From positions 21,667 to 85,666 of the IMG/VR virus record IMGVR_UViG_3300032267_000592: a stretch of DNA of 64,000 nucleotides. One strand, 5' to 3'. This DNA is from a virus. The translations under genes and the position numbers were made by a program. The notes under the pieces are model-generated. The model did not search any database, was not told the origin of the DNA, and saw only the letters and a program-made list of their open reading frames with translations. Positions 1 through 64,000 of this stretch are shown here, one piece after another (positions within the stretch are counted from its first letter, which is position 1; the number at the start of each line of letters is the position of its first letter).

Positions 1-531
1 AAACCATATTTTATTAATGAATTTTTAAATCAATCTAATGAAAATGACATAATCGTTTATGCGGATTCTTCCATTAGAATTGATAAAGATATAACTCCAT
101 TATTTGAAATACTGGAAGAAACTCAAGGTATATTGACATTTATATCATCTTTGGGGGATGAAAATTTCAATCCCGAAAAAACACATACAAAAAAAGATAT
201 ATTCGTAAAAATGGGGTGTGATAATGATTATTATTATAATGGAAAATATAACTGTCAATTTAATGGAGCATTCATAATAATAAAAAACAATAATTTTAGT
301 AAAAATTTTGTTAAAGAATGGCTTGAACTTTCGTGTGATGAGCAATTGTTAACAGATTTACCAAGTAATAATAAAAATTATTTAGAATTTAAAGATAATC
401 GACACGATCAATCTATATTATCATTACTTTCAAAGAAAAACGATTTATACCCTTACCCAGACCCAACACAATGGGGAAATGATTATAGGGGTAATTCTAA
501 AGTTATACAGTTTTTATCACATCTACGATGA
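1..531 (+). CDS. Putative glycosyltransferase, 5' end outside window
   Basis: The frame is open from base 1, so the N-terminus is missing. The visible part has a YADSSIRI segment that resembles the acceptor or metal region of sugar transferases. A C-terminal block, KEWLELSCDEQLLTD followed by HDQSILSLL, is a pattern I associate with a family of capsule or LPS-type glycosyltransferases. The stop overlaps the next start (ATGA), so it is translationally coupled to the fucosyltransferase-like gene. An internal TTG at 133 is not needed as a start. The family assignment is from memory of the motif and is moderate. Confidence 0.55.
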   Translation, partial: KPYFINEFLNQSNENDIIVYADSSIRIDKDITPLFEILEETQGILTFISSLGDENFNPEKTHTKKDIFVKMGCDNDYYYNGKYNCQFNGAFIIIKNNNFSKNFVKEWLELSCDEQLLTDLPSNNKNYLEFKDNRHDQSILSLLSKKNDLYPYPDPTQWGNDYRGNSKVIQFLSHLR

Positions 532-1364
532 ATATTGCATTTTTAGATTTTTGGGGATCTTTTGATCCAAATAATAATTTTTTTATTTATTTATTTAGAC
601 AAATTAAAGATAATGTTATTATAACAGATGCTTCTAATGCCGATGTGATCATATTTTCATGTTTTGGTGATTCAAATAAAAGATACAATCACTGTAAAAA
701 GGTTTTTTTTACTGGAGAAAATATAAGACCTGATTTTAATTATTGTAATTATTCTTTAACTTTTGATTTTGACGAATATGGTGGGAGAAATATAAGATTA
801 CCACTTTGGTTGTTATATATAGATTGGTTCAATGTCAAAGGTTATGGAGATCCAAAAACTTTAATACCCTTAAGTTTTATAAACAAATACATAAAGAAAG
901 AGAAAACAAAATTCTGCGCTTCGGTTTTCAGTAAGCCTATAAGTTTAAGATTTGACGCAATAAACAAAATACAATCTTACAAATCAGTTGATTGTTATGG
1001 CAAAATACATCAAAACCATTTACCCGATGGCGAAGATGTAAAACTTGATATTTTATCAAATTATAAATTTAGTATTTGTTTTGAAAATAGCGCATATCCG
1101 GGATATTTTACCGAAAAAATACTCCATGCTAAAATAGCTGGTAATATCCCATTATATTATTCGGATAAAAGTTTTTCACAAGATTTTAATGAAAATTGTT
1201 GTTTAAATTTAATAAATTATAAAAATTTAGATCATTTTTTAGATCATATTAAACAAATTGATAACGATGATCAAAAATATCTTAACATTTTAAACGAACC
1301 ATTGTTTAAAAATGAAATAAATTTAAATGATATAAAAGACAAAATACAAAATATACTATTTTGA
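528..1364 (+). CDS. GT10 (alpha-1,3-fucosyltransferase-like) glycosyltransferase
   Basis: This 278-residue protein carries the GT10 donor-binding signature around residues 180-205. A YKFSICFENS strand is followed by GYFTEKI and a later IPLYY, the standard order in bacterial and eukaryotic alpha-1,3-fucosyltransferases. Such enzymes move fucose, or a related sugar, from a GDP-sugar to an acceptor glycan. It is slightly short for the family but contains both halves. It overlaps the upstream gene by 4 nt and converges with the methyltransferase at 1356. The donor sugar is not proven by sequence. Confidence 0.85.
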   Translation: MNIAFLDFWGSFDPNNNFFIYLFRQIKDNVIITDASNADVIIFSCFGDSNKRYNHCKKVFFTGENIRPDFNYCNYSLTFDFDEYGGRNIRLPLWLLYIDWFNVKGYGDPKTLIPLSFINKYIKKEKTKFCASVFSKPISLRFDAINKIQSYKSVDCYGKIHQNHLPDGEDVKLDILSNYKFSICFENSAYPGYFTEKILHAKIAGNIPLYYSDKSFSQDFNENCCLNLINYKNLDHFLDHIKQIDNDDQKYLNILNEPLFKNEINLNDIKDKIQNILF

Positions 1365-1904
1365 TATTTTTATTACAAAAGATTGACATCCATCCATAGC
1401 TAATCCAATAAGTTTTTGATTATACTGTTCACAGAATCTACTAACTGCGGAAGTAACCCCATGACAACTGCCATAATCATGTCCCATTAATAAACCACCA
1501 TTTTTAATACGGTCTAATGATAAAATTAAATCAGTATAGACCACTTCTTCGGTGTGATCTCCATCAATATATATAGCATCGAAGTAATCATTATACCAAT
1601 TTTTTAAAAAATTAGCAGAATCCATTCTTATAAGGTGTATGTTTGGTTTATCCATTGCTTGTTTATATAAAGAAATATAAACAGATTCCATACTTTCGAC
1701 TATTAAATGGTTATTGCCATCTTTATCACCGGAACCATACTCACCCCGCCATATATCAACAAAAAACAAATTGTTAAATTTTGTTTTTTTAATAATTTCC
1801 TTTGAAAAATCACCCTTAAACACCCCAATTTCTAATATATTTGAATTTTCTGGAATTAAATTTAATAATTCGCTTCTTGTTTTATAATATTGAATGTCGC
1901 TCAT
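1356..1904 (-). CDS. Class I SAM-dependent methyltransferase (Methyltransf_24-like)
   Basis: Motif I is ILEIGVFKGDF near residues 24-34. An acidic post-I segment (FVDIW) and DAIYIDGDH near residue 112 follow, then GGLLMGHDY. This is the layout of the TylF/Methyltransf_24 type of small-molecule or sugar methyltransferase. It is the only minus-strand gene in the first 22 kb, with its own promoter back to back with that of the 1979 gene. The substrate is unknown; the neighbours suggest a sugar or glycan. Confidence 0.75.
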   Translation of the reverse strand: MSDIQYYKTRSELLNLIPENSNILEIGVFKGDFSKEIIKKTKFNNLFFVDIWRGEYGSGDKDGNNHLIVESMESVYISLYKQAMDKPNIHLIRMDSANFLKNWYNDYFDAIYIDGDHTEEVVYTDLILSLDRIKNGGLLMGHDYGSCHGVTSAVSRFCEQYNQKLIGLAMDGCQSFVIKISK

Positions 1905-1931
1905 ATTGTTTATTTAATATTTTTTTTAAAA

Positions 1932-1965
1932 TGTCAATTGATATGTTGTTTTTATATGGTATATA
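1932..1965. promoter_or_regulatory. Back-to-back sigma70-like promoters
   Basis: TGTCAATTGATA (1932-1943) holds two abutting -35 boxes. TTGACA on the minus strand serves the methyltransferase, with TAAATA about 15 nt on. TTGATA on the plus strand is followed after 16 nt by TATATA (1960-1965), 13 nt before the ATG at 1979. One bound regulator could control both directions. Confidence 0.5.
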
Positions 1966-1978
1966 TTATTAATATAAA

Positions 1979-2689
1979 ATGATACCTAAAAAAATATATC
2001 AAACTTGGGAAACCAAAGATATACCCGATAAAATACAACAAAAAATAAATGAGATGATGGAAGTAAATCCGGAGTATTCTCATGAATTATATGATGATTC
2101 GGATAGATTTTTCTTCATTAAAGAAAACTATGGAAAACAAGTAAGTGATGCTTATGAAAGTTTAAATTTAGGTGTAGCTAAAGCTGATTTGTGGAGGTAT
2201 GCAATTTTATATAAAAATGGAGGTATATATTTGGATTTAGATTCTCAAATATATTCAAATTTAAATTCTCTTATAGATGAAAATGATAAAGCTATCATTT
2301 CGAGAGAAGGAAATCCTAATACTTTTGTACAATGGTGTTTGATGTTTGATAAAAATCATCCAATTTTAGAAAATACTCTTAAAAGATGTATATATAATAT
2401 TTTAAATAAAACTACCGAAAATATATTTAGATTAACTGGTCCAGCTTTATTTTCAGATTCAATTAGAGAGGTATTAGCCCCATTAAACTTAGATATTTAT
2501 AATACAAGTGATTTAATTATTAATGAAAAGATGAATAATGAAAATTTCTCTAAATTTAAAACTAAATTTTATTCGGTAGATTATAAAAATTATTGTAACT
2601 TTAAACATGAATATAATGAAGAATTGTACAAATTTAAACCACATTGGAAAATAGAACAACAGAATACAAGTGTTTTTAAAATAATATGA
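1979..2689 (+). CDS. GT32-like (OCH1/DXD) glycosyltransferase
   Basis: The protein opens with IPKKIYQTWETKDIP, the usual start of Gly_transf_sug/OCH1-like enzymes. It continues with ADLWRYAILYKNGGIYLDLD at about residues 68-88, which contains the DXD metal and nucleotide-sugar motif. Length (236 residues) is typical for the compact bacterial form. Donor and acceptor are unknown. The stop overlaps the ATG of the next gene by 4 nt, so it belongs to the same operon. Confidence 0.88.
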   Translation: MIPKKIYQTWETKDIPDKIQQKINEMMEVNPEYSHELYDDSDRFFFIKENYGKQVSDAYESLNLGVAKADLWRYAILYKNGGIYLDLDSQIYSNLNSLIDENDKAIISREGNPNTFVQWCLMFDKNHPILENTLKRCIYNILNKTTENIFRLTGPALFSDSIREVLAPLNLDIYNTSDLIINEKMNNENFSKFKTKFYSVDYKNYCNFKHEYNEELYKFKPHWKIEQQNTSVFKII

Positions 2690-3639
2690 AAATAGCATAT
2701 CATGACAACATCTTATCATTAAGAGGAACTACAGTTGCATTATATGATTATGCATATTATTGTAAAAAATTTCTAAACATAGAAGGTGTTATTTTATATA
2801 ATAAAACATACAATGAAAATAATATCGACGTATATAATAAATTTAAAAATAATGGATTTAATTTATTTTCATATGAAAATAAATCTGAAATAGATAAAAT
2901 TTTAGAATCTGAAAAATGTGATTCTTTATTTGCTATAAAAGCTGGATCATATGATGGTGTAATATCTAAAAATTATAAAAATTTAATTATGGGAGTCGGG
3001 ATATGCAATCATCATCATATACACGGAGATAAATTTGCAGTATGCTCAGAGTGGCTTTCTAAAATGTCTAACAATCAAATACCATGCGTTCCCCATATGA
3101 TATCTTTACCAGAAAATAACGAAGATCTTAGAAGTGAATTAAACATACCAAAAGATGATTTTGTTTATGGTAGAAATGGTGGTAGAGATACTTTTGATAT
3201 ATCTTTTGTAAAAGAAGAAATAATAGATCTTATTAATAAAAATAAAAATGTATGGTTTTTATTTCAAAATACAGATGTATTTTATAATCACGAAAGAATA
3301 ATATATCTAAACCCATCAGCTGATTTAGAATATAAAGTTAAATTTATTAACACTTGTGATGCTATGTTACATGCTAGATATACCGGAGAGTCTTTTGGTA
3401 TTTCATGTGGAGAATTTTCAAGTAAAAATAAACCAGTTATAACTTTTATGCATTCTCCGGAACAAAGTCACGTAGAAATATTAAAAGATAAAGGAATTTA
3501 CTATTCAAATAAAGAAAATATAAGAGATATATTTAATAATTTAGATAAAAATTTTATTAATTCAAAAAATTGGAATGCTTATGAGGATTATACCCCAGAT
3601 AAAGTAATATCTCGCTTTGAAAACTTTTACTTAAAATGA
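2686..3639 (+). CDS. GT-B fold glycosyltransferase (GT4-like)
   Basis: In this 317-residue protein the second half looks like the donor domain of GT4-type enzymes: FVYGRNGGRDTFD, then a strand with FLFQNTDVF. INTCDAMLHARYTGESFGISCGEF then places the conserved glutamate in the E-S-F-G context. The N-terminal half lacks an obvious signature. ATGA coupling to the flanking genes places it in the glycan operon. Donor and acceptor are unknown. Confidence 0.68.
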   Translation: MKIAYHDNILSLRGTTVALYDYAYYCKKFLNIEGVILYNKTYNENNIDVYNKFKNNGFNLFSYENKSEIDKILESEKCDSLFAIKAGSYDGVISKNYKNLIMGVGICNHHHIHGDKFAVCSEWLSKMSNNQIPCVPHMISLPENNEDLRSELNIPKDDFVYGRNGGRDTFDISFVKEEIIDLINKNKNVWFLFQNTDVFYNHERIIYLNPSADLEYKVKFINTCDAMLHARYTGESFGISCGEFSSKNKPVITFMHSPEQSHVEILKDKGIYYSNKENIRDIFNNLDKNFINSKNWNAYEDYTPDKVISRFENFYLK

Positions 3640-4313
3640 AAATAGCAGTTTGTTTATCTGGACAACCAAGACATTTAGATTTAGGTATAAAAAATATATT
3701 AGATGTATTTTCACAATATAATGTAGATTATTTTGTTCATACGTGGTGGGATGACAATTTTAAAAACCAAAAAAGTAATATTAATGGCGGTAGAAGTTTT
3801 GTTTGGAAGGAAAATTCTTTAGAAAAAATAATGAATAAACTATCTCCTAAATTATTATATCATGAAGTTCCAAAAATATTTGAAACGTATGGTGGCGTTA
3901 ATTACGAAACATTAACACCAAATTCGGTGCATAGTATGTTTTATTCTATAAAAATAGCAAACGAATTAAAAAAAACACATGAAAAATTTAACAATTTTGT
4001 TTATGATATTGTTATTAGATGTAGATTTGATATTGAATTTCATTCTTTTAATTTAAATTTAAAAGAATTAGATTATAGTAAAATATATACATATCACACC
4101 GGAATAGAACAATTACCAAACGATCAATTTGCAATATCTAATTCTAGTAATATGGATTATTATTCTCAGTTATATGATAATTTAAAATGTTATTATGACG
4201 AAGGATTTACTGGATTTATAGGGGAAAGATTATTAAATTATCATTTAAGAAAAAAAAATTTAACTAAGTTTACAAACGATAACGAGCTAATAAATAATAT
4301 TATAAAAATATGA
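3636..4313 (+). CDS. 'SGQPR' family putative glycosyltransferase, copy 1
   Basis: It begins MKIAVCLSGQPRHL, has VDYFVHTWWDD around residue 36, and has VIRCRFDIEF near residue 125, with an R-x-D that may serve as a DXD-like site. Two further proteins in this window share these three landmarks (4874 and 8475), so this is a local paralogous family. I associate it with glycan clusters of phages and bacteria but cannot name a tested activity. It overlaps both neighbours by 4 nt. Confidence 0.6.
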   Translation: MKIAVCLSGQPRHLDLGIKNILDVFSQYNVDYFVHTWWDDNFKNQKSNINGGRSFVWKENSLEKIMNKLSPKLLYHEVPKIFETYGGVNYETLTPNSVHSMFYSIKIANELKKTHEKFNNFVYDIVIRCRFDIEFHSFNLNLKELDYSKIYTYHTGIEQLPNDQFAISNSSNMDYYSQLYDNLKCYYDEGFTGFIGERLLNYHLRKKNLTKFTNDNELINNIIKI

Positions 4314-4870
4314 ATATGATAGATTATAAAACATTAATACCAAAAGAAGAAATTGTAATAGTTCAAATAGGATCACATGATGGAATTGTAGGAGAAGAAT
4401 ATGGACTACAAGAAATATTAGATAATCATTCAAATTTTAAATTATTTTTAATTGAACCTATTCCTCAATTTTTTAATAATCTTACTAATGTATATGGTAA
4501 ATATGGTGAAAAAATTACATATTGCAATTTTGCAATAACAGATATTAACGGTAAAACCAGAATGGTCGAACAGGGGGGAATGTCAAGAATAGATCATAAT
4601 TATGGAAGTTTAGAAGTTAATTCTTTAGATTGGGATACTTTTTTAAATTTATATAACATAAAAAATATCGATTTACTATTAATCGACTGTGAAGGATATG
4701 AATTTAATATATTACAACAGATTAATTATGATAAATGCAGACCAAAAGTAATACGTTATGAGTATATGCATATTGGTGATAAAGAAGGATGTGATAATTT
4801 TATCACGTCCAAAAACTATAATATAGATTATTGTATACACGATCATACGTATAATAAAATAGCATATTAG
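4310..4870 (+). CDS. FkbM-family SAM-dependent methyltransferase
   Basis: IVQIGSHDG (about residues 18-26) is motif I. FLIEPIPQFF is the acidic second motif. LDWDTFLNLYNIKNIDLLLIDCEGYE is the diagnostic FkbM block. FkbM-type proteins O-methylate sugars and polyketides, and here the likely substrate is a sugar of the glycan built by the surrounding transferases. At 186 residues it is a compact member. It is coupled to the preceding gene by ATGA. Confidence 0.88.
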   Translation: MNMIDYKTLIPKEEIVIVQIGSHDGIVGEEYGLQEILDNHSNFKLFLIEPIPQFFNNLTNVYGKYGEKITYCNFAITDINGKTRMVEQGGMSRIDHNYGSLEVNSLDWDTFLNLYNIKNIDLLLIDCEGYEFNILQQINYDKCRPKVIRYEYMHIGDKEGCDNFITSKNYNIDYCIHDHTYNKIAY

Positions 4871-4873
4871 TTC

Positions 4874-5596
4874 ATGAAAGTTGCTCTTTGTTTTTATGGT
4901 CAACCTAGATTTATAAATAACTTAAATTCTTATAAATCATATAAAGAATATATATACGGGCAAAGCGACGTAGACGTATTTTCACATTATTGGTTCGATC
5001 AAAATGATAATAAGTTTTCAACTTCCGATTGGAGCAGCATTCACGAAAATTATGTATATGAAGATACTGAAAATTTAATTAAATCTTTATATAACCCAGT
5101 AAAGTATATCGCAGACTCAAGAAATTTTTTAAAATACGAAGATGTAAAAGATATAGTTAAAAATTTAAATTATTTTAGTGTAAATAATTTTTATAATTTA
5201 CAATCTCATTTATATTCTTACGAACAAAATTTTAAATTATTATCACAACACATAGAAAATACTAAACAAAAATATGATTTTGTAATAATAAGTAGATATG
5301 ATTTAAAAATAACAGACTTTCCAAATCTTAATACATTATCTAAAAATAAAGTATATGTAAATGGGTTTGGTGGAAATAATTTCACCGACGCTATTCTTAT
5401 TTTAGATCCCATTTTTATAAACAGTTTTAATGCATATTCTAAATTTAGAGAGATATCTAATATAACTCCAATTTTTACGTCTGAAGAATACAAAAAACAA
5501 TGTTTTTTATTAACTAATTCTATTGAGGATTTTTCTTTTATAAAATTAAGAGGAGGATTACTACGAAATCAAACTGATACCGTTGGACAATTTTAA
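4874..5596 (+). CDS. 'SGQPR' family putative glycosyltransferase, copy 2
   Basis: The start MKVALCFYGQPRF, the VDVFSHYWFD segment and YDFVIISRYDLKI align by eye with the proteins at 3636 and 8475. The R-x-D near residue 140 is kept. The 240 residues contain no signal peptide or membrane segment, so it should be cytosolic. The enzymatic role is inferred only from its family pattern and cluster. It lies 3 nt after the FkbM gene. Confidence 0.58.
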   Translation: MKVALCFYGQPRFINNLNSYKSYKEYIYGQSDVDVFSHYWFDQNDNKFSTSDWSSIHENYVYEDTENLIKSLYNPVKYIADSRNFLKYEDVKDIVKNLNYFSVNNFYNLQSHLYSYEQNFKLLSQHIENTKQKYDFVIISRYDLKITDFPNLNTLSKNKVYVNGFGGNNFTDAILILDPIFINSFNAYSKFREISNITPIFTSEEYKKQCFLLTNSIEDFSFIKLRGGLLRNQTDTVGQF

Positions 5597-5599
5597 AAT

Positions 5600-6670
5600 A
5601 TGAGTTTATTCAGTTTAAATAAAATACCAGTATTGTTATCAAGCACATTTGATTGTAAAGATAACGATATATACTACGATTTTGATTTAGATATAGATGA
5701 AAATACGGGTGTTATCTTCCAAAAAAATATACCACCACAAAATATTTTGTATAAAAATGCTAGAAATTCAGGAATGGGTAAAGTTTGGGATGAACATTAT
5801 AATTGTTTTTATAATTTTATTATAAAAAATATAAATTTAAAAAATAAAAACATATGCGAAATAGGTTCGGGGAATGGAGTTTTAGCAAAAAAAATATCTA
5901 ATCATTATAAAATAACTTGTTATGAACCATCTCCATGTTTTGAATTTAATAATAATTTAATTTTAAAAAAACAATTTTTTAATAAAAATATTACAGAAAA
6001 GTATGATATTATAATTTCTTCTCATACATTAGAACATATGGAAAATGTAAATCAATTTTTAATAGATATACATAACAATTTAAATGAAAATGGTTTTATT
6101 ATTATGTCATTTCCTAATTTTGAAATTGGGTTAATTAAAAATTTTATAAACATTTTTAATACGGAACATATTTCTTATTTTACACCAGATTCAGCTAAGA
6201 GAATTTTTAATAAAAATTATTATCAAAATTGCATTCTTGAAGAATATAAAGATCATAGTTTATTCATAATAGGCCAAAAAAATAATAAAAATAATTTTGA
6301 AATTAATGAAATTGATATTAAAAAAATTAAAAATTTAATTCAAAATTATGAATTTAATATTTTTAATAAAGTTAATAAAGCAATTCAAATTATTAATCAA
6401 AGAGATAAAAATTTGCCATTATATATTTTTGGATGTCACGCCATGACATCTATATTTCTACATATATCAAAAATTAATCATTCGACATTTAATTGTATAT
6501 TGGATAATGATCCATTAAAAACTAATTCTAGATTATACGGAACCGATTTAAAATGCAAATTACCTAAAGATGTACCTATTGGATATGTTTTATTGAATGG
6601 TGCAGCATATCACGATGAAATTAAAAATAAACTAATTAACGATGGATTTAAAATTTTAGAATGGATTTAA
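5600..6670 (+). CDS. C-methyltransferase-like SAM enzyme with C-terminal helper domain
   Basis: Residues 1-60 resemble the N-terminal region of sugar C-methyltransferases but without their usual zinc cysteine pairs. ICEIGSGNGVLAKKI (about 91-105) is SAM motif I, and IIISSHTLEHM with NGFIIMSFPN are later motifs. LYIFGCHAMTSIFLH and CILDNDPLK fit the C-terminal domain of the sugar C-methyltransferase family. These enzymes act on NDP-sugars. The degenerate zinc site is the odd feature. Confidence 0.72.
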   Translation: MSLFSLNKIPVLLSSTFDCKDNDIYYDFDLDIDENTGVIFQKNIPPQNILYKNARNSGMGKVWDEHYNCFYNFIIKNINLKNKNICEIGSGNGVLAKKISNHYKITCYEPSPCFEFNNNLILKKQFFNKNITEKYDIIISSHTLEHMENVNQFLIDIHNNLNENGFIIMSFPNFEIGLIKNFINIFNTEHISYFTPDSAKRIFNKNYYQNCILEEYKDHSLFIIGQKNNKNNFEINEIDIKKIKNLIQNYEFNIFNKVNKAIQIINQRDKNLPLYIFGCHAMTSIFLHISKINHSTFNCILDNDPLKTNSRLYGTDLKCKLPKDVPIGYVLLNGAAYHDEIKNKLINDGFKILEWI

Positions 6671-6674
6671 AACA

Positions 6675-8039
6675 ATGGTAAAATTAATAGCATTTGATTT
6701 AGATGGAGTATTAGTTGAAGCTAAACATATACATTTTGAAGCTTTAAATATAGCTTTATCTGAAGTTGGAAACGAGTACGTTATAACAGAACAAGAACAT
6801 TTAGGATTGTTTGATGGACTTAAAACTAATCAAAAATTAAATATATTATCAAGTAATAAAAAACTACCAAGAGAAAAACATACTCAAATATGGAATAGAA
6901 AACAACAAATAACTTTAGAAAAAATTTTAAATTTAAAAATAAATGAAGAATTAGTTTATTTGTTTAAAAAATTAAAAGAAAAAAATTTTTTAATAGCTTG
7001 CTGTTCAAATTCAATTAGAAAATCTGTTTTTGTAATGCTTTCAAAAATAGGAATAATTGAGTATTTTGATTTGATATTATCAAATGAAGATGTTAAAAAT
7101 TCCAAACCACATCCAGAAATATATTGGAGAGCAATGTCGGAATTATCAGTTTTACCGGAAGAGACATTAATAGTTGAAGATTCACCTCACGGTCTTTTAT
7201 CTGCTTATAGATCAAAAGCTAATATATTAAGAATTAAAAATCCAAAAGATCTAACATTTGACAAAATAATTAAAATGACTTATAATAATGAAAATTTAAA
7301 TATGAATATAAAATGGCAAGATGATAAATTAAATGTATTAATACCTATGGCTGGAGCTGGTAGTAGGTTTGAAAAAGCAGGATATACATTCCCCAAACCT
7401 TTAATTGAAGTTAGAGGTAAACCTATGATTCAAGTTGTAACGGATTGTTTGAGTATCGATGCTAATTATATATACATAGTACAAAAATCTCATAGAGAAA
7501 AATATAATTTAGATGCATTACTTAATTTAATAACTCCAAATTGTAAAATTGTAGAAGTTAATGAATTAACGGAGGGAGCAGCATGTACTACACTTTTAGC
7601 GAAAGAATTTATAAATAATGATCAACCTCTTATCATTGCTAATTCCGATCAATATTTAGATTGGAATTCTAGCGAATTTATGTATAAAATGCAAGAACAA
7701 GATGTTGACGCGGGAATTCTTACATTTGAATCTACGCATCCTAAATGGTCTTACGCAAAAGTGAATGAAAATGGATACGTAACAGAAGTAGCAGAAAAAA
7801 ATCCAATTTCTAATATAGCTACAGTAGGTGTTTATTATTGGAAATGTGGAGAAGATTATGTTAAGTATGCAGAAAAAATGATAAATGAAAATATAAGAGT
7901 TAATAATGAATTTTATGTCTGTCCGGTATTCAATCAAGCAATACAAGATAATAAAAAAATTAAAACATTTAATATAGAAAAAATGTGGGGGATTGGTACA
8001 CCAGAAGATCTTGATTATTTTTTAAAAAATCATAAATGA
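6675..8039 (+). CDS. Fusion of HAD phosphatase and sugar nucleotidyltransferase
   Basis: Residues 1-205 are a HAD-superfamily phosphatase: FDLDGVL at 7-13 (nucleophile Asp), CCSNS, KPHPEIY and VEDSPHG. Residues 215-454 are a nucleotidyltransferase: MAGAGSRFEKAG then FPKPLIEV, with NSDQYLDW as the metal-binding acidic site and a GIGTPEDL close. The pair could dephosphorylate and activate sugar phosphates to supply NDP-sugar to the cluster. Both active sites look intact. The exact sugar is unknown. Confidence 0.82.
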   Translation: MVKLIAFDLDGVLVEAKHIHFEALNIALSEVGNEYVITEQEHLGLFDGLKTNQKLNILSSNKKLPREKHTQIWNRKQQITLEKILNLKINEELVYLFKKLKEKNFLIACCSNSIRKSVFVMLSKIGIIEYFDLILSNEDVKNSKPHPEIYWRAMSELSVLPEETLIVEDSPHGLLSAYRSKANILRIKNPKDLTFDKIIKMTYNNENLNMNIKWQDDKLNVLIPMAGAGSRFEKAGYTFPKPLIEVRGKPMIQVVTDCLSIDANYIYIVQKSHREKYNLDALLNLITPNCKIVEVNELTEGAACTTLLAKEFINNDQPLIIANSDQYLDWNSSEFMYKMQEQDVDAGILTFESTHPKWSYAKVNENGYVTEVAEKNPISNIATVGVYYWKCGEDYVKYAEKMINENIRVNNEFYVCPVFNQAIQDNKKIKTFNIEKMWGIGTPEDLDYFLKNHK

Positions 8040-8452
8040 TTATTATTTCTCATAGAGGAAACACTAAAGGATCAGATATTTCTATCGAAAACAATCCCAA
8101 TCACATTAAAAATTTAATATATTCTAATATTTATACTGAAGTTGATGTTTGGTTTATTGATGAAAAATTTTATTTGGGACATGACGCCCCACAATACGAG
8201 ATCGATTTAAATTTTTTAAAAAATAATTTACTTTGGTGTCATGCAAAAAATTTAAACGCACTTAAACAACTACTAGAACAAAGAATTGTTTGTTTTTGGC
8301 ATCAGAACGATGATTTTACTTTAACTTCTAATAATTACATTTGGACTTATCCAGATAAACCCATCAACTACTCATCAATTATAGTAGACACTACTCCAAG
8401 CTGGCGTAATAAAAATTACAATTGTTATGGTGTGTGTGTTGATTATTTGTAA
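8036..8452 (+). CDS. Small GDPD-like (PI-PLC fold) protein
   Basis: ISHRGNTKGS at the start, then EVDVWF and FYLGHDAPQYEI match the first third of glycerophosphodiester phosphodiesterases (HRG, E-D, GHD). At 138 residues it is much shorter than a full TIM barrel. It is either a minimal phage version or a truncated enzyme. The ATG overlaps the previous stop. In this cluster it might process a phospho-sugar linkage, but that is inference. Confidence 0.65.
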   Translation: MIIISHRGNTKGSDISIENNPNHIKNLIYSNIYTEVDVWFIDEKFYLGHDAPQYEIDLNFLKNNLLWCHAKNLNALKQLLEQRIVCFWHQNDDFTLTSNNYIWTYPDKPINYSSIIVDTTPSWRNKNYNCYGVCVDYL

Positions 8453-8474
8453 AATTATATCATAATCGTAAAAC

Positions 8475-9224
8475 ATGAAAGTAGCTGTGTGTTTATTTGG
8501 TTATCCGAGGCATTATGAATTGGGTTTTAAATGTCATAAAAATTTTTTAGAATCAATTGATTATGATTTTTTTATACATTCATGGTGTGAAGAAAGTTCA
8601 ACGCAAAATCACATTGAAAAATTGTACAATAATATAAACGATTTATATCGTCCTAAAAAACTAGAAATAGAAAAACAAAAAAATTTTTCAAATTTTTTTG
8701 AAAATGATTCAAATTTTAATAAAAAAAATAATATAGATACAGAGTCCATTCATCGATATATTTCTCCAATATACTCGATGTATAAAGTTGGAAATTTACT
8801 CGAAGAATATTTATGTGAATATGATGTTGTAATTGTCACAAGAACTGATGTTTTTTGTAATGAAAAATTAAAAAATTTTAATATATACGATTTAAACTGT
8901 ATATATTCATCATATTGTGAAGGGCACAGGTGGGATATGAGTTTAAATGATGGAATCATTGATGTTAAAATGTTGCTTTCAAATCCAAAAAATATATTGT
9001 TTTTAACTAAATTATATGAAAATTTAAAAGAATATAATATTAATAATGAAGTACGATTGTGCCACCATGAGGTATTTGCACATCATCTTAAAAAATTAAA
9101 TTGTAGTTTTGATATGATTTTTAATGGTGTATCGAATGTGTGGTGGATATTAAGGAACAACAATGTATTATATGGAAATTTAGGAAACTCAAATATGTGC
9201 CATTATCCACACATTTTTCAATAA
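8475..9224 (+). CDS. 'SGQPR' family putative glycosyltransferase, copy 3
   Basis: The third paralogue begins MKVAVCLFGYPRHYELG, has YDFFIHSWCEE near residue 33 and YDVVIVTRTDVF near residue 120. The G-x-P-R and R-x-D landmarks are kept, although the first motif has Tyr where the others have Gln. It is the last gene of the glycan module. A 51-nt gap then leads to the replication module. Activity is not established by sequence alone. Confidence 0.58.
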   Translation: MKVAVCLFGYPRHYELGFKCHKNFLESIDYDFFIHSWCEESSTQNHIEKLYNNINDLYRPKKLEIEKQKNFSNFFENDSNFNKKNNIDTESIHRYISPIYSMYKVGNLLEEYLCEYDVVIVTRTDVFCNEKLKNFNIYDLNCIYSSYCEGHRWDMSLNDGIIDVKMLLSNPKNILFLTKLYENLKEYNINNEVRLCHHEVFAHHLKKLNCSFDMIFNGVSNVWWILRNNNVLYGNLGNSNMCHYPHIFQ

Positions 9225-9275
9225 TTTTGCAGCATTTAACTTGTTTTATCACTAATATACTATATCATTTCTAAT

Positions 9276-11072
9276 ATGAAAAAAGTAAATTTTATTTCAG
9301 TAAAAATCAAAAATTTTTTATCAATTGGAAAAGATCCTATTGAACTTTTTTTTCAAAAAGGAATTACGTTAATTACAGGAGAAAATAAAGATAAAGGGGG
9401 TAAGAACGGAATAGGTAAAAGTGCCATAAATGATGCAATCTATTGGTGTTTATTTGGAAATACTTTGCGAGAATTAAAAAAAGACAAAATAATTCACAAT
9501 AAAAGCAAGTCTGATTGTGTTGTAGAGTTAAATTTTTCAGTTGAAACGCAAAATGAAATTAAAAACTATAATTTAATTCGTCATTTAGACCCAGCTAAGA
9601 TAATTTTAACATGTAATGGTGAAGATATTACACTATCCACAATTCCAAATACGGATGATCTCATAAAACAGATAATAAGTGCAAATGAAGAAGTATTTCA
9701 AAATGTGATTATAATGTCTGCCAACAACACCGTGCCATTTATGGCGCAGAAAAAGATTGATAAAAGAAAATTTATCGAGGGTATTCTACAACTTAACATT
9801 TTTAGTGAAATGTTAATGAAAATACGAGCAGATTATAACGAAACAAAAAAAGAAAACGATTTAAAAAGTGTTAATTTTATTAATGAACAAAAGATTTTAA
9901 GCATTTTACAAGATAATAAGAACAATTTTAATGAGAGTAAGGAAAATAGAATAAATTTAATTAAAAATAAAATTGAATTAAATTTAAAAGAAATACAAAC
10001 GCTTAAAGACAAAGATATCGCTGATACTAAAACTGCCAAATCCGAATTAGAGTGTTATAGAAATAAAGAAAACGATTTAAACAAATTACAGTCGGAAATA
10101 AACCAAGAAATAGTGGATTTGACATCGAGTAAAAAAGAATTTGAAATGAACGCAAGACAAAAAGATTACGAAAAAGATATTCTTTTAAAAAAAGGTACGA
10201 AATGTCCAACATGTAATAGAAGTTATTGCACCGACGACCTTGAGCATTTAACAAAGAAAATTGAAATTCTTAAAGATGAAATTAAAATACAAAATACAAA
10301 TCTTTGGAATACTGAACAAAAAATAAAGCAGAAAAAGGAATTAATTTCAAAACTGTGTAAAAATAAACTCAAAATCCAAAAACTAATAGATGAAACGATT
10401 GCTTCAATTCGTGAATCATCATTACATGAAGAAAAAATAATAAATTTTTTAAATAAAAATAAAGATTGCGAGAAAGATATTGAGAATATTAATTCTGAAA
10501 TTTTTAAAGACGACAAAAAAATAAAAGACATTCAAGATAATATAGAAAAATTAAATAAAGATTTAGAACAAATAAAAATTGAATTAAAAGTTTTAGAAAC
10601 ATCAAAATTGATTGTTTCAGAAGACGGAGTTAAAACCTTTATTGTTAAAAAAATTATAAATGTTTTAAATAACCGTTTAAGTTATTATTTAAATCGTTTA
10701 GATGCGCCGTGTAAATGCGTTTTTGATGAAACATTTGAAGAAACTATGTATAACGAACAAGGACAAGAATGTTCGTATCATAATTTCTCCAATGGCGAAA
10801 AGAGAAGAATAGATATTGCAATACTCTTTACATTTCAAGACGTTTTACGCTTACATTCTGGAAATCGTTTTTCTTTTAGTTTCTTTGATGAAACTTTAGA
10901 TGGTTGTTTAGATAAAAAAGGAACCGATAAAATTATTGAGATTTTAAAGGAGAAAGTAGATTCATATGATGAATCCATATATGTCATTTCTCATAAAACA
11001 GATACAACTTCTCAAATTGAAAATGTTATATTGTTAGAAAAAACAAATGGAGCAACTAAAATTGTTACTTAA
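9276..11072 (+). CDS. 46: gp46-like SbcC/Rad50 recombination nuclease subunit
   Basis: The 598-residue SMC-like ATPase has an extended Walker A ending GKNGIGKSAINDAIYW near residues 46-62, a long coiled coil, and a zinc hook CPTC near residue 309. A second coiled coil follows, then the ABC signature FSNGEKRR near residue 503 and the Walker B segment FFDETLDG near 540. T4 gp46 works with gp47 to resect DNA ends for recombination-dependent replication. No gp47/SbcD gene is adjacent. Confidence 0.92.
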   Translation: MKKVNFISVKIKNFLSIGKDPIELFFQKGITLITGENKDKGGKNGIGKSAINDAIYWCLFGNTLRELKKDKIIHNKSKSDCVVELNFSVETQNEIKNYNLIRHLDPAKIILTCNGEDITLSTIPNTDDLIKQIISANEEVFQNVIIMSANNTVPFMAQKKIDKRKFIEGILQLNIFSEMLMKIRADYNETKKENDLKSVNFINEQKILSILQDNKNNFNESKENRINLIKNKIELNLKEIQTLKDKDIADTKTAKSELECYRNKENDLNKLQSEINQEIVDLTSSKKEFEMNARQKDYEKDILLKKGTKCPTCNRSYCTDDLEHLTKKIEILKDEIKIQNTNLWNTEQKIKQKKELISKLCKNKLKIQKLIDETIASIRESSLHEEKIINFLNKNKDCEKDIENINSEIFKDDKKIKDIQDNIEKLNKDLEQIKIELKVLETSKLIVSEDGVKTFIVKKIINVLNNRLSYYLNRLDAPCKCVFDETFEETMYNEQGQECSYHNFSNGEKRRIDIAILFTFQDVLRLHSGNRFSFSFFDETLDGCLDKKGTDKIIEILKEKVDSYDESIYVISHKTDTTSQIENVILLEKTNGATKIVT

Positions 11073-11074
11073 AT

Positions 11075-11102
11075 TTGATTTTTTTAATAATGATGTTAAA
11101 TT
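11075..11102 (+). promoter_or_regulatory. sigma70-like promoter before the GT4-like gene
   Basis: TTGATT (11075-11080), 16-nt spacer, TAAATT (11097-11102), then 15 nt to the ATG at 11118. Confidence 0.45.
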
Positions 11103-11117
11103 ATATGTGTAATATAT

Positions 11118-12419
11118 ATGGCATTAAAAATTAAAGAAAATCATGACAATAAAAATCGTATAGTTTTTGAATACAAACCAGTAAAAACGGGGATACCCAA
11201 TCCACCGCAAGGTATGCCGATAGGTGTACCAACATTTAATTATGTTTCTTTAAATGCTGTACATATACCAAGTCCACCACCAATAGAAATGCCAGAAGCG
11301 AATCTACCAAGGGCTATAAATTACTTAGCAGATTACGGTGGATGTGGATACTGGAGAATGTTGTGGCCCGAATACCTTTTAAACGTTCAACAAAAAGCGT
11401 GTATCAGTAGTTTAACTTGTATGGTTCTTGACGGTAGATTTTATCAAAATATAAAATGTATTAGAATGCAAAGACAAGCAACTCCAACCCAAAATATGTT
11501 TATTAAGGAGTTGAGAAAACTTAGTAGTGAATTTAAATTTAAACTATTGTACGAGGTCGATGATATCGTTTTTAAGAACGATATTCCAGACTATAATAGA
11601 TGCAAAGATGCATTTGTTTCTCAAGAAATTATAGATAGTATTATGGAAATTATGGGTATGATGGATGAAATAACAGTTACTTGTAATTTCATGAAAGAAT
11701 ATTATCAAAATAAAACTGGAAACAAAAAAATAACGGTTATTCCAAACTATGCTCCAAAATTTTGGATCGATAGATTCTATAATAGAGCAAAAATCGAAGA
11801 ATTATATGACAAAAACAAAAAAAGACCAAGAATTTTATATTCCGGTTCTGGAACACATGTCGATGTTCTAAATAGAACTGGTCTTAATGATGATTTTAAA
11901 CATATAACCGATGAAATAATCAAGGCTCGTAAAAAATTCAAATTTGTATGGAAAGGATGCTATCCTTTAGTGTTAAAACCATATATTGATAACGGAGAAA
12001 TGGAACATCTCGGATGGTCATCATTACAAGACTACCCTCAAGATTTATTTAACACAAATTGTAATGCTGTTTTTGCATCATTACAGGATAATACATTTAA
12101 TAAATCAAAATCTAACATCAAAATGATTGAATCTGGTGCATTGGGTATACCGGGAGCATTCCAAGATATGTGTACATATGAAAGTGCAGATGTTAAATTT
12201 AAATCTGGAAATGATTTAATAAATCAACTGGAACATATAACATCAGACTTTGATAGATATATGGATTATTCGGATAAGTCTAGAAAATACGTCGAAACTA
12301 TGTGGTTAGAGGATCATTTACAAGAGTATGAAGCTCTTTACACAACCGATTGGGGTTCTAAAGAAAGAAATGAGATGTGTCCGGAAATCATTAGGTTGAA
12401 TCCAGATCAAAAAATTTAA
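11118..12419 (+). CDS. GT4-like glycosyltransferase in the replication module
   Basis: The 433-residue protein has a proline-rich N-terminus, then INYLADYGGCGYWRM, an FKLLYEVDDIVF segment, ITVIPNYAPKFW and RPRILYSGSGTHVDVL. Its C-terminal donor domain contains CNAVFASLQDNTFNKSKSN and IESGALGIPGAF. This order (acceptor domain, linker Asn-Tyr, donor domain) is that of GT-B/GT4 enzymes. It stands between the gp46 and polymerase genes, away from the glycan cluster. T4-like phages use glycosyltransferases on modified DNA bases, so a DNA substrate is possible but unproven. Confidence 0.7.
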   Translation: MALKIKENHDNKNRIVFEYKPVKTGIPNPPQGMPIGVPTFNYVSLNAVHIPSPPPIEMPEANLPRAINYLADYGGCGYWRMLWPEYLLNVQQKACISSLTCMVLDGRFYQNIKCIRMQRQATPTQNMFIKELRKLSSEFKFKLLYEVDDIVFKNDIPDYNRCKDAFVSQEIIDSIMEIMGMMDEITVTCNFMKEYYQNKTGNKKITVIPNYAPKFWIDRFYNRAKIEELYDKNKKRPRILYSGSGTHVDVLNRTGLNDDFKHITDEIIKARKKFKFVWKGCYPLVLKPYIDNGEMEHLGWSSLQDYPQDLFNTNCNAVFASLQDNTFNKSKSNIKMIESGALGIPGAFQDMCTYESADVKFKSGNDLINQLEHITSDFDRYMDYSDKSRKYVETMWLEDHLQEYEALYTTDWGSKERNEMCPEIIRLNPDQKI

Positions 12420-12424
12420 AATAA

Positions 12425-12457
12425 TTGACCAATATGGAATATTGTGATAATATTTCA
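12425..12457 (+). promoter_or_regulatory. Promoter and hairpin abutting the DNA polymerase start
   Basis: TTGACC (12425-12430), 17 nt, TAATAT (12448-12453), then 6 nt to the ATG. The same bases can fold as a 9-bp stem, TGGAATATT (12435-12443) with AATATTTCA (12449-12457), around a GTGAT loop, including one G-U pair. It ends 2 nt before the ATG. T4 gene 43 is autoregulated by a hairpin operator at this place, but a promoter alone may explain the bases. Confidence 0.4.
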
Positions 12458-12459
12458 AT

Positions 12460-15036
12460 ATGGCATATCGCAATATTTTTTATGATTATAAAAACTCTAC
12501 AATCCATTTATGGACGTGGGATCAATTTGGTCAAAGACTTAAACTAGAAACATCGTTTGAGCCTTTTCTTTATGTGGAAGAAAATAAAGCAACCGATGCT
12601 GTATCTATTTTCAATACATCTCTTAAAAAATTAAAGTTTAATAATAATTTTGATCGGATGCGTTTCGTAAAAGATACGCCGTTAAAGCGTTTATTTTATA
12701 ATTTAAACGTAGAACAGCAATTTTTATTGGAGACATATAAAAATGAGGTGGACAAACCAGATTTTGGTACACAAAATCTTAAAATATTTTACTTGGATAT
12801 TGAAACATATGCAACTGATAAGTTTTCTACACCAGAAGAGGCATCAGATCCAATTAATCTCATAACTATATATGATTCTTTGTCCGAACGATTCTATACA
12901 TGGGGCTGTGGTAATTATTCCACATTAGATGAAAGCGTTACATATATAAAATGCAAAAACGAAGAAGATTTGCTTAAAAGTTTTGTAAAATTCTGGAGAA
13001 AAGATCCACCAGATCTCGTCACTGGTTGGAATATACATGGATACGATATTCCATATATAATGAACAGATTAACCGTTGTTTTTGATGATCAATATCAAAA
13101 AAAACTTTCACCGATTGATAAAATCGAATTTAGAGAAAAATTTTCTGTAAATAAACTGGGTCGTCAGATTGATAGATGGTTTATCAAGGGAGTTAGCATT
13201 ATTGATTATATGGAATTATATGAATCTCTTTGCGGTGGTAAAAGAGAGTCAATGTCTTTGAATTATATTGCGGAATATGAGCTTGAAGAATCAAAAATAG
13301 CAATTACCACAACATCATTATCAAAATTAGCAGATACAGACTGGTTTACGTTTGTAGATTACAACATCCAAGACGTTAGACTGTTGGTTAATCTCGAAAA
13401 CAAGTTAAAATATTTAAAATTAGTCAGAAATCTTGCGTATCGTGGATTTATTCCTCTTGAAAAGTCTATGGGAAAGGTTGCAATGATCACTGGTGCAGTT
13501 GCAAGACAAGCATTGATTGAAAATAAGATCATTCCGACATTTAATAGTGAAAAAATAAAACAAAATTTTGAAGGTGGTTTTGTTTATGAGCCAATAAAGG
13601 GATTATATGAAGATGTGGTCACTTATGACGCAAACAGTCTATATCCAAACACAATAATTACATTAAACATTTCACCGGAAACAAAAATAGGAAAGATTTT
13701 AAAAAGAGATGAAACGAATGTGTTAGTTCAATTGACAACAAACAAAGAAATAACATTAACAAGAGAGAATTTTGAAAAAATAATTCAATCTGAGAAGTTA
13801 TGTATTACAAAATCTAATGTCTTGTACACTCAAAAGTTTAAAGGCATAGTTCCAACATTAATTGACAAGTTATACGCAGAAAGAGTCGCCGCTAAGAATA
13901 GAACGCTCGACTGTAAAAAGAAATTACAAAAAACCAATGATCCCGAAGAAGTAAAACAGTTAACGGAACAAGCAAACGACAATAATACACTGTCTGATGT
14001 GTATAAAGTGTTTTTAAATTCTATTTATGGTGCATTTTCTAATATATATTCTCCGTTATTTGATATAGATCATGCCGAAAGTGTAACACTATCTGGTCAA
14101 TCTGTAGTTAAAAAGGCTGCTGATTTGTTTTATGACAATGCCATATCCGATGGATTCACTGGAAAATTGGAAGATATCTTAATATATCAAGATACAGATT
14201 CTTGTTTCTTTTCTTTCAAGAATATTCTAATTAATAAGAACATTAAACTTGTTGAAGATTCTAAAATAACAAAAGACGCTCATAATATCATTGATGAATA
14301 TGGAAAAATTTTAAATAAAAGAATAAATGAATGGGCAACTTCCGAGTTTAGATCGATAGATCCTAGATACGTCTTCAAAAGAGAAAAAATATGTGATGTA
14401 GCTCTGCTGCAAGCTAAAAAAATGTATATATTACATATTTTAGACAAAGAAGGAACACCATCAAATGATTTTGAATATAAAGGAATGGAAGTAGCCAAAG
14501 CTACGCTCTCAAAACAAGTTAAATTGTTGATTAGAGACGTAATTGAATCCGCTTTAATGTCTAAAGAAAGGAAAATGGCAACAACTATATTCCAAGACGG
14601 ATATGAAAAATATTGTAAAATGAGTGTTGAAGAAATTTCAACAAGAAAAAAAGTAAACAATTACGAAAAATATGAAGATATGATTGACGTGGATGGTAAC
14701 TTCGGCAAAGCCACTCCGATTCATGTTAAAAGTTCTATAAATTTTAATGAAGCATTAAAAAAAGTAAAAATAGATAGTAAATATCCAATAATTACGAGTG
14801 GTACAAAAATAAAATTCTTTTATTGTCAAAAAAATATATTTGATTATAAGACCATTGGGTTTATTGATTACTATCCAACGGAATTATTGGAGATTGTCAA
14901 ACCAGATTATCGATTTATGTTTGAAAAGAATGTAATTCCCGTCATTTCTTCAATATTTCAAATTGTCGGGTGGCCAATACCAGCAATTGGTTGTGAAGAA
15001 GTTACAGATTTAATCAAATTATTTTCAAAAAAATAA
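12460..15036 (+). CDS. 43: Family B replicative DNA polymerase with 3'-5' exonuclease
   Basis: The 858-residue gp43-type enzyme has Exo I YLDIETY (about 110-116), Exo II GWNIHGYDIPYIMN (about 189) and Exo III YNIQDVRLL (about 300). Polymerase motif A is YDANSLYPN (about 389), motif B KVFLNSIYGAF (about 516) and motif C YQDTDS (about 576). KKMYILH is the duplex-contacting motif. All catalytic acids are present. The C-terminus ends DLIKLFSKK, which resembles a sliding-clamp binding peptide. Motif C has Gln before DTDS where Gly or Ala is more usual. Confidence 0.97.
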   Translation: MAYRNIFYDYKNSTIHLWTWDQFGQRLKLETSFEPFLYVEENKATDAVSIFNTSLKKLKFNNNFDRMRFVKDTPLKRLFYNLNVEQQFLLETYKNEVDKPDFGTQNLKIFYLDIETYATDKFSTPEEASDPINLITIYDSLSERFYTWGCGNYSTLDESVTYIKCKNEEDLLKSFVKFWRKDPPDLVTGWNIHGYDIPYIMNRLTVVFDDQYQKKLSPIDKIEFREKFSVNKLGRQIDRWFIKGVSIIDYMELYESLCGGKRESMSLNYIAEYELEESKIAITTTSLSKLADTDWFTFVDYNIQDVRLLVNLENKLKYLKLVRNLAYRGFIPLEKSMGKVAMITGAVARQALIENKIIPTFNSEKIKQNFEGGFVYEPIKGLYEDVVTYDANSLYPNTIITLNISPETKIGKILKRDETNVLVQLTTNKEITLTRENFEKIIQSEKLCITKSNVLYTQKFKGIVPTLIDKLYAERVAAKNRTLDCKKKLQKTNDPEEVKQLTEQANDNNTLSDVYKVFLNSIYGAFSNIYSPLFDIDHAESVTLSGQSVVKKAADLFYDNAISDGFTGKLEDILIYQDTDSCFFSFKNILINKNIKLVEDSKITKDAHNIIDEYGKILNKRINEWATSEFRSIDPRYVFKREKICDVALLQAKKMYILHILDKEGTPSNDFEYKGMEVAKATLSKQVKLLIRDVIESALMSKERKMATTIFQDGYEKYCKMSVEEISTRKKVNNYEKYEDMIDVDGNFGKATPIHVKSSINFNEALKKVKIDSKYPIITSGTKIKFFYCQKNIFDYKTIGFIDYYPTELLEIVKPDYRFMFEKNVIPVISSIFQIVGWPIPAIGCEEVTDLIKLFSKK

Positions 15037-15045
15037 AAAAACATA

Positions 15046-15073
15046 TTGAAAATAAAATATTTTATATTAAATT
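15046..15073 (+). promoter_or_regulatory. sigma70-like promoter before the 132-aa gene
   Basis: TTGAAA (15046-15051), 16 nt, TAAATT (15068-15073), then 8 nt to the ATG at 15082. Confidence 0.4.
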
Positions 15074-15081
15074 AATAATGT

Positions 15082-15480
15082 ATGAGTGATACAACAACAA
15101 CAACAACAAAAACAACAAAATTAATAACATTCCTAGATACAATCGGTAGAACTATCTTAGGCGAAGTAACAACATCAAGCGATGAAACTGAATTGGGTGT
15201 AAAAAATCCAGTCATTTTACAAGTAATACAAACGGATCAGTCTGGTCGTATGTCAGTTCAACTATTACCAATCTTTTTCAGAGAGTTTTTATCCGATAAA
15301 ACGGGTGATTATGTTTTTCATTTTAAGAAAAATAACATAACAACTTCGCATATTGATGCATTGGACTTTAGATTGCAAGCCCAATACGAGCAAATGTTCA
15401 ATAAGAACAATGCATTTGTAGCCCCACAGCCGCAACAACCGGATAACTCGCAATCTGTGATTAACCTATTCGACGAATAG
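15082..15480 (+). CDS. Unknown protein with possible clamp-binding C-terminus
   Basis: I do not recognise this 132-residue protein. It starts with a Thr-rich low-complexity tract encoded by ACA repeats. A probable beta-rich core follows (ILGEVTTSS, VILQVIQTD, MSVQLLPIFF, YVFHFKKNNI). The tail is Q/P-rich and ends QSVINLFDE. That tail fits a loose Q-x-x-I-x-x-F clamp-binding pattern and resembles the polymerase C-terminus. It sits between polymerase and recombinase genes, with its own promoter and a strong terminator behind it, so a replication role is likely. Confidence 0.75.
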   Translation: MSDTTTTTTKTTKLITFLDTIGRTILGEVTTSSDETELGVKNPVILQVIQTDQSGRMSVQLLPIFFREFLSDKTGDYVFHFKKNNITTSHIDALDFRLQAQYEQMFNKNNAFVAPQPQQPDNSQSVINLFDE

Positions 15481-15505
15481 AATAATTGCTAAAAAAACAA
15501 ACATT

Positions 15506-15536
15506 AAAACCCACACTTAAAGTGTGGGTTTTTTTT
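15506..15536 (+). terminator. Rho-independent terminator
   Basis: AAAACCCACACTT and AAGTGTGGGTTTT form a near-perfect inverted repeat (practical stem about 11 bp, 5-nt loop) running into a T8 tract. It ends the polymerase-side transcript just before the uvsX promoter. Confidence 0.9.
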
Positions 15537-15562
15537 GACATTGTAATAATTTTTGATAATAT
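15535..15562 (+). promoter_or_regulatory. sigma70-like promoter of uvsX
   Basis: TTGACA (15535-15540), 16 nt, TAATAT (15557-15562). Only 6 nt separate it from the ATG at 15569, so the predicted +1 falls at or next to the start codon. Confidence 0.6.
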
Positions 15563-15568
15563 ATTGTC

Positions 15569-16666
15569 ATGGCTAAAAACAAAAAAGAAAACGAAGAAGT
15601 TGAAGAAATTGGAACAATTGATGACGCATTTAAAGTTTTGGAAGATTTAAATCCAAACGCTGCGTTTTTGGATGAAAGTACATTATCAAACGTAAAAGAA
15701 TGGGTTGATACTGGATCATATGCTTTAAATGCAATTATCTCCGGATCTCTTTATGGGGGAGTTCCTGTCGGTAGAATTACTGGATTCGTGGGTCCATCTG
15801 CTACCGGAAAAACTCTTATGATGAATAAGATCATGGCAAATGCGCAAAAGAAGGGAATGCATACGGTTTATTTTGATTCAGAATCAGCACTAGATCATAG
15901 AACTGCTGAAAATCTAGGATGTGATCCTAAAAAAATAAAACATTGCCCAATTGAAATTATCGAAGATTGTAGAAATCAAATTGTAAAATTTTTGGATACT
16001 GTAGTAGAAAAAAAACTACAAGGAAAGGTTATGATAGTAATAGACTCTCTTGGAAATCTTATATCTTCAAGAGAAGCCAAGGTAATTCAAGATGGTAAAG
16101 ATTCAGCAGATATGGGTGCAAAAGCGGTTGCAGTAAAATCTATGCTTAGAGCAGTAACACACTCAGCAGCAAAGGCAAATTGCTTAGTGTTATTCAGCAA
16201 TCACGTATATGATAACCCAGGAGCATTGTATCCAACTTTGATTAAAAGCCAAGCTGGTGGTTCTGGACCATTATATATGTCCAGTGTCATTGTCCAACTA
16301 TCAACAAAACAAGAAAGGGTTGGCAGTTCTGATAATAAAAATGCAACAGATGACGTAACTCCGATTTCAAAAAATGTAAATGGACTGTCATTGAGAGCAG
16401 TTACTACCAAAAATAGATTCATCCCATCATTTTTAGAAACTGAATTATATTTGAACTTCAAAACAGGATTAAATCGCTATTCTGGTTTGCTTGAAATGGC
16501 AGAAGGATATAAAGTAATCACAAAACAAGGACATAGATATGTCTTGGGTGAAGAAGTTCTTGGGTTTTATAAAGACTGGAGAGATAAACAAGATGTTTGG
16601 GATAAAATTCTTCCAAAATTAGAGGAAATTTTACAACAAGAATTAAAATTTGGAAAAGAATCTTAA
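15569..16666 (+). CDS. uvsX: UvsX/RecA-type recombinase
   Basis: The 365-residue RecA-fold ATPase has Walker A GPSATGKT (about residues 75-82), YFDSESALD with the conserved glutamate, and MIVIDSLGNL as Walker B. CLVLFSNHVYDNPGALYPTLI then GGSGPLYMSSVIVQL form the loop and final core strands. UvsX assembles on gp32-coated ssDNA and drives strand exchange and recombination-dependent replication. It opens a new transcription unit directly after a terminator. Confidence 0.93.
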   Translation: MAKNKKENEEVEEIGTIDDAFKVLEDLNPNAAFLDESTLSNVKEWVDTGSYALNAIISGSLYGGVPVGRITGFVGPSATGKTLMMNKIMANAQKKGMHTVYFDSESALDHRTAENLGCDPKKIKHCPIEIIEDCRNQIVKFLDTVVEKKLQGKVMIVIDSLGNLISSREAKVIQDGKDSADMGAKAVAVKSMLRAVTHSAAKANCLVLFSNHVYDNPGALYPTLIKSQAGGSGPLYMSSVIVQLSTKQERVGSSDNKNATDDVTPISKNVNGLSLRAVTTKNRFIPSFLETELYLNFKTGLNRYSGLLEMAEGYKVITKQGHRYVLGEEVLGFYKDWRDKQDVWDKILPKLEEILQQELKFGKES

Positions 16667-16674
16667 TTTTTACC

Positions 16675-16702
16675 TTGTAGTTTTATCGAAAACGCGTAAA
16701 AT
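16675..16702 (+). promoter_or_regulatory. sigma70-like promoter of the helicase gene
   Basis: TTGTAG (16675-16680), 16 nt, TAAAAT (16697-16702), 9 nt to the ATG at 16712. Confidence 0.45.
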
Positions 16703-16711
16703 CTCTTTTAG

Positions 16712-18115
16712 ATGACAAAAAAAGATACACTTTCTCTTGATTTGGATTATTTCGAAAGAATAATCATATATAATGCGCTAACAGATCAATATTATCTGGA
16801 AACTATATTAGAATTTGTTGATCCGGATTTCTTCAAGGATAAAAGAATACAAATAATTTTTAAAATATTAAAAAATTTTTACAATCAGCATAAAGTAATA
16901 CCGAATACAACAGAATTAAAAGCATATTTAATCACTCCCGAACAAAAAGAAGCATTAAAAGAACTTGCAATATCATTCAACGCTATTGATAAATCATATA
17001 ATAAAGATCTTTTAATAAAAAATACTGAAAAATTTTTAAGAGAAAAGTCAGTAATTTCTACTGTGATGGAAACAACCATCGATGCACAATCTGGAAATAT
17101 GGATAGTGCATCAATTCTTAAAAAATTCGAAAGAGCTTGTAGTATATCATTAATAGATGATATTGGTTTTGATTATTTGGAGGAAATTGATAAACACTGT
17201 GAAGACTTGAATAAAGTATTTAATACACTTTCAACTGGGTGGAAATGGTTAGATACCCAAATTGGCGGTGGATTCATGTCAGAAGGTAGAGCTTTATATG
17301 TTTTCTTCGGCGTTACCAATGTCGGCAAGTCTATATTTTTAGGGAACATTGGAACTAATATTTTAAATCAAGACAAAACAGTTGTATTAATTTCTTTGGA
17401 AATGCCAGAACAAGTTTATGCAAAACGCATATCCGCTCAGTTATCAAAGATACCATGTGATGATTTGAAATTACAGACAAGTTCTCTTAGAAAATTTGTA
17501 AACGAATATAAAGTTAAAAATAAAAATTCTAAATTAATTGTTAAAGAATTTCCACCAAAATCAGTAACAGTATTAAATATCAAATCATATATAAACAAAC
17601 TGATAAAAAATGGAATTAAACCGGATGCTATAATTATTGATTATATAAATCTCATAGCACCATCAGAAAACGGTTTGAGTTCATATGAATCAATTAAACA
17701 GATAACAGAAAATCTTAGAGCATTATCTTACGATTTTTCATGTCCAATAATTTCCGCGACTCAAAGTAACAGGTCTGGATATGGTGATAGTGCGCCAAAA
17801 TTGGAAGCAACGAGTGAATCTATGGGACTAAGCCATACCGTTGACGTTCAAATGTCCATATGGACCGAGGAAGGAGATTCGGATTTGGGCATAATCCATT
17901 TAGGAGTTGAAAAAAATAGATTTGGTCCAAGAGAAGTTTATACACATTTAAATATCGATTATCCAACACTATCATTAACAGAACCGGACGATTTAGATCC
18001 AACATTACCAACTAAAAAATCTCCGCAAAAATTAACACCTGATGTTCAGGATAATACTCAAGAATATTCAAATGTTGTAGATACTTTTAGTATGTTTGAA
18101 ACATTAAAAAGCTAG
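16712..18115 (+). CDS. 41: DnaB-like replicative helicase (gp41 type)
   Basis: The 467-residue protein has an N-terminal helical domain (about 1-170), then the RecA-like motor with Walker A GVTNVGKS (about 200-207). Conserved VVLISLEMPEQVYAKRISAQL follows, then Walker B AIIIDYINLI (about 305-314). PIISATQSNRSGYGD and GVEKNRFGPRE complete the DnaB core. T4 gp41 forms the hexamer that unwinds DNA at the fork. A gp59-like loader candidate lies two genes on. Confidence 0.92.
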   Translation: MTKKDTLSLDLDYFERIIIYNALTDQYYLETILEFVDPDFFKDKRIQIIFKILKNFYNQHKVIPNTTELKAYLITPEQKEALKELAISFNAIDKSYNKDLLIKNTEKFLREKSVISTVMETTIDAQSGNMDSASILKKFERACSISLIDDIGFDYLEEIDKHCEDLNKVFNTLSTGWKWLDTQIGGGFMSEGRALYVFFGVTNVGKSIFLGNIGTNILNQDKTVVLISLEMPEQVYAKRISAQLSKIPCDDLKLQTSSLRKFVNEYKVKNKNSKLIVKEFPPKSVTVLNIKSYINKLIKNGIKPDAIIIDYINLIAPSENGLSSYESIKQITENLRALSYDFSCPIISATQSNRSGYGDSAPKLEATSESMGLSHTVDVQMSIWTEEGDSDLGIIHLGVEKNRFGPREVYTHLNIDYPTLSLTEPDDLDPTLPTKKSPQKLTPDVQDNTQEYSNVVDTFSMFETLKS

Positions 18116-18143
18116 TTGTATTTTTAAAGGTTTTGCATAAATA
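18116..18143 (+). promoter_or_regulatory. sigma70-like promoter of the DHH gene
   Basis: TTGTAT (18116-18121), 16 nt, TAAATA (18138-18143), 5 nt to the ATG at 18149. Confidence 0.4.
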
Positions 18144-18148
18144 TCAAT

Positions 18149-19039
18149 ATGCAAAATAAAGTTTACCAAGTTTTTACGCATAAAGATTTGGATGGTGCTG
18201 GTAGTTTACTCGCGTTTTTGTGGGCAAATCCAGATGCACAAATAACATATAAAGAAGTTACAAATTTACAAACAGATAAAATAAAAGAGTTTGTAAAAAA
18301 CACATTTAATTTGCCAAGTACTTTAATTTTTGATTTGGGATTAAGAGATGATTTTTTGCCAGATCTAGATCACGAAAAAATAACATTTATAGATCACCAT
18401 ATAAAAACTGAAAATTTCTTAAAAAAATTTAAGAAATCAAAAATTATATATGAAAATTTAAAATCTAATGTTTTGTTGGTTAGAAAATTGTTTAAGAAAG
18501 ATGAATACCCATTAACGGAAGAACAAAAAAAATTAATATTATATATTAATGATTTTGAATCAGACGAAAACGTTTTTGAAAAATCATATAACTTAAACAT
18601 TTTATTTTGGACATATTTTAAAAATAATTTCAACGGGTTTATTAATTTTTATAAAAATGGATTTGTGGAATTTAGCGATTCGCAATTAAAAATGATAAAA
18701 TCTGCAAAAAATAATGCAAATGAACAAGCCAACAAATTAAAATGTTTTAAAGGGGAAATTATAATAGAGGGTAATCTTAAAAATATATTGGCGGTTACTA
18801 CCGAATCTTTCAATAATTTGGTAGATGATATTTTGATAAAAAGATACAATCCAGATATTTATTTTAATATAAATATTTTATCCGAAAAAATAGCAATGAA
18901 ACAACTTAAAAATAAACAAGAAATAAATTTATTATCATTTTGTAAGAAATATTGCGATGGTGATGGTAATAATAAAACCTGCAAAGGAAGAATGACGCCA
19001 TTATTTATGGAGTTGACAAAAAACTTTAAACCATTATGA
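18149..19039 (+). CDS. DHH-family phosphoesterase
   Basis: THKDLDGAGSLLAFLW (residues 11-26) carries the first metal motif. TLIFDLGLRDD gives the second aspartate, and ITFIDHHIKT (about 75-84) is the DHH triad. A second domain ends with a cysteine-containing segment near KKYCDGDGNNKTCKG. The family includes RecJ and nanoRNases, which hydrolyse nucleic acid phosphodiesters. In the replication operon it could remove primers or short oligonucleotides. The substrate is not determined by sequence. Confidence 0.82.
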   Translation: MQNKVYQVFTHKDLDGAGSLLAFLWANPDAQITYKEVTNLQTDKIKEFVKNTFNLPSTLIFDLGLRDDFLPDLDHEKITFIDHHIKTENFLKKFKKSKIIYENLKSNVLLVRKLFKKDEYPLTEEQKKLILYINDFESDENVFEKSYNLNILFWTYFKNNFNGFINFYKNGFVEFSDSQLKMIKSAKNNANEQANKLKCFKGEIIIEGNLKNILAVTTESFNNLVDDILIKRYNPDIYFNINILSEKIAMKQLKNKQEINLLSFCKKYCDGDGNNKTCKGRMTPLFMELTKNFKPL

Positions 19040-19329
19040 TAATAACATCTTCACAACAACTAGAAGACATAACAAACCCGTCAAATGCCATAAATGTGGA
19101 CGAATTTGAACAGATAACATTAAAATTTGCATCATTTATTTGTATTTCAACTGGTAAAAAGATGAATTATTTAAATTTTTTAAAATTTTTGATTGAAGAT
19201 AAAAACGCACAAGCAATTTATTTTGCTTTACTTGGAGATAATAATTTACAAAACATAATCAAAGTATATTTAACATGTACACCTAATATTTATAAAAAAA
19301 TGTTTAGGGCAAAACACTATCAAAAATGA
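19036..19329 (+). CDS. Unknown 97-aa protein in the gp33 position
   Basis: I see no clear family. It is mostly helical, with a central KKMNYLNFLKFLIEDKNAQ stretch and a basic C-terminus. It overlaps the genes on both sides by 4 nt. In T4 the order is 33-59-32, and this gene precedes a gp59-like and a gp32 gene. It is therefore a positional candidate for the late-transcription coactivator gp33, whose central segment (MSYLEATTAFLEEN) is faintly similar. This is a hypothesis, not an assignment. Confidence 0.7.
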   Translation: MIITSSQQLEDITNPSNAINVDEFEQITLKFASFICISTGKKMNYLNFLKFLIEDKNAQAIYFALLGDNNLQNIIKVYLTCTPNIYKKMFRAKHYQK

Positions 19330-19982
19330 TACAATTATCAGATTCAGAAAAAATAATATACAATTTATATTTAAAACATTCTAGAAAAGGACAAGGATAC
19401 AGATTAAGGAAGGATTTTTCAGATCTAGACCAAGATATTTGCACGTCTGTTGCAAAAATAACAAAGTTCTTAAACTCATATAGCCACATAGATTGGAATG
19501 AGTTTTTTGAATCATATGGGGAATTACACCCAAATGAAAAATATCCAAATATAAATTTTTTTACATCAAGACTTGCTATTAAAAATTATTCTTTATATAA
19601 AAAACAAAAAGAATCAAGAGATCCAGAAAAACAATTTGATGAGATTAAATCTAGTATGCGTTTTATTGGTTTATTTTGCATAGAAAATAAAATAGAACTG
19701 AAAAAATATTTATTCCATAAAACAGGATATATGTATTCTTGGATGAATCATTATAGAGAACACCGAATAAATCCATATGCATTGATGGAACTTGGTGACA
19801 TTGTATCAATTTTAGACAATATCGAAAGCGATGTTAAAATGTTATTTGCTTCAAATTTGGATAAAAATTTAATTGCATTCAAAACAAGATATCAAAATTC
19901 CGATAAAACTAAAAATTACGTCAAACAATTGACAGCAACAATAGAAAATTTTGTTAAAAAAGAATTGACTAATTCAAAATAA
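19326..19982 (+). CDS. Putative gp59-like helicase loader
   Basis: At 218 residues it matches the length of T4 gp59 (217). The start (IIYNLYLKHSRKGQGYRLRK) parallels the gp59 N-terminal pattern of a YKLYL helix, gap and basic stretch. The later order of an F-x-S-x-L-x-x-N helix, a long amphipathic helix, a tyrosine-rich loop and a final helix also follows gp59 by eye. It lies just before the gp32 gene, as gene 59 does in T4. Gp59 loads gp41 helicase onto gp32-covered forks. Identity is low, so a profile search is needed. Confidence 0.58.
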   Translation: MIQLSDSEKIIYNLYLKHSRKGQGYRLRKDFSDLDQDICTSVAKITKFLNSYSHIDWNEFFESYGELHPNEKYPNINFFTSRLAIKNYSLYKKQKESRDPEKQFDEIKSSMRFIGLFCIENKIELKKYLFHKTGYMYSWMNHYREHRINPYALMELGDIVSILDNIESDVKMLFASNLDKNLIAFKTRYQNSDKTKNYVKQLTATIENFVKKELTNSK

Positions 19983-19992
19983 TTGATATTCT
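19965..19992 (+). promoter_or_regulatory. sigma70-like promoter of the ssDNA-binding protein gene
   Basis: TTGACT (19965-19970), 16 nt, TATTCT (19987-19992), 12 nt to the ATG at 20005. It lies in the end of the upstream gene. Confidence 0.4.
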
Positions 19993-20004
19993 TTTATAGA
20001 AACT

Positions 20005-20859
20005 ATGAGTAATAAATACAACGAAAGTCTCTTTGATTCGCTCAAAGACGCATTAACAACAAAAACAACAACAGAATCATCATTTAAGGATTTCCTTAAA
20101 TGTGAACCTGATAAGACATACGTGGTACGTCTCTTGCCAAATCTTGAAGATGGTAAGAAGATTAGATTCCATTACTGGCAGCATATTTTTGATAGCTGTG
20201 TAACTGGTAAAAAGATTTCAGTTCTATGTCCGAATACATATGGGGAAAAATGCCCAATCGATGAATATAGATCAAAAGTTTGGGCTTCCAAGAACGAAGC
20301 TTTGATCAATCAATCAAAGCCTCTAAAGAAGACTGAAAAGTGGCTTTATAATGTTTACGTTATCAAGGATCCATCCAACCCTTCAAATGAAGGTCAGGTT
20401 AAAATTCTTAATGCTGGAACTCAGCTACAAAAGGTCATCCAGTCGGCAATCGACGGGGATGATTCACAAGAATTCGGTTTTAGAATTTTTGATCTATCCG
20501 AAAAGGGATGCAATCTTAGGATTAAAGTTGAGAAGAATGACGGTGGTTATCCACAATATACAAGTTCAAAATTTTTATCACCTTCAAAAATCGAAGGACT
20601 AGTAGACGCTGATGATGTATACGAGTCGATCAAGCCACTTGATACAATTTTTCAAAGAAAAACATACAATGAAATTAAAGAGTTGCTGGATGTACACTTC
20701 TTTGGAAAAGAAACCGAACCAACTAATCAAATTGAAGATTCGGATGATGATTATGTAATTGAAAACGTAGTCGAAAATAATACAGATGTCACCAAAAGCG
20801 ATGATGACGCCCTAACAGATCAGGAAAAGAGAATGCAGGATATATTAAAGGATCTTTAA
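20005..20859 (+). CDS. 32: gp32-like single-stranded DNA-binding protein
   Basis: The 284-residue protein has the gp32 layout: a short basic N-terminal segment, a core with FHYWQHIFDSC then LCPNTYGEKCPIDEY supplying candidate zinc ligands (His, Cys, Cys, Cys), and a strongly acidic C-terminal tail from about residue 240. The tail in T4 recruits replication partners. Codon use is visibly less AT-biased than in neighbouring genes, as expected for a highly expressed protein. Confidence 0.9.
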   Translation: MSNKYNESLFDSLKDALTTKTTTESSFKDFLKCEPDKTYVVRLLPNLEDGKKIRFHYWQHIFDSCVTGKKISVLCPNTYGEKCPIDEYRSKVWASKNEALINQSKPLKKTEKWLYNVYVIKDPSNPSNEGQVKILNAGTQLQKVIQSAIDGDDSQEFGFRIFDLSEKGCNLRIKVEKNDGGYPQYTSSKFLSPSKIEGLVDADDVYESIKPLDTIFQRKTYNEIKELLDVHFFGKETEPTNQIEDSDDDYVIENVVENNTDVTKSDDDALTDQEKRMQDILKDL

Positions 20860-20862
20860 TAT

Positions 20863-21378
20863 ATGATGAATCCAGCTATAGAAAATCTAGAAGCTGCAAA
20901 ATTGGCATCAATGATCGGTTCACAGCTAAAAGCTGTGGACCGATTAGCAATAGATAGACCAAACATACCAGCAAATAGAATAAATATTAACCAATTTGTT
21001 GCATCGGTTACAAATCCAAATATTTTACCATCCAATAAATTCGATAATACTCCTTTCGGCTATGCAAAACCATTACCGGAAGAAATAATTCAACAAATGG
21101 TTCCGGATGCAGTTCCTGCGTATAAACCACCGGAAAACCTTCAATCTATTGGATCGATTAGAATTGAGCCAATTCAAGAAAACACAAATACCGTTCAGAA
21201 TAATGTAAGCGTACAACAACCGCAAAAACACCAAAAAGAAAAACCAGTACATACTACACAGTATAGTAATCTTGAAAATGATATAGGTAGTATTAAAAAT
21301 TCGTTAAAAAATATTAGCAAAACTCTTTCCGATATGTTAGTCTTGTTTAGACAACAGATAAAAGAAGATAATGAGTAA
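20863..21378 (+). CDS. Unknown protein with C-terminal coiled coil
   Basis: I do not recognise this 171-residue protein. A proline-rich middle (about 75-130) is followed by a predicted coiled coil (LENDIGSIKNSLKNISKTLS). A second ATG occurs 3 nt after the first. The end overlaps the clamp gene start by 8 nt, so the two are co-translated. The position between ssDNA-binding protein and clamp suggests a replication or late-transcription accessory role, without direct evidence. Confidence 0.75.
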   Translation: MMNPAIENLEAAKLASMIGSQLKAVDRLAIDRPNIPANRININQFVASVTNPNILPSNKFDNTPFGYAKPLPEEIIQQMVPDAVPAYKPPENLQSIGSIRIEPIQENTNTVQNNVSVQQPQKHQKEKPVHTTQYSNLENDIGSIKNSLKNISKTLSDMLVLFRQQIKEDNE

Positions 21379-22123
21379 AACGATTAAAATACAAAAAAAT
21401 TCCTTACATAAATTATTAAAACCAGTAAACAGAATAACCGAAAGCTGTGTAATTAGATCAGGTTTAAATAATATCTATACTGTTTGCTCATCCAGCGACA
21501 ATAGTGTTATTTTATATGCTAAGACTGATACATCTGATCAGTTAGACAATGTAAAATTTAATTTAATTAACATTAAAAAATTTTTAAATGGGCTGGACTG
21601 CTTGGGTGATCTTGGTGAATTTAGCATGGTTTATGACACAAACAGCATCACTTGTAATAGTATCGATGACTCTAATGGAGAAAATACATATTTTAAATAT
21701 CATTTAGTGGATGACAATATCATTAAAGAGTCTCCGATTGATGTAGAATATATTGCTACGTTAAAATTTGATACAATTTTTGAAATACCATCTTCAAAAA
21801 TAAAACAAATCATGTCTGCATATTCTTATGTTGATAACGTAAATAAAATTTACTTTTATACGAAGGATGGAAAAGTACATGCGGAAATAAATGATAAAAC
21901 TATGCAAAACATTGATAATGTATCATTAACCGTTTCGTCTAATTACGATGGAGATGAAATATTGATACCACTATCATTGAAAATAGAAATATTTAAAAGT
22001 TTATCTTTAACGAAAAATTCTATAAAGGTTAAATTGAATAATGAACATAAAGTTTTCATATTTCAAACTCAAGAAGATGAGAATACCGAATTAAAATATA
22101 TAATTTCAGCACTTGTTAAATAA
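21371..22123 (+). CDS. 45: gp45-like sliding clamp
   Basis: The 250-residue protein has two related beta-rich halves, as expected for a trimeric PCNA/gp45 ring. LHKLLKPVNRITESCVIRSG parallels the T4 gp45 opening, FNLINIKKFLNGLDCL the first-domain FDLxxFL-type helix, and PSSKIKQIMSAYSYVD the interdomain segment. YIISALVK is the closing strand. Clamps tether polymerase and, in T4, activate late transcription together with gp33 and gp55. Assignment rests on pattern and context, not on a search. Confidence 0.82.
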   Translation: MSKTIKIQKNSLHKLLKPVNRITESCVIRSGLNNIYTVCSSSDNSVILYAKTDTSDQLDNVKFNLINIKKFLNGLDCLGDLGEFSMVYDTNSITCNSIDDSNGENTYFKYHLVDDNIIKESPIDVEYIATLKFDTIFEIPSSKIKQIMSAYSYVDNVNKIYFYTKDGKVHAEINDKTMQNIDNVSLTVSSNYDGDEILIPLSLKIEIFKSLSLTKNSIKVKLNNEHKVFIFQTQEDENTELKYIISALVK

Positions 22124-22147
22124 AAAAAAATAATAAATTATATATAT

Positions 22148-22465
22148 ATGGCTAAAAATAAATTAACAACATGTAGTTACTTCATAAAAAGACTTAGAGA
22201 TTGTGGTTATGTAACTAATAAAGTATATTCAGATTTCTCAGATTCGGATGCAAGGTCTTGGATGGTTGTGGTTGATCCAAAAGAAACGTCTGTATTTATA
22301 ACATGCTATAATAATTTAAGTTTTTTTGGTGAAGAATTTTTTGAATTACATGATGGAGGTCAATTTATACCTGATCGCTTTAAATTAAAGACAAGTTCTA
22401 TTGAAATTGTCATCGAATATCTATCAAAGTATAACATTAATAACAAGTATTCACGGAATAAATAA
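22148..22465 (+). CDS. Conserved small protein of unknown function
   Basis: The 105-residue protein contains SYFIKRLRDCGYVT, DARSWMVVVDPKETSVFITCYNN and FFELHDGGQ. This pattern reminds me of a small conserved protein of marine T4-like phages, but I know no function. It directly abuts the next gene and probably shares its transcript with the clamp gene. Confidence 0.75.
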   Translation: MAKNKLTTCSYFIKRLRDCGYVTNKVYSDFSDSDARSWMVVVDPKETSVFITCYNNLSFFGEEFFELHDGGQFIPDRFKLKTSSIEIVIEYLSKYNINNKYSRNK

Positions 22466-22870
22466 ATGAAAAACAATAAAAAGAGTAAATCATTTAATTG
22501 TGATACAAAGACAAATAATTTATCTACTGCAAATTTAGAAGTTCCCATAAAGTGTAAACTCACTAAAAAAGAAATAGAAGAAACAAATGAAAAAGTTTAC
22601 GAGGCAATAAATAAAATTGAATTGAAAAAAGCATTAGAAACTTATTTAAAACAGCAAAATCAATATAAACAAACCGAAATGAGAGACTTTGGTATTTTAA
22701 AATCTATTATTTCAGAATATCTTGATTCTTTTATTGTTTTTGGGTATAATCTACATGGTGAAAGGGTTATAATTCAAAATTACCCAAGATCAAAAGATCG
22801 AGATGCTATAATGGAGTTTTTAAAAATAATTTTCTTTAAACAACAACAAGACAATTTTTTAGACGATTAA
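22466..22870 (+). CDS. Unknown 134-aa protein
   Basis: No family recognised. A Lys/Asn-rich start is followed by a helical region (KKEIEETNEKVYEAINKIELKK) and a compact C-terminal domain with IISEYLDSFIVFGYNLHGERVII. The ATG follows immediately after the previous stop. The Q/D-rich end is probably disordered. Confidence 0.7.
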   Translation: MKNNKKSKSFNCDTKTNNLSTANLEVPIKCKLTKKEIEETNEKVYEAINKIELKKALETYLKQQNQYKQTEMRDFGILKSIISEYLDSFIVFGYNLHGERVIIQNYPRSKDRDAIMEFLKIIFFKQQQDNFLDD

Positions 22871-22873
22871 AAT

Positions 22874-23887
22874 ATGACAGACGAAGAATTTTATTGTAAA
22901 AGTCCATTATTAAATTCCAGTTTATTTCCAGTTGGAACTGGAAGACTCTTGAATTCCACTTATAGTATATTGCCATTTCTATGTGATTTGTTAAAGGTTG
23001 CAAACGACGAAACCGTAAGTCCCGTTTTAGTCGAACCTCCAGAGTTCGATATTTCTCCATTCGTAGATTTTTCTGGATTAAATGGCGTTGGAGATCCAAG
23101 AGTTTCGCTGGGAGTCACCACAACCGAGACATTAAAACGTTTTTTACCTAGAATTATAACACAGACAGAAGTCCTACAGTCTGGCGGTTCGAGATTAATA
23201 GATACATATATATGCGATCAAGATGGAAATCCAATAAAACAATCAACAACTGTTAATGCGTTAAATTCCACGTCTTACAAATATGGAAATATGAACATCC
23301 CCTTAAATAATCAATCATCGGAAGATTTGATGAAACAATTAACAGGAGAAGAAATTGATAATTTTGTAAACAATTTCATTTTAAATGAAAAACTAAAAGA
23401 CGCCGAAGCTTTTGTTAAATTTATAAAGGCGTATTATCCAAATTGGAGTCCAGAGATAGTAAGTTATGATCAATTGGGAGTATGTGTAGTCAAATTACAA
23501 GATGTAAGCAAAACTAAACAACGATATTTAAAATATTACGATGATGTTAAAAAAAATGTTGCATGTTTACTTGGTAAAAATGAAATAACTATTAATTCAA
23601 ATATAACTACAGTAGATAATAATGGTTTATTGTCTGCATTTTCCGATATAATACCAAATTACATAAATGTAATGTCAGAGAAAGCTTTGCAAGATAAATT
23701 ATACGCTAAGTTAGAAAATCAAAATTCCGCAACCAACACATCATCATATAACCAGATATTTCAACAGTTTAATGATCCGGAATTTAGGAAAAATAATACC
23801 CCTGAAAGTATTAATAAAATAATATCAGATATAACTACCCCCAAAACGACACAAAAAACTTCAACTATAAAAGTTGAAAGTTGTTAA
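22874..23887 (+). CDS. Unknown protein, possible virion component
   Basis: The 337-residue protein has no motif that I can name. It has mixed, non-repetitive composition, no membrane segment, and an S/T/K-rich tail. It is the last plus-strand gene of the replication side and converges head-on with the spike gene, overlapping it by 4 nt. A structural role is only a guess from the adjacent baseplate genes. Confidence 0.75.
   Translation: MTDEEFYCKSPLLNSSLFPVGTGRLLNSTYSILPFLCDLLKVANDETVSPVLVEPPEFDISPFVDFSGLNGVGDPRVSLGVTTTETLKRFLPRIITQTEVLQSGGSRLIDTYICDQDGNPIKQSTTVNALNSTSYKYGNMNIPLNNQSSEDLMKQLTGEEIDNFVNNFILNEKLKDAEAFVKFIKAYYPNWSPEIVSYDQLGVCVVKLQDVSKTKQRYLKYYDDVKKNVACLLGKNEITINSNITTVDNNGLLSAFSDIIPNYINVMSEKALQDKLYAKLENQNSATNTSSYNQIFQQFNDPEFRKNNTPESINKIISDITTPKTTQKTSTIKVESC
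23853..23878 (-). terminator. Terminator for the minus-strand tail operon
   Basis: Read on the minus strand, TTCAACT and AGTTGAA form a 7-bp stem with a 5-nt loop, followed by GTTTTTT. It lies inside the 3' end of the convergent plus-strand gene, 6 nt beyond the spike gene stop. Confidence 0.5.
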
Positions 23888-25941
23888 TCACAATCAACCG
23901 GATTGAATGTTGGTGGTGGATTCAACGTTCCATCCTCATTAAATTTATAATTTCCAGTTTCTGGTGTTAGATTTACATAGTTTTCACCGTTATATGGATC
24001 GCCTGTAATGTTATAATTTTTATTTCTTTTATTTTTGTAATTAGCAACCCTAGACGAAACAAATGCTGCCCCGCCGCCGCCACAGGATGACAAATCTCCT
24101 AATGATTTAGGTCCGGGTGCCACCCCCATACCCTTTGCTTTTGCGGGAGTTGGTACATGACTTGGGCTTGGTCGAGTTCCCTTAGATGCCGCCGCATTAT
24201 CATGACCATCAAACGCTGGAACTGTATGTTCATGTGAGTGATTATCACCGGGATTTCCATGATTGTGTGGAAAATTATATATCGGTAAACACTCAGGCAC
24301 AACAATTCCGGTCATCGTTCCCGTTGGACCTCCTACAATTACTTTTAATGGAGTATTAGTAAAATAACCCCATGCAAATCCATATCCAGTGGGTAAACCA
24401 CAATTATCAACTGGAACTTTTAACATTGCACTGGAATATGTATTTTTTACTTTTCTTATAACTTCTCGAACATCCAACCATTGAAAAGACAATGTATTAT
24501 ATAATTCATGCCCTATTGCTTTAATCGCAGTATCATATGTATCCAATAATGTCGCCTGTTGGGTTGTTGGATTATTCCAAGTTGCATTAGAATGAACTTG
24601 ATTTGAACTTCCACAGGTCGTTGTATCTAATCTTTCGGATGGACAGTGTAAATGCGTACAATATAATGAACCATCCATCACTATAGACCCTTTTAGTGCT
24701 AAATCTCCCGCAACGCTTAATTTACCACTCACCATTGTATCATCAGAATCAATTCTAACGCCACTATCACCGGAACGATCTTTTGCGTCGATTATTACAT
24801 TTTTACCCTTTAATGTTGTTTTATTATTAGAACATAATGTAAGTTCCCCCTCATTGGCATGAATAGAGGTAACGGAAGAATTTATTTGTGTCTTTCCAGA
24901 TGTATGAATATCTATTCCGGGAGATCCCGCAGTAACAGTTAATTTGTTTGAAACATCAATCATTAAACTTCCGGGGTTTATCAATGGATCAGAATGTATA
25001 GCTTGTTTACAATTTCCTTTAGTTGATAATCTCAAACCATGACTTGCATTTGTAGCACTCACAAACCCAAAAGGTACCGTCGTATGATCTTTTAAAACAA
25101 CAGTAGGTGAATCATTTTTTGCAGTTCCAACTCTCCATACAACATCACCCATGTCAGAATTAACTTTAGACCCACCACTTTCTAATGCCTTTTGATGTTT
25201 AGCCAATTCATCTTTTTTTTCATTTAATTTTTGAGCAGCCTTTTCATTTCCAGCTTGTATTGATGTAATTGGTGATTTAACATTTCCTTTTACACATCCG
25301 GGGCTACCGCAACCTTGACCACCATTTAATGATGCATTAGACGATGTTGATAAAAACGGAACAATCAACATATTAACATATTTTTGTATTTTCCTTAATG
25401 GAAATGGAAAATTTGGAATATGAACTTCCACATAATTAAAAATCTTATCAGATAATTGTTGCGCCCTAGCGGTTAAAAATTTTTGTTTACACGTTGGACA
25501 TGGAATTGGAGTACCTTCTGTTTCTTTTATAGTATCTAATTTAGCTTTATCTATTTCTTTTGTTGTTTGTTGTAATTGTTTAGCTGCTTCGGTGTGTTTT
25601 TTTGACTGTTTACCGTTTTGGACTGTATGATTTCCTTGTATATATTCATGTTTATCGCCACCATAAACATATTGCATATCACCTTTAACCGAAAAAAACA
25701 TATTCTGACCAGCAACTAAACATAAATCAGATGCAGCTTTAATTGTGATGGTGCCACCTATAAATTGAATTAGACTTTTGAATTTATCTTGTAACAAAAC
25801 ATAAGACCTATCATCTGGTATCAATGAACCATGTTCATCAACCTTAATATTCGTTATCATTGATAACACACCAGCTTCGGTTGCAATCGTATTTGATTGT
25901 TGTGATCCATTTTTATCATATTGTGGATGTTTTTGTGGCAT
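23884..25941 (-). CDS. Baseplate spike / gp5 C-terminal-like beta-helix protein
   Basis: The 685-residue protein opens with a segment like the gp5/VgrG beta-helix region (FIGGTITIKAASDLCLVAGQ, FSVKGDMQYVYGG). Regular strands follow with many short repeats at about 300-425, where T/S/D/G alternates with hydrophobics. It has HxH-type clusters CTHLHC (about 428) and HNHGNPGDNHSHEH (about 558), as in metal-binding tips of spikes and fibre ends. A CPTC motif near residue 148 is unexplained. It follows the gp5-like gene in the operon. Confidence 0.62.
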   Translation of the reverse strand: MPQKHPQYDKNGSQQSNTIATEAGVLSMITNIKVDEHGSLIPDDRSYVLLQDKFKSLIQFIGGTITIKAASDLCLVAGQNMFFSVKGDMQYVYGGDKHEYIQGNHTVQNGKQSKKHTEAAKQLQQTTKEIDKAKLDTIKETEGTPIPCPTCKQKFLTARAQQLSDKIFNYVEVHIPNFPFPLRKIQKYVNMLIVPFLSTSSNASLNGGQGCGSPGCVKGNVKSPITSIQAGNEKAAQKLNEKKDELAKHQKALESGGSKVNSDMGDVVWRVGTAKNDSPTVVLKDHTTVPFGFVSATNASHGLRLSTKGNCKQAIHSDPLINPGSLMIDVSNKLTVTAGSPGIDIHTSGKTQINSSVTSIHANEGELTLCSNNKTTLKGKNVIIDAKDRSGDSGVRIDSDDTMVSGKLSVAGDLALKGSIVMDGSLYCTHLHCPSERLDTTTCGSSNQVHSNATWNNPTTQQATLLDTYDTAIKAIGHELYNTLSFQWLDVREVIRKVKNTYSSAMLKVPVDNCGLPTGYGFAWGYFTNTPLKVIVGGPTGTMTGIVVPECLPIYNFPHNHGNPGDNHSHEHTVPAFDGHDNAAASKGTRPSPSHVPTPAKAKGMGVAPGPKSLGDLSSCGGGGAAFVSSRVANYKNKRNKNYNITGDPYNGENYVNLTPETGNYKFNEDGTLNPPPTFNPVDCD

Positions 25942-25980
25942 AATATTATATATAATTATTAAAATTTAAAATAAATCAAA

Positions 25981-27597
25981 TTAAGAAACTGCTAATGTGT
26001 TTGATGGTTCATATGCATTTGCAAAATAAACTGGATTTTGTGGATTTTCCGCTTGAAAAAATACCCAAACTTTAGAACCAATTGCTGGTGTTGAAAAAAA
26101 ACCCATGGGTCCACCCACTCTTCCGGAATTGATAGAACCCGTTGCGGTTATACCCAAAGACGAAATTCTCATTACATTTTGACCACCTCCAGTATCTTGT
26201 TGTGTTAAATTTGTTAAATCCGTTCCAGAAAAAACAGACGCAGCATTTATAGCTGCTACTTTTCTCCATTCATAATTTGCAGTAGCAGCAGTTGCAGTTG
26301 GTAATAAATATCCTTTAGTAAAAGATTCAGCAGCAGTTTCTATGTTTGGTAAATTTTTTAAAGTTTCGAAACCACCGCGTCTTTGACTAGATCCGACAAA
26401 ATATTCTTCTTGGAATAAAGCTTCAACTTGTGTTTGTATTGAAATACCGCCAGATTCTATTGTTTCGGGTGGATTTTTAGATGCGGCATATGATTTCATT
26501 CTATCTAAAATGTCTCGATTTTCTCCAAGTAAACCATAACCAATTCCACCGTCATGAACTGTATTACTATTAAACGATGATTCTTGTGCCATATTACCAA
26601 CTAATGCAGAAGCAACTATATTAGCTTGAACATCGTTAGCTCCTCTTTTTTTTGATTCGGCAAACGCAGTCCTGTATGCAACACCAGCATTTTGTGCTTG
26701 TGCAGAGTTTAATCCTAATGCGGTTTTAATTTTATCAATATTGTTGGCATCAACTGAATTTGGATATATGGGTGCAGTTGAGCCATCATTTATTGCATCT
26801 TTATTATTAATACCATCTGTCAATTGGCGAGTGGGTTGCGTTTGTGCTACATCAACTGCTTCATTTGTGTTATTAGGTGTTGATGAATTTGAAGCCAATG
26901 CGCCACCCTTCCACTGCGAACTAAATGAGTTAAACCAATCCGGTGAACCAGCTAAACCAGAACGCTCAGGACCAAATGTAGTTTTTCCGTTTTTATTGAT
27001 CCCAATGTGTATATGATCACCCTCCCAACCTATTTCAGAAGCAGCACCAGTAGTCGCCCACCATTCTACTATTTTTTGCTGCTCGGTTGGATCTTTGGGC
27101 ATTCTTATATCAATTGCATTACCGGAATAATGTAAACTATTTTGACTATGTTGACCATCGGTTGTACTCGTTATGATCGCATTCGGAAAATAAGAAGCAA
27201 ATGCACCAATTCGATCTTTCATTCCACTAGAAAGACCCTCTGGGTTTACACCACTCTTAAAATTTGCCTTTCCAGTTGCTCCCGAATATGAAAACGCTTG
27301 ATCTGTTGGTATCGGAACCGCTGATCCGGTTGATTCATTTACTGGCGCACCAGTTCCACCACCCCAACATGGAACAGCCGCTTCCGCCCAAGGTAAAACT
27401 GATAATAATCTTTCTTTAACGTCTCCACTAAATACACTATCAGTAAAACTTCTAAATGATATATCTTCTGCCTTTTCGTTCCAGTTTTTATATAGAGTTG
27501 TAGATATGTGGGGTATAAATACTTGAACTCTACCTCTATTTTCAGGATCTTGTGTATTAACAACAATCCCTAAATGATTACCGGATACCTTGTGCAT
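25981..27597 (-). CDS. gp5-like baseplate hub with M15 peptidase and lysozyme-like domains
   Basis: The N-terminal OB-fold opens with LGIVVNTQDPENRGRVQVFIP and appears to resume at the C-terminus (IGSKVWVFFQAENPQNPVYF). Between these lies a D,D-peptidase-like domain (HSQNSLHYSGNAIDI near 150-166, GDHIHIGI near 193), giving M15 zinc ligands. A lysozyme-like domain follows (MAQESSFNS with GIGYGLLGENRD, about 335-365). T4 gp5 carries one lysozyme domain, while this hub appears to carry two cell-wall hydrolases for local peptidoglycan digestion. Confidence 0.78.
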   Translation of the reverse strand: MHKVSGNHLGIVVNTQDPENRGRVQVFIPHISTTLYKNWNEKAEDISFRSFTDSVFSGDVKERLLSVLPWAEAAVPCWGGGTGAPVNESTGSAVPIPTDQAFSYSGATGKANFKSGVNPEGLSSGMKDRIGAFASYFPNAIITSTTDGQHSQNSLHYSGNAIDIRMPKDPTEQQKIVEWWATTGAASEIGWEGDHIHIGINKNGKTTFGPERSGLAGSPDWFNSFSSQWKGGALASNSSTPNNTNEAVDVAQTQPTRQLTDGINNKDAINDGSTAPIYPNSVDANNIDKIKTALGLNSAQAQNAGVAYRTAFAESKKRGANDVQANIVASALVGNMAQESSFNSNTVHDGGIGYGLLGENRDILDRMKSYAASKNPPETIESGGISIQTQVEALFQEEYFVGSSQRRGGFETLKNLPNIETAAESFTKGYLLPTATAATANYEWRKVAAINAASVFSGTDLTNLTQQDTGGGQNVMRISSLGITATGSINSGRVGGPMGFFSTPAIGSKVWVFFQAENPQNPVYFANAYEPSNTLAVS

Positions 27598-27599
27598 AA

Positions 27600-29354
27600 T
27601 TAATCTTCTTCGGCTTGAACTTCTGGTTTATTTCCATTAAATATTTTACCGACACTTGTTTTAACACTTCCAACGAACTTACCAACGCCATCTGATATTT
27701 CAGATGCAGCTAAAGACGCTTCTTTCGTTTGTTCTCCCAATATTTTAAAATCTTCTTTTAAATTTGCTCCAATATTTCCAGGGGAAATTGGATTACCATA
27801 AACATCTTCTCTATTACTATTATATACATTTGGTCCCAAGGAAGCCTGTGTTTGTGGAAAGAATGAAGCACCCTTTCCATATCTATCATAAATAGCACTT
27901 GCCTTTGTCAATATATTCCCAAGTGGGGTAACACTTGCATACTGTGGTCCAAATTTATCAACTAATGCACCCATTAAATTACCTTGTAATGCTGTTGCAA
28001 CATATGCGTAACCAAAATTTGATAATTGATCGGATAAATAACCGCCCGGATCTTGACCAATTTGATTTACAGTGTCAATAATCTTATTAACTTCTGGTGG
28101 AAAATAAGCAGACACGGTACTAAATGGATTAGAAACTAAAGTAGAAGCACTATTAACAAAATTTTGAGTTATATTTAAATAATTCATTAAAGGTCCGGAC
28201 ATATTGAACAACGATGTAAAAAAGTTTACATCATCCAAAATACACTGCATGGTATCTAATATTAAACATATTAAATCCAATGGTATTATTTTATTTATTG
28301 CATATAAAACCGTCTGTTGTATTTCATTCATTATTCCATTTACATATGCATAAACCTGTTGAACATAAAATATAATACCATTATAAATGTCATTTATTAT
28401 AGCCTGAAAGGTTTCTACTACACCATTTATCGCAGCTACCAATCTACCAACAGAACTAAATGAACCTTTTGGCATTGATAAATACGAACGAGTTCTTATC
28501 ATATTGCAGAATTTTTCTAAATTTTCTACTGCATCTGGATGGATTTTATTCAATAGATTTTCGACTAAACTTGGTGTGTTTTTAGTTGGTCCAGTAATTG
28601 GATTATTCGACATATTATCTGCATTGACTTCGGTTGCTCCCAATTTTCCAACTTCTTCAAAACAACCTTTTTGCCATGCCGGTGTTTTTTTCAATGCTTC
28701 ATGTAATAATGGTTGTTTAGCCATTTTATAAAAATCATTTATAAATGCTTGATCTATTACATATCTTTCATGTCCTTGCGAACTGGAAGATAATGTTTTA
28801 TTATCAAATCCATATACAAGTAAACATAATAACAAGTAATATTTGTTTATGTTCATATCACTAAATTGGTGTTTAATTCTTGCAAGTTCCCCATTAAATA
28901 AATACGGATAAAGGGTTAAATTTGTTTGTTTTTCTAAATCTTTTATTGAAGCTTTTTCTATTTTTTTATCCTTATCTACAACTGGGGTTGCTTTTCTAAC
29001 TTCTGGATTTTCTGCTAATTTCTGTTGTCCGGTTGTTTGGGGGTTTGTTGCAGCATTTGTCGTTGGGTTTACAGTAATTGTTAAATCCGTATTATTAAAT
29101 CCCTTCAATGCTAAATTATTTGCAGCTTCAATGCTATTAAGAGAATTAACTTGTGTCATCACATTAGCAACATTATCAGTCATGCGATTTACTGTAATTT
29201 GTGATGATTCTACAAATAATGGCGTTGAATTATTATTACTAATAACTGCTGTCTGTATTGCTGAACTTTGTAATTTACTTTGTCCAACAAACCCACTAGA
29301 ACCGCTATTCTTTGCTGTCTGTTGATTTAAAAAAATATCTACTTCATTAGCCAT
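27600..29354 (-). CDS. Large baseplate/hub-associated structural protein
   Basis: I set the start at the ATG at 29354 (MANEVDIFLNQQ). It has a TATAAGTT late-like box 13 nt upstream, and an upstream extension would run through the oppositely oriented kinase promoter. The 584-residue protein has an S/T/N-rich N-terminus and a long amphipathic region around IINDIYNGIIFYVQQVYAYV (about 350-420). Its tail is Glu/Lys-rich. The exact family is not recognised; placement between gp27-like and gp5-like genes supports a baseplate role. Confidence 0.7.
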   Translation of the reverse strand: MANEVDIFLNQQTAKNSGSSGFVGQSKLQSSAIQTAVISNNNSTPLFVESSQITVNRMTDNVANVMTQVNSLNSIEAANNLALKGFNNTDLTITVNPTTNAATNPQTTGQQKLAENPEVRKATPVVDKDKKIEKASIKDLEKQTNLTLYPYLFNGELARIKHQFSDMNINKYYLLLCLLVYGFDNKTLSSSSQGHERYVIDQAFINDFYKMAKQPLLHEALKKTPAWQKGCFEEVGKLGATEVNADNMSNNPITGPTKNTPSLVENLLNKIHPDAVENLEKFCNMIRTRSYLSMPKGSFSSVGRLVAAINGVVETFQAIINDIYNGIIFYVQQVYAYVNGIMNEIQQTVLYAINKIIPLDLICLILDTMQCILDDVNFFTSLFNMSGPLMNYLNITQNFVNSASTLVSNPFSTVSAYFPPEVNKIIDTVNQIGQDPGGYLSDQLSNFGYAYVATALQGNLMGALVDKFGPQYASVTPLGNILTKASAIYDRYGKGASFFPQTQASLGPNVYNSNREDVYGNPISPGNIGANLKEDFKILGEQTKEASLAASEISDGVGKFVGSVKTSVGKIFNGNKPEVQAEED

Positions 29355-29367
29355 ATGTTTATATAAA

Positions 29368-29375
29368 AACTTATA
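29368..29375 (-). promoter_or_regulatory. Late-like promoter box TATAAGTT
   Basis: TATAAGTT on the minus strand, 13 nt before the ATG at 29354. It is one mismatch from the recurring (T/C)(A/G)TAA(A/G)TA box. Confidence 0.4.
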
Positions 29376-29376
29376 C

Positions 29377-29405
29377 TTGAATGTCATTTTACCATATGAT
29401 ATAAT
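29377..29405 (+). promoter_or_regulatory. Strong sigma70-like promoter of the kinase gene
   Basis: TTGAAT (29377-29382), 17 nt, consensus TATAAT (29400-29405), then 7 nt to the ATG at 29413. The -35 TTG could be mistaken for a start codon. Confidence 0.65.
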
Positions 29406-29412
29406 TGAATTT

Positions 29413-30000
29413 ATGACTTTAATGATAGGCATTTCTGGGGCTGCAAGATCAGGAAAAGATACTTTATGTAGATCTTTAATAAGAGAATTTCAAAAAATTA
29501 ATAAACAAGCAGTTAGAAAATCTTTAGCGGGAGATATAATTAAAAATGATTTAAATATTTTAACTCAATCAAAGTTAAGCTTAAATTGTTTTACAGAAAA
29601 TACAAAAGAAAAAGAGTTATTAAGACCATTAATGGTTGAATATGGTAAACTTATGAGAAATAAAACAGAAGGTCGTTATTTTACAAATAATTTTTTACCA
29701 GAATCAAATAAAATAAATATCATACCCGATATAAGATATGCTGAATACGAAAACGACGAAATATATTGGTTAAAAAATGAAATGAATGGGTTTTTAATTT
29801 TCCTCGAAAGAGAAGGAATCGATTCAGCGAATGAAACAGAAGAAGAAAATAATAAAAAAATTAAAATAAAATCGCATCTATATTTAAAATGGGATTCTCT
29901 AGATGAAAACGATCCAGATCAATTGAAAATTATTGATGGTTATGCAAAGCGTGTAATTAAATCATTTACCACTTTCCAAGAGGGCAACCGGATGCTTTAA
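29413..30000 (+). CDS. Deoxynucleoside monophosphate kinase-like P-loop protein
   Basis: MIGISGAARSGKDTLCRSL is a P-loop of the type seen in phage dNMP kinases (G-x-x-x-S-G-K-D-T). IPDIRYAEYENDEI and FLEREGI are plausible later nucleotide-binding parts. The start is chosen at 29413 because a near-consensus promoter ends 7 nt before it. A single plus-strand gene within the minus-strand tail operon, it overlaps the zinc-motif gene end by 35 bp. Substrate base is unknown. Confidence 0.68.
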   Translation: MTLMIGISGAARSGKDTLCRSLIREFQKINKQAVRKSLAGDIIKNDLNILTQSKLSLNCFTENTKEKELLRPLMVEYGKLMRNKTEGRYFTNNFLPESNKINIIPDIRYAEYENDEIYWLKNEMNGFLIFLEREGIDSANETEEENNKKIKIKSHLYLKWDSLDENDPDQLKIIDGYAKRVIKSFTTFQEGNRML

Positions 30001-30277
30001 CATATACTTTAACTGCAATATAACAACCACATTGCGTACATCTTTCTTGCGCCGAATTAAAAAATTCACAAGAATTACATATAGATTTTCTACGATTTAT
30101 TTCAACATCATCCGATTTTATCTGTTCACCGGATGCCATATTCTGTACAGTTTTTACAATATCCCCTCCAACGTTTTTAGCCATTTGTGTAAATGATGGA
30201 TATACACCTCTATTCGAAGATGCCAATTTTTGAATCTGTGCATCTTGTATTGTTTTTTTTAAATAATCACTGTTCAT
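29966..30277 (-). CDS. Small protein with four-cysteine zinc motif
   Basis: The C-terminal 40 residues have the pattern C-x2-C-x9-C-x2-C-x-C then GCPLGKW, a zinc-knuckle-like arrangement common in small phage proteins. The N-terminus is helical and polar. Its 3' end overlaps the convergent kinase gene by 35 bp. Function unknown; it shares the transcript of the hub genes. Confidence 0.7.
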   Translation of the reverse strand: MNSDYLKKTIQDAQIQKLASSNRGVYPSFTQMAKNVGGDIVKTVQNMASGEQIKSDDVEINRRKSICNSCEFFNSAQERCTQCGCYIAVKVYVKASGCPLGKW

Positions 30278-30281
30278 ATTT

Positions 30282-31889
30282 TTAATATTTTATATCTTCT
30301 TCTGGCCATAATTTACCAAAACTATCAATTTTAACTGCAACAACTTCTGTTACATAGTTTTGCGCAGTAAAAAGATGTGATACTTTTGTAATAAACCACT
30401 GACCCAAAAAACGATCATCAAACGGATTACTATCGCTACTTTTTAATCTGTCGATATGAATAAATCTACCGGGTGCTCTGATGGTTAATCCTAAAACTTG
30501 AAATGTTATCGATTGATTTAAAAATATAGCATCCAAAATCATTTGGTTTCTACATACATATTCGGTAGTAAAAGAACCTGATTTAGAAAATTCATTTTTA
30601 AACATCAATCCAGTTGTTTTTGTTTTATTTAAATTTAAAATTATTTGAGGTTTTGTTCCATTTTTGAATGAATATAACCCCTTATTGGCAAGTTCTTTTA
30701 ATTTTTCCAACACACTTTTAATGGAATTTTGTTTAATTTTTATATTAAATTCTCCTTTTGAAAAATCATAATAATGCAATGCTGTGTTTGTAATACGATT
30801 ATCATCGGTTGCTACCATCGGTGAAAATTTATATTTTTGAATTCTCGATGCAATAGAAGACATAAAATTTCGTGTATTGCTACTATCTGAATAAGATGCT
30901 CTATCTACCTTTGGTGGTGATTTATCATCATCCAAAGCATCGGAATCCTCTATCATCATTATTTCAACTTGATCGGGTTCTGAATTTTGAAAAAATTTTG
31001 ATATTGGAATAAGTTGCCATTTTTTGTTATCTGTGGTTCTACCTAAATCAAGAACAACGGGATCTTTTGTACTTGATGTACAATGAGACAATATATAATT
31101 TAAATCTTCAAATGCAGTGGATCTAGCTGGTGAAAAATATTTTATTTTATTCTCTTTGTCTCCTGCATCCCAATTGGTTTCATCTATATTGTCAAACGGT
31201 ATGGTTGGATTATCTATTGTTCCATTTTCATCATAACCAATTTTTAATTTATCGGTTTTATTTGTCAAAGACATAGAATTTGATGCGGTCAAACTTAAAA
31301 GTTCTTTCAATATATCATTTGGATTTAATGAAAGTTCGGAATCTTTTAATTTATATGCGGGTTTATTTAATTTTTTGGCAGCAAGTTGAGCGGTAGACCA
31401 TTCTAAATTTCTTTCTTTTAAAATCTGATACCTTTCTTCTACGAATTTATACACCCTTTTCTTTATTTGTGCATTATCGGTTGGTAAGTCTTGTACATCA
31501 GTAACGATAAAATCGAAAGATAATTCCCATTTATCTTTTGGAAAAACTGATTCATCTTCTATGTTGTCATTACTAACTGGATATATTCTAATTGAAATTT
31601 TATTTCTACCATCGGTCCTATCGATATATGGTGCTTTTATAGATGGTATTGTTTGATTTGAGTAATTTACAGGAGCAACAGTTCCTCGATTAAAACCTTC
31701 AAAAACTATATTCAATGCAAGTTGACCGCTTGTAACAAAATTGTGCAAAGACTCATTTATTATCAAAGAATCAACAAGAAAAAACGGAATAGCAACAGGC
31801 GTTTCGTTTTCTATTTGATTGTAAAATACAATTTCAATATAATAATATTGATCTCTTATTTGTTGATAACTTCCAATTTTAGTTTTCAT
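30282..31889 (-). CDS. gp27-like baseplate hub protein
   Basis: I chose the ATG at 31889 because it overlaps the upstream stop as ATGA; an in-frame TTG at 31898 is unlikely. The protein (about 535 residues) has an early FFLVDSLIINESLHNF block. It ends with GRFIHIDRL, FLGQWFITKVSHLF and a YVTEVVAVKI strand. These are the expected landmarks of the tube-like folds in gp27/gpD hubs that hold the gp5 spike. The gp5-like gene follows two genes on in the same operon. Confidence 0.62.
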   Translation of the reverse strand: MKTKIGSYQQIRDQYYYIEIVFYNQIENETPVAIPFFLVDSLIINESLHNFVTSGQLALNIVFEGFNRGTVAPVNYSNQTIPSIKAPYIDRTDGRNKISIRIYPVSNDNIEDESVFPKDKWELSFDFIVTDVQDLPTDNAQIKKRVYKFVEERYQILKERNLEWSTAQLAAKKLNKPAYKLKDSELSLNPNDILKELLSLTASNSMSLTNKTDKLKIGYDENGTIDNPTIPFDNIDETNWDAGDKENKIKYFSPARSTAFEDLNYILSHCTSSTKDPVVLDLGRTTDNKKWQLIPISKFFQNSEPDQVEIMMIEDSDALDDDKSPPKVDRASYSDSSNTRNFMSSIASRIQKYKFSPMVATDDNRITNTALHYYDFSKGEFNIKIKQNSIKSVLEKLKELANKGLYSFKNGTKPQIILNLNKTKTTGLMFKNEFSKSGSFTTEYVCRNQMILDAIFLNQSITFQVLGLTIRAPGRFIHIDRLKSSDSNPFDDRFLGQWFITKVSHLFTAQNYVTEVVAVKIDSFGKLWPEEDIKY

Positions 31890-32500
31890 CCAGAACAATC
31901 ACTATCATTTACATTTTTAACTAATTCAACTTCAAGTTGATTGAAAACAAAACTAACAGTACAATTTATTTCACTTGGATCTTGATTAGAATAATTCAAT
32001 TCACTTAAAGTTGTTGGAAATGCACCAGTATATTTAAAGGAAATTATTTTATTATTATACTCATCCAAACCAAATATGTAAAGATTAGTGGTATAATCTT
32101 TCATTGGATTTATTAAAGCAGGATCTTCGTTTTGAACTGGATAAAAATCAATTGTTTTTGTTAAATCGGTATATGATTTTTTCGAGTCATTGAATAAATT
32201 TAACCAATTCCATAAAACCCAATAATTACTATAACCATTATCAACTAAAAATTTTATAGTTAATGGTGTATATTCCGGTCTTGATGTAGACGATGCTTTA
32301 TAAACCTGACCACCAAATGGAACGTTTATAGCTGGTACATTTATAGATGGAACCGGAGAACCATAAATTGAAAATTGAATTGTATCTGCTTTAAAATTGT
32401 TATGTGAAACAACATCAAATTTATTTTTTAATGCTTTTGGAACATCCAAAATCAAAATAAATTTATCATTTCTTGCTTTATTTAAAATTGATTGAAACAT
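31886..32500 (-). CDS. Tail-tube-fold baseplate protein
   Basis: The 204-residue protein reads like a tube-fold protein. It has an N-terminal arm, FKADTIQFSIYGSPVPSI with a following proline-rich loop, then RPEYTPLTIKFLVD, a YWVLWNWLNLF helix and the final FKYTGAFPTTLSEL, CTVSFVFNQLEVEL strands. It is distinct from the main tube (40938). Being next to the hub, it may be an adaptor ring between hub and tube, as gp54 or gp48 are in T4. Confidence 0.55.
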   Translation of the reverse strand: MFQSILNKARNDKFILILDVPKALKNKFDVVSHNNFKADTIQFSIYGSPVPSINVPAINVPFGGQVYKASSTSRPEYTPLTIKFLVDNGYSNYWVLWNWLNLFNDSKKSYTDLTKTIDFYPVQNEDPALINPMKDYTTNLYIFGLDEYNNKIISFKYTGAFPTTLSELNYSNQDPSEINCTVSFVFNQLEVELVKNVNDSDCSG

Positions 32501-32502
32501 AT

Positions 32503-34368
32503 TTAAAATAAAAATATTGGTCTATATTCTTCTTTATTATATAACTTATCACTTTCTTCCGTTTCTTTATCTTTATTTGTTGAAACATTCCCCCAAGTCA
32601 TAAGCCAACCCTTTAACAAAGAAGATTCTTCGTCATATGTAATTTCCTTTTTCGGATCAAATTTTCCAACATAAGAAAATCCACTGTTTATAACTCCTTG
32701 TCTTTTAAATGTAGATGTTTGACCACTAAACAATGGACTTTTTTTAATTAATTCTGAATTATCTACTAAAGGTGTTAGTTTTAAAGGTCTTCCTTGATCA
32801 TCTATATCTACAATGTTATAATATTTTCCAGCTATCGATGGTTCTAATATAAAAAGACCCCAAACTAATGACAATACCCTGTCATCCAAATCACTATCAT
32901 TTCTTTTACTAAATGTAAAATTTGGATGTCTAACAAAATTATTTAATTCAAGTAAAGTATCAATATCAAATAATTTTACAGCATTTAAACTATTAACCCA
33001 ATATCTAAAATTTGTAATACCTTTATACCGAGTATTCGTATGATTATGTACCCCAAAACGATTTTCTGTATTGTAATGCTTACTGAAACCTTCAAAATGG
33101 TACGAAACCACAGATTCATAATTGTGCGTGTGACACAAAACATCCAAAACCTGTTGTCCATTATTGTTATTTTCTACTAAAATAGGAGGTCTTCCCCAGT
33201 CTTCAAGTATACCCATTAAACGTGTGCCGAAATGAAACGGACTCATTTGATTTGTAGCATATATAGCTACTTGTTTTATATTAGTTAAATCCGATACGTC
33301 TAAAATCTGAGCAACGGTATTAGTTCTACCTATACCCTCTCCAACGTCCACACCTATAACATAAAAACTTTCTGGATTTGGTTGATTAAAAACTTTATAA
33401 GCACCATTATCCATTACCAAAATAGGTTCTATGCATTGAGCCTTTAAGCTTTCTAATAACTCAGGATCAATAGCAGTCTTTCCTTCCATGTGAAACTTAT
33501 TACAATACTCCTGTTCAAAGTCATCCTTGGAACCCATTAGTGCTAAAGTTTTTTTAGCCCATTCTTCATCTCTACCCGGAATATCCCACCAGTTTACAAC
33601 CTCCAAATGCCATTCACTTCCTTCCTTTTGGGAATCTTGATAGAGTTCATAAAACTTATTATCAGTTCCATTTGGAGTACTGATAACAACAATTTGAGAC
33701 TTTTTCATTGAAGAAATAATAGGAATTGCAGATTTCCACAACTCTCTCATTAATTCATTTGGACAGTGTGCCATTTCGTCAATAATCAATAGATTACTAG
33801 TACTACCGCGAGGACCAGAACTGGAAGTTGTACTAATCGTTATTGCTGAATCATTTGATAAAACAAAACCATCTTTCCTCCAAGATTTAACACTTGGTTT
33901 CATCCAAACCGGCAGTTGTTCAAATGACATTTTTATTCTGGAAAAAATCTCTTTTGCAGTTGATTCTTTATTTGCAACTATTGTTATTCTTTTATCCGCT
34001 TGAAAACAAACAATCCATAATGCATAAATTGTTATAGTTGTGGTTTTTCCACTTTGACGACTAGATAACACAGTAGTAAATCTTTTTGATTTAAAAGCTT
34101 TTAAAAGATTTTTTTGATATTTGTATAATTTAATTCGCTCTTTACCATCTTCGGTTATTATATAAAAATAGTTTTCTGCAAAATGAAATACACTTTTAAC
34201 ACAGATTTTCATTTCTTCTTCCATTTCTGGAGTCCATTTTATCTGTGGATTATTTTTTAATAGGTTTTCATTACCTTTATAAAAAGAAGCATCAACCAAG
34301 ACATCATCTGGTTCTATATCTTGTAAATTTATTTTACTTTCGGTTATATTTTTTTTATGTCTACCCAT
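32503..34368 (-). CDS. 17: Terminase large subunit (gp17 type)
   Basis: The 621-residue packaging motor has Walker A SRQSGKT near residue 107, TSSSGPRGSTSNLLIIDEMAH with the Walker B acids, and the coupling segment VVISTPNGTDNKFYELY. The nuclease domain has YVIGVDVGEGIGRT near residue 335 and later acidic residues (NRFGVHNH, DRVLSLVWGL). It pumps DNA into the prohead and cuts concatemers. It lies inside the tail operon, with a late-type box 9 nt upstream of its ATG. Confidence 0.95.
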   Translation of the reverse strand: MGRHKKNITESKINLQDIEPDDVLVDASFYKGNENLLKNNPQIKWTPEMEEEMKICVKSVFHFAENYFYIITEDGKERIKLYKYQKNLLKAFKSKRFTTVLSSRQSGKTTTITIYALWIVCFQADKRITIVANKESTAKEIFSRIKMSFEQLPVWMKPSVKSWRKDGFVLSNDSAITISTTSSSGPRGSTSNLLIIDEMAHCPNELMRELWKSAIPIISSMKKSQIVVISTPNGTDNKFYELYQDSQKEGSEWHLEVVNWWDIPGRDEEWAKKTLALMGSKDDFEQEYCNKFHMEGKTAIDPELLESLKAQCIEPILVMDNGAYKVFNQPNPESFYVIGVDVGEGIGRTNTVAQILDVSDLTNIKQVAIYATNQMSPFHFGTRLMGILEDWGRPPILVENNNNGQQVLDVLCHTHNYESVVSYHFEGFSKHYNTENRFGVHNHTNTRYKGITNFRYWVNSLNAVKLFDIDTLLELNNFVRHPNFTFSKRNDSDLDDRVLSLVWGLFILEPSIAGKYYNIVDIDDQGRPLKLTPLVDNSELIKKSPLFSGQTSTFKRQGVINSGFSYVGKFDPKKEITYDEESSLLKGWLMTWGNVSTNKDKETEESDKLYNKEEYRPIFLF

Positions 34369-34372
34369 TAGA

Positions 34373-34385
34373 TATAAGTATTTAC
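34373..34385. promoter_or_regulatory. Two overlapping late-like boxes in opposite directions
   Basis: TATAAGTA (34373-34380) reads on the plus strand toward 34412. GTAAATAC (34378-34385) reads on the minus strand, 9 nt before the terminase ATG. They share bases in a 43-nt divergent gap. Confidence 0.4.
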
Positions 34386-34411
34386 TGTAATAATATAAAA
34401 AATCACTGACT

Positions 34412-34771
34412 ATGAATCAAGACATCATATTGGGTAAACATGATAAAGAATTTGGATATTTCTCAAAATGGCCAATATATGTTGTTGATACAGTAGATAA
34501 AAAAGGAATTTATAATATTCTACAAAATAAATTAAAATATTTTGAGGATAATAAAATAACAAAACTTATATCAGAAGATGATATTATGAATTATTTTTTA
34601 AATTTCCCAGAAATTGATTTTGAATGTATTTATTTTAAAGATATGATGCCAAAGCATTATGTTTTTAAAATAAATGAAGTTTTATATTCATATACAATCG
34701 GTCTAAAAAGTAAAAGAAAATTATATATGAGATGTTATTTTGATTATAATAAAATAATAACTATAAATTAA
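34412..34771 (+). CDS. Unknown 119-aa protein
   Basis: No family recognised. Features seen are an aromatic-rich N-terminal part (FGYFSKWPIYVVDTVD), a helical middle and a basic end (KSKRKLYMRCYFDYNK). It is a lone plus-strand gene between terminase and the gp53-like gene, overlapping the latter's end by 11 bp. Being single and reversed suggests a late insertion (moron-like), though composition does not stand out. Confidence 0.65.
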   Translation: MNQDIILGKHDKEFGYFSKWPIYVVDTVDKKGIYNILQNKLKYFEDNKITKLISEDDIMNYFLNFPEIDFECIYFKDMMPKHYVFKINEVLYSYTIGLKSKRKLYMRCYFDYNKIITIN

Positions 34772-35120
34772 TTTGTTTTTTAAGTTCAGAAATTACAGTC
34801 CAAACTAATTCTTTTTTTAATAGTTTTAATATAGTTCCGGGTTCTGGTATTTTTGTTGCATCTTTTATTTGATTATATTCACAAACCAACCACCACAAAT
34901 CCATTGTACCATAATGTTTATATGAAATATATACCCAAGTATCATTCGGAATTACATAATATTCATCTTCTGCGGAGCTATCATTTGCGGCAAAAACGTT
35001 TATAGATCTTAATATATTATAAAATTTTGTTTTATCTGGATCTTCATAGATATTAAAAAAATTTTCATATCTATATAAAGACAGTTTTGGTAAATCATTA
35101 AAATCTTGTTGCTTGCTCAT
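34761..35120 (-). CDS. gp53-like baseplate wedge protein with LysM-like motif
   Basis: In this 119-residue protein the C-terminal half reads DTWVYISYKHYGTMDLWWLVCEYN, then a P-G-T-I-L-K-L segment. This is the LysM-like pattern found in T4 gp53-type wedge proteins (YGT followed by WW and N). The N-terminal half is YRYENFFNIYEDPDK. Length is shorter than T4 gp53 (196). Gene order next to the gp48-like gene fits a baseplate role. Confidence 0.58.
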   Translation of the reverse strand: MSKQQDFNDLPKLSLYRYENFFNIYEDPDKTKFYNILRSINVFAANDSSAEDEYYVIPNDTWVYISYKHYGTMDLWWLVCEYNQIKDATKIPEPGTILKLLKKELVWTVISELKKQINL

Positions 35121-35126
35121 ATATTA

Positions 35127-36284
35127 TTAAGGTAACGGTTCACGCGCTTCTGTTTTAGAAAGATTTGGCTGAAAGGATTCGGCTACATTAAAACTAGCAT
35201 CAGATATAGCATCGTATGCTTTACCATAAAGATTTGCTGCTGTTTCCAAAGTCTTTCCTGTAATTGCCGCCCCCTTATCATACTTTTCTTGAAGCGTTTT
35301 ATTAATTGAAATTACATCTACCTTTTTAGCACCCATTGTAGCTGCAAATACATTTGAACTCTGAGAAACTAAATCAGTAAATGTTATAGTTATTTTATAA
35401 GCCTCTGGTATTAATACTTCCCTAGAACCAAAATCTTTAAAAATATCCATCTTTCTCGTAGTACCAATACTTTCTATCGATAAATCACTAATATATGCAG
35501 CTGCCATATATATACCACCCAAAGAAAAACTATCAACGGTATATATTTTTGGGGGAATATAAGACATCATAGTTGTTCTAGTTTTTAAATTTTGAAATGT
35601 TAATAAATTTACAAATGAATAATGATCAAATGCACTGTCAATATCTATAGTATTATATAATGGAAAACTTATGGTTAATGACTGTTGAGATGTACCTTGA
35701 AACGATTGAACTTCCTCAAAACCAAATTTTGGAGTAAAAAAACTAGTAGCTGCACCAGCAACAGAAGCCACCATATCCAACTTTGAACCAGCAGAAGATT
35801 CTCCCCCGCTACCAATAGATTCCAATAAAGATTTTTCAGCACCCCAATTGTTTGTTACTTTTTTTAATCCTGCATTTGTATTTAAATATGGAAAATTATA
35901 AGCAAATCCGGTTCTATTTGATGCATACATTGTTAAAAAAGTATCAAGAGATGCATTTGGATTATCGCCCGTAAGAAATTTATTTTTTAAAACTTGATAT
36001 ACATTTTTTCCCTGCGTCAACAATTGAACTAAATTTGTAGCAGTAGTACCAAATTTTAATTCAAATTCAGTCGCCCATATACTAGGAACTTCATCATTGC
36101 TTCCGTTATTTTTCCACTTCATCGTGTTCAAAACATCAACAATACCAACCTCTCCACCTTTTGGCTTTAACACAACATATCCATTACCCAAGCTAATACC
36201 ACCGGGACTTGTTGTCTTTTCTTCTGCTCTAAAAAATTTATTAGATGCAAACGCAGCATTAACACCAGCAGCATTACTTGTCAT
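35127..36284 (-). CDS. gp48-like tail-tube cap/initiator protein
   Basis: At 385 residues it is near T4 gp48 (364). A Ser/Gly-rich middle is followed by a tube-like C-terminal domain: QQSLTISFPLYNT, a DHYSFVNLLTFQN helix, IYTVDSFSLGGIYMAAAYI and AYKITITFTDLVSQ. Gp48 sits on the baseplate and nucleates the tube. It immediately follows the tape-measure gene. Identity by sequence alone is low, and I base the call on length, fold pattern and order. Confidence 0.52.
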   Translation of the reverse strand: MTSNAAGVNAAFASNKFFRAEEKTTSPGGISLGNGYVVLKPKGGEVGIVDVLNTMKWKNNGSNDEVPSIWATEFELKFGTTATNLVQLLTQGKNVYQVLKNKFLTGDNPNASLDTFLTMYASNRTGFAYNFPYLNTNAGLKKVTNNWGAEKSLLESIGSGGESSAGSKLDMVASVAGAATSFFTPKFGFEEVQSFQGTSQQSLTISFPLYNTIDIDSAFDHYSFVNLLTFQNLKTRTTMMSYIPPKIYTVDSFSLGGIYMAAAYISDLSIESIGTTRKMDIFKDFGSREVLIPEAYKITITFTDLVSQSSNVFAATMGAKKVDVISINKTLQEKYDKGAAITGKTLETAANLYGKAYDAISDASFNVAESFQPNLSKTEAREPLP

Positions 36285-36286
36285 AA

Positions 36287-38377
36287 TTATACAGTAGCTC
36301 TAATCCTTTCCGATTGCGCCCACCAAGACAATCTATTATCCGATATAACATCTCGCACATCTCCCATAAGATATTCTTTACTATTAGACGATGCATTTGT
36401 ACTGTTATTATTTGTAATATTAATATTTTTATTATTTAAATTGCTCGTTTCAATCAAATTTTTATTCAAATTTAAAATTGAACTATGAACATCTTTCATT
36501 ATTATTTTTAAATCAAGTAAAGATCTATCCAAAAATCCCCCAGATTTAAATGTTAATATATTATCATCTGGGGCAGTTTCAAAATTTTGTTTACCCAATG
36601 ACATTTTAATTGGAACACCCGTACTTTCTAAAAGCCCATCGTTCATTGGAACTGCTTTTTGATTATTATTTTTGTTGGGTGCTTCTGTATCCGATGAATC
36701 CGGTTTTATTGCAAGACTCTTTGCATCTGGTGTATTTTTTAATTTGAATGATTCAGCAACCGCTTTTCCTGCGCCAGCACCCAAACTACCCTTACCTTGA
36801 TATAATGATTTTTCCATCCATTCAGACACAGCATTATCAGTTTTAAAGCCTTTTCCAGTTATAAAATTCCATATACCAGTAACACCTTTAGACAACAAAT
36901 CAATCAAAAATGTAAAAATATCACCAAATCCAACAACAAAAGAAGTTAAAACGGATATACCTTTTTGCAAAGGAGTGAGATTGTCATCACTCCAAACATC
37001 AAATAAAGTAGAGAATGCATCAACAACTGGATCTATTAAAATAGCAATCGGTCCCAAAAATTTATCTAAAAATTTAAAAAATCCCATAATTGGTTTTACG
37101 AATGGAAATATTAATTCAAAACTAGTTTTCAACGGTGTAATCAATCCTCTTAAAAAAGAAAATGTACCTTCTATTGTTTTAGATATTAATGATATACCAT
37201 CACTACCTTTAAAAAACCCCATAACATATTCAAAAATACCACTAATTACCTTACTTGATGATTTTAAAAATTCTAATCCAGAATTAATAGGAGATATTAT
37301 ATATTTTTCCATTTTAATTGAAATGGCGGTCGATAATTCTTCAAATTTTGTAAAGTTTTTAGCCTTTTCTATAAACTCCGTCCATTTTAAATTTATAGAA
37401 TTTGTAATTTCATCAAATTTTGTAATTTCTTTAATTTTATCTATTAATTTTGTCCATTTATTATTAATGGATTCCATAAAACTTTCAAATCCCGGTATTT
37501 TTTTAAGTGGTTCTGTTACATATTTTTCCCACTTTAATTCAAACCATGCTTTATAATCTGCAAATTTATAAAGACCCTCTTCTTTTAAAGCTTGCATTAT
37601 TTTAGAAGGTATTGTTAATATTGTTTTAATCGATGTATATAATTCTTTTCCAAGATTTATTATACTACCAACCGTTCCAGCTAAAATTGTTCCAATTAAA
37701 ACTAATGTAGACAGACCACCGAAGGAAGAATCTCGTTGTTGTGCTTCTTCACTTTTATTGCTGCTCTCTATTTTCAAAGATTGTAATTTACTTAAAAAAT
37801 CTTTTAATAATAAATCTCTTAAAAATTTTTTAGTTTCATCTGAAAAATCAATTTTATTTATTTTTTCTCCAATATTTTCCTGTTCACCATCATCTTGTTT
37901 TTGATTTAAAATTTTAAAATTATCAAACAAACTTTTAAAATTTACTTGTAATGAATTTTTTAAATTTTGAAAAAAAGATTCATTTCCATTTTCATTGGGT
38001 TTTTTTATATTTTCAGGTATTAATGATGAAACTTGCGCATCTTTAATAACGCTCTCTGGCTGTTTTTTAAAATCGTTTGCATCCGGAAGTTTTACATTTA
38101 AAAAATCTTCAACCTTTTTTTTATAAGATTTTAATTTATCTTTAAAATCATTTGATGATATATCGGTTACACCCAAAGGATCAAATATCCTTTTTATATC
38201 ATCTTCTCGTATGGATTTTATTTTTTTTGAAAACGGCTCAACGAATTTAGTTTTAAAATCGGTTCTCAATTCATTTAAATATGAATTATCACCGGAAAAT
38301 AGGAACGCATTTATAAATTCTTTTGCTTCTATTGTACCGTCAATTTTAACTTGTGATAATAAATCATCTAAATTCAT
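36287..38377 (-). CDS. Tape measure protein (gp29-like)
   Basis: The 696-residue, Lys- and Asn-rich, largely helical protein has hydrophobic segments near 235-260 (LSTLVLIGTILAGTVGSI) and 430-520 (FLGPIAILIDPVVDAFS and later). It contains a tandem-like stretch in which W-T/E-K/E-x-I/K modules recur (NNKWTKLIDKIKE, NLKWTEFIEKAKN). The C-terminus is polar. Such a protein sets tail length, and its size predicts a tail near T4 length. Position after two chaperone-like genes supports the call. Confidence 0.75.
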   Translation of the reverse strand: MNLDDLLSQVKIDGTIEAKEFINAFLFSGDNSYLNELRTDFKTKFVEPFSKKIKSIREDDIKRIFDPLGVTDISSNDFKDKLKSYKKKVEDFLNVKLPDANDFKKQPESVIKDAQVSSLIPENIKKPNENGNESFFQNLKNSLQVNFKSLFDNFKILNQKQDDGEQENIGEKINKIDFSDETKKFLRDLLLKDFLSKLQSLKIESSNKSEEAQQRDSSFGGLSTLVLIGTILAGTVGSIINLGKELYTSIKTILTIPSKIMQALKEEGLYKFADYKAWFELKWEKYVTEPLKKIPGFESFMESINNKWTKLIDKIKEITKFDEITNSINLKWTEFIEKAKNFTKFEELSTAISIKMEKYIISPINSGLEFLKSSSKVISGIFEYVMGFFKGSDGISLISKTIEGTFSFLRGLITPLKTSFELIFPFVKPIMGFFKFLDKFLGPIAILIDPVVDAFSTLFDVWSDDNLTPLQKGISVLTSFVVGFGDIFTFLIDLLSKGVTGIWNFITGKGFKTDNAVSEWMEKSLYQGKGSLGAGAGKAVAESFKLKNTPDAKSLAIKPDSSDTEAPNKNNNQKAVPMNDGLLESTGVPIKMSLGKQNFETAPDDNILTFKSGGFLDRSLLDLKIIMKDVHSSILNLNKNLIETSNLNNKNINITNNNSTNASSNSKEYLMGDVRDVISDNRLSWWAQSERIRATV

Positions 38378-38383
38378 TTAGAA

Positions 38384-38391
38384 TACTTATA
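38384..38391 (-). promoter_or_regulatory. Late-like promoter box TATAAGTA
   Basis: TATAAGTA on the minus strand, 6 nt before the tape-measure ATG at 38377. Confidence 0.5.
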
Positions 38392-38404
38392 TTTGTATTC
38401 TGTT

Positions 38405-39217
38405 TTAATTTAAGAATAAAACACTATCAATAGATATTACCTTTGTATAATCATTAAAAGATACAGTCAAAATCGAGTCTAAATCTTTTTTCCACAAATT
38501 TATATTCTCCATTATTTTTTGGATTAAACCACTTGGTAATTTTTCCACTAATTTGTTTTTATCTTCTATTTTTAAAGAAGATAAATTAATTTCTGTTTCA
38601 TTTATCCAAATTTTATTTATATATTTTGAAATTTCCATTATAAATGCATCAGATATAACAATTTTTATATCATCTTGTGTTTTAATATCACTGCCTTTTT
38701 TTTGTTTTTTTGAAATTTCTTTATCATATTCTACTTCGGTTTTAATCGTGGGTAATGTTATTTCGGCTTTTAAAAATACTGATTGATTTTTTAATTCAAC
38801 TATTTCAGAATTTGGATTTTTATAAGATTTAAAGTTTTCAACAATATTATCAATTTTTATTTTACTTGTAATGTTTTTACTATCATCAAATACAACTGTC
38901 AATTCGTTTGAAATTTGTTGCTTTAAGTTAATTGCAATACATGCTTTATCTGATATTTTCAAATCATCTATAATAGATTTATCTTCATCTAAAATATTAT
39001 CACGTAAAATATTATAAAACGTATTAATAAAACTTGTATTATAAACCGAATCATCTATCGCAGCACTTAATAGTTCTTTTTGTTGTTTTGCATTAATTTC
39101 TTTAAATGATAGTGTTTTTTGTAATGTTGGTATCCAAATATCAGTTTTAAATGTTTTTGATGCTTCATCTAAAAAATTTAATGCGCTTTTAAAATCTAAA
39201 ATATCATTTTCTTGCAT
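38405..39217 (-). CDS. T4 gp26-like tail/baseplate assembly protein, copy 2
   Basis: The 270-residue protein starts with an N-terminal IWIPTLQKTLSFKEINAKQQKELLSA block, where a short strand precedes the K-E-x-x-x-L-L helix. This is the pattern of the T4 baseplate hub gp26/gp51 family. The neighbour at 39227 shares it, so the two look paralogous. Lying just before the tape-measure gene in transcription order, they occupy the classical tail-assembly chaperone position. No ribosomal frameshift is needed because each has its own start. Confidence 0.55.
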   Translation of the reverse strand: MQENDILDFKSALNFLDEASKTFKTDIWIPTLQKTLSFKEINAKQQKELLSAAIDDSVYNTSFINTFYNILRDNILDEDKSIIDDLKISDKACIAINLKQQISNELTVVFDDSKNITSKIKIDNIVENFKSYKNPNSEIVELKNQSVFLKAEITLPTIKTEVEYDKEISKKQKKGSDIKTQDDIKIVISDAFIMEISKYINKIWINETEINLSSLKIEDKNKLVEKLPSGLIQKIMENINLWKKDLDSILTVSFNDYTKVISIDSVLFLN

Positions 39218-39226
39218 AATATTAAC

Positions 39227-40195
39227 TTATGGCATATCATCCCCAAATTCAAGTGCTAAATCTTGTAAAGATTTATTATTATCTTGTTGCATATTTTCAG
39301 GTGATGAAGATTTAGATTGTTCCCTTTTATGGTCCTGTATTATAGAAAAATATAATTTTCTTTCATTCGGAGAAACTTTCATTATATAATCTGGTGATAA
39401 CCCACAATTTGATAAAAAATATAATTCTTGATGTATGGATTTTATATCATACGAAAAAAACAACTTTATATGTTCAATAAAACTTAAATTATAAAAATTA
39501 AATTTTTGATCACTAAACATTTGAATATCAAATAATTGAAATTCAAATAATTTTTTTAAAAATTCAATTAGTTTTTCTGATGTTTTTTTACGAATAGAAC
39601 ATGGTAATTTATTAAAACACTCAGTTTTTTCAGTAAAATTAAAACGTTTCATCAGTATTTTATTTTTGTTTATTGATATATAATCTATAAATTCAACAAT
39701 ACTATCTTCTATAAAATTATTATAATCTTTTTCTTTTAATAAAAAATTATAAAATACTGAAATTGCACTTAAATATGGCCAATTTATTTTTATTTCTATT
39801 TTATCTTCTTTAATTATATTAGTCTCATCATATAAAAAAGAAGATGCGTTGTATAAATTATTTAAATATGACTTAAGATCTAATTTAATTTTTGTTTTTG
39901 TTTTATTTTCTGAATTAAGGAAAAATTCAATTTGATTTCCACTACTTACTATTTTCAATTTTACCAAAAACAAAACATATTCTATTATATTAATGTCCAA
40001 TAAATCATTTTTATTTTTAACACAATTAGATATGATTTCTAAAACAAATTCATGATAATCATACAATGATGTTTTATCGGAACCAAATGACAAATTGGCT
40101 TTTGATAAAGCTAGTTGTTCACTAGTAGTTAATTCTCTAAAAAATATTTTTTTATTAGAAAATGGAAGTTCTACTGTATAGTTAAAATAATTCAC
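39227..40195 (-). CDS. T4 gp26-like tail/baseplate assembly protein, copy 1
   Basis: The 322-residue protein has VELPFSNKKIFFRELTTSEQLALSKA at the N-terminus, then EIISNCVKNKNDLLDINIIEYVLFLVKLK, matching the gp26-type order of strand, Glu-helix, Cys-helix and LFLKLR-like helix. A C-terminal addition (YDIKSIHQELYFLSNCGLS then PNERKLYFSIIQDH) is absent from the 38405 paralogue. That layout, a short and a long related chaperone, resembles G/GT pairs but encoded by separate genes. Confidence 0.55.
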   Translation of the reverse strand: MNYFNYTVELPFSNKKIFFRELTTSEQLALSKANLSFGSDKTSLYDYHEFVLEIISNCVKNKNDLLDINIIEYVLFLVKLKIVSSGNQIEFFLNSENKTKTKIKLDLKSYLNNLYNASSFLYDETNIIKEDKIEIKINWPYLSAISVFYNFLLKEKDYNNFIEDSIVEFIDYISINKNKILMKRFNFTEKTECFNKLPCSIRKKTSEKLIEFLKKLFEFQLFDIQMFSDQKFNFYNLSFIEHIKLFFSYDIKSIHQELYFLSNCGLSPDYIMKVSPNERKLYFSIIQDHKREQSKSSSPENMQQDNNKSLQDLALEFGDDMP

Positions 40196-40199
40196 AATT

Positions 40200-40910
40200 T
40201 TATAAATTTTCTATAAATTCTGAACCATTGGGATCTAATACGGCATATTTGTCATAAACAAATTTAATTTCACTATAACGCAAACCCTCTTCTTGGTGTG
40301 AATATGTTTCACCTTGAATTGATACCGGAGCCACGTTGTAAAATCTTATTATTTTTCTAACAACCATTGGATTGTAAGAACCAGCTTTTGCATACATTAC
40401 AACATCCGCAAAATTTGATTTTACATATCTATTAGAACTTTTGGGTCTTGCTATTAATCCATTATAACCAACTGAAATTATCCATGGTCTGATAATATTA
40501 TCCAAAAATGAAGAATTTGTTTCCAAAAAAGTAACATTAAATGATTGATATTTTTCTCTACCGGATGATGTTGCTGGTGCTTGAAAACCACCATAACTCA
40601 ATCCCACATTACCCGCGTCTATACTTTCACTGGGTAAAACAACTTGCCTAGCGAAAACACACCCAACCATATTGCTTACGCTGGCTTGTAATTTTCCATC
40701 TAACAAGTATTTTGTCACATTTGAATTATAAGTCCATTCAGAACCAGATTCTCTAAATTTTAAATTCGCTTCAAATGTATCGGTTAACGCTTTTACGGAA
40801 TTAAAATCAAAATAAACCAACCACTGACTTGCAAGTGCTATGCCAGTAGGCCATTCACCTAAAAGGTCTAAATAATAAGAATAAGGACTAGCTTTTCGAT
40901 TATATGGCAT
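40200..40910 (-). CDS. Tail-tube-fold protein, possible tail terminator or second tube protein
   Basis: The 236-residue protein has strands and helix of the tube fold: SFNVTFLETNSSFLDNIIRPWI, VVMYAKAGSYNPMVVRKIIRFYNVAPVSI and LRYSEIKFVYDKYAVL. It follows the main tube gene in the operon and precedes the chaperone pair. It could be a minor tube or completion protein; the exact T4 counterpart is uncertain. A CATAAGTA late-like box ends 5 nt before its start. Confidence 0.6.
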   Translation of the reverse strand: MPYNRKASPYSYYLDLLGEWPTGIALASQWLVYFDFNSVKALTDTFEANLKFRESGSEWTYNSNVTKYLLDGKLQASVSNMVGCVFARQVVLPSESIDAGNVGLSYGGFQAPATSSGREKYQSFNVTFLETNSSFLDNIIRPWIISVGYNGLIARPKSSNRYVKSNFADVVMYAKAGSYNPMVVRKIIRFYNVAPVSIQGETYSHQEEGLRYSEIKFVYDKYAVLDPNGSEFIENL

Positions 40911-40915
40911 ATATT

Positions 40916-40923
40916 TACTTATG
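40916..40923 (-). promoter_or_regulatory. Late-like promoter box CATAAGTA
   Basis: CATAAGTA on the minus strand, 5 nt before the ATG at 40910. Confidence 0.45.
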
Positions 40924-40937
40924 CCTATGATTAGAGA

Positions 40938-41480
40938 TTATCTAACTATTCTCCAATATTGATATGCCAAAGTAGCTTGCTGTTCGATTATTTCGCCAGC
41001 ATTTGTTATATCCAATGACAAATCACCGATAGAAACGCAGTATGCACCAAATAGAGTATAGGTTCTGATCGGATCGCCCATTTTATTAATTAAAGATATT
41101 GTAACTTGGTTGGATGCATCTTTACTAGGTATTGTATATGATCCTGTGCTATTTGCATCATCAAATACCTGCTTGGTCCAATCTTCAAATTTCCTTCTAA
41201 TTGAAAGATTTTGAGGGATTCTAAAAGTTACCTGCCAAGCATTACTATTTGGATATGTTGCAGTTCCGGGCACATTAAAAGCTAATCCCATAAATGGTAC
41301 GGGTACGTTTGTAATAGAACGTCCGGGTAATGAAGTAGTTGTGATATACATTAGTTCATTTTGGGTAAATCTACTACCACCTAATGCAATAACTCTAAAT
41401 AAATTTTTACGAGCGAAATCGTTTACGATTGCAGAATCGTAAAAATTTTCTATTCCTTGTGTTTCTAGTAATCCAGCCAT
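40938..41480 (-). CDS. 19: Tail tube protein (gp19)
   Basis: The 180-residue protein has the T4 gp19 plan: an N-terminal arm ending DFARKNLFRVIALGG, then ITTTSLPGRSITNVPVPFMGLAFNVPG, AWQVTFRIPQ, and an RRKFEDWTKQVF helix. The final strands are LFGAYCVSIGDLSLDI and QQATLAYQYWRIVR. Many copies stack to form the inner tube. It lies directly after the sheath gene as in T4 (18-19), with a late-like box 9 nt upstream. Confidence 0.9.
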   Translation of the reverse strand: MAGLLETQGIENFYDSAIVNDFARKNLFRVIALGGSRFTQNELMYITTTSLPGRSITNVPVPFMGLAFNVPGTATYPNSNAWQVTFRIPQNLSIRRKFEDWTKQVFDDANSTGSYTIPSKDASNQVTISLINKMGDPIRTYTLFGAYCVSIGDLSLDITNAGEIIEQQATLAYQYWRIVR

Positions 41481-41489
41481 AATTTTAAA

Positions 41490-41497
41490 TACTTATA
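41490..41497 (-). promoter_or_regulatory. Late-like promoter box TATAAGTA
   Basis: TATAAGTA on the minus strand, 9 nt before the tail tube ATG at 41480. Confidence 0.5.
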
Positions 41498-41523
41498 CTA
41501 ATGTGTTTCGTTTTGATAATTTT

Positions 41524-43728
41524 TTAACCGTTAAGTTCAGAAAAATCAATTCCGGTTCTAGTTGCAACGAAATCTGCTAATATAAATTCAGCAGCCCTAA
41601 CGGGTTTGATATAAATTGATATTTTCAATTCATTATTATCAATTACATCAGGTGTGTTATTACGTTCATCGCATATTAACTGATAGTCATATAATCCATC
41701 ATTTAATTTTGCCTGTTCAAAAATAGGAAGTAATGCACCTTTTAATCTATTTCTAGTTGCAAACGTATTTGGTTCAAAAACAAAATACTTCAATAATGCT
41801 TTTGTTTCTTTTTCTAAAGTCAAGAACAAACGACGAACATTTACACGATCAAATGCAGATGGCTTTTTGAACATTGTTTTTTGACCATAGATTACAAACC
41901 CATCATTATTAAAGAATGCAATTGGATTCATGTTAATTTTATATAACAAGTCTCTTTGTTTTTGTGTTGGATTGATAGCAACATCATAAACATTTACAAG
42001 AGTTCCTCTATTGAATCCAGCTGGTGCAATCCAAGGGAATGATTGCTGAGATGTTGATGCATAAATAGCCGCTGCAAATCCGGATGAAGGTGCCCAAATT
42101 TGACGATTTGAAGTTGTATCATTTATTTTTAACCAGTTTGCATACACAGAAACATAACTACTTTGTATTGCTGCAAATTGATTTTTTAATGTCCAATAAA
42201 TTTTATCAGAGAAGACATACTCTTTTCTAGAAGATGTTTTTGTGTTTTGACCATTTATAAATATATTTCTAATTGGATCTGCAATAAAAACATGATCTTT
42301 TCTGGTTTTATCTGCCAAAGCTACAAAAGGTCCAGCAATTTCATTATATGCAGAATAAGCAGCTCCAGTTGGAATGTTACCATCTGTGCCGTCCATTCCG
42401 CTTAAACTTAAATTATATTCTTCATCATATACATATTTTCCAGATAAAGTTGGAAAAGAGCTAAGAGTGTTTAGTTTAGCTTTACTACTAGCCCAAATTG
42501 TACCCAAACCACATTCTGCGGTTATATCGATGTCTATATTTTCATCATTTTCAAATCGATATAAAATTCTTGATAATTTTGCTGGAATATTTCCAAGATT
42601 TACTTTATCGACATCAGCATCACCAGTATATGAACCAATAGAAAACATCGATTTTACAGCATCAGCAATTTTAACTCTTTTTGTTGGAAATCCATCCGAA
42701 GATGTCCATTTACCCCAATCTGAAATATATGGGTTTGTTATAACTTTAATATATTTTGAATTATTGTTAATAACAGTATCCAAAAATCTACTAACTGGGG
42801 GACCACCCGTTTCACTCTGTTCCGTTCTTCCGGAATATAATGAACCATTGTAACCCTCAACTATTGAATAATCCAAAGTTAAAGCGTCTTTCCCGTATTG
42901 TGTTGCGCCCAGTTTAAATACGGTCAAAACTACGCTATCTTTATAATCATCTTTTTCAAAACCAGTTGAATAAGAAGCTGTTTCTATTGCCTTAGAGACA
43001 CTTTCTCCACCAAAAGTTTTATAGTCTTGTGTTAAGAGGAAATTTAATCTAGATGAAGGTACGGTGGTATAAGTTTGAGTAGCCTTTAAATCACCAAAGG
43101 AATTTATTGCCTTCACTGAGGATATAGATTCAAAATTTGTAGATGGGTTAAATGCGAGATTATCTGCTATGGATACATAGTAACCTTCAAAATAGTTATT
43201 AATTGTTGTTTTTTGTGAATTTAATACTATAAACCCAGCATTTCCCAATTCACCAAGACCCGAAATATGTGAATCATATTTATCCGACCATGTTATGTCA
43301 TTCTGTAATAATTTGTCATATTCATCATCTGTCAAAAGTAAACTTTTTGGTTGTTGTATTATAAGCTCAGTAGCATCTCTATATGATATAGCGTTTGAAC
43401 TTACTGAATATAATAATGCAGAATATGTATTTTCAAAACCCACACCATTACCAGAACCGTATGGCATTCTAGAAACCAATAAATTTGCTGGAGATGTTTG
43501 TAAAATTTGTTTTGCACTATGATACAAATAACGCTCTGCATCGTTTGACGGTAAACCATAAACTTCTTCAAATTCAGAAATACTGGTAATGTTAACAGGT
43601 GTTTCGGTTGGACCCTGTTGCGTGAAACCAGTAATGAAGACGCTAGTAGCTCCAATTGGTCTTGCGATTAAACTTTGATCCAATTCATTTATTTGTACTC
43701 CGGGTGATGCTATTGTTCTTGTTGACAT
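41524..43728 (-). CDS. 18: Contractile tail sheath protein (gp18)
   Basis: The 734-residue protein opens ASPGVQINELDQS, the typical sheath N-terminus, and then SVFITGFTQQGPTETPVNITS. ISEFEEVYG follows, and later AYSAYNEIAGPFVALAD. The C-terminal domain has FPWIAPAGFNRGTLVNV, NPIAFFNNDGFVIYGQKT, VNVRRLFLTLEKE and a final ISIYIKPVRAAEFILADFVAT. These are the invariant sheath core. The subunits surround the tube and contract on infection. Its size is close to T4 gp18. Confidence 0.96.
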   Translation of the reverse strand: MSTRTIASPGVQINELDQSLIARPIGATSVFITGFTQQGPTETPVNITSISEFEEVYGLPSNDAERYLYHSAKQILQTSPANLLVSRMPYGSGNGVGFENTYSALLYSVSSNAISYRDATELIIQQPKSLLLTDDEYDKLLQNDITWSDKYDSHISGLGELGNAGFIVLNSQKTTINNYFEGYYVSIADNLAFNPSTNFESISSVKAINSFGDLKATQTYTTVPSSRLNFLLTQDYKTFGGESVSKAIETASYSTGFEKDDYKDSVVLTVFKLGATQYGKDALTLDYSIVEGYNGSLYSGRTEQSETGGPPVSRFLDTVINNNSKYIKVITNPYISDWGKWTSSDGFPTKRVKIADAVKSMFSIGSYTGDADVDKVNLGNIPAKLSRILYRFENDENIDIDITAECGLGTIWASSKAKLNTLSSFPTLSGKYVYDEEYNLSLSGMDGTDGNIPTGAAYSAYNEIAGPFVALADKTRKDHVFIADPIRNIFINGQNTKTSSRKEYVFSDKIYWTLKNQFAAIQSSYVSVYANWLKINDTTSNRQIWAPSSGFAAAIYASTSQQSFPWIAPAGFNRGTLVNVYDVAINPTQKQRDLLYKINMNPIAFFNNDGFVIYGQKTMFKKPSAFDRVNVRRLFLTLEKETKALLKYFVFEPNTFATRNRLKGALLPIFEQAKLNDGLYDYQLICDERNNTPDVIDNNELKISIYIKPVRAAEFILADFVATRTGIDFSELNG

Positions 43729-43740
43729 AATTTATAATAA

Positions 43741-43748
43741 TATTTATA
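43741..43748 (-). promoter_or_regulatory. Late promoter box TATAAATA of the sheath gene
   Basis: Exact T4-type late box TATAAATA on the minus strand, 12 nt before the ATG at 43728. It opens the tail operon. Confidence 0.6.
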
Positions 43749-43788
43749 CTTTTTTATTACCAATTTTTAAAAATTATTTTATTTTGAA

Positions 43789-43796
43789 GATAAATA
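43789..43796 (+). promoter_or_regulatory. Late-like box GATAAATA
   Basis: GATAAATA on the plus strand, 6 nt before the ATG at 43803. It is divergent from the sheath promoter in the same 74-nt gap. Confidence 0.4.
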
Positions 43797-43802
43797 AATA
43801 AA

Positions 43803-44087
43803 ATGAACACTAAATTTGACTTAATCGTATCCTCTATTTTAGAAGAAGCCGCAAAATGTACAGGACCAACCAAAAAAGCATCATCAGATAGAAAAGGTAA
43901 AAAATACATGCAATGCGTAAAAAATCCAAACGGCAAAGGATACAAAAGAGTGCATTTCGGACAAGCTGGTGTTAAGGTTACGGGGAAAAGTGGTAATACA
44001 AAAAGAAAGAAAAGTTTTAGAGCTAGACATGGCTGTAGTAAAGCAAAACCAGGAACTGCAAAATACTTAAGTTGTAAGAATTGGTGA
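43803..44087 (+). CDS. Small basic protein with N-terminal tag, probable internal virion protein
   Basis: The 94-residue, very Lys/Arg-rich protein has KKYMQCVKNPNGKGYKRVHFG and a C-terminal KKSFRARHGCSKAKPGT-x-K-Y-L-S-C-KNW block. This is a small family I recall from large DNA phages and viruses, function unknown. The first 16 residues (KFDLIVSSILEEA) form an amphipathic helix shared in pattern with the next protein. They end in L-E-E, which suits a prohead-protease cleavable tag. The charge suggests DNA binding in the head. Confidence 0.75.
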   Translation: MNTKFDLIVSSILEEAAKCTGPTKKASSDRKGKKYMQCVKNPNGKGYKRVHFGQAGVKVTGKSGNTKRKKSFRARHGCSKAKPGTAKYLSCKNW

Positions 44088-44115
44088 TTGCAATTTTGAT
44101 TTTTATTTAATACAA

Positions 44116-44123
44116 TATAAATA
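44116..44123 (+). promoter_or_regulatory. Late promoter box TATAAATA
   Basis: TATAAATA on the plus strand, 7 nt before the ATG at 44131. Confidence 0.55.
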
Positions 44124-44130
44124 TTAACAC

Positions 44131-44565
44131 ATGAGTAATAAATTTTACAAAATTGTTAGCAATTATTTGAACGAAGAAAACATTTCAATTAATCCGGAAA
44201 ACGTGGAAAAGGCAATATCCGCTTTACCGAATTCTCCCGCTAAAGCTGGATTGAACGCAGTTTCAAAAGCAACCGCCGAAGCAACAGATACTGATCCGAT
44301 TCATAAAAATTTAATGGATGTTATTGATCCAAAAAATCCTAAAAAATTTACTGATGTTTTTAAAAGTCCAAGCGACCAACTAAATGCTTTGAAAAAATTG
44401 GCAGAGCAAGGGATTCCAATCGCAAACACAAATCAAACACCACAACAACAAACTCAACAAAAACAAGCACCACAACAAGCACAACAACAAGCACAGCCAT
44501 CTCAACAGCAAACACCACAACAAAATAAAACAGATCAGGGTAAATATCCGGGAGCTAATTCTTAA
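44131..44565 (+). CDS. Unknown late protein with N-terminal tag and Q/P-rich tail
   Basis: The 144-residue protein starts KFYKIVSNYLNEENIS, like the tag of the 43803 product (K-F-x-x-I-V-S-x-x-L-x-E-E). After a helical middle, residues 108-140 are a Gln/Pro/Ala low-complexity tract encoded by CAA-rich repeats. No catalytic motif is visible. It may be an internal head protein, on the basis of the tag and late promoter only. Confidence 0.7.
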   Translation: MSNKFYKIVSNYLNEENISINPENVEKAISALPNSPAKAGLNAVSKATAEATDTDPIHKNLMDVIDPKNPKKFTDVFKSPSDQLNALKKLAEQGIPIANTNQTPQQQTQQKQAPQQAQQQAQPSQQQTPQQNKTDQGKYPGANS

Positions 44566-44578
44566 AATATTTTAATTT

Positions 44579-45427
44579 ATGAGTAAAAAAACTCGCACCA
44601 GAAATGGTGCAATAGATAAAAAACAATCCGGTAGGATTGTCCACGAAACATCGATAAACCCAGAAAATGGCGTAACAGATAATTCGCCATATGTATTTCA
44701 AAGAGATAAAATATCTTTTGAATTAACAATAAAAAATTTACCTTGGACTGAAAAACAAAAAAGTATAATATCAACTTTTTTAGATAAAAAGACAAAAGTT
44801 TTATTATTAAAGGGTCCAGCTGGAACATCAAAGACGACATTGGCGATGTATTGCGGATTGACTTTATTGAATATGAAAAGAGTATCTGATATGGTCTTAG
44901 TGAGATCGGCAGTTGAATCTTCAGATTCTAAATTAGGTTTTCTTCCGGGTGATGTCGCAGAAAAATTCAATGTATATTTAACACCATTTCATGATAAATT
45001 TGAAGAACTGTTAAACAAACCACAATTAGATAAATTGGAAAAGGATAATCGTCTAACAATTTGTCCAATCAATTTTGCTAGAGGGTTACATTTTTCTGCA
45101 AAATTTATATGCGCCGATGAAGTTCAAAATTTTTCAAAACGAGAAATACATACATTGATGAGTCGTATAGGGGAATTTTCTAAAGTTTTTTTATGTGGAG
45201 ATCCAGAACAAAGTGATCTTCCAACTGGAAAATCCGGATTTAATAAAGTTTATGAACTTTTTAATAATGAAGAAGCGAAGGAACACGGAATCTTTTGTAT
45301 GGAATTAACAGAAGATGATATCGTTCGTTCTGAGCTTTGTAGATATATTACTCATAAATTTAAAGAGTTAAACGACCAAACAAAAATTGAAGAAAACAAA
45401 GATACATGGAAACCGAGTTCGAAATGA
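44579..45427 (+). CDS. phoH: PhoH-like ATPase
   Basis: The 282-residue protein has LLLKGPAGTSKTTLAMYCGL as Walker A (about residues 76-95). DMVLVRSAVESSDSKLGFLPGD is the diagnostic PhoH block, FICADEVQNF is Walker B, and KVFLCGDPEQSDLP follows. PhoH proteins are common in marine and other large phages and are related to superfamily 1 helicases/RNases; the phage role is unsettled. The sequence starts with a basic 60-residue extension. Confidence 0.93.
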   Translation: MSKKTRTRNGAIDKKQSGRIVHETSINPENGVTDNSPYVFQRDKISFELTIKNLPWTEKQKSIISTFLDKKTKVLLLKGPAGTSKTTLAMYCGLTLLNMKRVSDMVLVRSAVESSDSKLGFLPGDVAEKFNVYLTPFHDKFEELLNKPQLDKLEKDNRLTICPINFARGLHFSAKFICADEVQNFSKREIHTLMSRIGEFSKVFLCGDPEQSDLPTGKSGFNKVYELFNNEEAKEHGIFCMELTEDDIVRSELCRYITHKFKELNDQTKIEENKDTWKPSSK

Positions 45428-45443
45428 GTAAGTAATATATCAT

Positions 45444-45626
45444 ATGAATAATACACCAGCATATCAAACCTTAGAAAATCGCCCAGTTGCATGTAATTTT
45501 TGTGGAGCATTTGTAACAGGAAGAATAACTGAACAAAAAAACGCAAAGACAAATGAAACCATTAAAGAATGCCGCTGGATATGCGGACGCTGTGGAAATT
45601 TGACTAAAATTGGAAACGTGAAATAA
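45444..45626 (+). CDS. Small zinc-ribbon protein
   Basis: The 60-residue protein has two knuckles, CNFCGAFVTGR and CRWICGRCGN, giving four ligands for a zinc ribbon of the transcription-factor or ribosomal-protein type. A TAAGTA-containing sequence (45429-45434) lies 9 nt upstream. It could bind nucleic acid or a polymerase; no partner can be named from sequence. Confidence 0.72.
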   Translation: MNNTPAYQTLENRPVACNFCGAFVTGRITEQKNAKTNETIKECRWICGRCGNLTKIGNVK

Positions 45627-45636
45627 TTCACAAATA

Positions 45637-46131
45637 ATGAATTTAGAAAAAATAATAGAAGAAATATATAGTTCTCCATCGGGGAATTATTCTGCTTCTA
45701 GTGAAGCACCGAGGAAAGATTTTGCTCCAATTTCAAAAACCGATGGGTATAATTATCCATATCAAAGAGATGGCAGCTATATGGGTTCTCCAATAAAACC
45801 AGATGCACCCGTACATTACCCATGGCCATTACAAACGATAGAAGATGATCTTTCCGATGCATTTGCATTTATCGCATCTTCAATGTCTAAAATATCACAA
45901 AGCGTTAAAAACAATCCATCATTAGACGATGAAAAAAAAGAAAAAGCTATTTTCTTATATAAAAAATTAAAAAAATCATTGAACATAATAAAAAACGTAG
46001 GATTGAATACTGGTTCAGTATTTAACATTGCAGGACAACAACCCGATCAAAATACTGCACCACCCGCACAGGCATTGAAAGATGAGTCCTTACCCCAAAA
46101 GGGAGACGTTTTAAAAATCAAACTTCCCTAA
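45637..46131 (+). CDS. Unknown 164-aa late protein
   Basis: MNLEKIIEEIYSSPSGNYS at the start is a short helix followed by a Ser/Gly linker, weakly like the tags of neighbouring late proteins. A tyrosine/proline-rich stretch (YNYPYQRDGSYMGSP) and a helical region (about 70-125) follow. The end is Gln/Pro-rich. I know no family. It belongs to the small-gene operon after phoH. Confidence 0.7.
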   Translation: MNLEKIIEEIYSSPSGNYSASSEAPRKDFAPISKTDGYNYPYQRDGSYMGSPIKPDAPVHYPWPLQTIEDDLSDAFAFIASSMSKISQSVKNNPSLDDEKKEKAIFLYKKLKKSLNIIKNVGLNTGSVFNIAGQQPDQNTAPPAQALKDESLPQKGDVLKIKLP

Positions 46132-46139
46132 TTTTGTCA

Positions 46140-46168
46140 TTGACAATCACACCGTATTTTGTTAAATT
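46140..46168 (+). promoter_or_regulatory. sigma70-like promoter
   Basis: TTGACA (46140-46145), 17 nt, TAAATT (46163-46168), 6 nt to the ATG at 46175. The stretch TAAATTTG also fits the Bacteroidota -7 pattern TAnnTTTG, with TTG 20 nt upstream. Confidence 0.6.
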
Positions 46169-46174
46169 TGTTTA

Positions 46175-46597
46175 ATGAAGTTTAACTTTTCAAATTCAAT
46201 CTTAAAATCAACAATAACTGTATTATTCATATCAACAGTTGGGGCATTACTATTCAAATTAATAGGTTTTAGTTTTATCGTTTCGTTTTTTTTATTCTTT
46301 ATTTTCCAATATATTATTTTTTCTTTTATTGCAAATATGGTTAATAACTATTTTGCACAAAAAACAAAACAACTCGAATTGCAAGAGCTTGAAAAATTAT
46401 CAACATTGTTGGAATGTGCATATTGTGCAAAAACGAATGTAATGACATTTTTACCAGATCAAAACGAAAAAATGGAATTTGTATGTGGATCGTGTAAGAA
46501 TAAAAATTCAGTGAATATTCAATTTGTAGTAGCTAGAGTTACAGATTTTGTAAGTTCAAACAATATAACAAATATACCACTTACCGATGAAAAATAA
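46175..46597 (+). CDS. Membrane protein with cytosolic zinc ribbon
   Basis: The 140-residue protein has two hydrophobic segments, roughly 13-32 and 34-55 (TVLFISTVGALLFKLIGFSF; SFFLFFIFQYIIFSFIA). A soluble domain follows with CAYC and, 27 residues later, CGSC, a four-cysteine zinc site. It presumably sits in the inner membrane with the ribbon inside. It could act on a host membrane process or superinfection; no direct homologue recognised. Confidence 0.72.
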   Translation: MKFNFSNSILKSTITVLFISTVGALLFKLIGFSFIVSFFLFFIFQYIIFSFIANMVNNYFAQKTKQLELQELEKLSTLLECAYCAKTNVMTFLPDQNEKMEFVCGSCKNKNSVNIQFVVARVTDFVSSNNITNIPLTDEK

Positions 46598-46892
46598 TCA
46601 TATGAAAAACAAAACATGGGAAAGCATTCACAATGAATCATTGACTTGGGCTAAATGGATGGCTTTATATGAAGCCGTTAATCTGATATCAGATAAAGCC
46701 GAAGAAAGAGGATTGCCATTCTCTAAGGTTGAATTAAAGCCTCTTGCAATTCATAAATATATGGAATCGACTGAAAATTTATTTTTAAGAAAAATCCTAA
46801 AGCAAGAACATAATATCGACATCTGCTTTACTGATATTAAAAATAAAAATTTCGATTGTGAAGTTGAAAATAATAAAGAATATACGTTTTAA
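46587..46892 (+). CDS. Unknown 101-aa protein
   Basis: The start is ambiguous. The ATG at 46587 overlaps the upstream stop by 11 nt, while the ATG at 46602 begins KNKTWESIHNES. WESIHNESLTWAKWMALYEAVNLISDKAEERGLPF and the following helices form a compact helical protein. I recall similar small proteins in T4-like marine phages without known function. It converges with the neck gene, overlapping by 4 nt. Confidence 0.7.
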   Translation: MKNNHMKNKTWESIHNESLTWAKWMALYEAVNLISDKAEERGLPFSKVELKPLAIHKYMESTENLFLRKILKQEHNIDICFTDIKNKNFDCEVENNKEYTF

Positions 46893-47518
46893 TATTCTCC
46901 ATAAACATTATTATTTGAACATGGATTATCCTGTGGATAGTTGAAATTTAAATCAGCTATAACATCCAGTTTATTATTATCATTAATGGGTGTGTTACCT
47001 TGTCCTGCACCGGGGCTATTTGGTTCATTGCTATAGTCGTATCTCTTACACTTTAAGAAATAAACATAGTGTCCACCCAATGCATTGATTTGAAATTCAT
47101 CAACAACCTCTGAAACTTCATACACGGTTGGTCCTCTTTTCGGGAAATTTAACCTATCGCTCCCAAATTCGCTTAATTTTATTAAATCCCCCATCTTAGG
47201 CTCTGCCGATAGTCCAAAGGCATTTGTAAATTGTTTTGGATGTATTACGCAATTCATATCACTATCTGCAACCATTCCAAATTTTGACAATAGATAAGAG
47301 TCGTTGGAAATATTCAATAATAATGTCATACCAACACCATTAGAATATCCCGCTCCTGGTTGTTCTCCATATAATACACTGTATCCCGATAATGATGATA
47401 GGTTGGAATAATATATAACATCTTGTCCAAGAATGTTTATTTGTTCCAGCCACCAATTAGAGAAATTTTCTCTTTCTTGGTAATTTATTTCTTTATTTAA
47501 AAAACGTAAACTTTCCAT
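46889..47518 (-). CDS. gp14-like neck (head-tail connector) protein
   Basis: In this 209-residue protein, LEQINILGQDVIYYSNLSS then SVLYGEQPGAGYS matches the early gp14 pattern (G-x-D-x-x-Y-x-x then D/LFGE). SYLLSKFGMVADSDMNCVIHPKQF matches the FSKFGL-x-x-D-x-x-x-F-x-x-x-x-x-F block. PKMGDLIKLSEFG and FQINALGGHYVYFLKCKRYDYS complete it. T4 gp14 works with gp13 at the neck to join head and tail. Confidence 0.72.
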   Translation of the reverse strand: MESLRFLNKEINYQERENFSNWWLEQINILGQDVIYYSNLSSLSGYSVLYGEQPGAGYSNGVGMTLLLNISNDSYLLSKFGMVADSDMNCVIHPKQFTNAFGLSAEPKMGDLIKLSEFGSDRLNFPKRGPTVYEVSEVVDEFQINALGGHYVYFLKCKRYDYSNEPNSPGAGQGNTPINDNNKLDVIADLNFNYPQDNPCSNNNVYGEY

Positions 47519-47519
47519 T

Positions 47520-47906
47520 TTAATTACCTTTATATTTTAAAACATATCCACTAGGAGACATAGGGGATAAACACAAATAAACATTAGTTTGTCTCAAAGC
47601 CTTTTCCGGTTCTTGTTTTGTTAAAATGATTGGCATTTGATTTGAACCATATTCGTTTTTTATAAACTCAGCGTCTGCTGTTGTTATCGCCAAACCATTT
47701 TTATTTTTAGTAGTAATACATCTTGTTATTTTCGGATGCAAATGTTTTTTTTCTGTATGTCTTTTTGCTACGAAATTTGGATTTTTTCTGTCTAGTCCAG
47801 CATCAATCGTTCTTTTTAAAGTTTTATGGTGTTCATTTCCAGTATTTGTACTCAATAAATTTTTATCTCCTTTGGTTAAGAAGGTCATGTAATCTTTGAA
47901 ATTCAT
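47520..47906 (-). CDS. Unknown late protein upstream of the neck gene
   Basis: The 128-residue protein begins MNFKDYMTFLTKGD, an amphipathic start similar in shape to T4 capsid-targeting peptides. A His/Lys-rich middle (VAKRHTEKKHLHPKITR) and a C-terminal YVLKYKG follow. No family is recognised. It lies 1 nt before the neck gene on the same transcript, so a head-completion or neck role is possible. Confidence 0.65.
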   Translation of the reverse strand: MNFKDYMTFLTKGDKNLLSTNTGNEHHKTLKRTIDAGLDRKNPNFVAKRHTEKKHLHPKITRCITTKNKNGLAITTADAEFIKNEYGSNQMPIILTKQEPEKALRQTNVYLCLSPMSPSGYVLKYKGN

Positions 47907-47912
47907 TATATT

Positions 47913-47920
47913 TACTTACA
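47913..47920 (-). promoter_or_regulatory. Late-like promoter box TGTAAGTA
   Basis: TGTAAGTA on the minus strand, 6 nt before the ATG at 47906. It directly abuts the terminator of the upstream gene. Confidence 0.45.
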
Positions 47921-47945
47921 AAAAAACCCCGAATAAATCGGGGTT
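47920..47945 (-). terminator. Terminator after the acidic protein gene
   Basis: On the minus strand AACCCCGA and TCGGGGTT form an 8-bp stem with a 5-nt loop and a T7 tract, 26 nt after the stop of the 47972 gene. A plus-strand T tract (TTCTTTTTAT) may make it bidirectional. Confidence 0.8.
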
Positions 47946-47971
47946 CTTTTTATACTTTGTTTTTTTATCTA

Positions 47972-48811
47972 TTAATCGTTGTCGAATAATGTTTTACCAA
48001 CTTTTACAGCGCCAACATCATTCTTCTTATTTGTTAATTTGCTAACACCAGAATCTGTTGAATGTTGTGTCAATTTACCATCAGAACCTTTTCCAGTTGA
48101 AGGTACTTGTGCTGATTTTTTAGTGACTGGTACTGCACCAGTTACTACGTTGTTTTTTCCGGTTAAACCTTTTGAAAGTTTTTCAGAGTCAACTAATGCG
48201 TGTCCGAGTTCTTCGGCTTCGACGGATTCTTCATATTGATCTTCATCAGATCCACCTTCTTCGCCTTCTGTTTCTCCTTCGCCTTCTTCTTCACCAAATT
48301 CATCGGATTCTTCTTCGCCTTCTTCTTCGCCTTCTGTTTCTCCGATTGCTGCTTGTAATACTTCGATTAATTTAGATGCAACTTCTTTATCTAAAGTAAT
48401 GGTTACTTCTTCTGAAGAATCTTCGGTGGTATCATCATCGAATTCACTATCAGTATCATCTTCGAATGAAGAATTTGGTTCCATCTCTAAAGAGTTGTCA
48501 TCTGTAGAAAAGTTGAATGATTCTTCTTCGTTTAAAATCTTATTATAAATAAGATCAAATGGGTTTGTTGATTCTTTTTTCATATTTTTATTTTTTAAAG
48601 TTTTAGCATTTCCGGTAGACCCTTTTGCTGTTAAATTAGCTGGTGCATTTTTTGGTTTGTCTGCGCGAGATTTATTAGTGGAATCATCTTGTTTAGTTAA
48701 CTCCTTATCGCCAAATGGTTTTCCTACTTGTTTCTTTGTAGTTTTAACTGTATTATCTGGAGCTTTTTTCTCTTCGATAACTGACATATATGCTTCTGTT
48801 AGTGGGTCCAT
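47972..48811 (-). CDS. Acidic low-complexity protein, probable head core/internal protein
   Basis: The 279-residue protein has tag-like MDPLTEAYMSVIEEKK at the start and a second tag-like segment, NPFDLIYNKILNEEESF, near residues 83-99. A Glu/Asp/Gly tract with repeated GEEEGEEE-type units lies around 155-200, and a basic Gly/Ser/Lys tail follows. The last residues are TLFDND. Such composition recalls prohead core or scaffold proteins that are cleaved by the head protease. No direct homologue is named. Confidence 0.68.
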   Translation of the reverse strand: MDPLTEAYMSVIEEKKAPDNTVKTTKKQVGKPFGDKELTKQDDSTNKSRADKPKNAPANLTAKGSTGNAKTLKNKNMKKESTNPFDLIYNKILNEEESFNFSTDDNSLEMEPNSSFEDDTDSEFDDDTTEDSSEEVTITLDKEVASKLIEVLQAAIGETEGEEEGEEESDEFGEEEGEGETEGEEGGSDEDQYEESVEAEELGHALVDSEKLSKGLTGKNNVVTGAVPVTKKSAQVPSTGKGSDGKLTQHSTDSGVSKLTNKKNDVGAVKVGKTLFDND

Positions 48812-48822
48812 AATTTATATTA

Positions 48823-48830
48823 TATTTATA
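48823..48830 (-). promoter_or_regulatory. Late promoter box TATAAATA
   Basis: TATAAATA on the minus strand, 11 nt before the ATG at 48811. Confidence 0.55.
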
Positions 48831-48862
48831 TTTACACTTTATTTATTACAAATCTATAAAAA

Positions 48863-49105
48863 TTATTTTTTATTTTTTCCTTTTACTTTATCGGAAGTAA
48901 TTTCTTTACCAGATTTTTTTGCTGATTTTTTAATTCCTTTGATTATTTCTTCCTTATGTTTTTTACCAAACTTTTTACCAGTTTTATTTTCAATAGATTT
49001 TTCAATTGCCCAAGGATTTACTTTCTTTTTAGCTTCAACGATTGGTTCATTATTTAGAACTTTTAAATAAGCTTCTTCTAACAGTAATTGATCTTTTGAT
49101 TTCAT
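48863..49105 (-). CDS. Small basic protein with LEEAY tag
   Basis: The 80-residue protein reads KDQLLLEEAYLKVLNNEPI at the N-terminus, then VNPWAIEKSIENKTGKKFGKKHKEEIIKGIKK and a Lys-rich end. The N-P-W-A-I block and the K-K-H-K-E-E-I-I-K-G helix are typical of a small, widespread phage protein family of unknown role. Its LEEAY segment recurs in the 55535 product (LEEAYRNVHN). The basic body suggests DNA binding. Confidence 0.72.
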   Translation of the reverse strand: MKSKDQLLLEEAYLKVLNNEPIVEAKKKVNPWAIEKSIENKTGKKFGKKHKEEIIKGIKKSAKKSGKEITSDKVKGKNKK

Positions 49106-49113
49106 GTTAATAT

Positions 49114-49917
49114 TTACTTACACCCATCAAGTATAATTTTAGACTCTTTCTTTAAATCTAAACATTCAATTAATTCATAATTTTCTTCACCATTAACCCA
49201 AACGATGTAAGACTTCGGAACTTTGAACGATGTTACTTTTTCAATTATCGTAGAATATAAAGATAATTGTAGACTATATTTTGCATATTCACATTGTTGT
49301 AAATGTTTTAATTCTTTTAAAAGAGTTTCTTTTCTTGGATTTTTTCTTTTAATTTCTTTATTTGTTTTATAATCAAACATAACTAATTCTTTAGTTTTAA
49401 AATTATAAGAAAGGTTATCTATACTACCACATATACCCGATTCTTTATCACCAACAACAAATTCTGATTTTATTAAAATATGATCTTGTTTCCACCAGTT
49501 ATAAAAGTTTATAAAATTTCTAATCAAAAGAGCAAGCTCTTTATAATACAAATCTACTGAATTGTTTGATCTAAATTCTTTTTTATTCTTAAAAAATAAA
49601 TTTATAGAATCTCTGTCTAAACTTATTTTTTTTCTGTTGAAATAATTCTCAACATATTTGTGAAACTCTGATCCCTTATGACAAGAATAATCTTTTGCAA
49701 ACTCCCACTGGTTTAATATTTCTTCAACCGTAAACCCATCTCGCTGTGCAACAAACGATGCGGCTTTTTCAGAATCAAACGGTTTCTCATATTTTTTAAT
49801 TAACTGAGAAACTGACATCTTAGCAGGTTCTCCAGATATTGTGTATTTATGATCCTTTTCAAAAAATAAAATATCCGAAAAACTATTTTCCAAACTTACA
49901 AGGGTGTCGAAATTCAT
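49114..49917 (-). CDS. PD-(D/E)XK nuclease (RecB/Cas4-like)
   Basis: I start at the ATG at 49917, one base after the upstream stop; an in-frame TTG at 49929 is unlikely. Key parts are CHKGSEFHKYVENYF (His motif), SEFVVGDKESGICGSIDNL (first acids), ELVMFDYKTNKEIK (D-x-K) and CEYAKYSLQLSLYSTIIE (QxxxY). This is the full RecB-type nuclease core. It probably processes phage recombination intermediates or degrades host DNA. It follows the AAA ATPase gene. Confidence 0.85.
   Translation of the reverse strand: MNFDTLVSLENSFSDILFFEKDHKYTISGEPAKMSVSQLIKKYEKPFDSEKAASFVAQRDGFTVEEILNQWEFAKDYSCHKGSEFHKYVENYFNRKKISLDRDSINLFFKNKKEFRSNNSVDLYYKELALLIRNFINFYNWWKQDHILIKSEFVVGDKESGICGSIDNLSYNFKTKELVMFDYKTNKEIKRKNPRKETLLKELKHLQQCEYAKYSLQLSLYSTIIEKVTSFKVPKSYIVWVNGEENYELIECLDLKKESKIILDGCK
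49115..49122 (-). promoter_or_regulatory. Late-like promoter box TGTAAGTA
   Basis: TGTAAGTA on the minus strand, 9 nt before the ATG at 49105, at the very end of the nuclease gene. Confidence 0.4.
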
Positions 49918-49918
49918 A

Positions 49919-51118
49919 TTAAAACCCAAATCCTATTCTGTTTTCTTCTTTTTTAGTTTCTCCCATTTCGGTTTTCTTTGTTAGATTATAAATTTCAGCG
50001 ATTACCATCTTTTTTGTAATGTTTTCCTCTATTTCTTTTTTGGAGAACCCAAGATGCTTTGCGAGTTTCTTGGCATCTTCGATTTCCAACGGACCAAATT
50101 CATAATCAACTTGCAATCTACCCTTTCTCCTTAATGCCTCATCAATATCTTGTTTTGGGCAATTGTATGTTAAAATCAAAGGACATTTGAGAATATCCCC
50201 AAGAATACCATCCGACAAATTAAGAAGCGATGTAACCGCAGAAGAATCATAATTATCACCCATTCTCTTTACAATAGTTTTCTCCGCATCCTCCAGAATA
50301 AGGACTGAGTTTTTCTTTTGAAGTAGAGAAGAAAGAGTGCTTGGATTATTAACAAAAGATTCAATCATTGTGGCAGGAATATAAATGAAATCTTTGTTAA
50401 CTTTGGTAGTAAGATACTTCAAGAAAGTACTCTTACCAGCACCGGGCGCACCATGAAACATGTACAATCCTTTATCCTGCGTACTCAATCTTTCGACTAT
50501 TTGTTTTTCTACATCTAAGAATTTTTTACCATAGTTTAATTCTATGTTTATGTCATCAGGCATAGACATTTTAATTGGTTCAAAGACGTATTCATCATAT
50601 CTATTCTTAACGAAAAGATGTATCTTGGATGAATCTGAAACTTCAATAAATGATTCAAAATCTTTCAATGGAAGATTTTTAGTATCAGAAGTGTAAATCA
50701 TAACCATTTCATATGTTTTATCTATATTATTTTTTAATCTTTCATTTAAAGATTCCTCTCCTATAGCATGTACCTCACCATTCATATCAGTGAAAGTTAC
50801 ATTGCTAATATCCGAATTTTTAACCATCAATTTTACATATATATCTTTATATGAAAATAAAATAGAACCACCCTTAAATGATTCACTATCATTTAATAAC
50901 AATTTCAATTTACCAGAACAAGAACTAAAAATAAATTCACCTCTTTCCAACAAAAAACTCAAAATACTAGATTTGAATGTTTCATCTATATACAAAAAAC
51001 ATGGAGGATATTTAGAATATGTGCTTATATATCTAGCAATTGGAAATTCGTTTCCATTATCATGGTTGATGTAAAAATCGGTTAAATCTGTTTGGAGTGT
51101 TTTTCTTGGATTAAACAT
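49919..51118 (-). CDS. AAA+ ATPase (Bcs1-like)
   Basis: The 399-residue protein has an N-terminal non-ATPase region (1-215), then LYMFHGAPGAGKSTFLKYL (Walker A, about 221-239). SVLILEDAEK (Walker B, Asp-Ala in place of Asp-Glu) and PLILTYNCPKQDIDEALRRKGRL (sensor and arginine finger) follow. The AAA core is like Bcs1 or NSF-type remodellers rather than the clamp loader. It is cotranscribed with the PD-(D/E)XK nuclease, which may be its partner. Confidence 0.82.
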   Translation of the reverse strand: MFNPRKTLQTDLTDFYINHDNGNEFPIARYISTYSKYPPCFLYIDETFKSSILSFLLERGEFIFSSCSGKLKLLLNDSESFKGGSILFSYKDIYVKLMVKNSDISNVTFTDMNGEVHAIGEESLNERLKNNIDKTYEMVMIYTSDTKNLPLKDFESFIEVSDSSKIHLFVKNRYDEYVFEPIKMSMPDDINIELNYGKKFLDVEKQIVERLSTQDKGLYMFHGAPGAGKSTFLKYLTTKVNKDFIYIPATMIESFVNNPSTLSSLLQKKNSVLILEDAEKTIVKRMGDNYDSSAVTSLLNLSDGILGDILKCPLILTYNCPKQDIDEALRRKGRLQVDYEFGPLEIEDAKKLAKHLGFSKKEIEENITKKMVIAEIYNLTKKTEMGETKKEENRIGFGF

Positions 51119-51172
51119 AAAAATATACTAATCTTGTTTCTAAAAATATGCAATCAAAAAATAAATATATAT

Positions 51173-51541
51173 GTGAAAACTTTAACCAAAAAACAAATCG
51201 AAGAAATACATGAAAAATGCGTAAAATTGGTTAAACGGAAACCCGCAGAATTTTTCAATTTAAGAAAAATGAACAAATATGAAGGATCTTGTAATTGGAC
51301 AGATTTAGAAATAGATTACAGAAGAGAATTATTGTCAACTGCTTATCATGAATGTGTTCACTATATTTTTCCAGATTATTCGGAAAGTATGGTGAAATAT
51401 ATAGAAAGTAGAATAGTAAACGTTTGTGAACCATTAGATTTAGCATATTTTTTAAAAATACTATCCAACAAGTTATATAAATCCGAACTACAGAAACGAA
51501 TATCTAACACTAAAAAACCTTTGACTTCTAGAAAAAAATAG
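51173..51541 (+). CDS. Predicted HExxH metallopeptidase
   Basis: I propose the GTG at 51173, giving 122 residues. The frame is open further upstream, but that would overlap the divergent ATPase gene and gives non-conserved sequence. FNLRKMNKYEGSCNW, IDYRRELLSTAYHECVHYIFPDYSE and ESRIVN are the landmarks, with HECVH as the zinc site and a downstream glutamate. This is a small conserved phage family resembling SprT/WLM-type peptidases. The target is unknown. Confidence 0.7.
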   Translation: MKTLTKKQIEEIHEKCVKLVKRKPAEFFNLRKMNKYEGSCNWTDLEIDYRRELLSTAYHECVHYIFPDYSESMVKYIESRIVNVCEPLDLAYFLKILSNKLYKSELQKRISNTKKPLTSRKK

Positions 51542-51576
51542 AAGATACTTGATGAGTATTCACTAAATATAACACT

Positions 51577-52551
51577 ATGATTTTCGAAGAACAAATATCG
51601 CGCAAACCAAACAATTATCCTTGGACAGAAAAATTTATTGAAAGTATGCACAATGGATTTTGGACAGATAAAGAGTTTTCATTTAAGTCTGATGTTCAAC
51701 AATTTAAAGTTAGTTTAACAGATCAAGAACGAGAAATAATAATACGAACATTATCTGCAATCGGACAAATTGAAATTGCCGTAAAATCTTTTTGGTCAAA
51801 GCTTGGTGAGAATCTCCCACACCCATCACTACAAGACTTGGGGTACGTTATGGCTAATACAGAAGTCATCCATAATAATGCTTATGAGCGCCTAATTTCA
51901 ACTCTTGGACTGGAAGATGTATTTGAAAATAATCTAAAATTAGATTGGATTCAAGGTAGAGTCAAATATCTCAAAAAATATACCCACCGCTATTATAAAG
52001 ATTCAAAGAAACAATATGTTTATGCATTGACTCTTTTTACTTTATTTGTTGAAAATGTTTCTCTGTTTTCTCAATTCTATGTAATCAATTGGTTTGCTCG
52101 TTTTAAAAATGTTCTTAAAGATACGGATCAACAAGTAAAATATACACGAAACGAAGAAAATATTCATGGTATGGTGGGTGCTCAAATTATTAACACCATT
52201 AGAGAAGAATATCCAGAATTGTTTGATGATGAATTTGTAAAAAAAATTATTGCCGAAGCTAAAGAAGCATATGAAGCAGAAGCAAAAATTATAGATTGGA
52301 TGATAAATGGAATTAAAGAAGATGGTCTTAGTGCTGTTATTCTTAAAGAATTTGTTAAAAATAGAATCAATGAATCCCTTAAAATGATTGGATTTCCTGC
52401 TGCATTTGAGATTGACAAAGATATTATATCGTCTACAATGTGGTTTACAGAGGAATTATTGGGAAACAATATGGTTGATTTTTTTAGTTCCAGACCCACA
52501 GAATACTCTAAAAAATCACAATGTTTTGATGAAGACGCATTATTCGGTTAA
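51577..52551 (+). CDS. nrdB: Ribonucleotide reductase class I small subunit
   Basis: The 324-residue ferritin-fold protein has IGQIEIAVKSFW (first carboxylate) and ANTEVIHNNAYERL (E-x-x-H then the radical tyrosine seven residues after the Glu). FTLFVENVSLFSQF (second helix Glu) and RNEENIHGMVGAQI (E-x-x-H) follow. All metal ligands and the tyrosine are present. The C-terminal tail ends FDEDALFG and would bind the large subunit. It makes deoxynucleotides with NrdA, but an HNH gene now lies between the two. Confidence 0.95.
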   Translation: MIFEEQISRKPNNYPWTEKFIESMHNGFWTDKEFSFKSDVQQFKVSLTDQEREIIIRTLSAIGQIEIAVKSFWSKLGENLPHPSLQDLGYVMANTEVIHNNAYERLISTLGLEDVFENNLKLDWIQGRVKYLKKYTHRYYKDSKKQYVYALTLFTLFVENVSLFSQFYVINWFARFKNVLKDTDQQVKYTRNEENIHGMVGAQIINTIREEYPELFDDEFVKKIIAEAKEAYEAEAKIIDWMINGIKEDGLSAVILKEFVKNRINESLKMIGFPAAFEIDKDIISSTMWFTEELLGNNMVDFFSSRPTEYSKKSQCFDEDALFG

Positions 52552-52562
52552 TTATTTTTTAA

Positions 52563-52985
52563 ATGGATATATCAGTAATAAAAAAAGCAATTTCTTCGGA
52601 AATTAAAAAAACTTTATATGGATGTTTTTGTTTTGAGTGTGGAAGTAAAAAAGAATTACACCAACATCACGTAATTCCTAAAAGCTTGGGTGGTATGAAT
52701 ACGATCTCTCTTTGTTCGAAATGTCATTCAAAAATACATAATCTGAATTTTAGAGATCATAGCATTTTAATAAAAAAAGGATTGGAAAAATCAAAACAAG
52801 CTGGTATTATCTTAGGAAGACCTAAAAACAGTGGATATTCCGATAATGAAGTATTAGATAAACATAATGATGTTTTATCGGAATTAAAAATGGGTTGCAG
52901 TATTAGAAAAACTGCTAAAAAATTAAATAAAGGAACTTCGACAGTACAGAGAGTTAAAAGACTCTTAAATAAAAATAATTTATGA
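52563..52985 (+). CDS. HNH endonuclease with C-terminal recombinase-type HTH
   Basis: Residues 20-62 are an HNH domain: CFECGSKKELHQHHVIPKSLGG, then CSKCHSKIH. After a linker with LGRPKN, the C-terminus (ELKMGCSIRKTAKKLNKGTSTVQRVKRLL) is a helix-turn-helix like that of serine recombinases. It is a free-standing homing-type endonuclease between nrdB and nrdA. Its stop overlaps the nrdA ATG (ATGA), so it is integrated into the operon's translation. Phage nrd genes are known hot spots for such genes. Confidence 0.85.
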   Translation: MDISVIKKAISSEIKKTLYGCFCFECGSKKELHQHHVIPKSLGGMNTISLCSKCHSKIHNLNFRDHSILIKKGLEKSKQAGIILGRPKNSGYSDNEVLDKHNDVLSELKMGCSIRKTAKKLNKGTSTVQRVKRLLNKNNL

Positions 52986-54634
52986 CAAACAAATACGAAT
53001 GGCTAAACAAAGACTCACGAAAATTTCTCGAAAGAGGTTATTTGTTAGAGGGAGAAACAGCAGAACAAAGAATTAGAGATATTGCAGAAACAGCAGAAAA
53101 ATATTTAAATTCAGAAGGATTTGCTGATAAATTTGAAGATTATATGTCTAGAGGATTTTTTTCCTTATCAAGCCCAATCTGGTCAAATTTCGGAAGAAAG
53201 AGAGGTCTTCCAATCTCATGCTTTGGTTCATACATTCCAGACACTATGGAAGGAATCATGGAAAAGGTTTCGGAAACCGCTGTGATGACAAAACATGGTG
53301 GTGGAACATCTGCTTATTTTGGTGGGCTTCGTGGAAGAGGAACTCCAATTTCGTCTGGTGGAGAATCTACGGGTTCTGTACATTTCATGGAGTTGTTTGA
53401 TAAACTAATGAATGTTGTTTCTCAAGGAAATGTTCGCAGGGGGTCGTTTGCTGCATATCTCCCAATTGATCATCCAGACATTGAAGAGTTTTTAAAAATC
53501 AAATCTGAAGGATGTGACATCCAAGATATATCAATCGGAGTATCAGTTTCGGATGAATGGATGAAAAAAATGATTGATGGTGATAAAAACGCTCGTAAAA
53601 TTTGGGTTCTTGTTATCAAGAAGCGTTTTGAATCTGGTTATCCGTATATTTTCTTTAGTGATAATGCTAACAACCAAGCACCACAAATTTATAAAGATAA
53701 AGGAATTAAGATTAATAATTCCAATCTTTGTTCAGAAATTATGCTTTCTAATTCGGAAGATGAATCTTTCGTGTGCGATCTTTCTTCTCTAAATTTAGAA
53801 ACATGGGAAGAATGGACTTGTGATACTGTTGAAGTTTTAGTTTATTTCTTGGATGCTGTAATGTCGGAATTTATTGAAAAAACTGAAGGGATGAAGTTCA
53901 TGGAAGCACCTAGAAAGTTTGCTATGAATCAAAGAGCATTAGGGGTTGGTGTTTTAGGTTGGCATTCTTTGTTACAATCCAAGATGATTGGATTTGAATC
54001 AATGGAAGCAAAGATGCTAAACAATCAAATTTGGGGAGATATTAGAAAACGTGCTGACTATGCGACAAGGTTTTTAGCACAAAATTTTGGAAATGCTCCG
54101 ATTTACGAAGGAACTGAATATACGAGAAGAAACACAACGACTCTTGCAGTTGCTCCCACCACATCATCTAGTTTTATTCTTGGGCAAGTATCTCCTAGTA
54201 TCGAACCATTGAATAGTAACTATTATGTTCGAGATTTGGCTAAAGGTAAGTTTACATATAAAAATCCTTATCTAAAAAAACTATTGAAAATAAAAAATCA
54301 AGATAATGATGAAATTTGGAAATCGATATTAATTCGCGGTGGTTCTGTTCAACATTTAGAATTTCTTTCTGAACACGAAAGAGATGTATTTAAAACGTTT
54401 GAAGAAACCTCACAAAAAGAAATTATAATACAAGCAGCATCTCGTCAGCGTTATATTGATCAAGGTCAAAGTTTAAATATGTTAATCCCAGCAGGAACAC
54501 CACCAAAAGCAGTTAATGAATTGATTATATTTGCATGGGAACAAGGAATTAAAAGTCTTTATTATCAAAGATCAACAAATCCGGCTCAGACTTTAGCCAG
54601 AAATATAATGACTTGCAAAAGTTGTGAAGGTTAA
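52982..54634 (+). CDS. nrdA: Ribonucleotide reductase class I large subunit, short form
   Basis: The 550-residue protein lacks an ATP-cone and starts near the ten-stranded barrel: SLSSPIWSNFGRKRGLPISC, then KHGGGTSAYFGGLRGRG. SNLCSEIMLSNSEDESFVCDLSSLNL contains the N-x-C-x-E active-site loop, and APTTSSSFILGQVSPSIEP follows. The C-terminus has the redox pair CKSC. The shorter length is what I recall for marine-phage NrdA. A second, diverged copy of its last 43 codons lies at 55358-55489. Confidence 0.94.
   Translation: MTNKYEWLNKDSRKFLERGYLLEGETAEQRIRDIAETAEKYLNSEGFADKFEDYMSRGFFSLSSPIWSNFGRKRGLPISCFGSYIPDTMEGIMEKVSETAVMTKHGGGTSAYFGGLRGRGTPISSGGESTGSVHFMELFDKLMNVVSQGNVRRGSFAAYLPIDHPDIEEFLKIKSEGCDIQDISIGVSVSDEWMKKMIDGDKNARKIWVLVIKKRFESGYPYIFFSDNANNQAPQIYKDKGIKINNSNLCSEIMLSNSEDESFVCDLSSLNLETWEEWTCDTVEVLVYFLDAVMSEFIEKTEGMKFMEAPRKFAMNQRALGVGVLGWHSLLQSKMIGFESMEAKMLNNQIWGDIRKRADYATRFLAQNFGNAPIYEGTEYTRRNTTTLAVAPTTSSSFILGQVSPSIEPLNSNYYVRDLAKGKFTYKNPYLKKLLKIKNQDNDEIWKSILIRGGSVQHLEFLSEHERDVFKTFEETSQKEIIIQAASRQRYIDQGQSLNMLIPAGTPPKAVNELIIFAWEQGIKSLYYQRSTNPAQTLARNIMTCKSCEG
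54503..54634 (+). repeat. nrdA 3' end, functional copy of a diverged duplication
   Basis: These 132 bases encode the last 43 residues of NrdA plus stop. They match 55358-55489 at 37 of 43 residues by hand count, while many third codon positions differ. The copies flank the HNH gene at 54649. Confidence 0.9.
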
Positions 54635-54648
54635 GTGTAAGTATTATC

Positions 54649-55356
54649 ATGAGAAATGATACCTTAACAACGGAAATTTTTATTAAAAAAGCATATATTA
54701 AACATAATAACACATATGATTATTCTAAAACAGAATATAAAGGTAGAAAAGAAAAATTAATAATAATATGTAAAATTCACGGAGAATTTGAACAACGAGC
54801 GGGAAATCATTTACAAGGACAAGGTTGTAAATTATGTGGGCTTAAAAACATGTCCGAAAAAATAAAAATTTGGAATAAAGATGATGATACGTTTATAAAA
54901 GAAAATTATTTAAAAATTGGAGCACCTTATTGTGCCAAAGTTTTAAATAAAACTTTAAATTCAATTTATCATAGAGTTAGAATTTTAAAAATAAAGAAAA
55001 ACTCTAAAAAATTAAATCATCCGTTTATTTCTGGTAAAATATGGTCTAATCTGGTAGCAAACTCTAAAAATAGAAAATTAAATCTAAAGATAACACCAGA
55101 TGACATTTATCAAAAATTTTTACAGCAAAATAAGAAATGCGCTTTGAGCGGTTTAGATATATCTTTAACATTTGATACAAAAACTAATACAGCTTCTGTA
55201 GATAGAATAGACTCTAAACAACATTATACTAAAGATAATATACAGATAGTCCACAAAATAATAAATCAATGCAAAATGGATTTAAATGATTCTGATTTTT
55301 ATAAATTTTGCAAATCAGTTTATTTCAACTTAAAAGAAAAATATGAAAATAAATAA
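54649..55356 (+). CDS. Free-standing HNH-type homing endonuclease
   Basis: In this 235-residue protein, an N-terminal DNA-binding module (FIKKAYIKHNNTYDYSKTEY, then IICKIHGEFEQ, HLQGQGCKLCG) is followed by an HTH (DDTFIKENYLKIGAPYCAKVL). The C-terminal nuclease reads CALSGLDISL, then ASVDRIDSKQHYTKDNIQIVH and NQCKMDLND. It starts 14 nt after the nrdA stop and is followed by a leftover nrdA 3' end. It presumably cleaves nrdA alleles that lack the insertion. Confidence 0.85.
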   Translation: MRNDTLTTEIFIKKAYIKHNNTYDYSKTEYKGRKEKLIIICKIHGEFEQRAGNHLQGQGCKLCGLKNMSEKIKIWNKDDDTFIKENYLKIGAPYCAKVLNKTLNSIYHRVRILKIKKNSKKLNHPFISGKIWSNLVANSKNRKLNLKITPDDIYQKFLQQNKKCALSGLDISLTFDTKTNTASVDRIDSKQHYTKDNIQIVHKIINQCKMDLNDSDFYKFCKSVYFNLKEKYENK

Positions 55357-55489
55357 ACCAAAAGATGTAAATGAACTTATGATTTTTGCTTGGGAACAAG
55401 GAATTAAGTCTTTATATTATCAACGCAGTGCAAATCCCGCACAAGAACTTGCAAGATCTATAATGACATGTAAATCATGTGAAGCGTAA
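55343..55489 (+). pseudogene. Second, diverged nrdA 3' end fragment
   Basis: An ATG overlapping the HNH gene end opens a 48-residue frame. Its residues 6-48 (NELMIFAWEQGIKSLYYQRS and on to CKSCEA) reproduce the NrdA C-terminus including the CxxC. There are 6 differences in 43 residues and many silent ones, so it is not a recent copy. It is best read as the resident nrdA tail displaced when the HNH cassette arrived with its own tail. A small expressed peptide is possible but unlikely to be functional. Confidence 0.85.
55358..55489 (+). repeat. nrdA 3' end, displaced copy
   Basis: This is the counterpart of 54503-54634, separated from it by the HNH gene. Confidence 0.9.
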
Positions 55490-55519
55490 CTTATAATATT
55501 TGTTAAATAAAAAGATAAG

Positions 55520-55527
55520 TATAAATT
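55520..55527 (+). promoter_or_regulatory. Late-like promoter box TATAAATT
   Basis: TATAAATT, 7 nt before the ATG at 55535. It is one mismatch from the recurring box. Confidence 0.45.
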
Positions 55528-55534
55528 AAATATC

Positions 55535-56074
55535 ATGTATTCAAATCAAAAAGATCAAATTAGTTTAGAAGAAGCTTATAGGAATGTTCATAATGACACT
55601 ATAAACGAAGATGCAAACGAGACTATAGGCGGTAGTATCCTTTACGGCACTTTGCTTCTTCCCATTCTTATAGATTATTTAGCTAAAAAATACCCACAAG
55701 TTGGTCAAAAATTATCTAGTATTAAAGATTATTTGAAAAATAAAATTTCTAGCGATGAAACATTAAATACAAAAAAACAAAACGCAGATGAACATGGGGG
55801 AGAAGGCGCTACGGATTATTACAATGATTTAAATAAAAAAATAGCAATGAATATAAAAGATGATCAAACATTTAGAAGTGCTATAGACAATGCTTATGAA
55901 AAGACCATATTACAAGATATAGTTAATCTTTTACCTAAAAATTTAACAAATAAAAATGAGCAACAAGCTAAAATAGAATTAAATAAAAACATACAGCAAG
56001 ATGTTGCCACAAAAACACAAGATCAGAAAAGAAAAGAAATGGGACTTCCACCCGTACCAACAATCAGAGGATAA
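55535..56074 (+). CDS. Unknown late protein with LEEAY tag
   Basis: The 179-residue protein has ISLEEAYRNVHNDTINEDA at the N-terminus, sharing the LEEAY-x-x-V-x-N pattern with the 48863 product. A short hydrophobic stretch (ILYGTLLLPILIDYLAKKY) around residues 35-53 may be a membrane or buried helix. The rest is helical, polar and Gln/Lys-rich. No family recognised. Late promoter and tag suggest a virion-associated protein. Confidence 0.68.
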   Translation: MYSNQKDQISLEEAYRNVHNDTINEDANETIGGSILYGTLLLPILIDYLAKKYPQVGQKLSSIKDYLKNKISSDETLNTKKQNADEHGGEGATDYYNDLNKKIAMNIKDDQTFRSAIDNAYEKTILQDIVNLLPKNLTNKNEQQAKIELNKNIQQDVATKTQDQKRKEMGLPPVPTIRG

Positions 56075-56077
56075 TAT

Positions 56078-56221
56078 ATGGCAGGAAAAGGTGATAAACC
56101 AAGACCAGTAAACAAAAAAATATATAATAGCAATTACGACGATATTAATTTTGAATTAAATCAAAAAAGTAATCAAATGGAAATAAAAAATAAAAACGGC
56201 AAAAAAACATATAAATATTAA
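56078..56221 (+). CDS. GKGD-x-PRPV small conserved phage protein
   Basis: The 47-residue protein begins MAGKGDKPRPVNKKIYNSNY. The GKGDxPRPV...Y...NYD pattern is a very common tiny phage protein of unknown function. It ends with a Lys-rich KNKNGKKTYKY tail. It starts 3 nt after the previous stop, which supports a co-transcribed gene. Confidence 0.72.
   Translation: MAGKGDKPRPVNKKIYNSNYDDINFELNQKSNQMEIKNKNGKKTYKY
56210..56217 (+). promoter_or_regulatory. Late-type box TATAAATA
   Basis: TATAAATA inside the end of the GKGD gene, 19 nt before the ATG at 56237. Confidence 0.35.
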
Positions 56222-56236
56222 TATAATTTTTATTTA

Positions 56237-56425
56237 ATGAAAAAAATAGAAACTTGTATATTTAAAGAAAATGATACATTTTTTTTAGATTTGTTAAAAT
56301 GGAAATCAATTTCAGATATTGAAATAGAAAATAATGATATTTTCAATTTTAGTTTTGAAAATAAATCATATAAAGTTAAAGTTATTAGCATCACCAACTA
56401 TGAAGCAAAATTGAAATTAATCTAA
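56237..56425 (+). CDS. Unknown 62-aa protein
   Basis: MKKIETCIFKENDTFFLDLL begins an all-beta-like small protein that closes with YKVKVISITNYEAKLKLI. No motif identified. It sits between two late-promoter boxes, in a row of small late genes. Confidence 0.6.
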   Translation: MKKIETCIFKENDTFFLDLLKWKSISDIEIENNDIFNFSFENKSYKVKVISITNYEAKLKLI

Positions 56426-56440
56426 TTTCATATTTTTTTT

Positions 56441-56448
56441 TATAAATA
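56441..56448 (+). promoter_or_regulatory. Late promoter box TATAAATA
   Basis: TATAAATA, 9 nt before the ATG at 56458. It drives the large virion protein gene. Confidence 0.58.
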
Positions 56449-56457
56449 TTAGTTAAC

Positions 56458-58572
56458 ATGGCTTATCTTTTAACTAATAATATATCAGCAGAACCTATAA
56501 ATTGCAATGTAGGTTATAACAATTCTTGGTTAAAGGTAGATAATAATGCAGGTAGAAATCTATATGCACAAGCATCATACATAACAAACTTTAAAGACAT
56601 AAATATAAGTTTGTCGGCTTCGGATGTTGATATTGGATCGGTTCACATCCAAGACCCAACCACAGGTTTAAAGGCTGATGTTGTGTCAGTTGGAATCGGA
56701 ATGGGAGCATTGAGGGTAATAACTCAAGATTTGGAATCAAAGGAAGATGATGTATCTATAGGTGATAGACTTGGTAATTTTGCAGCCGTATATCCAACAC
56801 TAAGCGCACTTAAAGTTTACAATACAAATCCTATATCTTCTGTAGATATAACAAATATTGTTACGGTAAAGTCATCTAATACATTTCCAATATCTGGATC
56901 TGTAACTGTTTTAAATCCAATTACAAGCATCAACATCACTAATCCTTCTTTTACAATTTCTAATTCTTCAATTGAAATTTCAAATGATGTTGGGAATCCG
57001 GTTCCGGTTTCATTCACATCTTCCATTTCAACAACACCAATTGGTACTCAAAATGTAACATATGCAGATTCTGTTTATATAGATGAGTCGAGCAGACTTA
57101 GAGTTGCTACACCACAAACTCAATGGTGGTTTGTGGCGACCGTCGATAAAGATGGAGATTTAAGATATAACGAATCTTTTGTAGCGGGCGCTTCTTCTAT
57201 CTTTGTTCAGAATCTTGCAAGTGTTAATATGACATCTAATACGACGAGTGTTAGTGGTCAAGCAATACGAGCATCAAGAAGAAGACATAAGATTATACCC
57301 GGTCTTTCACATGAATATACTGGCGTTTGGAATTGGGACGGACAACAAGCAAATACCGTAAAGCGAATTGGTATCTTTACTCAATTTAATGGTTACTTTT
57401 TTGAATTGTCTGGAACAAATGCAATGAATGCAGTTGTTCGCAGAAGATTACCAGACGGAACCTTAGTTGAGGAAAGAGTAAATCAAACTGAATGGAATGG
57501 AGATAGGCTTGATGGAAGCGGTCCAAGCGCAGAAAACTGGAACGCCTTAACACAAACTGCTGCAATTACTGGATGGGTTTCAACGACAACAGTTACCCCG
57601 CAAAATGCTATTCCGATGTATAATGTTGTATATGGACTATCGGCTGGACAGGTTCAAAACTTTAGACAAGGAACAAAGGCAACAATAACTGGTATTACTC
57701 CATCTGGACATAATGCCGTTGCTACAGTTGCTAAGACTGATACAGCAACAAATAGACTTACTGCAACTTATTTGTTCAATCCGGGTGCTTCTGTTAGTAA
57801 TATAAACAGTGCTTCAATGACACAAACCGGATATCATATGCAACACACCTATTGGATTGATTTCATGGGTGGCAGAACAAATAGAATTCGTTTTGGTAAA
57901 GCATCTGATTATGGAAAGATAGTTCTTCATACATTTAGATTTGATGGTCTTCTTGGAACAGCATATGAAAATGCTCCAACATTAACAGAAAGAAAAGAAA
58001 TTTATAATATTGGTACTCCTACATCATTCCCGAGTTTTACTGTAATGGGAAATTCTTTCAACGTAGAAGCAGCAGTTGATATTACACCAAATTTTAATGT
58101 AGCAAGAAATAATACCGGTATTACTTTTGATACTGCGGATGAATTTCCAATTTTAGGTTTAGCTCTTCGTGCAGGAGAACCATATCAAAGAGCAGATATT
58201 CAACTCCAAAATTTGTATATTATGGATATTGCAAACATGGATAACAACAACAATAAAGCATGTTTTTCTTGGAGAGTTGTTTTAAATCCATCAATTCAAG
58301 GAACAATACCAGCATCAACAAATATTGGAAAGGCGTCTAGACAATGGCAATATACCACAGCAAATAGTGTATCCGGTGGAATTGATTTAATTGGTGGGTA
58401 TGGTGTATCCACTTTAACTGAAAATTTTCCAACAGCTTTGAACTTCATTAATATGGGATCTAATATCGACAATACGGATTCCGATAAGATTGTAGTTGTT
58501 GCAAAGCTCCTCAACAAAGGAACAGCTAATTCTGATTTAGTTGCTACAATGAATTTTATTGAAGCATTGTAA
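56458..58572 (+). CDS. Large virion structural protein (fibre/decoration type)
   Basis: The 704-residue protein has an N-terminal Ser/Thr/Asn/Ile-rich beta-repeat part (about 30-200), followed by a conserved-looking domain. That domain includes RRRHKIIPGLSHEYTGVWNW, KRIGIFTQFNGYFFEL, WNGDRLDGSGPS and YWIDFMGGRTNRIRFG. I recall this second block from structural proteins of large marine phages. Codon use is less AT-biased here, as in other abundant proteins. The exact place in the virion is unknown. Confidence 0.72.
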   Translation: MAYLLTNNISAEPINCNVGYNNSWLKVDNNAGRNLYAQASYITNFKDINISLSASDVDIGSVHIQDPTTGLKADVVSVGIGMGALRVITQDLESKEDDVSIGDRLGNFAAVYPTLSALKVYNTNPISSVDITNIVTVKSSNTFPISGSVTVLNPITSINITNPSFTISNSSIEISNDVGNPVPVSFTSSISTTPIGTQNVTYADSVYIDESSRLRVATPQTQWWFVATVDKDGDLRYNESFVAGASSIFVQNLASVNMTSNTTSVSGQAIRASRRRHKIIPGLSHEYTGVWNWDGQQANTVKRIGIFTQFNGYFFELSGTNAMNAVVRRRLPDGTLVEERVNQTEWNGDRLDGSGPSAENWNALTQTAAITGWVSTTTVTPQNAIPMYNVVYGLSAGQVQNFRQGTKATITGITPSGHNAVATVAKTDTATNRLTATYLFNPGASVSNINSASMTQTGYHMQHTYWIDFMGGRTNRIRFGKASDYGKIVLHTFRFDGLLGTAYENAPTLTERKEIYNIGTPTSFPSFTVMGNSFNVEAAVDITPNFNVARNNTGITFDTADEFPILGLALRAGEPYQRADIQLQNLYIMDIANMDNNNNKACFSWRVVLNPSIQGTIPASTNIGKASRQWQYTTANSVSGGIDLIGGYGVSTLTENFPTALNFINMGSNIDNTDSDKIVVVAKLLNKGTANSDLVATMNFIEAL

Positions 58573-58601
58573 AACATATTAACATAAAGATAAATAATGT
58601 T

Positions 58602-58757
58602 ATGAAATATTATACTAACAGAACATATAAAGATTGTTTTACGGTGGAAGTTGATAAAGTAATTAAAGATACAGAAAAAAAACCCATCATTAAAAATGAT
58701 GGGTTTGATTTAAAACAAAAGTTTTTAACTTTTTTTAATATTTTTAAAAAAAGTTAA
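58602..58757 (+). CDS. Doubtful 51-aa ORF
   Basis: The frame starts MKYYTNRTYKDCFTVEVDKV and could be a real small gene. However, its second half coincides with the terminator hairpin of the opposite-strand operon and it ends in a Lys/Phe-rich segment. I keep it only as a possibility. Confidence 0.3.
   Translation: MKYYTNRTYKDCFTVEVDKVIKDTEKKPIIKNDGFDLKQKFLTFFNIFKKS
58675..58706 (-). terminator. Strong terminator of the metallophosphatase gene
   Basis: On the minus strand AAACCCATCATT and AATGATGGGTTT form a 12-bp stem with a 3-nt loop, followed by a T8 tract partly in the stem. It lies 48 nt beyond the stop at 58754. It could also stop plus-strand transcription weakly. Confidence 0.8.
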
Positions 58758-59920
58758 ATAACTTTAAACGTTTTATTTAAAGAGCATACTGTTGCTTTTT
58801 TGTTATGTATAATAACAGTTTCAACTCCAGTTGTATTCTCCGAGTAGTTTACTATTGAAAACCCATTTTGCCAATTAGCACCAGAAACATATGTTGGGTT
58901 TAAATTACAAGCACAACCATTTTCAAAGTTTGTAATTATCTTTTCTTTTCTAGTGCCAATGCTTGGTATTCTTTGACAAGAAGAACCAATTCTATGAGTA
59001 TGGTTTGTTATTGTTGAAGCGTATCTCTTTTCAAATGTTGCTCTGGCAGAATATCCACCATTCTTTCTGACAATATCACCATGAAATACAAACATTTCAT
59101 TAGGCAATTCAACCATCGATTCTTGGTTTATAGAATCGACCAACTTTATTCTGGACCAAGCATCGTTTGGATAAAAGACATTTTTATATGATAGCTTCTC
59201 TGCTATTAAATCAGATGATGCGATAGATCCAAGATTTTCACTCAAAAACCTCCACCACCTACCTTCTTGTCCATTTCCCGAATGGTTTCCGTTTGTCTCT
59301 AAGATTTCGGTTTGAAAGGGTTCAGTTACATCATGTAATAGCTTTAAAAACTTGTGAAATCCCGACACTTCTTTATCAATAGCAATGCTATGTCTAGGAT
59401 CTTTTGAATATTTACTAATCGAAAACATATCCAAAGTATCACCGTTCAATATAATTTTTTCCGGTTTAATCTCTTGTACGATTTGTAAAAAGATATTCAA
59501 AGTGTTCCAACACTCGATTCCAAAGTGAGTGTCCCCGATAACCATTGCAACCTTATTAGGAACGCTATATACGTTTGGTTTTGGAGGTGTGGGGTAGTTG
59601 ATTGGACGTATATTCATTATAAAATCGATCAACCCCTCTCGATTTGAATCATCCGTTTGTATGTTGATAAATGGAGATTTTTGATTTGAATCGTCCGTTT
59701 CTTCTTCTATCAAAAGATCAACTCGATTATCATTTTCGTCATAATCAGATACTTCTGTGATTTTTTCAATAATTACTTTGTGTCTTTTTCTCCCCGTTAC
59801 CCAATCAAACACAGTAGCTCTTGGTATTTTAGTGAGTACTGATATTTCTGATATGGTTTTACCATTTTTGTATAATGTTTTAATGTGCTGTATTTTTTGT
59901 TCTCTTGATAGATTTTTCAT
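58754..59920 (-). CDS. HTH-fused calcineurin-like metallophosphoesterase
   Basis: In this 388-residue protein, residues 1-45 are a helix-turn-helix (NGKTISEISVLTKIPRATVFDWVTG), followed by an acidic linker. The phosphatase core has VIGDTHFG (D-x-H), ILNGDTLDMF (G-D), TNGNHSGNG (G-N-H), FVFHGDIVRKNGG and NHTHRIG. All five metallophosphatase motifs are present. The fusion to a DNA-binding domain suggests a DNA substrate or a regulatory role. It has its own strong promoter and terminator, a single-gene unit. Confidence 0.85.
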   Translation of the reverse strand: MKNLSREQKIQHIKTLYKNGKTISEISVLTKIPRATVFDWVTGRKRHKVIIEKITEVSDYDENDNRVDLLIEEETDDSNQKSPFINIQTDDSNREGLIDFIMNIRPINYPTPPKPNVYSVPNKVAMVIGDTHFGIECWNTLNIFLQIVQEIKPEKIILNGDTLDMFSISKYSKDPRHSIAIDKEVSGFHKFLKLLHDVTEPFQTEILETNGNHSGNGQEGRWWRFLSENLGSIASSDLIAEKLSYKNVFYPNDAWSRIKLVDSINQESMVELPNEMFVFHGDIVRKNGGYSARATFEKRYASTITNHTHRIGSSCQRIPSIGTRKEKIITNFENGCACNLNPTYVSGANWQNGFSIVNYSENTTGVETVIIHNKKATVCSLNKTFKVI

Positions 59921-59932
59921 AATCTAACTTAA

Positions 59933-59961
59933 ATCATACATTTTTTTGTAGAGAATGTCAA
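59933..59961 (-). promoter_or_regulatory. Near-consensus sigma70-like promoter
   Basis: TTGACA (59956-59961) and TATGAT (59933-59938) on the minus strand, 17-nt spacer, 12 nt to the ATG at 59920. Confidence 0.65.
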
Positions 59962-59992
59962 CCTATTTTAGTAAATATTTTATACAACAGTT

Positions 59993-60391
59993 ATGGATTT
60001 AAATCAAAACGAAGAAAAGAAATTAGAGGATGTAATTCCAAATTTTATAAAGCACCCGACAATGTTCAGTCTTATTGTAAAAAGTATATTTGGTATCATT
60101 ATATTTTTATCTTTTGGGTATTATACACTATGGCTATCAACCAATTATGTAAAAAAAGAAACATTTGATTCGTTTATTACAAAACAAGAACAATTATTCG
60201 AAGCACGATTTCAAATAACACAAAGTAAATTGGAAACTATTTTAAATCAACAAATAATAACATCAGAACAATTTAAAAATTTAAACATAATACTAAGTTC
60301 TCAGCAAAAAAGTTTAGACTCTCTAAACGAAAGATTAACGTTCATAGAAAGAAACGTTTATAGTAAACAAAATCCACAGCCAACGAAGTGA
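59993..60391 (+). CDS. Membrane-anchored coiled-coil protein
   Basis: The 132-residue protein has one transmembrane helix (about 26-49, SLIVKSIFGIIIFLSFGYYT), then a long polar coiled coil with Gln/Leu heptads to residue 122. The topology is a single anchor with a soluble tail, as in some spanins or antiholins, but no lipobox or known lysis motif is seen. The GTG of the next small gene overlaps its stop. Confidence 0.68.
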   Translation: MDLNQNEEKKLEDVIPNFIKHPTMFSLIVKSIFGIIIFLSFGYYTLWLSTNYVKKETFDSFITKQEQLFEARFQITQSKLETILNQQIITSEQFKNLNIILSSQQKSLDSLNERLTFIERNVYSKQNPQPTK

Positions 60392-60558
60392 AATTAAAAC
60401 CGTTTAAAATAGGTATCGTAAATTCAAACGATGTAAAAGATTTTAATTTTAATCAAATGGTTTATATTATAGATGAAATCGAAAACTCTTACATCGTAAA
60501 AGTTGAAAATAATTCAAAAACTACAAAAATAAATAAAGATAAAATAAAAGTAATATAA
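60388..60558 (+). CDS. Small 56-aa protein with GTG start
   Basis: GTGA overlaps the previous stop, a usual sign of coupling. The product (KLKPFKIGIVNSNDVKDFNF to KDKIKVI) has alternating beta-like hydrophobics and resembles a small SH3-like barrel. It ends one base before the convergent deaminase gene, filling the gap exactly. No family recognised. Confidence 0.55.
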   Translation: MKLKPFKIGIVNSNDVKDFNFNQMVYIIDEIENSYIVKVENNSKTTKINKDKIKVI

Positions 60559-60975
60559 TTACAACTTTTTATATTCTATATTGTAAAAATCAAAAATCTC
60601 AAATGCTTGAGTATCTTTTAAATAAGGTGTTCTATACACAACCTTTTTTATACCATGAGAAGCTATTAAAGTTGCACACGATGAACATGGCATCAAATTA
60701 CAAGCTAATACCACCGCTTTTCCCCTTTTTACCATTGATAATGCATTACACTCTGCATGTATCATATACTTTCTTCTTTCGTCTCGGTTTTCCCAAAAAC
60801 TGGAATCTACGTTTTTAGATGGGACTAAACCATTATAACCAACACCGATTACTCTGTTGTTTTTGTTTAAAACACAAGCGCCAACTTTTACATATGGGTC
60901 TTCTGATCTTAATGATGCTACTTCTGCAATGCGCAGAGCATATTCATCCCAAGATATTCTATCGTTTGGAATCAT
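60559..60975 (-). CDS. dCMP deaminase-like protein
   Basis: The 138-residue zinc deaminase has DPYVKVGACVL, YNGLVPS, then HAECNAL (His and catalytic Glu) and PCSSCATLIASHGI (two Cys ligands). The site is complete. Deoxycytidylate deaminases convert dCMP to dUMP for dTMP synthesis, matching the phage ribonucleotide reductase and kinase. It is smaller than T4 Cd (193), so other cytidine-type substrates are possible. Confidence 0.88.
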   Translation of the reverse strand: MIPNDRISWDEYALRIAEVASLRSEDPYVKVGACVLNKNNRVIGVGYNGLVPSKNVDSSFWENRDERRKYMIHAECNALSMVKRGKAVVLACNLMPCSSCATLIASHGIKKVVYRTPYLKDTQAFEIFDFYNIEYKKL

Positions 60976-60986
60976 TAAAAAATCTT

Positions 60987-61301
60987 TTAATAACGAAAAT
61001 CTATACCATCTGCAACATCTTTAATATCCCCAGCAGCAACAGCTATTTTATCAGCCATCCAAGCTTGGATTGGTTTTCCATCATCAATCATATCGATAAT
61101 GCTATGTGCATATGATCTGATTGATGCTAAATTAGACATAAACATTCTTTTAACTTCATCGTCTTTAATGAAATCATCAACATTTCTCTTTGGATCATCT
61201 TCAGATGGTTCAATTTCAACAACATCAATAGAATCTTCTATTGAATTTTCTAATATTCTTTCATATTTTTCTACTAATGTTATGATGTCTGTTTTATTCA
61301 T
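60987..61301 (-). CDS. Conserved small phage protein
   Basis: The 104-residue protein has an acidic N-terminal half. Its C-terminal half, SIRSYAHSIIDMIDDGKPIQ then AWMADKIAVAAGDIKDVADG, is a helical block found in many phages (A-x-x-I-x-x-M-I-D-D-G then W-x-x-D-K-I). The function is not known to me. The gene is 11 nt upstream of the deaminase gene. Confidence 0.7.
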   Translation of the reverse strand: MNKTDIITLVEKYERILENSIEDSIDVVEIEPSEDDPKRNVDDFIKDDEVKRMFMSNLASIRSYAHSIIDMIDDGKPIQAWMADKIAVAAGDIKDVADGIDFRY

Positions 61302-61334
61302 ATTTTATATATTTACTTTATTTTTAGTTAAAAA

Positions 61335-61733
61335 CTATAAAAAATCATCCCAACAAAAAATAACATTGTCAAAATTTTCCAAACGTTTTACTAAATTGTG
61401 TCGTATTAATTTTTGCCAAATATAAAATTTATTAGCTAAACCACCACCAAGTTGAGATATGTAAAATTTTTTATCTGATTTTTTTTCTATTATTTTTTTT
61501 AATTTATCTAATTCTTCAAAAAAAACTGGTGAATATTCTTCTGGTTTATAAAAAGAATTATCATCGTTATCTGGATATTTTTTAGTTATAAAACCTATGG
61601 CATGGGGGTGTAATCTTAATTTAGCCGCGCCCCCCATACCCTGTCGTGTTAAATTGTCACCAAAAACAAAATAAGCATCAGGATTATTATTTAAAAAATT
61701 TTCTGTTATTATAATGTTTTTATATGTAGCCAT
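61335..61733 (-). CDS. GDNL/GGAA-motif conserved protein
   Basis: The 132-residue protein has YFVFGDNLTRQGMGGAAKLR, then IGFITKKYPDNDDNSFY and FYISQLGGGLANKFY. This pattern (F-G-D-N-L-x-x-x-G-x-G-G-A-A and T-K-K) marks a small family in phages and bacteria. It looks like a nucleotide- or ADP-ribose-binding, macrodomain-like fold. I cannot state its activity with certainty. Confidence 0.68.
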   Translation of the reverse strand: MATYKNIIITENFLNNNPDAYFVFGDNLTRQGMGGAAKLRLHPHAIGFITKKYPDNDDNSFYKPEEYSPVFFEELDKLKKIIEKKSDKKFYISQLGGGLANKFYIWQKLIRHNLVKRLENFDNVIFCWDDFL

Positions 61734-61742
61734 TTAAATAAT

Positions 61743-61973
61743 CTATTCGCCAATTTCCATATACTTAATTTTAGAATTTTTTTCTTGTCTTTTTTGTTTT
61801 CTTTCTTTCTTTTGGTCATCTGAAAGAATACCCAATATGTCTTCTCTCCAAGTTCTATTTGCTTCTTTATTTGAAATTGGAGGTTGACCCTTTTCTGATT
61901 TCTTTTTTAGTGCTATTCTGATCTCTGCCATCATCGGGGATGACTTTAAAGATGGATGTGTTACTGTTATCAT
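61743..61973 (-). CDS. Unknown small basic protein
   Basis: The 76-residue protein has HPSLKSSPMMAEIRIALKKK, a WREDILGILSDDQ stretch, and a Lys/Arg/Glu-rich end. No motif. A TATAAATA sequence abuts the ATG so closely that transcription would start inside the gene, so the start may be a later ATG (residue 14 or 15). Confidence 0.6.
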   Translation of the reverse strand: MITVTHPSLKSSPMMAEIRIALKKKSEKGQPPISNKEANRTWREDILGILSDDQKKERKQKRQEKNSKIKYMEIGE

Positions 61974-62003
61974 ATTTATATTTTAATGGTTGTTATTATA
62001 AAG

Positions 62004-62570
62004 TCAAGTTTTATCACCAAGCCCCCATACACCTTTAGGGGCAAAAATGTAAGAACCTTCTTGTATCTTCCACATTTTAACTGGATGTACTAAATCTTTA
62101 CCAAGTCTTTCGGATGCAAATCTAAGTATTCTTAGGTTTGGCCAAGCTTGATAACGAACTTTAATAATTTCATCTAATGCTTCTTGTGGAGTCTTTCCCT
62201 GCAAAACCCAAGCGATAATTCCTATTGCCGTAGATCTCGACACACCAGCATAACAGTTAACACCAAGATCATACACTTTATCAGACTCCACAATTGGTTG
62301 TAAAAAAGATATAATATTATTGACATGTTTTTCTTTTGGTCCTTTTTCTTCTAAATTATTCACAATAAACATATCACCATCTTCGTCGGACCAATCATAA
62401 AAATATTGCACAAAATGAGAAACACCCTTTACTGAAAAGTTTTTTTTCATCATACGAATTTTATTTTTATCTTCATCGTCAACAACAGAAATCCAAACAT
62501 TTTGTTTTTGTTCCTTGAAAGAAGAAGAAACGGCTTCGGATAAATCAGTTATAATAATACTATTAATCAT
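62004..62570 (-). CDS. Dual-specificity-type protein phosphatase
   Basis: The 188-residue protein has the P-loop VNCYAGVSRSTAIGII near residues 104-119, which fits C-x5-R-S/T of DSP/PTP phosphatases. Here Asn replaces the usual His before the catalytic Cys. YDWSDEDGDMF may supply the general acid. PQEALDEIIKVR and PNLRILRFASERLG resemble the closing helices. It might dephosphorylate a host protein or a nucleotide. A nonstandard N-C-x5-R should still be able to form the thiol-phosphate intermediate. Confidence 0.75.
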   Translation of the reverse strand: MINSIIITDLSEAVSSSFKEQKQNVWISVVDDEDKNKIRMMKKNFSVKGVSHFVQYFYDWSDEDGDMFIVNNLEEKGPKEKHVNNIISFLQPIVESDKVYDLGVNCYAGVSRSTAIGIIAWVLQGKTPQEALDEIIKVRYQAWPNLRILRFASERLGKDLVHPVKMWKIQEGSYIFAPKGVWGLGDKT

Positions 62571-62772
62571 TTTTAAATTTATTTAAAAATTGTCTTAAAT
62601 CCCAAGAGTATACACCATGATCTCCATTATCTAATAGTGGACATGTTTTTCCTCGCATAAAATTATCCCAATCATTATGAAACTCAAATGGAATGCTAAT
62701 AAGGATTTCACTTTCTTTTATGCTAAAAAAATCTTTATATTTTTCCTCTAGTACATTTATCCAATTTTTCAT
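62563..62772 (-). CDS. Unknown 69-aa protein
   Basis: It is rich in aromatic and charged residues. The core reads FEFHNDWDNFMRGKTCPLLD, then GDHGVYSWDLRQFL. Similar small proteins (F-x-x-F-M-x-G-x-T-x-P) occur in T4-like phages without an assigned role. It overlaps its neighbours by 4-8 nt, so it is operonic. Confidence 0.65.
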   Translation of the reverse strand: MKNWINVLEEKYKDFFSIKESEILISIPFEFHNDWDNFMRGKTCPLLDNGDHGVYSWDLRQFLNKFKND

Positions 62773-63431
62773 TTTAAAAGAAACATAGCCCTTTCGGTTT
62801 TTTGTATAATGTTTTTATAAGATGCTACTAATGATTGCAATTCCTTGATATTGGAAATATATGGATTTCCATGATCTGTTAAAATTATATCTCTTCCGTT
62901 TTTATTTTTTACTATATATCCATAACCATCCATTTCCCATTCATGTCGATGAATCGGAAATGTGGAAATTATTTCTCCATATTTGTCTTCAATTTTGTTT
63001 TCTAAGTTTGAATTTAGTTTTGGTTTTTTATTAACTTTGGACGACCATTCTAAGAATTCTTTATCCATTTTATCATATTCTGAATTAACCCCCCAATCAA
63101 AAGGGTTATCATCCCAAGAACCTAGAACATTGGGATATTCGGGGTGATAATATGTAGAATCGTCTGCAATAGAACTTAAATTTACTGTGATAGTATCTAA
63201 AGGATTTTTCTCTAATTCGGAAGAATCCCAAATATGACCAGTAAAAGTTCCTAATCCGGATTCCGATAACAAAGTCATATTTGAATTATTATACATATAA
63301 TCTGGTGAATTTGGATTATTGTACGGAGGATAATTATTTAAATAACTAGAAGTGTCGCTTAATTTATTTTTAGCTTTAAGAAGATTTACTTCTTTCTCTA
63401 GTTCATCTACTCGTTGTTCAAGGTATTTCAT
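62769..63431 (-). CDS. Unknown protein with N-terminal coiled coil
   Basis: In this 220-residue protein, residues 1-25 form a leucine-heptad coiled coil (EQRVDELEKEVNLLKAKNKL). A Tyr/Asn/Pro-rich linker and an acidic/aromatic domain with WDDNPFDWGV and RHEWEMDGYGYIVKNKNG follow. It is one of the few genes with a Shine-Dalgarno-like AGGAGA upstream of its ATG. The first 14 bases overlap the small gene upstream. No family recognised. Confidence 0.65.
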   Translation of the reverse strand: MKYLEQRVDELEKEVNLLKAKNKLSDTSSYLNNYPPYNNPNSPDYMYNNSNMTLLSESGLGTFTGHIWDSSELEKNPLDTITVNLSSIADDSTYYHPEYPNVLGSWDDNPFDWGVNSEYDKMDKEFLEWSSKVNKKPKLNSNLENKIEDKYGEIISTFPIHRHEWEMDGYGYIVKNKNGRDIILTDHGNPYISNIKELQSLVASYKNIIQKTERAMFLLK

Positions 63432-63570
63432 AAATGTCTCCTATATTATATCTGTTAAAATCTTTTTTGTCAACTGTAATTTCGGTTAATCCCCCATCTT
63501 CATCCTCAACATAGAATGAGTATCTTTTAAAAACCCAAAACCCCCAAGAATCTTTATGATAGATTTTCAT
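63418..63570 (-). CDS. Small 50-aa protein
   Basis: The frame begins MKIYHKDSWGFWVFKRYSFY and ends with DRYN-like DFNRYNIGDIYEIP. The stop overlaps the next gene's start region by 14 nt and the ATG lies inside the end of the AbrB-like gene, so it bridges a gap in a tight operon. The alternating aromatic strands suggest a small beta protein. Function unknown. Confidence 0.55.
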   Translation of the reverse strand: MKIYHKDSWGFWVFKRYSFYVEDEDGGLTEITVDKKDFNRYNIGDIYEIP

Positions 63571-63835
63571 TCTTAATAAATTTGTCTAAAACATTAGCAA
63601 ATACTTCATTAATAGAAATATCCTTATCACAAGATTCTCGAATTAAAAACTCAAGAATTTCTCTACTAAATTCCGATATCTCTAAATCAATAGTATCAAA
63701 TTTTTCAAGTAAAATTCCTCCATCAGTCTCTTTAATAGAGAACTTATCTCCTTGTTTAATGTTAAGTTGAGCTAGTTCATCTTCTGTGAATTTAACACAG
63801 ACATCTCCTGTTGGTTCTATTGTTTTTTTAATCAT
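63554..63835 (-). CDS. AbrB/MazE-like swapped-hairpin protein
   Basis: In this 93-residue protein, GDVCVKFTEDELAQLNIKQG then DKFSIKETDGGILLEKF is the AbrB/SpoVT pattern (strand, helix at E-L-x-x-L-x-I, G-D-x-x-x-I, then D-G-x-x-L). The C-terminal 40 residues are helical (FSREILEFLIRESCDKDISI). Such proteins bind DNA as dimers or act as antitoxins. No toxin partner is recognisable here. It overlaps both neighbours. Confidence 0.72.
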   Translation of the reverse strand: MIKKTIEPTGDVCVKFTEDELAQLNIKQGDKFSIKETDGGILLEKFDTIDLEISEFSREILEFLIRESCDKDISINEVFANVLDKFIKNENLS

Positions 63836-64000
63836 ATTAGTTTTTTTAATAAATCTTTTTCGTTACAAATAAAGTTGCAATCATCCCAATCTCTAGATTG
63901 AACGCTGTTTTCGTATTTGTCGTCCAAAATTGTATACATAGTCTTCAATGCCTTTTTAGAATCGTTGCTTAATTTAGATTTTAATAAAAACAAAATATCC
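63832..64000 (-). CDS. Conserved phage protein, 5' end outside window
   Basis: The last 55 codons are visible. DILFLLKSKLSNDSKKALKT then MYTILDDKYENS and DWDDCNFICNEKDLLKKLI form a small helical pattern I recall from unannotated phage proteins. The stop overlaps the ATG of the AbrB-like gene (ATGA). The N-terminus lies beyond base 64000. Confidence 0.6.
   Translation of the reverse strand, partial: DILFLLKSKLSNDSKKALKTMYTILDDKYENSVQSRDWDDCNFICNEKDLLKKLI

Follow-up and report, generated by a model that had tools for sequence, protein, structure and literature searches.

The window, a stretch of 64,000 nucleotides (positions 21,667 to 85,666) of the 85.7-kb virus record IMGVR_UViG_3300032267_000592 from a tailed, uncultured phage, carries a ribonucleotide reductase locus in the order nrdB, HNH1, nrdA, HNH2, a second nrdA tail, and a gene of unknown function, all on the plus strand. 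The resident nrdB (51577..52551) encodes the small subunit (Pfam PF00268, E = 2.4e-46; PHROG 86). It is followed in the nrdB-nrdA gap by the HNH endonuclease gene HNH1 (52563..52985), which overlaps nrdA in an ATGA and matches Pfam PF01844 above the cut-off. nrdA itself (52982-54634) is complete, and its 550-aa product aligns full-length with NrdA of relatives. HNH2 (54649..55356), which encodes a predicted free-standing homing endonuclease of 235 aa, starts 14 nt past the end of nrdA, and its stop codon reaches two bases into the second nrdA tail (55355..55489; 44 codons plus a stop). This tail belongs to an open frame of 48 aa (55343-55489) whose ATG at 55343 lies within the end of HNH2. The gene of unknown function behind it (55535..56074) shares its opening residues (MYSNQKDQ) with a gene that follows nrdA in L012 and L015, two relatives without the insertion. 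The double-tail arrangement is known from this one assembled, metagenome-derived contig only.

An earlier note, made from the sequence alone, had described the last 43 codons of nrdA as occurring twice around an HNH gene, with 37 of 43 residues matching but many silent differences, and had argued against a recent local duplication. The two copies are indeed present, and since the resident sequence starts again at 55355 (AAACCAAAAG), the duplicated stretch comprises 44 codons rather than 43. The upstream copy (U, 54503-54634) and the downstream copy (D) share 37/43 residues and 93/132 bases, with 17 codons differing silently and seven by a residue change. A search of the phage's own genome recovered the second copy at E = 4.7e-20, far above chance. 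The tail of the uninserted relative L001 is identical to D at 125/132 nucleotides, versus 95/132 for U. D differs from the L001 tail by a single residue and retains YYQR and the C-terminal CxxC. In a tree that included both tails, U fell in a second, foreign clade and D among the resident relatives, nearest to L001 (123/129 sites), and a sister grouping of U and D was rejected (p-AU = 0.013). D resembles the resident sequence right from its first base, and the alignment of its 3' flank with L009 and L019 extends beyond the stop, to 55527. Given the conflicting trees and the rejected sister grouping, the upstream tail is foreign and the downstream tail is a resident stub, which bears out the argument against recent local duplication.

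We then compared nrdA with that of relatives lacking the HNH2 gene. Such relatives exist: HNH2 is absent from L001 to L016, and the nearest of these (L001 to L003; NrdA protein identity, 92 to 93%, versus 83 to 88% for L004 to L016), like other uninserted relatives, have a single nrdA tail each. Codons 1 to 403 of the window gene (52982..54192) are 91 to 94% identical to L001 to L003 at the nucleotide level, and codons 404 to 550 (54193..54634, including U) are 70 to 73% identical. The recombination test proposed in the earlier note detected a breakpoint at 54193, at about codon 404, with pooled likelihood intervals spanning 54178 to 54220. For the three relatives, the maximum chi-square at the break was 82, 147, and 158, compared to permutation maxima of 20 to 42. 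All three of these pairs drop by 17 to 23 points over codons 404 to 549; as a control, none of 25 other pairs with a body identity of at least 88% drops by more than 10 points in the same codons.

The separate phylogenies of body and tail that had also been suggested are in conflict. In the body tree, the window nrdA groups with L002, L003, and L001 (support, 100/98 to 100/99). In the tree of codons 404 to 550, it joins L025 (100/98), and both belong to a clade of 20 rows (100/99) that does not contain L001 to L003, and forcing this segment together with L001 to L003 was rejected (p-AU = 0.0027). The nearest nrdA 3' segment to the foreign part is 77% identical at the DNA level. Some exchange at the 3' end of the gene takes place without a local HNH2: codons 524 to 549 of L003, which lacks HNH2, are only 76 to 79% identical to L001 and L002 (the rest, ∼93 to 94%) and are nearest to L007 (88%).

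The foreign sequence thus begins at about 54193, preceding the duplicated stretch by some 100 codons, and with the resident sequence resuming at 55355, the foreign tract measures about 1.16 kb (∼54193 to 55354). Words shared with L001 to L003 at the left break reach 23 nt at most, and of those crossing the right junction (55354/55355), none longer than 14 nt recurs in any locus fetched. Reading frames are unbroken across both joins, and the foreign end is in frame with the resident body. The earlier note had envisaged an endonuclease cassette that arrived with a foreign nrdA 3' end, was joined in frame, and left the resident tail stranded. This account stands, except that the import is not limited to 43 codons plus the HNH gene: in addition to bringing U and HNH2, the foreign tract took the place of about 100 codons of the resident gene, and it therefore looks like a co-conversion tract rather than such a cassette.

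HNH2 matches PHROG 3322 and the endonuclease VII family 1035 (E = 1e-13 to 1e-15), the HNH family 3118, and, in its N-terminal part, PHROGs 681 and 559. Its C-terminal half is endonuclease VII/HNH-like, and the N-terminal domain is common to other phage endonucleases. Pfam gave no HNH2 match above the cut-off, a profile search against solved structures gave none, and the predicted structure is a poor model (pLDDT, 46). A profile scan of bacterial genomes found relatives of the N-terminal part only. No Rfam intron family was matched in 51000 to 57000, and no self-splicing RNA was found around HNH2. As nrdA reads to its own stop before the insertion, we rejected an intron or intein at this site. 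Among relatives, nrdA of L135 (1427-4204; also L122, L124, L127, L134, and L148) contains, at codon 250, an insertion of ∼1.1 kb; it is open in frame in L135 and intein-like, beginning at the Cys of NLC and ending in HN before CSEI; the window gene does not have it. L122 and L124 have an apparent further insertion near codons 79 to 111.

In L165 and L172 to L175, five contigs from a phage group that is more distantly related (NrdA, 73% identical), a complete nrdA with one tail is followed after 7 nt by the start of an HNH2 homologue (50 to 51% identical). HNH2 thus varies in presence and absence behind nrdA, and a donor-type arrangement, in which nrdA is followed by the nuclease without a stub, exists in nature; that the donor was organized in this way is plausible. 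The L165 group carries the nuclease without a U-type tail, and a search of IMG/VR for a near-identical donor combining such a tail with HNH2 found none. Because L165's own nrdA is resident-like where D begins, the edge of D need not mark the cut: either the L165 enzyme would cut elsewhere or the edge does not coincide with the cut. Phages of the foreign-tail clade (L068, L093, L098, and L100) have a different gene behind nrdA, of ∼190 to 195 aa (VLVLNRNWQAIHV...) and HNH-like by eye.

The gap between nrdB and nrdA, where the earlier note had placed a second, ATGA-coupled HNH gene, is commonly occupied: it exceeds 250 bp in 35 of 129 nrdA loci (window included), and by eye, many of the encoded proteins are GIY-YIG- and HNH-like and others are thioredoxin-like. 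One recurrent gene of 238 to 247 aa, GIY-YIG-like by eye (PYFYIIKH...KYYAGCK), is found there in 11 loci (L002, L007, L026, L033, L038, L047, L063, L066, L074, L109, and L111). HNH1 is absent from L001 and L003, where the gap is ∼20 nt, and with HNH1 and HNH2, the locus has been invaded twice, as had been proposed. Another contig, L407 (IMGVR_UViG_3300010885_041968), is 100% identical to 49563-53103 of the window, HNH1 included. It ends inside nrdA at 53103, before the double-tail site, and confirms the HNH1 junctions only.

Neither 326 related loci that include a tail nor 330 phage records yielded another double tail, with or without an HNH gene. Many of the contigs behind the 326 loci were fetched more than once; the loci comprise 135 nrdA sequences that are <97% identical, and records very close to that of the window may have escaped the search. 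In Staphylococcus phages MR003 and CF5 (L083 and L084), an inserted gene, annotated as an HNH endonuclease in CF5 and as hypothetical in MR003, cuts nrdA into two genes at different positions; no duplicated end was found in either. In a search of open-access papers, no report described a phage gene whose end had been replaced while the native end lay stranded.

The arrangement is probably the product of one-sided homing of a free-standing endonuclease gene from behind nrdA of another phage lineage. A break in the 3' region of the resident nrdA, presumably made by HNH2, would have been repaired from the donor. On the left, repair would have proceeded by homologous recombination within nrdA at about codon 404, and the donor's last 147 nrdA codons, together with the endonuclease gene behind them, would have been copied in. 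On the right, the copied end would have been joined without extended homology to what remained of the resident gene, at codon 507 (55354/55355); the lack of any recurring word of >14 nt across this junction points to a nonhomologous route. Such a repair, possibly completed in one step, would leave a complete hybrid NrdA and the last 44 resident codons as a dead or redundant frame before the native downstream gene. With the foreign end, NrdA stays whole, and the cleavage site may be lost as well; sparing the essential gene may be why the arrangement exists. HNH2 may cleave the uninserted allele, be inherited preferentially, and mobilize the unit.

Among the alternatives, the whole anatomy would fit a unit of foreign tail, HNH2, and trailing tail that was preformed in a close relative and came in by two-sided homing, the one-sided event being older and having occurred in another genome. 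Related fungal mitochondrial units have been described as mobile (PMC3630166). The uniqueness of the double tail among the loci and records searched and the resident look of D from its first base make this unlikely. We give clearly less weight to a mosaic exchange that first swapped the 3' end of nrdA, with the endonuclease gene and stub coming from a separate, unrelated event. Although nrdA is mosaic in this group, as in the last 25 codons of L003, such a sequence of events still owes an explanation of the resident stub beyond the endonuclease, joined to its native flank, where one event suffices, and no other closely related pair has such a drop in codons 404 to 549.

A chimeric assembly of two phage strains has to be considered for a single contig in a metagenome-derived record, and the identical contig L407 stops short of the site. 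Both junctions would need to be false, however, even though all frames are intact across them and the shared words reach only 23 nt on the left and at most 14 nt on the right, and we regard an artifact as very improbable. About equally hard to accept, if not slightly more so, is that the stub works as a second NrdA piece, on the model of phage Aeh1 with its split nrdA. Its intact frame, its own ATG, the retained YYQR and CxxC motifs, and the single residue separating it from L001 would suit such a role, but the upstream gene already encodes a whole NrdA that includes these motifs, and good preservation is also expected from a recent insertion. Least credible of all is that the nrdA tail was duplicated locally and the copies then diverged: this would explain why an insertion is flanked by two tandemly oriented copies but not why they fall in different clades.

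One-sided homing, as favored here, would have left a natural footprint in this phage: a single genome preserves both junctions, the imported tract, and the resident end that was cast off. The last quarter of nrdA, an essential gene for DNA building blocks, has been swapped from a different phage lineage. The locus connects the literatures on T4 homing and on fungal mitochondrial gene hybrids, and it yields a simple search rule, a duplicated gene end around an endonuclease gene, for tracing how selfish genes get into essential coding sequence and exchange gene ends from one lineage to another. We offer only tentatively the broader idea that endonuclease genes of phages can move together with a substitute end for the gene they target, as one unit, and so enter essential coding sequence harmlessly. 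If true, this would be a general route by which such genes invade and phage lineages trade gene ends, much as in fungal mitochondria.

Like the free-standing homing endonuclease genes of T-even phages (segF, segG, and mobE), HNH2 adjoins an essential gene of nucleotide metabolism or replication, and the neighboring gene is co-converted. Standard intronless homing has homology on either flank and produces no duplication, whereas here a stub of the target gene is left (PMC2988022). Phage Aeh1, in which mobE splits nrdA, shares the insertion of an endonuclease gene in the nrdA coding sequence; Aeh1 NrdA is made as two pieces that are both needed, whereas the window gene is whole by virtue of its replacement end (PMC2988022, PMC3653736). 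With nrdA complete upstream of the endonuclease, we rejected an Aeh1-type split for this locus. In T4, homing includes one-sided events with illegitimate, microhomology-based repair, long resection, and asymmetric co-conversion (PMC2988022). These resemble our case in having homology on one side, the other side in T4 involving microhomology and resection, but they come from an experimental system with a mobile intron rather than from a natural genome with a free-standing gene.

In fungal mitochondrial gene hybrids, found first in Allomyces macrogynus atp6 and then in atp6, atp9, cox2, and nad3 of Glomus sp., a foreign gene end is in frame with the resident body, followed by an endonuclease gene and, downstream, the native end; the native end matches close relatives, and the inserted end does not (PMC3630166). 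The present locus differs in being from a phage rather than a mitochondrion, in affecting nrdA rather than respiratory genes, and in carrying an endonuclease VII/HNH-like rather than a LAGLIDADG or GIY-YIG enzyme. The comparison with fungal atp6 drawn in the earlier note is nevertheless apt, as the anatomy is the same: a gene end duplicated around an endonuclease gene, with a foreign upstream copy fused in frame and a native copy downstream.
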